From the IMG/VR virus record IMGVR_UViG_3300042288_000241, positions 1 to 27,574 of that record: DNA of 27,574 bases. One strand, written 5' to 3'. This stretch comes from a virus. The position numbers and the translations under genes were made by a program. The notes beneath the pieces were generated by a model that had not been told where the DNA came from, searched no databases, and saw nothing but the letters and a program-made list of their open reading frames with translations. Of this stretch, positions 1-27,574 are shown piece by piece (within the stretch, counting starts at the first letter, position 1; each line of letters opens with the position of its first letter).

Positions 1-344
1 ATATGGGATTCAACGGCGAGCAACGAGGTGGGGTGTTTAAGAAATACCACAACATCCCGCTTGGTACGCTGTACCCCTATCTCGGCTGCGCGACGATCAC
101 GAGCAACTACCATGCGTGGAAGTGCATGGCGATCCTGATGGGATTCATGGATCAGAATCTGCGCTCGTGGTACGGAGATCAGGAGGCGCTCAAGGTCTAC
201 TCGCACATGCTATATACGCACCTCGTTGGCGAGATGGAGGAGAGCGAATATGCCTGTCTACCGGAGCGTGTTATTGGGGGACACGTACCCAAGATTCTGC
301 ACTTCAAAGGACCCGCTCGTAAGGAGGCATTCCTCAATGCTTAA
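1..344 (+). CDS. Glycosyltransferase-like protein, C-terminal part (5' end outside window)
   Basis: The reading frame is open to the left edge, so only about 113 C-terminal residues are visible and the ATG at 3 need not be the true start. The visible part has a YGDQEAL motif near residue 58, followed by a tail reading ILHFKGPARKEAF. A W/Y-x-D-Q-x-A-L motif followed by a late H-F/Y-x-G-x-x-K segment is common near the end of GT8-like and related nucleotide-sugar glycosyltransferases, where the His and Lys contact the donor phosphates. The last 8 nt overlap the start of the next gene, which is also glycosyltransferase-like, so the two are probably translated together. Donor and acceptor cannot be read from this fragment. 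The family call is an inference from short motifs and neighbourhood, because the catalytic part is missing. Confidence 0.55.
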   Translation, partial: MGFNGEQRGGVFKKYHNIPLGTLYPYLGCATITSNYHAWKCMAILMGFMDQNLRSWYGDQEALKVYSHMLYTHLVGEMEESEYACLPERVIGGHVPKILHFKGPARKEAFLNA

Positions 345-1008
345 AGTCTTTATTGGCTGGGACAGCCGCGAAGAGGCAGCGTATGAGGTATGCAAGAAGT
401 CGCTTGAGCTTCACACTTCAGTCCCGCTCGACATCACCCCCATAAAGCAAAACGATCTGCGCGAGCAGGGTATCTATTGGCGTGGGGTCGATACGCTCGC
501 GTCTACGGAGTTCAGCCTCACGCGGTTTCTTACTCCACACCTCGCGGGGTACACCGGCTGGGCAGTCTTTGTAGACTGCGATTTTCTTTTCCGGGGGGAC
601 ATCGCGACTCTGCTTGACTACGCCGACGGGGCAAAAGCGTGCTTCGTGGTACCGCACGATTACCGGCCTACCGAAACGGTCAAAATGAACAACCAAGCGC
701 AACACGTTTACCCCCGAAAGAACTGGTCTAGTTTCATGTTCCTGAACTGTGAGCATGAACAAGTTAAACGCTTAACGCCAGAGATTGTGAACATCGCGAC
801 GCCGAGTTATCTTCACCGGTTCGAGTGGTTATCTGACGATGTGATCGGACACTTACCGATTGCGTACAACTACCTCGAAGGTTGGTACACCAAGAACGAC
901 TGCCCCAATCCGATAGCAGTACACATGACCCGAGGTGGTCCGTGGTTTCAGGATTGGACTCATGTGGAGTACGGCAAGGAATGGATGGCCGTGGCATCGA
1001 CGCTATGA
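337..1008 (+). CDS. GT8-like glycosyltransferase
   Basis: This is a 223-residue protein. The frame is open further upstream to 226, but ATG 337 is the better start because AAGGAGG at 321-327 sits 9 nt before it and the protein then begins MLKVFIGWDSREE, a typical Rossmann-like opening for this group. A D-x-D motif (FVDCDF, D80 and D82) follows a hydrophobic strand, as expected for a metal-dependent GT-A glycosyltransferase. Other family-like parts are the STEFSLTRF segment before it, VPHDY after it, and a C-terminal MTRGGPWF segment that could supply the phosphate-contacting His. The protein probably moves a sugar from a nucleotide donor to a cell-surface or virion glycan in the cytoplasm. 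It ends inside the ATGA that starts the next gene. The specific substrate is unknown. Confidence 0.75.
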   Translation: MLKVFIGWDSREEAAYEVCKKSLELHTSVPLDITPIKQNDLREQGIYWRGVDTLASTEFSLTRFLTPHLAGYTGWAVFVDCDFLFRGDIATLLDYADGAKACFVVPHDYRPTETVKMNNQAQHVYPRKNWSSFMFLNCEHEQVKRLTPEIVNIATPSYLHRFEWLSDDVIGHLPIAYNYLEGWYTKNDCPNPIAVHMTRGGPWFQDWTHVEYGKEWMAVASTL

Positions 1009-2384
1009 ACAAGTACCAAAAGACAATTCAAAAGATTGAAACCGCGTTTCAGGCTGCGAAATACGCCGAGGCGATGGATCTCTGCAACTACGCGATCAGC
1101 CTATTCCCAAAGGACATCGTAGCGTACCGGGCGAAGGCTCGACTGTTACAGATTCAGCGGGACTTTGCGGGAGCGGAGAAATACTACGATGCCTCCGAAA
1201 AGCGCGGCAAACTCACGGCAGATGATCTGGTGAATCGTGGCATCGTGAAGAGCGAGCAGCAGAAGTATGACGCTGGCATCGAAGACTTCACGGCTGCGAT
1301 CAAAATCAAACCGGACTATCTACACGCTTATATCCAGCGAGGCGCAGCCAGTTGGGAGATGCGACGGTGGAGTGAGGCGCTTGAGAACTTTCGCAAGGCG
1401 AACGAGATTGAACCCAACGACGCCAACGCGCAGTGGATTCTCGGGCTACTGCTACTGCAACAGAACGAGTTCAAAGAAGGCTGGCCGTTGTATGAAACGC
1501 GCTGGCGGAGCGACCGGTTCAAGAGCCGCCGTCTCGTAACCCAGAAACCGCAATGGAGTTTGGAGTCCAAAGCCAAGTCTGTGTTGGTATGGGGCGAGCA
1601 GGGCATCGGTGATCAGATCATTTATGGCTCTCTGTTACCCGCTATCCGGCAGCGAACCGATAAGGTCACCGCGATGGTTGACCCGCGCTTGATCAAGATC
1701 TTCAAGACTTCGATGCCGGACATTGACTTCATCGCCAACAGCGATCAGGTACCGGCTGCGCTGCACGAGGAACAGATTCCGTTCGCGAGTGTGGGCTGGT
1801 CGTTCATCAACGAGAAGGACGACATCCAGAAGTACGCAGCGCGGAACTTCTTGCAGGCCGACCCGGAGTTGGTGAAGAAGTATCGCGAAGAAGCAGGACT
1901 CGACCCGAACAAGTTGACTGTGGGTCTATCGTGGGTGAGCGCAGCCATCAAGATCGGACCTCATAAGAGCGTCAACCTTGAGCAGCTCCTGCCGATCATG
2001 AAGCAGGATGTGAACCTAGTGAACCTGCAATACGGCAGCGACAAAAAGGCGGTCGATTATTTCAACCAGCAGCACGGCACAAACATCGTCACGACTTCGG
2101 TGGATCTATACAAAGACATCGACGGCCTCGCTGCGCTGTGTCAGATGTGCGATGTAATCGTAGCTATCAGTAGCTCGACTGTGCATCTGGCCGGGGCGCT
2201 GGGACGACCGGTGCTGTTGATGGATGCGAATAAGCTCTGGTACTGGGGTAACAAAGATGGCGACCGGAGCCTGTGGTATCCCAGCATCCGAGTCTTCCCG
2301 AGGGACAACATGATTGCACCTTGGGATAACGTCATCGAACAAGTCACAAAAGTGGTGGAGGGAATGATCCATGACAATAGATAG
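1005..2384 (+). CDS. TPR-repeat protein fused to GT9-like glycosyltransferase domain
   Basis: The protein has 459 residues and its start ATG overlaps the previous stop (ATGA), which suggests translational coupling. An upstream in-frame start at 882 would lie deep inside the preceding gene and is not used here. Residues 1 to about 150 form degenerate tetratricopeptide repeats (for example AYIQRGAASWEMRRWSEALENF), a protein-binding or scaffold region. Residues from about 165 form a GT-B domain like ADP-heptose/GT9 transferases: VLVWGEQGIGDQIIY near its start, GLSWVSAAIK in the middle, then HKSVNLEQLLPI and AISSSTVHLAGALGRPV near the nucleotide site. Bacterial TPR-GT9 fusions of this kind are common, and phage copies are known. 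It most likely acts with the two glycosyltransferase genes upstream. Acceptor and sugar are unknown. Confidence 0.78.
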   Translation: MNKYQKTIQKIETAFQAAKYAEAMDLCNYAISLFPKDIVAYRAKARLLQIQRDFAGAEKYYDASEKRGKLTADDLVNRGIVKSEQQKYDAGIEDFTAAIKIKPDYLHAYIQRGAASWEMRRWSEALENFRKANEIEPNDANAQWILGLLLLQQNEFKEGWPLYETRWRSDRFKSRRLVTQKPQWSLESKAKSVLVWGEQGIGDQIIYGSLLPAIRQRTDKVTAMVDPRLIKIFKTSMPDIDFIANSDQVPAALHEEQIPFASVGWSFINEKDDIQKYAARNFLQADPELVKKYREEAGLDPNKLTVGLSWVSAAIKIGPHKSVNLEQLLPIMKQDVNLVNLQYGSDKKAVDYFNQQHGTNIVTTSVDLYKDIDGLAALCQMCDVIVAISSSTVHLAGALGRPVLLMDANKLWYWGNKDGDRSLWYPSIRVFPRDNMIAPWDNVIEQVTKVVEGMIHDNR

Positions 2385-2580
2385 AGAATCCCCGCCCGGA
2401 GCATGGGCAGAAGAACTACGAGCCGCGCCATGGGGCTACGGTCAAAGCCAAGCCAAAAAGGTTGAGGTTGCTTTGAACAACGTCCACAAGGCCGGACTCT
2501 GGGATGAGCACAAGGTCATCCAAATGGAATTAAATCTTTTGAAGACTGAGTTGGAGTTATTAAGAAATGGAAGGGGATAA
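2371..2580 (+). CDS. Small phage protein of unknown function
   Basis: A 69-residue protein that I do not recognise. The start at 2371 has a GGAGGG-type ribosome binding site inside the end of the previous gene, and the two genes overlap by 14 nt. The N-terminal half is rich in Trp, Pro and Ala (SPPGAWAEELRAAPWGYGQ). The C-terminal half looks like an amphipathic helix or short coiled coil (IQMELNLLKTELELL). There are no cysteines, no membrane segment and no signal peptide. The overlapping position, the plausible binding site and codon use like its neighbours support it as a real gene. Function is unknown. Confidence 0.6.
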   Translation: MTIDRESPPGAWAEELRAAPWGYGQSQAKKVEVALNNVHKAGLWDEHKVIQMELNLLKTELELLRNGRG

Positions 2581-2770
2581 AGATGCAATCCGAGAATACT
2601 TGGCGTCTATCGGAAGCCGAGGCGGAAGCTCTGCTACAGGCGATAAGAAGCGAAGATCTAGAGAGCATTACCAGCGAATGGCAAAACTTAGCCACGCCAA
2701 ACGAAAGGCCAAAAAGAAAGGAAAATCCGATGAGCGATCCGATAAACCCGAACCATTACAAGAAGGGTGA
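2567..2770 (+). CDS. Small basic phage protein of unknown function
   Basis: A 67-residue, strongly basic protein. Its pattern of an E-Y-L-x-x-I-G-x-x-G-G-x-x-x-x-G segment followed by EHYQRMAKLSHAKRKAK resembles a frequent class of small phage proteins with an IGRKGG-like motif and a His-Tyr-x-x-Met helix. The basic tail suggests nucleic-acid binding, but no function is established. It overlaps the gene before by 14 nt and the DUF3310 gene after by 41 nt. GGAG at 2553-2556 lies 10 nt before the start. The same DNA read in a third frame would give an N-terminal extension of the DUF3310 protein, and I judge this frame to be the real one because of the motif match. Confidence 0.6.
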   Translation: MEGDKDAIREYLASIGSRGGSSATGDKKRRSREHYQRMAKLSHAKRKAKKKGKSDERSDKPEPLQEG

Positions 2771-2948
2771 GATTGAGGCTATCGACGCCATTAAGTCTGC
2801 CTTGACCGAGGATGAGTGGCGGGGGTTCCTGAAGGGGACAGCGATTGCCTATCTGTGGCGGCTTGGCCATAAGGACGCCGTAGAGCAAGACGCCCGTAAA
2901 ACCCTCTGGTACGTCTCATGGCTTGCAGGAAAAGATCCGAGGGGGTAA
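2730..2948 (+). CDS. DUF3310 family protein (T7 gp1.7-like)
   Basis: A 72-residue protein that matches the core of DUF3310: NPNHYKKGEIEAIDAI at the N-terminus, a middle FLKGTAIAYLWRLGHKD, then DARKTLWYVSWL. The family includes the T7 gp1.7 nucleotide kinase and many small phage proteins of unsettled function. An in-frame ATG at 2583 would add 49 residues, but that extension is out-of-frame coding sequence of the preceding small gene and lacks family features. ATG 2730 has an AAAGGAA binding site just upstream (2717-2722) and begins MSDPINP, as full-length family members do. It is the last gene of the rightward operon, with three hairpins directly after it. A role in nucleotide metabolism is an inference from family only. 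Confidence 0.8.
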   Translation: MSDPINPNHYKKGEIEAIDAIKSALTEDEWRGFLKGTAIAYLWRLGHKDAVEQDARKTLWYVSWLAGKDPRG

Positions 2949-2986
2949 GATCCCCCCCGTGCTATCTCTATTCTCCTAGAGACTTG

Positions 2987-3027
2987 GCCCCGGTGTTGTA
3001 GCTCTTGCTCCGCCGGGGCATTTTTTT
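2987..3027 (+). terminator. Rho-independent terminator of the left operon
   Basis: GCCCCGG at 2987-2993 pairs with CCGGGGC at 3013-3019, with a 19-nt loop, and is followed by A and seven T residues (3021-3027). The U-tract lies on the rightward transcript, so it ends the glycosyltransferase/DUF3310 operon. The leftward prim-pol gene stops at 3027 and has no U-tract of its own after the same stem, so this is a one-way terminator between convergent genes. Two smaller hairpins lie just upstream (2941-2956 and 2965-2982). Confidence 0.8.
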
Positions 3028-5267
3028 CACTTCCCCCTGATCTTGTAGACGCGGCGATCCCGACCCGGACCATCCTTCTTGATGACATCCTCTACGATGT
3101 CGCCCGACTCTAAGAGCGTCTGTAGGATTTCGTTTCGATCCCGAGCCTTCATGCCTTGGAGCGACTTAGCGAGCTGGGTGCTACTGGCTCCGAGTTCCCC
3201 TTGCTTGCGGATAAAGTTCAGGACGCGCTTGTGCGAGGCTTCGATTTCGTTCTCAGCCACTTCCCGAACCAGCAAGTCAGCGGTGTAGTTGAACGACCAA
3301 CGAGCCAAATCATTCGCCATCTTAAAGACTTCAAACGTCACCGTAGGCGAGATGGGATCACGCGCAATGGCTTCGATCATGGCGAGCTTGACCGTAATTT
3401 CACCGTAGCGCACCCAGAGAGCATCGTCGCCACGGGACTGCTTGACCTGCCATTCTCGGACGAGCTTGTACTCTTCAAACGCGGCTTCTTCCCAGTGCAC
3501 GATCATGGGCACGACCGGAGAGTTGGGGAGCGATGGCATGTTGGTGAGATTGCCAACACCCGCAGGCACGACGTTGTAAGAGTCCATCATGTCTTTCACG
3601 ATGTCTTCAGGCGGCGGTGTCATCTGCGGAATCTGCGTGTCTGGATAATCCTCAAACGGTGGAACCATCAAGATACGGCTCAGCGTACCGTTATCCACCA
3701 TGTCGAAGTTCAACGCGGGGATCAGGGTTCTCGGAGTCGTAGTGCCGAAGAAGTTGAAGTTAGGCTGGTTGATGTCGAGGCGAACGCGGTTGGTCGAGTC
3801 TGCGTACTCTTGGCCGTGATACATGCCGCTGCTGCTGGAGTACACCTCAAGCAATGTCTTGATGATGTCTCGCTGGTGACTCGCTGCGTTCTTGGCAGTC
3901 AGGCTTTGAAGATATAAGCCCATTTCATCTAAGTGCGAGATGCGCGACTGAAACTCAAACAGCGTTCGCAAGATGGCCACGCCGGAGCTGAAGCGATCAC
4001 CGCAGATCAACTGGTGCAATCCTGCCGCAGCCATAAGCTCCTTCACGCGCTGGCGACTGTGATCCTTACCCGCACCGGGCTTAGCCACGGCAATAGCAAA
4101 CAGGTTGCAGCGTGTATTGAGATGCGCCATGGCGTACCGTCGCCCGAACATAGCCCCGAACATGCAGAGCGTATTCATCAGCGCGAAAGTCGGCTGGGGT
4201 TGCTGCGACGTTGAATTGATCCAGCGAACGACTCGCCCTACCAATGACGGGCTAGTGAACCAGTCATTCGGGAAATTTTCCTTGGTGCTCTTCGGTAGTC
4301 GCTTAGGTTCTTTGAGTCCAGTCAGATCAATCTTAACGGGCTTGATGGGATTCAAATCCAAGTGCGGCGGTGGGAGCCAGCCATTCTTCTGTGCGTGATA
4401 GTACAGAGTACCTGCACCAATCTTGGAAGGCGGCGATTTGCTGTAATGCTCCCAACGCTGAGTTGTTTCGCTGCTGTTGTACTTGCCAGATGCGCGTGAC
4501 CACTGGTCGAAGATATGTAGACCCTTGGCTTCCGTAGCGCAATAAATCGCCATGCCGATACGGTTCCAGTCATCCCACGAAAGGTCGGGATTCGGAATGA
4601 ACTTGAGCGCATCCTCAACGGCAGCGAGTGTACCCACCAGACCGTCATACGAAGTCTTAGCGTCTTTGTCGGGGATAACCGTAGTGACGAGCCGAGTACG
4701 TCGCATTGACGGCGGGAGCGCCTTGTAAGCCTCTTCCGCAGCCTCCATGACCTGTTCACGGGTTACAATCGGCAACGACTCTACGGGCATCTGGTGAGGC
4801 GATTCCAGCGGCCAACTGTAGGGCTTGCCGGTTTCGGGATGCGTAGCGTATGCAACGAATTGCTGACCTTGACCCAGCACCTCAATCGGGTGCAGAGAAA
4901 TTTTGGTAAAAGGCTCCAATGTCCGGTAAAGGTAAAGTGCCTTGGGTGACTTGCCGATTCGTATCAGATCGGTTCGACCGAGCTTCTTTTGGAAAATCTC
5001 CCCGATGGCAACGGCAATCGACTCATCCAGAATGTCGATATCAATCGCGACCACTTCACCGGTCAGAATGCCGATGCCGCAACCGGGCCACTTAGACCAC
5101 AAATCGACATGGACTTGCTGGGCATTCATCTCAGTCCAGCGTGAAAGCTCACCCCACTTTTCGCCATCCCAACGACCGGGGCGCTTTGTACCCGGCATAA
5201 TTGGAATGATGCGATAGCCGCCATCGACGAGCTTCTCGCCGTATTTTTCTACGTAATTGTCAGACAT
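3027..5267 (-). CDS. Primase-polymerase / DUF3987 helicase-like replication protein
   Basis: The protein has 746 residues. Residues 1 to about 165 are a prim-pol (AEP) domain: PGTKRP near the start, the metal-binding D-x-D in VAIDIDI (D76, D78), GKSPKALYLY near 107 and the His of ATHPETGKPYSW (H143). Residues 215-297 match the PriCT_2 region (LSWDDWNRIGMAIY, WEHYSK, GTLYYHAQKNGW). Residues from about 330 to 640 are DUF3987-like, with a Walker A-like AKPGAGKDHS (GAGK 397-400) and an acidic LDEMG (D446, E447). The C-terminal 70 residues look like a winged helix (LGASSTQLAKSLQGMKARDRN). Such proteins prime and unwind phage DNA at replication start. It overlaps the RusA gene by 8 nt and is last in the leftward operon. 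Polymerase activity is an inference. Confidence 0.85.
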   Translation of the reverse strand: MSDNYVEKYGEKLVDGGYRIIPIMPGTKRPGRWDGEKWGELSRWTEMNAQQVHVDLWSKWPGCGIGILTGEVVAIDIDILDESIAVAIGEIFQKKLGRTDLIRIGKSPKALYLYRTLEPFTKISLHPIEVLGQGQQFVAYATHPETGKPYSWPLESPHQMPVESLPIVTREQVMEAAEEAYKALPPSMRRTRLVTTVIPDKDAKTSYDGLVGTLAAVEDALKFIPNPDLSWDDWNRIGMAIYCATEAKGLHIFDQWSRASGKYNSSETTQRWEHYSKSPPSKIGAGTLYYHAQKNGWLPPPHLDLNPIKPVKIDLTGLKEPKRLPKSTKENFPNDWFTSPSLVGRVVRWINSTSQQPQPTFALMNTLCMFGAMFGRRYAMAHLNTRCNLFAIAVAKPGAGKDHSRQRVKELMAAAGLHQLICGDRFSSGVAILRTLFEFQSRISHLDEMGLYLQSLTAKNAASHQRDIIKTLLEVYSSSSGMYHGQEYADSTNRVRLDINQPNFNFFGTTTPRTLIPALNFDMVDNGTLSRILMVPPFEDYPDTQIPQMTPPPEDIVKDMMDSYNVVPAGVGNLTNMPSLPNSPVVPMIVHWEEAAFEEYKLVREWQVKQSRGDDALWVRYGEITVKLAMIEAIARDPISPTVTFEVFKMANDLARWSFNYTADLLVREVAENEIEASHKRVLNFIRKQGELGASSTQLAKSLQGMKARDRNEILQTLLESGDIVEDVIKKDGPGRDRRVYKIRGK

Positions 5268-5634
5268 TTTCTACTTGAACCTCTACCCGCTCCTCGCCGT
5301 AATGCTTTGAGGCAACGAGCTGTGCTACCACTGCGTCATCAGCAAAGACAACGCCATTTAGCCCATCCAGAATCGCCTTGACGACGTTATCAATGTCAGG
5401 ACGAGAGATGTGCCACCCCGTTTTTTTCTTGTGTGCAAAGTACGCTGTAATAGTGACTTTGACTGGCCCTTCTAGCATGGCCTTACCGATCATCGCAACC
5501 TGAGCCAAAGACTTTACGTTTTGTTCGTAAATCTGCGTTTCTCTCGGCGTAAACGTCACGACTTTATTTCCGCGACGGCTAAATCGGGGACGAGCCTTGC
5601 CCACAGGCTTCCCATGAATCACTAAGTCAATCAT
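5260..5634 (-). CDS. rusA: RusA-like Holliday junction resolvase
   Basis: At 124 residues it is the usual length for RusA. It starts with IHGKPVGKARPRFSRRG, the basic N-terminal strand of the family. The catalytic region RPDIDNVVKAILDGLNG follows, then VFADDAVV. The aspartates D80 and D82, with D99/D100, and K86 correspond to the metal-binding residues of E. coli RusA. The enzyme cuts four-way junctions as a homodimer, resolving recombination intermediates and branched DNA before packaging. Its start overlaps the stop of the HTH gene (ATGA) and its end overlaps the prim-pol gene, so the three form one leftward operon. All expected catalytic residues are present. Confidence 0.93.
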   Translation of the reverse strand: MIDLVIHGKPVGKARPRFSRRGNKVVTFTPRETQIYEQNVKSLAQVAMIGKAMLEGPVKVTITAYFAHKKKTGWHISRPDIDNVVKAILDGLNGVVFADDAVVAQLVASKHYGEERVEVQVENV

Positions 5635-6002
5635 TTCAACCCCGCTACCTTATATATACGTTCAACAATGTTTGACGGCGTATCTGTTTGGCCGCTCACA
5701 AAACGAGCCAAAGTATTGCGATGAATGCGTATCTTTTTCGCCGCAGCAGATAGCGTAAGCCCCTGTTTCCGAAGGCTTAAATAGATGCGTTCTCCCTCGG
5801 TTAAACGGCCTTCTATCGCTATACCCACTTGACCCTTGGTCTTGCGCTCAATAACCTTCAACCACTTAGGCGATGGCGCTCTGGAACCACTGGCCCACCG
5901 GGTCACGGCAGCGCGAGTACAGCCGCACATAAGCGCAAACTCTTCGTGTGTCAAGTTGTTCTCTTCCAGCCACTCTGCAAGAGATAAAATTTGTGTTTCC
6001 AT
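5631..6002 (-). CDS. Double helix-turn-helix transcription regulator
   Basis: A 123-residue protein with two HTH units. The first, about residues 7-55, contains LTHEEFALMCGCTRAAVTRWASG, a Cro/YdaS-like HTH. The second, about residues 69-120, contains LTLSAAAKKIRIHRNTLARFVSG, a second XRE-like HTH ending in TDTPSNIVERI. It could bind DNA as a monomer with a two-fold site, like a fused dimer. I chose ATG 6002 because the protein then starts METQILSLAEW. A GTG at 6035 would add 11 residues. Neither start has a good Shine-Dalgarno sequence, so initiation may be weak or leaderless. It is first in the leftward operon and faces the divergent operon across 116 bp holding a palindrome and seven heptamers, the natural place for its operators. 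Confidence 0.75.
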   Translation of the reverse strand: METQILSLAEWLEENNLTHEEFALMCGCTRAAVTRWASGSRAPSPKWLKVIERKTKGQVGIAIEGRLTEGERIYLSLRKQGLTLSAAAKKIRIHRNTLARFVSGQTDTPSNIVERIYKVAGLK

Positions 6003-6021
6003 GGTGACATCATGCCAGCAC

Positions 6022-6050
6022 TTGCAAACCGTCACAAGGGGGTGTAGAGT
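6022..6050 (+). promoter_or_regulatory. Candidate rightward promoter of the recombination operon
   Basis: TTGCAA at 6022-6027 and TAGAGT at 6045-6050 are separated by 17 bp and each match four of six sigma-70 consensus bases. Transcription would start near 6057, just at the palindrome and before the heptamer repeats, giving a leader of about 60 nt. I see no comparably good leftward promoter in the same gap. The call rests on sequence match and position only. Confidence 0.4.
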
Positions 6051-6057
6051 CCATTTC

Positions 6058-6071
6058 GTCGGGTAACCGAC
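6058..6071. promoter_or_regulatory. 14-bp palindrome, candidate operator or 5' stem-loop
   Basis: GTCGG (6058-6062) and CCGAC (6067-6071) form a perfect inverted repeat around GTAA. As DNA it has the shape of an operator for an HTH protein. As RNA it is a five-pair stem with a GNRA-type GUAA tetraloop, placed at the predicted 5' end of the rightward transcript. It touches the first heptamer repeat. Which level it works at cannot be decided from one sequence. Confidence 0.45.
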
Positions 6072-6120
6072 TGAACACTGAAACCTGAACTTTGAACACT
6101 GAACGAGGAACCCTGAATAT
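6072..6120. repeat. Seven tandem 7-bp repeats (TGAACNN) in the divergent control region
   Basis: Seven consecutive heptamers occur in exact register: TGAACAC, TGAAACC, TGAACTT, TGAACAC, TGAACGA, GGAACCC and TGAATAT. All seven share GAA, six begin TGAA, and units one and four are identical. The 7-bp period puts every third repeat 21 bp apart, close to two helical turns. The array lies between the double-HTH gene and the next rightward gene. The GAGGAA ribosome binding site (6105-6110) spans units five and six, and the ATG (6119) begins in unit seven. Candidate roles are an operator array for the regulator, an origin-type iteron set, or slippage-prone control of the leader. Confidence 0.7.
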
Positions 6121-6493
6121 GCGAAATGAGTTTGAAATAGCAGATGATCTTTTCAAGGCTAAGCAAGCTGAACGCGAAGCCGAAGAAAGACGGATAGCAC
6201 TAGAAGAGGAACTCGTAGCCGTACTAGGCAAACGAGAGGAAGGCAGCAAAACCCATGCTGTTGGCAGCTACAAAGTCACGATCACCGGTCGTATCAATCG
6301 CAAGATTGACTGGGAGTTGTTTGACCAAGTGTCGAGCAAGATTCCAGAGACGTTGTGGCCAGTAAAGCGAACCTTGGATGTAACCGGGGTCAAGTACCTC
6401 GCGAACAACGAGCCGCAACTCTACAAAGTGTTGTCACCCGCTTTAACTGTTGAACCCGCTAAAACTACTGTATCTATCGTAATGGGAGCTTGA
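6119..6493 (+). CDS. Conserved phage protein of unknown function, first gene of the recombination operon
   Basis: A 124-residue protein that begins with a charged coiled-coil helix (residues 8-45, rich in Ala, Glu and Arg), then a compact domain with SYKVTITGRINRKIDWELFDQ, IPETLWPVKRTLDVTGVKYL and LYKVLSPALTVEPAKTTVSI. Proteins of this pattern are frequent next to Sak4-like ATPase and DUF669 genes in phages, but no function is known to me. ATG 6119 is preferred to the upstream TTG at 6092 because GAGGAA sits 8 nt before it. The upstream extension would be translated heptamer repeat. It is followed after one base by the ATPase gene. A helper role for the ATPase or the single-strand binding protein is a guess from position. 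Confidence 0.8.
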   Translation: MRNEFEIADDLFKAKQAEREAEERRIALEEELVAVLGKREEGSKTHAVGSYKVTITGRINRKIDWELFDQVSSKIPETLWPVKRTLDVTGVKYLANNEPQLYKVLSPALTVEPAKTTVSIVMGA

Positions 6494-6494
6494 G

Positions 6495-7259
6495 ATGGCC
6501 ATATCACTTAAAAGTTTGAGAAAGACCGGCGTAGCACGACCGCCCCGAATTGTTCTGTACGGAACTCACGGTATCGGTAAGTCCACTTTCGCCGCCCAAG
6601 CACCGAATCCTGTCTTCATTCAAACCGAGGAAGGATTGGATGCAATAAACGTCACGGCCTTCCCGCTGTGCCAATCGTATGAAGAGATCATAGATGCGAT
6701 TGGATCACTGGCTCAGGAAGATCACGACTTCGGAACCGTTGTGATTGACTCGGCTGACTGGGCTGAGCAACTGGTTCACAAGCGTGTTGCCAAGGACAAC
6801 AACGTGGCTACCATCGACGCCATCGGCTACGGTCGCGGCTACAAGGCGGCAACGGATTACTGGAAGCAGATTCTGGAAGGGCTGGATCACCTCCGCTCCG
6901 ATAAGAATATGCAAGTCATCCTGCTGGCACATACGCAAGTAAAGCGTTTTGATGACCCGCTGGCTGACCCGTATGACCGTTACCAGTTGGACCTGCATCA
7001 TGGCAGCGCAAGCCTGATCAGCGAATGGTGCGACATCCTGATGTTTGCGAACCAGCAGTACAGCACTGTGAAAAGTGATGTGGGTTTCAACCAGAAGGTC
7101 ACTCGCGCTGTCGGTAGCGGTAATCGTGTGCTGTACACCCAAGAGCGTCCGGGTTGGCAGGCTAAGTCCCGCTGGCCGTTGCCGGATCAACTTCCCCTTG
7201 AATACGCCAAGTTTGCAGAGGCGCTTGGCACTTCTATGAACAACGTGATCGGAGAGTAA
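6495..7259 (+). CDS. Sak4-like RecA-fold ATPase (phage recombination)
   Basis: The 254-residue protein has a Walker A motif GTHGIGKST (residues 23-31) directly after the first strand, and a Walker B strand TVVIDSAD ending at D85. A QVILLAHTQVKRFDDP segment near the middle fits the RecA-core sensor region, and there is a C-terminal YTQERPGWQAKSRW segment. This is the plan of the AAA_24/Sak4 group, a shortened RecA-like single-strand annealing ATPase used in phage recombination. Sak4 proteins work with the single-strand binding protein encoded next to them, as here with DUF669 four bases downstream. It begins one base after the previous stop. The annealing function is known for a few family members and is inferred here. 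Confidence 0.85.
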   Translation: MAISLKSLRKTGVARPPRIVLYGTHGIGKSTFAAQAPNPVFIQTEEGLDAINVTAFPLCQSYEEIIDAIGSLAQEDHDFGTVVIDSADWAEQLVHKRVAKDNNVATIDAIGYGRGYKAATDYWKQILEGLDHLRSDKNMQVILLAHTQVKRFDDPLADPYDRYQLDLHHGSASLISEWCDILMFANQQYSTVKSDVGFNQKVTRAVGSGNRVLYTQERPGWQAKSRWPLPDQLPLEYAKFAEALGTSMNNVIGE

Positions 7260-7263
7260 TAAC

Positions 7264-7740
7264 ATGGCATTGCTTAATTTGAATCCTGCTGACTTTGAAA
7301 ACATCAGCGACGGCGCACCTGAGATTCTGCCGGTTGGCGAGTACCAGATGCACATCATCAACTCGGAGCTTCGCGATACGAAGATGGGCGACGGTCAGTA
7401 CCTCTGGCTGGAGTTTGAAATCCTCGGGCCGAAGTATGTCGGTCGCAAGTTCTGGGATCGCCTGAATCTCTTTAACAAGAACGAGACGGCGGTGAAGATT
7501 GCTCGTAAGACTCTGAGCAACATTTGCTCGGCCTTGAACTTTTCGTCGTTGCCGAATGACTCGGTTCAGTTGCACAACAAGGCGCTGAAAGTGGTCATCA
7601 CGCACAAAGAGAACAAGCAAGGCAAGCTGGAAGTGCGTCCGGCGTACTACGGGGTGAATGCTCCTGTGGCGACGGAAACGGCTGCTCCGGCGGCTCCTGC
7701 GGGTGCTGCTCCCAAACCTTGGGAACGGCATAAGAAGTAA
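7264..7740 (+). CDS. DUF669 single-stranded DNA-binding protein
   Basis: A 158-residue protein that matches DUF669 phage SSBs: LPVGEYQMHIINSELRDTKMGDG at the N-terminus, then YLWLEFEILGPKYVGRKFWDRLNL, an OB-fold strand pattern, then a helical part (AVKIARKTLSNICSAL) and VVITHKENKQGKLEVRPAYY. The tail is a flexible Ala/Pro linker ending in PKPWERHKK. Typical SSBs end in acidic residues, so this basic tip is unlike bacterial SSB and may bind a different partner. The binding site GGAGAG lies inside the end of the ATPase gene. It probably coats ssDNA for the Sak4-like ATPase and the nuclease. A strong RNA hairpin follows its stop within 6 nt. Confidence 0.87.
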   Translation: MALLNLNPADFENISDGAPEILPVGEYQMHIINSELRDTKMGDGQYLWLEFEILGPKYVGRKFWDRLNLFNKNETAVKIARKTLSNICSALNFSSLPNDSVQLHNKALKVVITHKENKQGKLEVRPAYYGVNAPVATETAAPAAPAGAAPKPWERHKK

Positions 7741-7745
7741 GTAAA

Positions 7746-7821
7746 GAGGCGTGGCATCCGGAGGGCATTTACCTCTGCCCAACCCCACTACTTCCGGGTG
7801 TCACGCCTCCCTTTGGAGGGG
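7746..7821 (+). promoter_or_regulatory. Structured RNA leader with alternative fold over the nuclease ribosome binding site
   Basis: Bases 7746-7762 pair without a gap to 7793-7809, giving a 17-pair helix with G7754-U7801 and U7757-G7798 as wobbles. Inside it, GGGCA (7763-7767) pairs with TGCCC (7776-7780). The wobbles would be C-A mismatches on the other strand, so the structure favours the rightward RNA. The right arm shares bases 7806-7809 with CCTCC (7806-7810), which can instead pair with the Shine-Dalgarno GGAGG (7815-7819) around a 4-nt loop. The two folds exclude each other: the long helix frees the binding site, the short one hides it. There is no U-tract, so a simple terminator is less likely. 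Confidence 0.55.
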
Positions 7822-7823
7822 CC

Positions 7824-8774
7824 ATGGTTAAGATTCCAGACTTTGAAGATCCCACTTTGAAGGCGGTTGACGCTGCCTTGGAAGCCGAGCAAGAAAGTCG
7901 CCCTAGGAATTATCTAGGGGCATCGGCTATTGGGGATGTATGTGACCGCAAACTGTGGTTAAATTTCCGTTGGGTCAAGCGAGGGTTTATTGAGGCCGCT
8001 GGGCTACGTCGAATTAACGATGGGCACCGGGGTGAACAGGTAGTTGCAGACCTACTCCGCAAGGTAGCGGGGCTAGATCTTTCCACGGAAAAGGAACCCG
8101 GTGTTCAGCACTCCTTTGAGTCGCTAGGCGGACACTTTCGCGGTAACTGCGACGGGCTGATTACGGGCCTGATCCAAGATCCAGACACGCTTTACGTCTG
8201 GGAATGCAAAGTCATTAACGACATCAAGTACAAGAAGCTGGTGTCGCTCAAAATCAAGAACGAATCTGAAGCGTTGAAGAACTGGGACTATGTGTATTAC
8301 GCACAAGCTCAGATCTATATGCACTTCTTCAATGCGCCGAAACATTATCTGACCGCTGCCTCTGCCGGTGTGCGCGACATTACGAGCGTTGTCACTGAGT
8401 ACGATCAGGGCGAAGCCGAGAAGTTTATTGAGAAGGCCAAGCGCATCATTTTCTCACCAAGACCGGCCAGTAAGGTTTCATCTGACCCAGCGTGGCATGA
8501 GTGTAAGTACTGCAACTTCCACAGTATGTGCCATGGCGACGATATGCCGCGTCATAAGTCTTGCCGTACTTGCTTACATAGCACTCCGCTTAAAACGGGC
8601 GGCTGGAAGTGTGAGCTGCACAAGACGGACTTAGACATGGACGCACAAATCAAAGGCTGCGAGAACCATCTCTTTGTCCCTGACCTGATCCCCGGCGAAC
8701 AGATAAACTCGGGTCCTAACTGGGTTGAGTATTCACTGCGGGGTGGGGTTGTATGGATCGACAAATCGAAATAG
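7824..8774 (+). CDS. PD-(D/E)XK nuclease, Cas4/RecB-like, with Fe-S-type cysteines
   Basis: In this 316-residue protein the nuclease core shows H68, D110 (GNCDG), E127-x-K129 (VWECKV) and Q161/Q163 in YYAQAQIYM, the full PD-(D/E)XK set. One cysteine before the core (C40, in DVCDRKLW) and three after it (C227, C230, C236 in ECKYCNFHSMC) match the four-cysteine pattern that holds a 4Fe-4S cluster in Cas4 and AddB. A second set, C247, C250, C263 and C279, makes a separate zinc-ribbon-like unit near the C-terminus. The enzyme probably processes DNA ends for the Sak4/SSB annealing system. It starts with GGAGG only 4 nt before the ATG, beneath the RNA fold described upstream. It overlaps the next gene by 22 nt. 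Nothing here suggests CRISPR adaptation. Confidence 0.85.
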   Translation: MVKIPDFEDPTLKAVDAALEAEQESRPRNYLGASAIGDVCDRKLWLNFRWVKRGFIEAAGLRRINDGHRGEQVVADLLRKVAGLDLSTEKEPGVQHSFESLGGHFRGNCDGLITGLIQDPDTLYVWECKVINDIKYKKLVSLKIKNESEALKNWDYVYYAQAQIYMHFFNAPKHYLTAASAGVRDITSVVTEYDQGEAEKFIEKAKRIIFSPRPASKVSSDPAWHECKYCNFHSMCHGDDMPRHKSCRTCLHSTPLKTGGWKCELHKTDLDMDAQIKGCENHLFVPDLIPGEQINSGPNWVEYSLRGGVVWIDKSK

Positions 8775-8962
8775 ATGAGGACGAGGTAGAAGTAGACGCA
8801 ACCATGCTGCTGACCGCTGACGATTTAGAAATCGTTATGAAGGCTCTGGATTGCTATGCCTACGCTCTCATCATGGCTCAAGCCGTTGGTGAATTAGAAC
8901 GAGTGAAACAAGTGGCAATGTCAATTGTTCAGTCATGCCCAAAACCGGAGTTAGATTCGTGA
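8753..8962 (+). CDS. Small acidic protein of unknown function
   Basis: A 69-residue protein that I do not recognise. It begins with a very acidic stretch (IEIDEDEVEVDA) followed by two predicted helices (TADDLEIVMKALDCYAYALIM and ELERVKQVAMSIVQ). It overlaps the nuclease gene by 22 nt and its stop overlaps the GTG start of the helicase gene, so it is embedded in the operon. A G-rich stretch before the ATG may serve as ribosome binding site. The acidic N-terminus could mimic DNA or bind a basic partner, but that is a guess. Confidence 0.65.
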   Translation: MDRQIEIDEDEVEVDATMLLTADDLEIVMKALDCYAYALIMAQAVGELERVKQVAMSIVQSCPKPELDS

Positions 8963-10638
8963 TTACACTCAGACCCTATCAACAAGAAGCGATAGATAGC
9001 ACTCTTCGGTATTTCCAAGAGCAAGAAGGTAATCCTCTGATCGTGTTGCCTACGGGTACTGGTAAAAGCGTTGTCATCGCAGATTTTTGTAAGCGCGTTT
9101 TAGCGCAGTGGCCAGATACAAAGATTTTGGTTGTGACGCACGTTCGTGAATTGATCCGTCAGAACTACGAAGAGCTAAAAGGTTTGTGGCCCGAAGCTCC
9201 GGCTGGCATCAACTCGGCTGGGCTAAAGAAGCGGGACTATGACCCGTCAATCGTATTCTGTGGGATACAGTCGGTGCATCGGAAGGCATCCAAGTTCGTG
9301 AAGGTGGACTTGGTACTGGTGGATGAAGCGCACCTGATTCCTCGTAAGACCAATACGATGTACCAGAAGTTCCTCAACAACCTGAAGATTATGAACCCTC
9401 ATGTCAGGGTGATTGGATTGACTGCCACGCCATATCGGTTGGATTCTGGATTGTTGCACTCTGGAAACGATAGCCTGTTCGACGGCGTGTCATACGAAGC
9501 CGATTTGAAAGACATGGTGGAGCAGGGCTATCTCACCAAGTTGATGTCCAAGCAGCCCAAGACGCGCCTTGACGTTAGCGGCGTCAGTGTCCGGGGTGGC
9601 GAGTTTGTGCCCGGTGAGCTGGAGCGTGCGGTTAATCGTGCTGATGTGAATGAATCCATCGTGCGGGAAATCGTACTGTTCGGAGCCGAGAGAAAGTCTT
9701 GGCTGATCTTCTGCGCCGGGGTTCAGCACGCTACCGACGTAGCCAACATTGTCAGACGCTATGGGGTCAGTTGTGAAACGATCTTCGGGGATACCCCTGA
9801 CGCAGAGCGGGATCGTATCGTGCGTGACTTCAAGGCCGGGAGAATCCGTTCTATTGCGTCCATGGGGGTGCTCACAACCGGCTTTAACGCCCCTGCTGTA
9901 GATTTGCTTGCACTGCTGCGACCCACTCAGTCAACCGGCTTGTATATACAGATTATGGGACGCGGGATGCGTAACTCGCCGGGTAAGTCAGACTGCTTGG
10001 TTTTGGACTTTGCGGGGAACATTGCACGGCACGGTCCGGTAGATCGGGTGAACCCCAAGAAGCCCCGCCAAACGACCGGAGAAGGCGTAGCGCCGACCAA
10101 GGACTGCCCCAAGTGCATGAGCATCGTTTTTGCGGGGTGCTCCGAGTGTCCTGACTGCGGCTACGTATGGCCACCCACAGCTCCGGCTATCGACCAGACG
10201 GCTACGACGCTGCCGGTGATGAGTGCGAGCGCACCCGCCGAATGGGTCAAGGTCAACTCTGTCACTTATCGGATACACAAGAAGCCCGGTAAGCCTGACT
10301 CCATGCGGGTTGAATATCGCGCTGGGCTGGAGATTTATCGGGAATGGGTGTGCTTCGACCATAAGGGTTACCCCCGTGATAAGGCTCTCAAGTGGTGGCG
10401 CAAGCGTATGACCGGCCCCGGCATTCTCCCCGGCACGACCGTAGACGCTATTGCGAAGGCAGATTCCCTAATGAAGCCCACCGAGATTCAGGTTCGTAAG
10501 AATGGCAAGTACACAGAGATTGTCGAGTTTCGGTTTATGCCCGGTGTGCAAGCGGGAGGCACGGGGGTTCCTGTATCTGCCGCCGCCGGGGGTACTCAAA
10601 ACCAAGGCTCGCTTTTGTTCAATGCGTTGCATGGATGA
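8959..10638 (+). CDS. SF2 DEAH-box helicase with zinc-binding segment
   Basis: A 559-residue protein if started at GTG 8959, which overlaps the previous stop (GTGA), has GGAG at 8947-8950 and gives the typical opening MITLRPYQQEAID. An ATG at 8935 would add eight residues without a binding site. Motifs are the Q-type RPYQ, Walker A PTGTGKS (31-37), DEAH (122-125), TAT (155-157), TTGFNAP near 306 and QIMGRGMR (331-338), all intact. After the helicase core comes CPKC...CSECPDCG (C383, C386, C394, C397, C400), a probable zinc ribbon, then about 150 residues of unknown fold. It is like RecQ-distant, RecG/UvsW-type phage helicases that remodel replication forks and recombination intermediates. The last 137 nt are shared with the next gene in another frame. 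Confidence 0.9.
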   Translation: MITLRPYQQEAIDSTLRYFQEQEGNPLIVLPTGTGKSVVIADFCKRVLAQWPDTKILVVTHVRELIRQNYEELKGLWPEAPAGINSAGLKKRDYDPSIVFCGIQSVHRKASKFVKVDLVLVDEAHLIPRKTNTMYQKFLNNLKIMNPHVRVIGLTATPYRLDSGLLHSGNDSLFDGVSYEADLKDMVEQGYLTKLMSKQPKTRLDVSGVSVRGGEFVPGELERAVNRADVNESIVREIVLFGAERKSWLIFCAGVQHATDVANIVRRYGVSCETIFGDTPDAERDRIVRDFKAGRIRSIASMGVLTTGFNAPAVDLLALLRPTQSTGLYIQIMGRGMRNSPGKSDCLVLDFAGNIARHGPVDRVNPKKPRQTTGEGVAPTKDCPKCMSIVFAGCSECPDCGYVWPPTAPAIDQTATTLPVMSASAPAEWVKVNSVTYRIHKKPGKPDSMRVEYRAGLEIYREWVCFDHKGYPRDKALKWWRKRMTGPGILPGTTVDAIAKADSLMKPTEIQVRKNGKYTEIVEFRFMPGVQAGGTGVPVSAAAGGTQNQGSLLFNALHG

Positions 10639-10846
10639 CTATATGATCGACAAGTCACCAAACGAAAAGATTGCCCTGAACGATGCCGCTGCGGCTGCGG
10701 GTTACTTCATCGAAGCCTGTGGGGTTTATAACTTCTTGGAGTTCAAACCCGACCAGTTTGATGAGTTCATCGAAGCCATCATCACGGCATACGTTGAGTC
10801 GCTTCAGAACCAAAAGGTCGGCTCAGAGGGTGTAAGATTCCCCTAG
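10502..10846 (+). CDS. DUF6511-like zinc-ribbon protein overlapping the helicase gene
   Basis: The protein has 114 residues and is read in a different frame from the helicase, whose end it overlaps by 137 nt. The N-terminus has FGLCPVCKREARGF and RFCSMRCMDDYM, two CxxC/CxxxC pairs of a treble-clef or zinc-ribbon fold. The rest is helical (NEKIALNDAAAAAGYFIEAC, QFDEFIEAIITAYV), as in DUF6511 phage proteins. Since the zinc-binding residues lie inside the overlap, the shared DNA encodes functional sequence in this frame. No strong ribosome binding site precedes ATG 10502, so it may depend on helicase translation. It is the last gene of the rightward operon and its stop shares CTAG with the convergent gene. 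Molecular function is unknown. Confidence 0.72.
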   Translation: MASTQRLSSFGLCPVCKREARGFLYLPPPGVLKTKARFCSMRCMDDYMIDKSPNEKIALNDAAAAAGYFIEACGVYNFLEFKPDQFDEFIEAIITAYVESLQNQKVGSEGVRFP

Positions 10847-11838
10847 ACCTCTTTACCCCGGAACCAAGCCTTACCATGTTCGACGACGCACAGTTCCGGC
10901 TGAAGCATCTTACCGCCCACAAAAGTAAGAACGGCAAAGCCCGATGCCCAGTTGACCGGTCCAGCCTCGGTGTAGTTGAACTGCGGCCCGTATGGTTCCG
11001 CAAGAGTCCCGGTGTCTACGCCATATCTGCGACCGCGATAATCCGCCCACGGCGTAACCTGAAGCTTGTGGAGATGCCCGTGGATATAGGACACCCCAGC
11101 CTTGAGGGTTGAGTTGTACGAAGAGTGAATGCCTCCTCCGACCGGACGGTGCCGTATACAGACCCAGCCATCCTCTTCGCGGTTTAGATGCAACGCCCAT
11201 CCAGCCTCCCAACGCGGGAGATAGTCGAGCAACGTCGTACCTACCATCTCTTCAAACTCGCCAGCTCGACCAGACAGGTAGTTCTCAAATCGACTGTCGT
11301 GGTTACCAATGGTGCGGATTAACTTAGCACCTTGAGCGGCTCTTTCAATCTCAGCGCAGCGATCCTGAACGGTGTGGATCTCGTCCTTCAGCTCGGGCTG
11401 CTTTTCCCACATGATCCGAGCGTGACGGCTAATGCGAGCGCCATCCAAGATGTCGCCATTAAGCACCACCATTGCAGGCTTTAATTGCTTGGCTAACTTA
11501 CAAAAGGCTTCGTGTCCGGGAGTAACAATACCGGGCCAGTAATGCGCATCCGATGCCACAAGAACCACACCATCGTGCAGCTCGTAGTCCATCACATGCT
11601 TGTAGACCTTGGACCGATGCTCTGCGATTTTATCCAGTATCTGCCCTTTTTGTGCTCGCCAGCTATTTCCTAGACCTTTACTCTCAGACGGCAGCGATAT
11701 TCCGTATCTGATTTCTATGGTTCTTCTTCTGGCTCGGATGGCTCGTACGTCCATCTTGAAGAACTCTGAAACTTTACTGGCGCTCTTTAGTTTTTTCCAA
11801 GCTTCGATGAATTCAGAATCATTTACCTTTGTCGGCAC
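10843..11838 (-). CDS. Calcineurin-like metallophosphoesterase
   Basis: The 331-residue protein shows all metal-binding motifs of the superfamily in order: D-x-H in VASDAHYWPG, GD in LNGDILDG, GNHD in TIGNHDSRF, a later CIRHRPV, and GHLHK near the end of the core. The first 70 residues form a small helix-turn-helix-like domain (FIEAWKKLKSASKVSEFFKMDVRAIRARRRTIE), a common N-terminal unit in phage phosphoesterases that may touch DNA. The start is GTG 11838, with AAGGTGG just upstream. It is the last gene of the long leftward operon and meets the rightward operon tail to tail. The substrate could be nucleic acid, a nucleotide or a protein phosphate. Confidence 0.9.
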   Translation of the reverse strand: MPTKVNDSEFIEAWKKLKSASKVSEFFKMDVRAIRARRRTIEIRYGISLPSESKGLGNSWRAQKGQILDKIAEHRSKVYKHVMDYELHDGVVLVASDAHYWPGIVTPGHEAFCKLAKQLKPAMVVLNGDILDGARISRHARIMWEKQPELKDEIHTVQDRCAEIERAAQGAKLIRTIGNHDSRFENYLSGRAGEFEEMVGTTLLDYLPRWEAGWALHLNREEDGWVCIRHRPVGGGIHSSYNSTLKAGVSYIHGHLHKLQVTPWADYRGRRYGVDTGTLAEPYGPQFNYTEAGPVNWASGFAVLTFVGGKMLQPELCVVEHGKAWFRGKEV

Positions 11839-12046
11839 GATCCACCTTTATGCCTAGTTCCTTGCGGCGCTTGTTGGTTGCTTTATCGTCCCGAGATGCA
11901 CGCCATTCCAGATGGCCATCTACAAGTCGATACTCTTCCTTGTGCACCAACGCACAGTCACAGCACTCCGAGTGTGTGTACCCACGGACCCGGTACCATA
12001 TCCCGTCTTCTATTTGGACTGGAATGTACTTGTCCTTCTTTTTCAT
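11819..12046 (-). CDS. Small phage protein with Cys-Cys-x-Cys motif
   Basis: A 75-residue protein with SECCDCALVHKEEYRL followed by LEWRASRDDKATNKRRKEL. Short proteins with a CxDC-x-L-x-H core and an Arg-rich end are frequent in phages, and the cysteines plus His may bind zinc, but I know no function. It overlaps the phosphoesterase gene by 20 nt and follows the large virion protein after 10 nt. The ribosome binding site is weak. Its position suggests translation with the phosphoesterase. Confidence 0.7.
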   Translation of the reverse strand: MKKKDKYIPVQIEDGIWYRVRGYTHSECCDCALVHKEEYRLVDGHLEWRASRDDKATNKRRKELGIKVDRADKGK

Positions 12047-12056
12047 GGGCTTGACT

Positions 12057-15000
12057 CTACCTGTTTGCGTAACGCCTTAGCAAGAGTTCTTCAGCAAGAG
12101 TGTATCCACCGCGAGCCTTCTTGATCCTTTGAGCTTCCATTTGGTGCAGCTTCTCAGCGTAAGCGCTGGACTCTTTAGGGGTGCTAAAGACACCAAGATG
12201 TTTCCCGGTTTTTAAGTAATGGTCGATGGCTTCTTTATCCGAAACCACACGCCCGTTAACTACCGTTGGTATCAGGACTTCCTTTCCATTGATGTTAACG
12301 CCCATGGATCTTACGGTGCTGTAAGTTCCATCCGCGTTACGAACTGCTGGCAATTTTGAGACATCAATGTTGCCGGGTTCAACCAAGCCGCCCTGAGCCA
12401 TTCCTTTAGCCTGAGCGGTCGGCATTAATCGTGATAAAACTTTATCCGTATACTCTCCAACTGTTGGAGCTTTTGGATTTACTGGGTCCCGACGGCTTCG
12501 GCTAATCTCACCGTCTTTAACAGCATCGGGTCCACCATAATAAGCAGCAGCGATTTTCCCCGGATCGTTATTGTAACGACGGGCAAGATCCTGAATTAAA
12601 GCGACACCAGCTTCAGCAAGATGCGAAGGATTATCAAAGCTGTAGTTTTCAGGAATCAATCCAGACTTACGCATGTCATTAAAAGTTTTTTGCGTAACCT
12701 GCATTGGACCCTTTGCGCCAGCATAATTTTCTTTGCTGGTATCTACCTTTCCAGAGGAAGACTCCTGCTCGTAAATAGACTTAATGATTGGAGCCAAATC
12801 TTCAGCATTACGCGAAGAAATGATGTCATCAATGTTGTAAGAATTACCGCTGCCCTCGGTAGGCATTCCAGACTCATCTTCAAAGCCACCCGTAATAATG
12901 TCTTCGGCCAACTGCTCTTGACGCTCTCTACCGCGCTGCTCACGCTCCTCACCGGCAACGGCAGTCTTTCCAGAGGTGTACAAAGCGCGAGGCATAACAT
13001 CAGACAGCGTGTTAGAAAGCTTCTTTAGCCTCCCAGCAACGTCCACCGAGAAGTCAATCTCAGAAGCAACATTTGCTAACTTCTGAACACCGTTGGGGTC
13101 GAGCAACAGTTCTTTGATTGTTTCGTCGGTTTTTTGCAACAAACGGGCTGAATTAACGCGAGACATCAAACGAACTACCTTTTGCGGCAAGCTCGTAATG
13201 CGATCTCGGAAAGTAGATGAGATGTATGGGATGTCCAAGCCCGGAGCTAGTTTAGCCAACGGGTCCAGATCCTCTTTAGTCACGGCAACGCCAACCTTAC
13301 TGATGTCGGCTTGAGCAAGTTTATCTGACAGCAAGCCAACCTTACGCAGCGCAGGCTGGAACGCAGATCCAAATATCTTGTCCAAGGCATCCTTGTTGGC
13401 TGGATTCATTAGGTAATCCATAAACCCAGTCGGGTTCTCATCGGCCAAGGCAATAACCTCAGCACGAAGGGTTCGACGAACTGCCTTAGCAGAATCAGCA
13501 TCCAAGTCACCAATGTCGCGTAAAAGCTTTTCCCGAGACTTGGGATCAGTCATAAACGAACGAGCAAGCGTGGTGTAATTAGGCGCTTCAAACTTGGTCA
13601 GAGCGTTATCCGCAATACGCTTTTGAGCCGCAGCAGCCGCATCATCCAGTTGATTAATACGCGCTCTCAATACGGAGTCGTCGGACAATGCTCCGCGCAA
13701 CTTATTTTCAAGCCCCGGAATCTGGCGAATGATGCCTTCCTTTTGCTTGAGATACTTGGCTAAAGCGCCGGGATTTAATTCCCCATCCTTGACGGCTCTG
13801 TCATAAATTTCACTGATGATAGAGTCTTCGGCAATCTTGTAGCCGTCTTCCTTGCCCACAGCACGAATAAACTGATCGAACGACTCGCTGTTCTTGACGA
13901 TAATCGGAGCCACTTGGGTTGCGTACTTTTTGGAGTCAACGTCTTTAACTCCCTGAGCACCAAACGGTACACCAACTTTCTCGTAATACTTCAGGTCAAT
14001 TGCATCCAAGCGGTCGCTAAAGTCACCCGGAATGGTCTTTCTGGCTTCGTCAACGATTTCTTCAAGCTGCATGACTTTACGCAGAGAATCTTCGCTCATA
14101 CGTTGCCGCTTAAGTTCATTGATTGCCTTCTTGAGCGACTCCACGTTATCAAAGCTCATTGGCAAATGTTCCAACACAGTTTCAGCAGTGCCGGGAACCG
14201 GAAACTCTTTTGGAGCCAAAACGCTCATAATGCGTTTATCAAGGTCAGTATTTTTGCCAAAAATGTCTCGCAAATTGTTCTCACGAACAAAGTCGTAAAT
14301 AGTGCCAACTCCATCAGGCGGCATTTCAACACGAGCGCCTCTAGCCTCACTCAAAAGGGCTTCATATTCCGGAGACACCTCTTGACGAGCAAGCTTCTTC
14401 TTGTCTTCGATCAAGCTTTCAATGCGAGAACCAATTTCTTCCTTGGACTTAGTAGGCTCAAATCCAGAGGCAACGTCTTCAATACGCTGAGACAAAACTT
14501 CTCGACGCTCAGCCACATTGCCAATATCAAGTCCTTTAGGCGGTTCTTTACCCGGAACATATCCCGGCTCAAATATGGAACGACCTTTACCTGTAGCTTC
14601 GTAACGAACGCCAAAGATCTTTTCGACCTTCCCTCGCATATCATCACCAAGCGAAGCCAACGTATCGTTAACTTGCTGACGGAAGGCAGGATCGGTTTTA
14701 GCGAGGCGAATGACTTGTTGTCGAATGACAGGATTATCAGCCAGCGCAACCAGCAGAGGAGCATTCTCGCCGGTAGAAAACTTAGCTGCTTCGCCTGCCT
14801 CTTTAATAATTTCTTGAAGAGAACCAGCGCCTTGCTCTTTGGCTGCGAACTCAAGCAAACGCTTAGCCGCTCCCTTGGCGTACTCTTCAGCAGCCTCATC
14901 GGGAGAGCCAGTAAGTTTGACCTGACGATACTTATCAAGGAGTTCGTTAAAGACTCGCGAGCCTGTTTCTCTTTTAAGAGTGCTTGCGCCACCTGCCAAT

Positions 15001-15680
15001 ACGGAACCGGCAAGCCGACCAAGGCCGGATTCTTCGCCAGTGATAGCTTCTTCAACAGCAGCGCCACCACGCCCACCAATATCAGCAGAAGTGCCAGTAA
15101 CAAATTCTCCAACCGCTCTTTTAGCAACGGGAAGAATCTTGGCCTTGCCAATTAAGCCTAATGGATCTGTCGCTGCCTCAACGCCAGCACCAAGAATCTC
15201 AGTGACCGGACCCGGAGCCGTAAGATCTTTAGCACCCGTTATGCGAGATGCTTGGCGTTGTTGTTCGCCATATTTATCAACCAGATCAGCAAGGCTAGGG
15301 AAATAACCGCTTTGACGCAGCATGTCCATTCGCTGCTGAACAGTCATATTTTCCCGACGAGAACGCTCCTCCATCTCTTTCAATCTGCGGTTCATTTCGC
15401 TGCCGGTTTCATACGCGGCACCAAGCATGGAGGTTGTACCCGTCACGCCTCTCTTGGCAGCATTCAACAAATACTCAAGAGTGCCAGCCGGTTTTTGCGG
15501 ACCACTGGGAACGGCAGGTGGGGGCTGAGTTGCAACTGACTCTGGGGTCGGTGCGGTAGCAGGAGGTTTTCCCGATGGTTTAACGCCAAGTTTCACTTCA
15601 AGCTGGCGCAACTCCTCCGGGGTCAGCGGCTCATCAAACTCGTACTTCTTATTGCCAATCGTGTAAATGTTGTTAGCCAT
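12057..15680 (-). CDS. Large internal virion protein with lytic transglycosylase domain
   Basis: The protein has 1207 residues. The N-terminus (MANNIYTIGNKKYEFDEPLT) is followed by a Pro-rich linker and about 850 residues of mostly helical, charged sequence without a clear family. Around residues 955-1065 lies an SLT domain: YEQESSSG with catalytic Glu about 973, AGAKGPMQVTQKTF and KIAAAYYGGPDAV. Residues from about 1105 to 1190 carry a separate domain (STVRSMGVNINGKEVLIPTVV, DHYLKTGKHLG) seen at the end of many phage virion proteins. By size and domain it is like T7 gp16-type ejected proteins that locally cut peptidoglycan when DNA enters. AGGGG lies just before the start. Ejection is inferred from domain and neighbours. 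Confidence 0.82.
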   Translation of the reverse strand: MANNIYTIGNKKYEFDEPLTPEELRQLEVKLGVKPSGKPPATAPTPESVATQPPPAVPSGPQKPAGTLEYLLNAAKRGVTGTTSMLGAAYETGSEMNRRLKEMEERSRRENMTVQQRMDMLRQSGYFPSLADLVDKYGEQQRQASRITGAKDLTAPGPVTEILGAGVEAATDPLGLIGKAKILPVAKRAVGEFVTGTSADIGGRGGAAVEEAITGEESGLGRLAGSVLAGGASTLKRETGSRVFNELLDKYRQVKLTGSPDEAAEEYAKGAAKRLLEFAAKEQGAGSLQEIIKEAGEAAKFSTGENAPLLVALADNPVIRQQVIRLAKTDPAFRQQVNDTLASLGDDMRGKVEKIFGVRYEATGKGRSIFEPGYVPGKEPPKGLDIGNVAERREVLSQRIEDVASGFEPTKSKEEIGSRIESLIEDKKKLARQEVSPEYEALLSEARGARVEMPPDGVGTIYDFVRENNLRDIFGKNTDLDKRIMSVLAPKEFPVPGTAETVLEHLPMSFDNVESLKKAINELKRQRMSEDSLRKVMQLEEIVDEARKTIPGDFSDRLDAIDLKYYEKVGVPFGAQGVKDVDSKKYATQVAPIIVKNSESFDQFIRAVGKEDGYKIAEDSIISEIYDRAVKDGELNPGALAKYLKQKEGIIRQIPGLENKLRGALSDDSVLRARINQLDDAAAAAQKRIADNALTKFEAPNYTTLARSFMTDPKSREKLLRDIGDLDADSAKAVRRTLRAEVIALADENPTGFMDYLMNPANKDALDKIFGSAFQPALRKVGLLSDKLAQADISKVGVAVTKEDLDPLAKLAPGLDIPYISSTFRDRITSLPQKVVRLMSRVNSARLLQKTDETIKELLLDPNGVQKLANVASEIDFSVDVAGRLKKLSNTLSDVMPRALYTSGKTAVAGEEREQRGRERQEQLAEDIITGGFEDESGMPTEGSGNSYNIDDIISSRNAEDLAPIIKSIYEQESSSGKVDTSKENYAGAKGPMQVTQKTFNDMRKSGLIPENYSFDNPSHLAEAGVALIQDLARRYNNDPGKIAAAYYGGPDAVKDGEISRSRRDPVNPKAPTVGEYTDKVLSRLMPTAQAKGMAQGGLVEPGNIDVSKLPAVRNADGTYSTVRSMGVNINGKEVLIPTVVNGRVVSDKEAIDHYLKTGKHLGVFSTPKESSAYAEKLHQMEAQRIKKARGGYTLAEELLLRRYANR

Positions 15681-15692
15681 TCAAGACCCCTA

Positions 15693-16916
15693 TTAATTTA
15701 CCAATCGGCCTGTCTTGCCATTTACCACAATGGTTCCAGATTCACCCTTGGCTGCTGCTTCAGCATCTCTCTTAGCCTTTGCGTCTGCTTCTGCTTTACG
15801 TCGTCGCCTTTCTGCAACACTGATGTAAGGAGACTCAAAAATGTCTTCAGGCAAATCAGTAAACCCAGCGCCAGAATAAATATTCTTTAGGCGATTTCTT
15901 CCGTCGTTATATCGCTTTGCGTGATATGCCTCGTAAGTCTCAAGAAGCTCTTTCTTTTGCTCGTTGGTTAAATCGCCAGCGCCGCCTGTAAAGAACTTGG
16001 AAATAGCATTTGTAACACGCTGAGCAAACGATCCGGCTCCAACAACGGTTTGAACTTCAGCAAGACTAAGCTGCTTGTCGCCGTTTATAGAAGCAAGAGC
16101 ACGATTTAATTGTTCTTCAGCCTGCGGATTACCCTTAATTGCTAATCCTAAGTTGTTTAGACCTTCGTTAATTGAGGTTAGTCTCTCCTTCGGAGCATTA
16201 AGAGTCGAAGCAACTTCTAAGCGAATGGACCGAATGTCAGAAGGACTTAAGCCACCCTTGTCTTTTCCACTATCGGGAATGCGAACAGACTTTTTCAACC
16301 AATCCTGAGCGTATTGAACCTCGTCTGGGCTAAATTTTTCAGGATTCCTAACAACATTTTGATAGTGCTGAGTCTCACGAAGATTTGGAGGAGGCTCAGT
16401 CTCTTTCGGCTCCTTAGACAAATACTGCGCAGCCAACAGTTCAGCACGGCTACGACGCTTCTCGGCCTGCTCCATACCGTACTTAGCTTGCATTTCCTGC
16501 AACATGACTCGCTTGGCTTCGCGCTCTTTTTCAGCCTCACGCTGCTCCTGACCGTACTCACCTACGTCACGCAAAAATGTAAACAGATTACGACGCTCGT
16601 AAAAACGTGGATCAGTTCTTTCTTTCGGTGCAGTCAGTTTGTTAACAAAGCCCTGAAGAACTTGACGTTTATCAGGCGCAGCCAAAAGACGCTGCTTGGC
16701 CTCTTCAATGCGATTAAGCGTGTCCTGATAACGGCGAGACTCCTCGTCAGACTCATCCAAGGTCCGAAGAACACGCTCTCTGATTTTTTGCAAAGCGCCG
16801 GAATCGCCAGACACAACAGACGACAATGGTGCTTGAGCAGGAGCAGCAACGTCAGAAGTGTCATCAAGAATCGGATCGTATGGCAAGCCAAGCATTTCAG
16901 CGGTTTCTTTGTCCAT
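15693..16916 (-). CDS. Putative internal virion protein, coiled-coil rich
   Basis: A 407-residue protein that I do not assign to a family. It is hydrophilic and helical, with a long charged segment around residues 120-165 (EQREAEKEREAKRVMLQEMQ) that probably forms a coiled coil and another near the C-terminus (ERRRRKAEADAKAKRDAEAA). The short end GTIVVNGKTGRLVN looks like a beta hairpin. The start overlaps the previous stop as TAATG, and the gene sits between a repeat-free internal protein and the transglycosylase protein. Shared operon, size and composition suggest a component of the ejected internal core. That role is inference from position. Confidence 0.72.
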   Translation of the reverse strand: MDKETAEMLGLPYDPILDDTSDVAAPAQAPLSSVVSGDSGALQKIRERVLRTLDESDEESRRYQDTLNRIEEAKQRLLAAPDKRQVLQGFVNKLTAPKERTDPRFYERRNLFTFLRDVGEYGQEQREAEKEREAKRVMLQEMQAKYGMEQAEKRRSRAELLAAQYLSKEPKETEPPPNLRETQHYQNVVRNPEKFSPDEVQYAQDWLKKSVRIPDSGKDKGGLSPSDIRSIRLEVASTLNAPKERLTSINEGLNNLGLAIKGNPQAEEQLNRALASINGDKQLSLAEVQTVVGAGSFAQRVTNAISKFFTGGAGDLTNEQKKELLETYEAYHAKRYNDGRNRLKNIYSGAGFTDLPEDIFESPYISVAERRRRKAEADAKAKRDAEAAAKGESGTIVVNGKTGRLVN

Positions 16917-17908
16917 TACTTGCCTCCGCCGAGAAGACCGCTAAGGTAATCAGCTAAGTCGCTGTAATTTGTTTTATCAGTTCCGCCCGAGCTAGACGGG
17001 AAATACTTTCGATATTTATCAATAAGCTCCTGAATACCGGTAGCTCCAGTAATAGCTTTCTCAAGACCGGAGGCGCTCCCCGGCATCGCAGGCATTTCGG
17101 TTGTTTGCTCAATCGTTGTCTGAGGCAATCGAACGCCCTGAAGCACATCCGACAAGAACTTGATCTGTTCCTTCGGATAGCCCTCTTGCTTGAGGAAGTC
17201 CTGATACGCCAGATTAAGATTGGCCTGCCCCATCTCGCGCTCTTTCTCACCAACACCAGCAACCGCTCCGGCTCCGGTCAAGCCGTATCGCTGAGCCATG
17301 CCAGCAATGTCCGCAGCCGTTCCTGCCAATTGAGCTTTACGAGCAGCGTCAGATTGGAATATGTCCGCAGCCTGTCCGTACCCAGCCTGAAGTGCCTTGG
17401 CTTGCTCGCCCAGCACAGCCTCTTGGACATCGCGCAACGCACGCGCACCAAACTCGCCCATACGAGTTGAGCCGGGACCGACGTTAAACTGGCCAGCCTG
17501 AATAAATTCTTGTCCAATCGCCGGGAGATACTTTTCCTGCAACTGACGCACACCCTGCGCCGCGATCTGATCGACCACGTTCTGGGTGTACGGATTCATG
17601 TATGCGCTGACAGCCTCAGGGAAGGTTTGACCCGCTCCCGCTAAAGCTTCACCAGCCTGCCCCAAGAACGGCTGATATGAGCCAGCCGCTGCCTTGGTCA
17701 TCTCAAAGCCGGTCTTCTCTGTCGGGGTAAACCCGGCAATACGCGGCCCGGTGTACTGAGCATACGGAAGGTTGGCCACGCCCTGAGCGCGACCCAGCAT
17801 GTCAGTGGTGTACTGGGTGTACCACTCTGGCAATTGAACTTGGGTACTGGTGCTTGAAGTACCCGGTGTAGGGGCGCTGCCCTCAAAGAGAAAGTCTACG
17901 ACACCCAT
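16916..17908 (-). CDS. Putative internal or tail-associated virion protein
   Basis: A 330-residue protein. It begins MGVVDFLFEGSAP, then a low-complexity linker, then Ala/Gly/Gln-rich helices with YMNPYTQNVVDQIAAQG and QFNVGPGSTRMGEFGARALRDVQEAV. The MNPYTxxVV motif recurs in virion proteins of many podovirus-like phages that are encoded next to transglycosylase virion proteins, but its function has not been defined to my knowledge. The C-terminal 40 residues are Gly/Ser-rich and end in LSGLLGGGK. TAATG junctions join it to both neighbours, which fits tightly coupled production of parts of one assembly. Confidence 0.75.
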   Translation of the reverse strand: MGVVDFLFEGSAPTPGTSSTSTQVQLPEWYTQYTTDMLGRAQGVANLPYAQYTGPRIAGFTPTEKTGFEMTKAAAGSYQPFLGQAGEALAGAGQTFPEAVSAYMNPYTQNVVDQIAAQGVRQLQEKYLPAIGQEFIQAGQFNVGPGSTRMGEFGARALRDVQEAVLGEQAKALQAGYGQAADIFQSDAARKAQLAGTAADIAGMAQRYGLTGAGAVAGVGEKEREMGQANLNLAYQDFLKQEGYPKEQIKFLSDVLQGVRLPQTTIEQTTEMPAMPGSASGLEKAITGATGIQELIDKYRKYFPSSSGGTDKTNYSDLADYLSGLLGGGK

Positions 17909-20832
17909 TAGGTCAACCCTCCGCCCATGTACTTGCTAGGCGATTTTGCGTTTGGACTAATCCGGCCACGCGATAGGGCACGACCCTTGTGCTTTCGGAT
18001 ATTAGCACGGAACTTATCCATGCGCCGAGCACCCTCCTTGGTCGAGCCGTCCCCCAGCAGAGCCAGCGTTTCAGCATCAATCACGTATTCCCCATCGCTC
18101 AGGAGAGCCGGGATCTTGTCTTCCCGTCCCGAGCCGGGACCATCTACGTAGCGGGAACTCTTGGAGCCGCCCTTGGCGTAGCCGGTTAGCCCGCCCGTAG
18201 CCATCGGAACATCTTCACCCGGCGGTTTTGCAGGCGGAAGTTCAGGCTGTACCGGCTTCTCAAGCTGAGTCGTGTAATCAAAGAACTTCGCCTCCGGTCG
18301 TGTACCGTAGGTGTAGTAATCAATGTCCGGGCTTAACTGCTGACGGGTGTAGGTGTACTTGGGCAACGCGCCGCCCATGCTTGGCATAGAGGGAGCCGTA
18401 CCACCGCCTCGGGAACCAGAACCGGCTGACCCAAGAGCACCCAGCAACTTCAAGAAGTTTTCCAGAGTGCCGTACTTGTCGAGCAAGTCTTTAAGTGGAT
18501 CAGGCTTATTGATCTTGGTCGGCTCCTTAGGAATATCCACGGGAGTCGTCGGAGGAATAACGACTGGGGGAATAACCAAATCTGGCGGAGGGGTCGGCTT
18601 CGTTGTTTCAATAACCACTTCATCAAGCGGACCTTCTGGCGAAACTGTATCAACCGGAGTAGACGGCGTAGTAACAACCGGCGGAGTAATTACCGGAGGT
18701 TCAGTAGGTTTAGTTGTCTCAACAACCACTTCGTCAAGCGGTCCTTCTGGCGTGACTGTATCAACCGGAGTAGATGGTGTAGTGACAACAGGAGGAGTAA
18801 TTACCGGAGGCTCGGTAGGTTTAGTAGTTTCAATAACTACTTCATCAAGCGGTCCTTCTGGGGTAACTGTATCAACAGGAGTAGATGGCGTAGTAACCAC
18901 CGGAGGCGTAACTACCGGAGGCTCAGTTGGCTTAGTAGTTTCAATAACTACCTCTTCGAGAGGAGGCTCAGTAATAGACGGCTCTGCAACAACATTGGTA
19001 AGCGCACCAACAGCAGGTGCGGCAACCGCAGGCGGAATAACTGGAGCCTTTGAGCCAGTGACAACAACCTCTTCAAGAGGCGGTTCCGGAGTAGTCGGAG
19101 TAGACGCAGCCGAGCCGGTTGATGCTCCGCCAGCACCACTTGCCGCCGCGCCAGCACCACCGGCAGCAGCAAGTGCGGCTACTTGAGCAGCGGTTAATCC
19201 ACCGCCAGCGGTAACCGTGAACACAGGCAGCGCCAAGTTAGCAGCAGTCGTTCCAGCAACAAGGCCAGTCGGTACAACGCCAGTTAGACCCGCAGCTCCT
19301 GCCCCAGCAGCACCGGCACCCGCAGCACCAGCGCCACCCGCTCCAGCAGCACCACCAGCAGCTCCAGCACCACCGGCACTACCAGCGCCAAACAAACCGG
19401 GGATAGCCGTTGCACCCATAGCCGCCGCCGCAAGCGCAGCCAGCTCTTTAATCGGCAGCTTGCCAAGAAGCGTCTCTTCTTTTTTGACGCCAAGAGTGGG
19501 GTCAGCGTAACCAGCCTCTCCACCAAGGGCAGCAATGTTGCGCTCAATAGCCTGCTCTTTTTTGAACTCGTTACCCGGACCTAAATACCTTTCGGTAAAT
19601 ACACTCTCAGGCATTTCGTTGTAGAACTTAGCAATCTCGTTGGCATCCATCGGACCACGCAACATCTTCATCTTGTTGGGGTCAACGAGATTCCCAATAA
19701 AGTCGCCACCAAGATCTTGTTCAGCCTGAAGAGCAGCATCAAACGCACCACGGAAGTCATCCGCTTCAAGCAAACCGCTAATCCGATTCAATGCTTGAAC
19801 ACGCGGGTTCTCTGTAACCGCAGCCCTTTCGGCAGCAGTAATTTCAGCCGGACGCGCAACGGCCTGCAATGCACCGGCCATCTCTGGCGTAACATTAAAA
19901 TCAATTGCGGGACCAGACGGCGCAGCTTGAGGAACATAAATGCCGGTTCCAGTCGGAGCGGACGGCGCACCAGTTGCGCCAGTAAAACCTTGCTGAAGAA
20001 GACCCGGCTCAAGCGCCATCTTTTGCAGTTCTTCTGTCTTACGAAGGTTCGCAAAGAGTTCGTCAAGCGCACCCATGTTAAGGCCGGTGCTGGCGGGAAC
20101 ATCAGCGCCTTCCACAAAAGGAGTCGGAACAACTGGCTCTTCTACCGGCAATCCCGGCTCAGGCTTTGTTCCCGGAAGCGCAGTGACTATGTTTCGCTCT
20201 TCTGATGGTAATGCGCTTGTGTACATGGGTTCTTCCTTAATAGGAGTCAAAGCCCCAACAGGCTCCGGACTTTCTGCAATAGGTTCCTTAACCGAAGGCT
20301 CCGGCTCCGGCACTGGGGTCAAAGCGCCAACAGGCTCTTGCACGCGAGCAGCTTCTTCCGCTGCCAATCGAGCAGCTTGTTGCTCTTGCGCAACACGAGC
20401 GACTTCTTGCTGTTGAGCCAATCGTTGTAGCTCTTGTTCGCGAGCAATCTGTTCTTGACGCTGCTGCTCCGCAACTCGCGCTGCTTCTGCCTGTCGCGCA
20501 GCCGCTTCTTGCTCGGCCTGTCTGCGCTGAATCTCTGCTTGACGAATCTGTTCTTGACGAATCAGCTCTGCTTGACGAAGCTCTTCCGCAACGCGGATAC
20601 GCTCAGCTTCTTCAAAAGCTCTGCGGTTATCTGCCTCGTAATCAAAAACATCCGCACTGGGAATCGCGCCGTAAGTGTAATAAGACTGCTCCGGCTGAAT
20701 GCTAGGCAGAGCAGGCTCATAATAGTTTTGATAAGGATTGACCATCACTTCGGGAGTGATAGTTTGATACGGGTTGTAGTAATCCAAACCACCCATATCT
20801 CCAAAATCAAATTCATCAAATCGTATAGCCAT
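17908..20832 (-). CDS. Repeat-rich large virion protein
   Basis: The protein has 974 residues. I start at ATG 20832, which overlaps the previous stop as TAATG. An ATG at 20865 would begin inside the previous gene. Order of parts: a Tyr/Asn-rich start with YYTYG at 51-55, an Arg/Glu/Gln coiled coil at about 65-165, Pro/Glu-rich linkers with PVGALTP repeats, a globular middle, Ala/Gly-only segments at about 475-580, three 37-residue Pro/Thr repeats, a second YYTYG at about 837, and a C-terminus with DGPGSGREDKIPALLSDG followed by EYVIDAETLALLGDG. That C-terminus is shared by many phage virion proteins. No enzyme motif is visible. It is probably an elongated internal or tail protein. The membrane-like Ala/Gly segments could serve in ejection. 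Confidence 0.75.
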   Translation of the reverse strand: MAIRFDEFDFGDMGGLDYYNPYQTITPEVMVNPYQNYYEPALPSIQPEQSYYTYGAIPSADVFDYEADNRRAFEEAERIRVAEELRQAELIRQEQIRQAEIQRRQAEQEAAARQAEAARVAEQQRQEQIAREQELQRLAQQQEVARVAQEQQAARLAAEEAARVQEPVGALTPVPEPEPSVKEPIAESPEPVGALTPIKEEPMYTSALPSEERNIVTALPGTKPEPGLPVEEPVVPTPFVEGADVPASTGLNMGALDELFANLRKTEELQKMALEPGLLQQGFTGATGAPSAPTGTGIYVPQAAPSGPAIDFNVTPEMAGALQAVARPAEITAAERAAVTENPRVQALNRISGLLEADDFRGAFDAALQAEQDLGGDFIGNLVDPNKMKMLRGPMDANEIAKFYNEMPESVFTERYLGPGNEFKKEQAIERNIAALGGEAGYADPTLGVKKEETLLGKLPIKELAALAAAAMGATAIPGLFGAGSAGGAGAAGGAAGAGGAGAAGAGAAGAGAAGLTGVVPTGLVAGTTAANLALPVFTVTAGGGLTAAQVAALAAAGGAGAAASGAGGASTGSAASTPTTPEPPLEEVVVTGSKAPVIPPAVAAPAVGALTNVVAEPSITEPPLEEVVIETTKPTEPPVVTPPVVTTPSTPVDTVTPEGPLDEVVIETTKPTEPPVITPPVVTTPSTPVDTVTPEGPLDEVVVETTKPTEPPVITPPVVTTPSTPVDTVSPEGPLDEVVIETTKPTPPPDLVIPPVVIPPTTPVDIPKEPTKINKPDPLKDLLDKYGTLENFLKLLGALGSAGSGSRGGGTAPSMPSMGGALPKYTYTRQQLSPDIDYYTYGTRPEAKFFDYTTQLEKPVQPELPPAKPPGEDVPMATGGLTGYAKGGSKSSRYVDGPGSGREDKIPALLSDGEYVIDAETLALLGDGSTKEGARRMDKFRANIRKHKGRALSRGRISPNAKSPSKYMGGGLT
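18605..18937. repeat. Three tandem 111-bp repeats encoding 37-residue Pro/Thr units
   Basis: Exact 111-bp units lie at 18605-18715, 18716-18826 and 18827-18937, with decayed partial copies on both sides. Each unit encodes PTEPPV-TPPVVTTPSTPVD, then TV-PEGPLDEVV-ET in the leftward gene. The units differ at only three residue positions (V/I, I/V, T/S). Units one and two (by coordinate) differ at 14 of 111 bases, mostly synonymous, so the duplication is not recent and the amino-acid sequence has been kept. Confidence 0.9.
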
Positions 20833-21065
20833 TAGTCGAGCACCTGATAAAAGCGAAGCGCCCATTCGCGCCAGTCATCAAACTGATAAGGCGACGGAGG
20901 GTTTTGCTGCGAGATACCGTTAATACCAATAATGCCTGCCGCCCAATTCTGCCACTCAGACTCTTTCTCAAGCCGAGCAATAGGCCCGTAACCCTCAAGA
21001 TCAAAGACTGTGTAATCAGCCCAGTCCTGAAGCTTGTGATAGCGCGGGTCTGTCAGCAGGCTCAT
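20832..21065 (-). CDS. Small phage structural-module protein of unknown function
   Basis: A 77-residue protein. It is Trp- and Tyr-rich (DPRYHKLQDWADYTVFDLEGYGPI, then WQNWAAGI, and a C-terminal FDDWREWALRFYQVL), a soluble helical protein with no membrane segment. It overlaps the tail protein gene before it (ATGA) and the large virion protein after it (TAATG). Small acidic W-x-x-W-A proteins in this position are common next to gp10-like tail genes. They may be adaptors or chaperones, but I cannot support a specific role. Confidence 0.75.
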   Translation of the reverse strand: MSLLTDPRYHKLQDWADYTVFDLEGYGPIARLEKESEWQNWAAGIIGINGISQQNPPSPYQFDDWREWALRFYQVLD

Positions 21066-22672
21066 GGATTCTCTCCAAGGACTGTACCCGTAGCCGGTTC
21101 GATGTGAGCAATGATCTGACCCATCTGGTAGTTACCGCCCAGCGTGTTGCTCTCAAACCGGAATCGCATCTCACGACGGATCTCGCGGAAGTAAACCAAC
21201 TGCTGCTGTCTATCAGTCAGCGTTGCATAAATAGTTTGCGGGTCGCTTGTGACTTCACCGGCTCTGGCGTTTGCACGACCTGTGACTTGCACCGTCATGT
21301 TTCCAGAGAGAATGAAGTCTGGCTCCATGTACTCAATGCGAACCGCCATATTCTGCGGTTGCTCAGAAGTCAGCAGCGACATATCCGCCGTTTCAAAGAA
21401 CGACTGAACGGGTCGGATCTGAGTACCGTTAATCTCATCGGTACCGTACTCATGCTGCCACACCACGTAGCCCTTGGGGTCGTTGATGATGCGGGGCTGA
21501 TCGTCTTCCGTCACGCGAAGCTCGCTGGTTTGCGTTCCGCGATAGCCAACGGTTTCGGTGTCAATAACTCCAACCACCAGCGGCGAGCTGAAGACCTGAG
21601 CGTACTGACCGGCAGAGCGTCCGCTATTGGGTAGGATCGTGTCATACCACGTATTCTCGCGCACGTTGTAAACAACAGCATGGGTGCATTCAGTTGCATT
21701 ACCACGCGGGTAACACCACCAAATCTCGCCCCAACGCGGAACCTTAAACACAAAGACTTTCTGGCGCTGAGCGTAGTTCAAATTGTCAAAGAACCAGTTC
21801 AGGTTCAAGCTGTTTGGAACTTCGCGAACCACACCGTTGAACATCAAGAAGCGGTCAACACCGCACCAGTAGTAAATACCGTCGTACTCAATCACGCTCT
21901 GAGAAGAGAGAATGCTCGACTGCGAAGTAATAACGTCAAACTGGAATACCGCAGTGCTACCTACGTAAGAAGCTCTAACTAGAGAATCCAACGACCAGAA
22001 CAAACCGGCTGGCGCATTACCGGCACCGGCTCGAAGCGGTAACCCCTTGACGATCTTCTGGCTGGTAACCCGAGCAGCACCAGCATCGCCACCGCTCCAG
22101 TCGTCCGTATAACCAGCGCGACTCCACTGCACGAAACCGTCTGATCCATACGCAAAGACATACGGAGCCAAAGCAACGATACCGCCAGAGATAGTCAGCG
22201 ACGGAACCGGAGTTAGCGGAGCTGTGCCGTTGTCATAACCAACGTACAACTGCCCCGGAGCATCCGATGAGATGTCAGCTACGTTTGGAGCAACATGCGC
22301 CAGAATCTCGTTCTGGTTATTTGTGGTGTTGAACGCCACATCAAACTGCCACATGTTGTTTTCGTTTGAAACAAACGAAGGGTCAGTTCTATTGGTAACG
22401 ATGCTAGACAGACCGTTCTGATCTAACCGAAATCGGAACACACCATCCGACGTTCCGATGTGCACGTATGTATATGCATTATGGTTGTGGATATGCATAC
22501 CACGAGCAATACCGTCCAAGCGATCTTGAAGCGCACGATAGCCGCCTATCTTTCTCGGCAGTCCACGCTGAAAGCGGACCCACTGTCCGTCAACGTAATA
22601 GTTGCCCTCAAACTTGGTACCGTCTCGCTTGATACCCGGTTCAGAGCGAACAATGACCGGCTGAAGAGGCAT
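21062..22672 (-). CDS. P22 gp10-like tail protein / DNA stabilisation protein
   Basis: A 536-residue, all-beta protein. The start MPLQPVIVRSEPGIKRDGTKFEGNYYVDGQWVRF, with RKIGGY soon after, is typical of the P22 gp10-type tail accessory family, which forms the hexameric tube and plugs packaged DNA between the gp4 adaptor and the needle. The middle has propeller-like strands with aromatic repeats (IEYDGIYYWCGVDRFLMFNG, GEIWWCYP, AVVYNVRENTWYD). The C-terminal fifth contains RIEYMEPDFILSGN and QTIYATLTDRQQQLVYFREI. Its stop and start junctions are ATGA and TGATG. It lies near the adaptor gene, as in other short-tailed phages. Distant homology makes the exact tail position an inference. Confidence 0.8.
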   Translation of the reverse strand: MPLQPVIVRSEPGIKRDGTKFEGNYYVDGQWVRFQRGLPRKIGGYRALQDRLDGIARGMHIHNHNAYTYVHIGTSDGVFRFRLDQNGLSSIVTNRTDPSFVSNENNMWQFDVAFNTTNNQNEILAHVAPNVADISSDAPGQLYVGYDNGTAPLTPVPSLTISGGIVALAPYVFAYGSDGFVQWSRAGYTDDWSGGDAGAARVTSQKIVKGLPLRAGAGNAPAGLFWSLDSLVRASYVGSTAVFQFDVITSQSSILSSQSVIEYDGIYYWCGVDRFLMFNGVVREVPNSLNLNWFFDNLNYAQRQKVFVFKVPRWGEIWWCYPRGNATECTHAVVYNVRENTWYDTILPNSGRSAGQYAQVFSSPLVVGVIDTETVGYRGTQTSELRVTEDDQPRIINDPKGYVVWQHEYGTDEINGTQIRPVQSFFETADMSLLTSEQPQNMAVRIEYMEPDFILSGNMTVQVTGRANARAGEVTSDPQTIYATLTDRQQQLVYFREIRREMRFRFESNTLGGNYQMGQIIAHIEPATGTVLGENP

Positions 22673-23868
22673 CAGTACGTACCGCCCTCGATTGGGTCAA
22701 GACCCAACGCAATCTGGGCTGCGGATGTACTGGCTGCGGTGAACACAGCGTTGCCTATGGTGGTTGCTCCCAAGTTCGTTCGCGCACCGCTAGCCGTTGT
22801 TGCTCCAGTACCACCCTGAGCAATCGTAACCGGGATAGCAATCGTCGCTGTATCAGCATCCACCACATCGGTGCCATCACAGTACAAAATGGCTCTTGCG
22901 CCACTGGCTACGGTAACGCCGGGACTGGCTTGTCCAGCAGTTCGCATTCCAAGCGTGTAAGCACCAGACGTTTGATTGCTAACCCAGTATTGCTGAACAG
23001 TAGTCGGAACAATAACGTCACGATCACCCGTCAGCGTTCCGGTAAAGACGTAAGCCGTTTTATTCAGTTCCGCTACAGACAGGGTGTAGTCACCGCTACC
23101 AGAAATGTCAATCTGAAGCAGACTGAATGCATAGACCGCAGACTGACCAAAGCCAATTGTCCAGAACTGCACACCATTAGTAACAACAATGGCGCTGTCA
23201 CCCGGCGACAATACAAGCGTAGCTGCTCCGTTGATTTGTTCAGAGCTGCTGGGGTCAAGCGTTAGATCGCCCGTACCGCTATTGCGAATATTGACAAACC
23301 AATCGCTCCCCAAAACCGGAGCGCCATCAAACGACAGCGTGCCAGCACCACCAGTCCACACTAAAACCTTGGCGCGATCACTCGCACCAGTCGTGTAGTT
23401 GGTGCTAAAACTAGTGACCGGCATCGACTGATTTAAAGTCGTTGCAATGGCCTTGACACCTAATCCAGCCAGCGCAGCAGCATTCGTAGCCGATACAGAA
23501 GCGCCGTATTGAAACGAGCGCCACGTACCCGAAACCGTGCTGTTATCAGTCAGATAAATCTGAAAGGTCGTTCCCGATTGCGGTGCGCAGATGACGGTGC
23601 CGGTAGCGGTCTTAACCGTGAACGTATTCGCGCCGACGTTGTTGAAAAGTACCGTCTCACCTGTACCGGCTTCAGTCGCATCCGGCATCGTGATGACAAG
23701 GCTGGTCGTCGTCGCATTAACGTCCATGATCTTCGCAACGACATCGGTGCTCGGAGCAGCCTCAAGCGGCCAGTCCAGAACCTGACTAATCGTCAGCGAT
23801 ACGTAGCGGTACGAGACATCGCTCGGGTAGATGTTCGTTCCACCGAAGGTATTTGTATAAGTAGTCAC
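22672..23868 (-). CDS. Tail fibre or spike protein
   Basis: A 398-residue, Thr/Ser/Ala/Gly-rich protein starting at GTG 23868, with GGAGG 5 nt upstream and one base after the previous stop. The N-terminal 130 residues (YPSDVSYRYVSLTISQVLDWP, then a strand-rich part) look like a virion attachment domain. The middle is a beta-rich body with repeated GTxTVxxxTG-like strands. The C-terminus IPVTIAQGGTGATTASGART, then IALGLDP, is the QGGTGATT motif frequent in phage fibres and their tips. It probably sits on the tail between gp10-like protein and host surface. No catalytic motif of a depolymerase is visible. Confidence 0.78.
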   Translation of the reverse strand: MTTYTNTFGGTNIYPSDVSYRYVSLTISQVLDWPLEAAPSTDVVAKIMDVNATTTSLVITMPDATEAGTGETVLFNNVGANTFTVKTATGTVICAPQSGTTFQIYLTDNSTVSGTWRSFQYGASVSATNAAALAGLGVKAIATTLNQSMPVTSFSTNYTTGASDRAKVLVWTGGAGTLSFDGAPVLGSDWFVNIRNSGTGDLTLDPSSSEQINGAATLVLSPGDSAIVVTNGVQFWTIGFGQSAVYAFSLLQIDISGSGDYTLSVAELNKTAYVFTGTLTGDRDVIVPTTVQQYWVSNQTSGAYTLGMRTAGQASPGVTVASGARAILYCDGTDVVDADTATIAIPVTIAQGGTGATTASGARTNLGATTIGNAVFTAASTSAAQIALGLDPIEGGTY

Positions 23869-24516
23869 TTATGCCTCCCGGCGATTCGTGGACCGATCAA
23901 CGATCTTCTGGAGGTCTTCGCCATTGAGCGCAGCCAGCGACCGGTCGTAGTAGGTCTGCCACAACTGAACGCGCTGATCGTCCTTCACAAACGGCGTGGC
24001 TTCTACCAGCGACCCGTACAGCAACAGGTTCGGCGCGTACTCGGTCAGCCAGTTGGTCTGGTTCGTGTCGTCCAACAGCGGCGGCAGTTCGTAGTACAGG
24101 ATCTCCATCGGGTAATCCGCAGCCGGGGTCGGAACGAAGATCCAGTGCTTGTAATCGTAATCGGCGTAAAACAGCGGCTGACCAGTCGTTGTCTCATTCG
24201 GCCAGTAACTACGGACGTATTCGTAAGATCGCGGGAAGACCGGTGTGTGGACGTTGTTGTTCGTCCCGGTGCCGAAGTTGATGCTGATGGTGTCGCGCCA
24301 GCGATCCGGCTTGGCGTAGACCGCTACCCCAGATTGCATGGTCGTATTGACCACCGTCTGGAATCCCTGAATCTTCAGTTCACGCGCAATCCGGCGCTCG
24401 GCTAGGGTGATCAGCCGGGGGATCTGCTCGTAAACAATAGGGTCCGTCGCACCACCTCTTTCAAGGTAGTTCCGGATGTCCACTTGCAAACTGGTAAATG
24501 TCATCGACGCAGGCAT
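23869..24516 (-). CDS. Head-tail adaptor, P22 gp4 / SU10-type
   Basis: A 215-residue protein whose pattern (SLQVDIRNYLERGG, then EQIPRLITLAERRIARELKI, VYAKPDRWRDTISI, a Tyr-rich middle and NLLLYGSLVEATPFVKDDQR) matches adaptor proteins that bind under the portal of short-tailed and SU10-like phages. The helix with two Arg pairs (ERRIARE) is the portal-contact part in relatives. The start ATG 24516 has AAGGAG with good spacing, better than the ATG three codons later. The gene is the first after a 65-bp gap that holds a consensus -10 box and a hairpin. Twelve such subunits would form the first tail ring. Confidence 0.83.
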   Translation of the reverse strand: MPASMTFTSLQVDIRNYLERGGATDPIVYEQIPRLITLAERRIARELKIQGFQTVVNTTMQSGVAVYAKPDRWRDTISINFGTGTNNNVHTPVFPRSYEYVRSYWPNETTTGQPLFYADYDYKHWIFVPTPAADYPMEILYYELPPLLDDTNQTNWLTEYAPNLLLYGSLVEATPFVKDDQRVQLWQTYYDRSLAALNGEDLQKIVDRSTNRREA

Positions 24517-24536
24517 ACACCTCTCCTTAGTCCCGC

Positions 24537-24575
24537 GTCTTACCAGTCAGGCAAGACTATTTGGGCACGATTATA
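24537..24575 (-). promoter_or_regulatory. Candidate leftward promoter -10 box and 5' stem-loop
   Basis: Reading leftward, a perfect TATAAT (24575-24570) stands in the 65-bp gap between the lysozyme and adaptor genes. No good -35 box is seen at 16-18 bp, so it may need an activator or be fortuitous. The RNA would begin with a hairpin, GTCTTGCC pairing to GGTAAGAC (24537-24557, one mismatch, 5-nt loop), then AAGGAG and the adaptor start. The hairpin has no following U-tract in either direction. Confidence 0.4.
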
Positions 24576-24581
24576 CCCTAA

Positions 24582-25061
24582 TTAAGACAAATATAGCCTC
24601 TGCTCATCCTGACGGCGCTTGACAAGACCGGGAAGTACCCGACCCCCTGCCTTGGTCCATTTCATAAACTCTTCCGCTGCCTCTTCAAACTCACCCCGAT
24701 TGGTCTTCATCCGAAGGGAAGAGCGCTGGAGATTGCCGAGGCCCACGTTGAAGGCAAAAGATACGAGAGCATCGAAGACTCCCTGACGGCCAACAGCAGC
24801 AGGGCAAAGTCGAACCACACCACGCTCAAACCGACGAAGGTCTTCAGCAAGTATCCGGTCCACCTCGTCCATCGTGAGAACCCGGTCCCAGCCCTCGGGT
24901 ATCGGTAGATTACGGCGCTCCTCATACTTCACCGCCAAATGAGCAGGATCTATTACGTGACCCACCCCCACGCTCCAGATTAACGCCGGACATTGGTACG
25001 GGCGGGTTCGGACACCCTCGTGGCATTTCACAAGTTTAATAAGCTCAGGACTTACTTTCAC
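24582..25061 (-). CDS. Endolysin, GH24 lysozyme
   Basis: The protein has 159 residues from GTG 25061, which overlaps the holin stop (GTGA) and gives the usual opening MKVSPELIKLVKCHEG. An upstream TTG start at 25091 would add ten residues translated from the holin gene and is rejected. It is a T4-lysozyme-type muramidase: E15 (HEG), then Cys24 nine residues on and Ser30 fifteen on, followed by VGVGHVI, FNVGLGN and GLVKRRQDE. The spacing equals Glu11, Asp20 and Thr26 of T4 lysozyme, but Asp is Cys and Thr is Ser here. Cys at the Asp position is known in many phage lysozymes and is compatible with activity. There is no signal-anchor segment, so release depends on the holin. Confidence 0.9.
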   Translation of the reverse strand: MKVSPELIKLVKCHEGVRTRPYQCPALIWSVGVGHVIDPAHLAVKYEERRNLPIPEGWDRVLTMDEVDRILAEDLRRFERGVVRLCPAAVGRQGVFDALVSFAFNVGLGNLQRSSLRMKTNRGEFEEAAEEFMKWTKAGGRVLPGLVKRRQDEQRLYLS

Positions 25062-25543
25062 TTCTTGCCGAACGCCTGTGTTCCAAACCAAAAGCTCACT
25101 ATGGAAGCCAGTATCATCATTTCATCGTCCGAGAATACTTCTGCCATCGCAGCGGCAAACGGCACACCCGTGTTGTAGGCGTACCACACACCAGCGATAT
25201 TGATGGCAACCAGCTCCAGCACGAAGATGTAAGTGACAACCGGGCGAACCGATGCCCGTAGATTGATCATCCACTGCGATGCGCCTTTGCCGATTTCCAT
25301 GTCGTGCTGATACAGGGCCACGCGCTCCTCGGCTGCGGACTGCACCTGAACCTGCTCCAACTTGATCTCTTCGACCCGAGCCTGAGCAATAAAACCACGC
25401 TCAGCCAGCGCCAACTCCCGCTCCTTCTGGGCAGCGACCAAGGCCAACTCATGCTTTTTGTCCTGCCGGTCTTGGAAGATTTGCAGGATCTTGGGAAGCC
25501 CACCCGCGAGGAAAGACAGAAAGGTTGAAATCATTGTCATCAT
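25058..25543 (-). CDS. Holin, GTA 3TM type
   Basis: The protein has 161 residues. A hydrophobic N-terminal helix (residues 4-22) is followed by a charged coiled coil at 30-85, then RASVRPVVTYIFVLELVAIN (about 97-116, first long membrane helix, with the family Arg-Pro) and a C-terminal SDDEMMILASIVSFWFGTQA, whose WFG motif is characteristic of the GTA_holin_3TM family. It would make membrane lesions that release the lysozyme encoded just after. The start is ATG 25543, overlapping the preceding stop (ATGA). The coiled coil before the membrane helices may drive oligomerisation. Confidence 0.82.
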   Translation of the reverse strand: MMTMISTFLSFLAGGLPKILQIFQDRQDKKHELALVAAQKERELALAERGFIAQARVEEIKLEQVQVQSAAEERVALYQHDMEIGKGASQWMINLRASVRPVVTYIFVLELVAINIAGVWYAYNTGVPFAAAMAEVFSDDEMMILASIVSFWFGTQAFGKK

Positions 25544-25947
25544 TTGGAAGCCCTCACCACATCGTCACCCTTGGTTACGGTCACATGATCGCCTTCCACA
25601 TCGACTCGCATCGGCATCTCTTTGCGATCTAGGCGATCAAGCTTAGCAATGAGTTCTTTGATGACCGCAAACTCTGGCTTCTCTTCTTTCTCCGATGCCC
25701 CGGCAATACCGTTGAGCATGGAAATCAAAGCAGTCAGCGAAGCTCCAAGCAAACCCATAACGGCTGCGATCTTCTCAGAGTCCAGAACCAAACTAGATGC
25801 AACGCCAATTACGACAATGATTGTGATGTACTTGAGTCCGTCCTTACCAATCGCCTTACCCGCAACATCCTTGGCAGACGAGTTTGCCTCAAGCCGATTT
25901 AACTCAGCCTGAACCTTGGCTTTGAACAGCTCAATGTCTTCGCTCAT
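25540..25947 (-). CDS. Two-helix membrane protein, holin-like, of the lysis cassette
   Basis: A 135-residue protein. An N-terminal charged helix (residues 1-34) is followed by two membrane helices (GLKYITIIVVIGVASSLVL at 37-55 and IAAVMGLLGASLTALISML at 60-78) with a short acidic turn (DSEK) between them. A hydrophilic C-terminal tail has another coiled-coil stretch (FAVIKELIAKLDRLDRKEM). A two-helix hairpin with charged ends and a place between a holin and another membrane protein suggests a second holin or an antiholin. No family is recognised with confidence. ATGA junctions on both sides. Confidence 0.72.
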   Translation of the reverse strand: MSEDIELFKAKVQAELNRLEANSSAKDVAGKAIGKDGLKYITIIVVIGVASSLVLDSEKIAAVMGLLGASLTALISMLNGIAGASEKEEKPEFAVIKELIAKLDRLDRKEMPMRVDVEGDHVTVTKGDDVVRASK

Positions 25948-26168
25948 TTGTCGGCCTTGGTTTCTAACCGGTCGAAGATCTTGCCGAGCATGTCTTTGAT
26001 TTCATCAATATCGCGCTGATAGTGGGACTGCGTAACATACGTCAACGGCATATTGCGAACGTCTGTATCCAAACGCTCAATGCTGCGGGTGATTTGATTT
26101 AAGGACCAACCACCAAAAAAAGCAGCTACGCCAACTACGATATTAAAGAGAATCTGAAGTTCCATCAT
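25944..26168 (-). CDS. Small N-anchored membrane protein with coiled coil
   Basis: The protein has 74 residues from ATG 26168. GTG 26171 and ATG 26165 are alternatives; GGAG five bases before 26168 leaves too little space for the GTG. One membrane helix (ILFNIVVGVAAFFGGWSL, about residues 5-22) is followed by a charged coiled coil (NQITRSIERLDTDV, then YQRDIDEIKDMLGKIFDRLE). This recurs in phage lysis cassettes, and the layout is that of an inner-membrane spanin. No lipoprotein partner is visible, so that role is not supported. Together with the two membrane proteins after it, it makes a three-gene membrane cluster before the lysozyme. Confidence 0.72.
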   Translation of the reverse strand: MMELQILFNIVVGVAAFFGGWSLNQITRSIERLDTDVRNMPLTYVTQSHYQRDIDEIKDMLGKIFDRLETKADK

Positions 26169-26536
26169 CACGGCTCCGAATCAGTTGCAACTTCAGAAAT
26201 TGGCTCCGGCTCAGGAACTGGAACCCAGGGAAGCGGGACAACCTTCGGCTGCGCGACTTTCTGGTTGTCAATTTGCTGCTGCGCCAAGTCCTCAAAGCGA
26301 GCCACGCCGTCAGCGCCGAGCGCATCTTTGGTCCATTGAATGACCTGATCTTCAGTAACATCGGCCAACTGAGTAAAACTCTGAGCGTCGGGGGGCAGCA
26401 ACTTAACGTCGCCCTGCACAAAGCCCTTTAACCCATCCTCGTCTGCGTCAATGTCAAAGCAGACCGTTACGACAATGTTTTGCATTCCGTTGTTTGACAG
26501 GCATTCAATCTGCCGAACTTTCCATACAGCATTCAT
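26168..26536 (-). CDS. Tail-associated conserved phage protein (DUF7936-like), copy A
   Basis: The protein has 122 residues. It starts MNAVWKVRQIECL, then a beta domain (NIVVTVCFDIDADEDGLKGFVQGDVKL), then a helix DVTEDQVIQWTKDALGADGV and a Gln-rich helix, ending in PLPWVPVPEPEP. The protein encoded at 26683-26997 has the same order of parts (W-K-I/V at the start, the T-E-D-x-V-x-x-W helix and a PLPW end), so the two are diverged duplicates. Phage proteins of this kind stand next to tail-fibre genes and may help assemble or cap the fibre. GAGGA lies 8 nt before the start, inside the end of the previous small gene. Function is unproven. Confidence 0.75.
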   Translation of the reverse strand: MNAVWKVRQIECLSNNGMQNIVVTVCFDIDADEDGLKGFVQGDVKLLPPDAQSFTQLADVTEDQVIQWTKDALGADGVARFEDLAQQQIDNQKVAQPKVVPLPWVPVPEPEPISEVATDSEP

Positions 26537-26686
26537 TTATTTATCCTCATCTGCCTTCGGTACTTGCAACTCGGCCTGTTCCTTCACCTTTAACAGCAAC
26601 GGCCATGCACCGCTGCTCGTTGGGAGTTGCCCCAGCACTTGCAGGATGGCGTTTACTTCCTCAACGGATAGTTCCAACTTAATCAT
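26537..26686 (-). CDS. Small 49-residue protein between two related tail-associated genes
   Basis: The frame runs from ATG 26686 (ATGA overlap with the previous gene) to TAA at 26537-26539, directly before the ATG of the next gene. It encodes a 49-residue soluble protein: IKLELSVEEVNAILQVLGQL, then TSSGAWPLLLKVKEQAELQV and an acidic tail. The sequence has the look of small phage proteins with an LELTVEEVN-I-L-x-x-L-G pattern, usually found beside fibre genes. It fills the gap completely and keeps both junctions tight, which supports it as a real gene. Function unknown. Confidence 0.8.
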   Translation of the reverse strand: MIKLELSVEEVNAILQVLGQLPTSSGAWPLLLKVKEQAELQVPKADEDK

Positions 26687-26997
26687 TCTGCGCTCCACGG
26701 CAACGGCTTGGCGACGGTCGGCGGGTTGACGAGCATATCCAACTCACGCGCCACGTTTGCCTCAACCTCGGCCTTGTCAACGCCGTTCGCCCACACCCAG
26801 CCCAGCACTTCGTCTTCGGTAAGGTCGGGGTAGGCAACAAAGTTATCGCCGGGACCAGCAAAGCCCATGCTGCCGTAGTTAGATGCCGTCTTATCGCCAT
26901 CGCTGGCCGAGCAACGGTAGGCAGCGGTCACCACAACGTCGGTGTGCGAGCCGTCTTGCGGCTTGACGATCATGCTTTCAATTTTCCAAGTAGCCAT
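26683..26997 (-). CDS. Tail-associated conserved phage protein (DUF7936-like), copy B
   Basis: The protein has 104 residues. It starts MATWKIESMIVKPQDG, with TDVVVTAAYRCSASDGDKTA and a Gly-rich turn (GSMGFAGPGDNF), then YPDLTEDEVLGWVWANGVDK and the end VAKPLPWSAE. It is a diverged duplicate of the protein at 26168-26536. GGAGG lies just before the start and the gene begins directly after the fibre stop. The pair plus the 49-residue gene form a small set behind the S74 fibre, so a role in fibre maturation or attachment is likely but not shown. Confidence 0.75.
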   Translation of the reverse strand: MATWKIESMIVKPQDGSHTDVVVTAAYRCSASDGDKTASNYGSMGFAGPGDNFVAYPDLTEDEVLGWVWANGVDKAEVEANVARELDMLVNPPTVAKPLPWSAE

Positions 26998-27574
26998 TTA
27001 TTTAGCCTCCAGTTCAGCGACACGCGCTGTCAGTTCTTGCACAGCCTTGACGAGCAAAGCCACCATGTTTCCGTAATGCAGGGCATCTGGGCGGCCTTCC
27101 TTGTCGTAAGCCACAAACTCGGTCAGCCCAGCGTCATGCACTTCCTCGGCAATCAAGCCACCAAATACGGTGTCGCCGTCGTTTTTTCCCTTGTAGGTGA
27201 CGCTGCGAAGTTTCAGTACGTCGGCAAGGCCGTGCGTAGCGTTTACAACATCTGATTTGTAACGGAGCGATGATGTGCTTCTATAAAACCCGCCAGCAGA
27301 ATCAACGCCAACATTTGCTGCGCTTCCGGATGTTCTGTTGTAAGTCGGTAGCGAATACATTTCGCCATCGCCGCGAATATATAAATCAATGTTTCCCGCA
27401 CTATCCTCAACCACAAACGATTTTGAGGTATCTAAATTGTCAACGCCGCGAACCAATAATCGGCTGTTAGTTACAGCAGTTGTGCTTCCAATTAACGTAT
27501 TCCCAGCAAAATAATTCTGCGCCGTCCCCGCTGCATAGAAGTTCCAGCGGTTAGAGCCAGAGGCGATGTCGGAG
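26998..27574 (-). CDS. Tail fibre C-terminal part with S74 intramolecular chaperone (5' end outside window)
   Basis: The frame is open to the right edge, so 192 C-terminal residues are visible. The first 80 or so are beta-rich fibre (NRWNFYAAGTAQNYFAGNTL, then LYIRGDG). Then comes a Peptidase_S74 chaperone domain: STSSLRYKSDV with the Ser-x4-Lys dyad expected for self-cleavage, GLADVLKLRSVTYKGK, FGGLIAEEVHDAG and a C-terminal helix MVALLVKAVQELTARVAELEAK. The domain trimerises the fibre and then cuts itself off. It is the first visible gene of the leftward late operon. Confidence 0.88.
   Translation of the reverse strand, partial: SDIASGSNRWNFYAAGTAQNYFAGNTLIGSTTAVTNSRLLVRGVDNLDTSKSFVVEDSAGNIDLYIRGDGEMYSLPTYNRTSGSAANVGVDSAGGFYRSTSSLRYKSDVVNATHGLADVLKLRSVTYKGKNDGDTVFGGLIAEEVHDAGLTEFVAYDKEGRPDALHYGNMVALLVKAVQELTARVAELEAK

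Follow-up and report, generated by a model that had tools for sequence, protein, structure and literature searches.

A lineage-restricted array of seven heptamers in the predicted mRNA leader of a phage recombination operon

Seven heptamers running into the start codon of a phage recombination operon are a real, lineage-restricted and selectively held element that most likely acts on the RNA in translation initiation. The array lies in a stretch of viral DNA of 27,574 nucleotides (IMG/VR record IMGVR_UViG_3300042288_000241), referred to here as the window. In our model, to which we assign a rough probability of one half (0.52), a small hairpin and AAC-bearing heptamers leading into the Shine-Dalgarno (SD) sequence form an RNA-level initiation leader for the DUF7173-Sak4-SSB operon. 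Transcription would start at about 6057-6058, from an upstream promoter that would be repressor-controlled; the mRNA would open with the small stable hairpin and continue with 47 nt of loosely structured RNA carrying AAC every 7 nt, and this tract would take in the SD in unit 6 and lead up to the AUG after unit 7. The hairpin would shield the 5' end of the mRNA, the single-stranded AAC-rich tract would load the ribosome as a standby or S1-type initiation leader, and the leader would set the output of the operon. The array itself probably arose in one lineage as tandem copies of the SD-side heptamer and would have been kept by selection since then.

The heptamers are real and in register, as an earlier note on this DNA had proposed. 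They occupy 6070-6118 on the plus strand with the pattern NNNGAAC and read ACTGAAC, ACTGAAA, CCTGAAC, TTTGAAC, ACTGAAC, GAGGAAC and CCTGAAT, so that TGAAC is exact in four of the seven units and the remaining three have TGAAA, GGAAC and TGAAT. Two features of this anatomy favor the leader model: the SD (GAGGA, 6105-6109, plus strand) is itself an array unit, lying inside unit 6, and all units are 5' of the start codon, the ATG (6119-6121) following directly on unit 7. The aligned AGGA or GGA is kept in most relatives. TRF detects the array with weak scores (42-52) because the units are degenerate. At a lag of 7, the array is the top window in the 27.6-kb contig, with 27 of 40 matches at 6070-6071 against a best chance value of 26 in 300 dinucleotide shuffles of the contig; its strength was reached at any of seven non-codon lags in 4 of 300 such shuffles, and comparison with shuffles of the leader itself gives a lag-7 z of 5.8. 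That the array sits exactly between the hairpin and the start codon, and occurs in relatives, makes chance less likely still. Among all gene leaders of the window it is found in this one only, and a search of 5990-6200 against Rfam families, with hits accepted up to E 1, found none. Three near-identical records (one of 56 kb) and the relative L012 carry the array once each, and six further relatives have one partial array or none, giving one array or partial array in five of ten records and none in the other five. Cyanobacterial STRR heptamers are tandem 7-mers outside genes, and the earlier suggestion of STRR-type repeats fails on this distribution: instead of many dispersed copies per genome, the phage array occupies one site, inside a leader.

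Placement of the array on the RNA draws on relatives fetched from IMG/VR by their Sak4 genes (80 fetched; readable leader at 74 loci, 44 of them distinct). A 44-bp block, GTGACATCATGCCA...TTGCA-N17-TAnnnT, with a consensus spanning GTGACATCATGCCACC..CTTGCATTCCGTCACAAGGGGGTGTA, is more than 90% conserved at most positions across 39 distinct sequences and is likely a promoter/operator; conservation falls directly 3' of it, and the variation of the leader 3' of this block is again in line with the leader model. The predicted rightward promoter (TTGCAA-17 bp-TAGAGT, 6022-6050, plus strand) is sigma-70-like but has only 8 of 12 consensus matches, which is under the threshold of a generic scan that consequently missed it; the promoter claim therefore rests on position and conservation, and its weakness by consensus counts against the leader model. 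The 44-bp block also includes two dyad-like candidate operators at 6004-6038; no other non-coding sequence around the operon is as well conserved in this phage family, and they are probably the true repressor sites. The first (family consensus GTGNCANNNTGNCAC, 6004-6018) is more than 90% conserved at most positions in the 39 distinct sequences, has a degraded right arm in the window and abuts the start of the divergent HTH gene. The second (CTTGCAAACCGTCACAAG, that is CTTG-N10-CAAG, 6021-6038) is among the most conserved intergenic blocks in the same 39 sequences and overlaps the -35 and spacer of the predicted promoter; searched as a pattern, it finds a match in 72 viral stretches.

The leader hairpin (GTCGG-GTAA-CCGAC, 6058-6071, plus strand) has a 5-bp stem, starts seven nt after the -10, at the predicted +1, and ends with two nucleotides that are also the first two of array unit 1. 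It folds in every leader of the array clade, and its position after the -10 is fixed in most relatives, in which the arms at the same place read ACCGG/CCGGT, GCCGG/CCGGC or ACTGG/CCAGT. Compensatory changes on both sides occur at three of the five pairs across relatives, with a covariation score of 0.507, compared with 0.247 for shuffles and no more than 0.2 at slid positions. The hairpin has been lost in one leader type (L013-L020, L024-L025, L029-L030). In L028 and L035-L036, long TGTCC-rich stems with an MFE of about -27 kcal/mol stand in place of the small hairpin. Because the array lies 3' of both the promoter block and the hairpin, we place it in the transcribed leader and not in the promoter/operator part; it is probably part of the mRNA leader rather than a docking site for a repressor. 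The earlier proposal that the repeats control translation of the recombination operon survives, variable copy number aside, because the predicted promoter is 5' of the array and the SD inside it. Compared with shuffles, the array is mildly less structured (z 0.7-2.1), so that "unstructured" is a relative term here. In having 5' structure followed by a single-stranded tract that would load ribosomes, the leader resembles ribosome standby leaders such as that of tisB (PMC7708055). It differs from them in lacking strong sequestration of the SD and in having an adjacent tract rather than one 100 nt away.

The operon begins with a DUF7173 protein (6119-6493, plus strand; Pfam DUF7173 E 1.8e-10), the start codon of which is fixed at 6119 by an M-[RK]-x-E N-terminus conserved in relatives; on account of the same conserved N-terminus, an upstream-frame peptide from TTG 6092 was dropped as a reading. 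It is followed on the plus strand by a Sak4-like RecA-core annealase (AAA_24; 6495-7259; PHROG 124 E 4e-43, PF13479), a DUF669 OB-fold SSB (7264-7740; PF05037 E 5.6e-19, PHROG 6015 SSB), a Cas4-domain exonuclease (7824-8774; PHROG 1990 E 8.6e-70) and, preceded by a small ORF, a DNA helicase (8935-10638; PHROG 16 E 4e-99). Leftward genes encode a double-HTH repressor-like protein, RusA and a prim-pol. The divergent gene with two HTH domains (5631-6002, minus strand) was borne out by HTH_3 and HTH_31 matches and by hits to PHROG repressor families. Its start at 6002 is five codons earlier in the window clade than in L021-L045 and abuts the operator, and the CCTCCT (AGGAGG) SD that many relatives have before the gene is absent from the window clade, where the transcript of the HTH gene may be leaderless or coupled to the operator. 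Gene trees of Sak4 compared with DUF7173, SSB and HTH (L013-L036) conflict strongly across the short operon, and the early-region genes thus appear to recombine among these phages. A DNA search found no close annotated phage, and protein matches to annotated phages are below 60% identity. We name no host because the full-length prokaryote contig matches, mostly Planctomycetota MAGs, are too distant, with identities of at most about 50%.

The seven-unit array is confined to one small clade, consisting of the window, its near-copies L002-L006, L007, L010 and L011-L012. About five units stand behind the larger hairpin in L035-L036, three to four loose units occur in L023 and L028, and most remaining leaders have none. 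As a general property of this operon the repeat is thus refuted, since most of the 74 leaders belong to relatives that keep the operon without it; in most relatives a far shorter leader suffices without any array, and the array is therefore not required, which counts against the leader model. The clade comprises only four distinct leaders, two of them (window and L007) near-identical, and all four distinct arrays have seven units. Variability in copy number, which the earlier note had considered, is accordingly not seen, despite divergence at four-fold sites of Sak4 of 27% between L010 and L011 and of 44-47% between the window and these two. Between the arrays of L010 and L011, AAC differs at 0 of 21 positions and the other four unit positions at 13 of 27 (Fisher p 1.5e-4; binomial P 0.0013 for AAC given the 27% four-fold divergence), and the window and L011 arrays differ at 7 of 49 positions compared with 44% of four-fold sites (P 9e-6). 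AAC spaced by about 7 nt is common in these leaders more widely: in 27 of them there are 77 AAC triplets where 33 are expected and 25 AAC spacings of 7 nt where 4 are expected, counts that overstate independence because these leaders are akin to one another. Insulation by the TGA stop codons was dropped as a role for the array, as L010 loses most TGA yet retains AAC. If the element is merely a loading leader, the relatives form a natural series, with short leaders, three to seven units and the hairpin present or lost, that would measure how repeats tune translation of phage recombination genes.

An unlikely alternative, but one that merits weighing, is that binding by the operon's own DUF669 SSB is nucleated at the 5' hairpin or just beside it and spreads over the heptamers through the SD, stopping translation when free SSB exceeds ssDNA. 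The leader architecture matches the T4/RB69 gene 32 operator, in which 5' structure is followed by a less structured tract of more than 40 nt with short A-rich repeats that includes the ribosome binding site (PMC535899): both have a 5' fold, then a less structured repeat tract through the ribosome binding site, in a phage recombination/SSB context. The two differ in that the present leader has a simple covarying hairpin rather than a pseudoknot and AAC every 7 nt rather than UUAAA repeats; moreover, SSB is here the third gene of the operon, which itself speaks against feedback of this kind. DUF669 adjoining Sak4 is a proven SSB in HK620 (PMC5928155), and the AF2 model of the window protein (mean pLDDT 79.5) matches the ssDNA-binding OB-fold of PrgE (Foldseek E 5.5e-5, prob 1.00). 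PrgE forms filaments on ssDNA (PMC11137577), but its footprint is 5 nt per monomer, not 7. The hairpinless leader type forms one clade on the SSB tree (100/99), a grouping that the tree of the intervening Sak4 gene rejects (AU p 0.0002), and of the gene trees that of SSB requires the fewest changes of leader label (5 compared with 6-8 for other genes). However, the DUF7173 tree does not reject the grouping (p 0.42), the label test was settled on only once the trees had been seen, and a distance-based partial Mantel test gave no special leader-SSB link (0.06, p 0.19), finding one only with the adjacent DUF7173. We therefore treat the link between leader and SSB as a lead, not a result. It is rather doubtful that the array constitutes a new kind of phage translational operator in which an in-register heptad RNA lattice assembles DUF669 SSB for feedback on the Sak4 operon, as a convergent parallel to the T4 gene 32 operator built on a different SSB family. 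Were the leader an SSB-fed RNA switch, sensing of free SSB via a repeat-bearing mRNA leader would have arisen more than once, and a simple, unit-countable RNA would be at hand for testing how SSB-like filaments discriminate mRNAs.

Replication slippage would instead make the array a functionless tandem expansion in a tolerant untranslated leader, a reading that we also consider unlikely. Its patchy distribution is what such a by-product would give, and leader duplications recur in other clades: in L060, L061 and L066 the SD-bearing leader segment is tandemly doubled (AATGTGGAGATGT twice) by an independent duplication, which also counts for the leader model, and the L044 leader has a periodicity of 9 nt. 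Viral contigs, too, often carry tandem TGAAC-type repeats, with several different periods. The array pattern TGAACNN has at least 119 matches there, with control patterns giving at least 120 at period 6, 55 at period 8 and 47 for the reversed heptamer; because TGAAC repeats at other periods are common too, we do not claim a widespread special class of TGAACNN arrays. However, slippage does not readily account for seven units kept across 27-47% four-fold divergence or for AAC being constrained while its flanks vary, since homogenisation would not spare AAC alone. The AAC constraint speaks for a function that depends on the AAC register, and against slippage alone. Several intergenic arrays of TGAACNN heptamers occur in each of four unrelated viral contigs (L099, L118, L175 and L180), in some of which the arrays form inverted pairs and could fold into long hairpins, and in three unrelated phage contigs (L164, L567 and L569) runs of xGGAACx heptamers end exactly at a start codon.

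Another route to translational control, which we regard as improbable, would be through an RNA-binding protein of the host that recognizes the heptamers, whether Hfq, a cold-shock protein or, at the GGA, CsrA. AAC fits the A-R-N motif of the distal face of Hfq. Precedent comes from TAACTGA 7-mers that precede start codons in Beggiatoaceae and in some cyanobacteria, for which a post-transcriptional role has been proposed (MacGregor 2015, PMC4679880), with S1, Csp or Csr put forward as binding proteins in Beggiatoaceae. In both cases tandem 7-mers stand a few nt 5' of a start codon; however, a Beggiatoaceae genome has 169 sets of its 7-mer in exact form, most of which lack an SD (PMC4679880), while the phage has one degenerate array of a different heptamer in a single leader, with the SD inside. 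Against host regulation, most relatives are without the array.

An operator for the double-HTH protein, raised in the earlier note, is very improbable. Direct repeats can bind regulators and the array does lie between divergent genes, but leader type proved independent of the HTH protein, whose recognition helices are identical with or without the array. L013-L019 encode HTH proteins 94% identical to that of the window, with those identical helices, and have no seven-unit array; L010-L011 share the array although their HTH proteins are only 77-78% identical to the window's; and the leaders of L025 and L035 are entirely different although their HTH proteins are nearly the same. Over 35 loci, leader distance is correlated with the adjacent DUF7173 (rho 0.40) but not with HTH distance (rho 0.02). 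The conserved candidate dyads upstream of the array further weaken the operator reading. Iterons for replication initiation, bound by the prim-pol or another initiator as the earlier note had also suggested, can be set aside as most improbable: direct repeats do adjoin replication genes, but most relatives retain the prim-pol without the array, the units are 7 bp with one array per record, and the array lies in the predicted leader with the SD inside.

Elsewhere in the window, a 111-bp in-frame repeat occurs three times at 18605-18948, inside a 985-aa ORF (17908-20865), and encodes 37 amino acids rich in proline and threonine.
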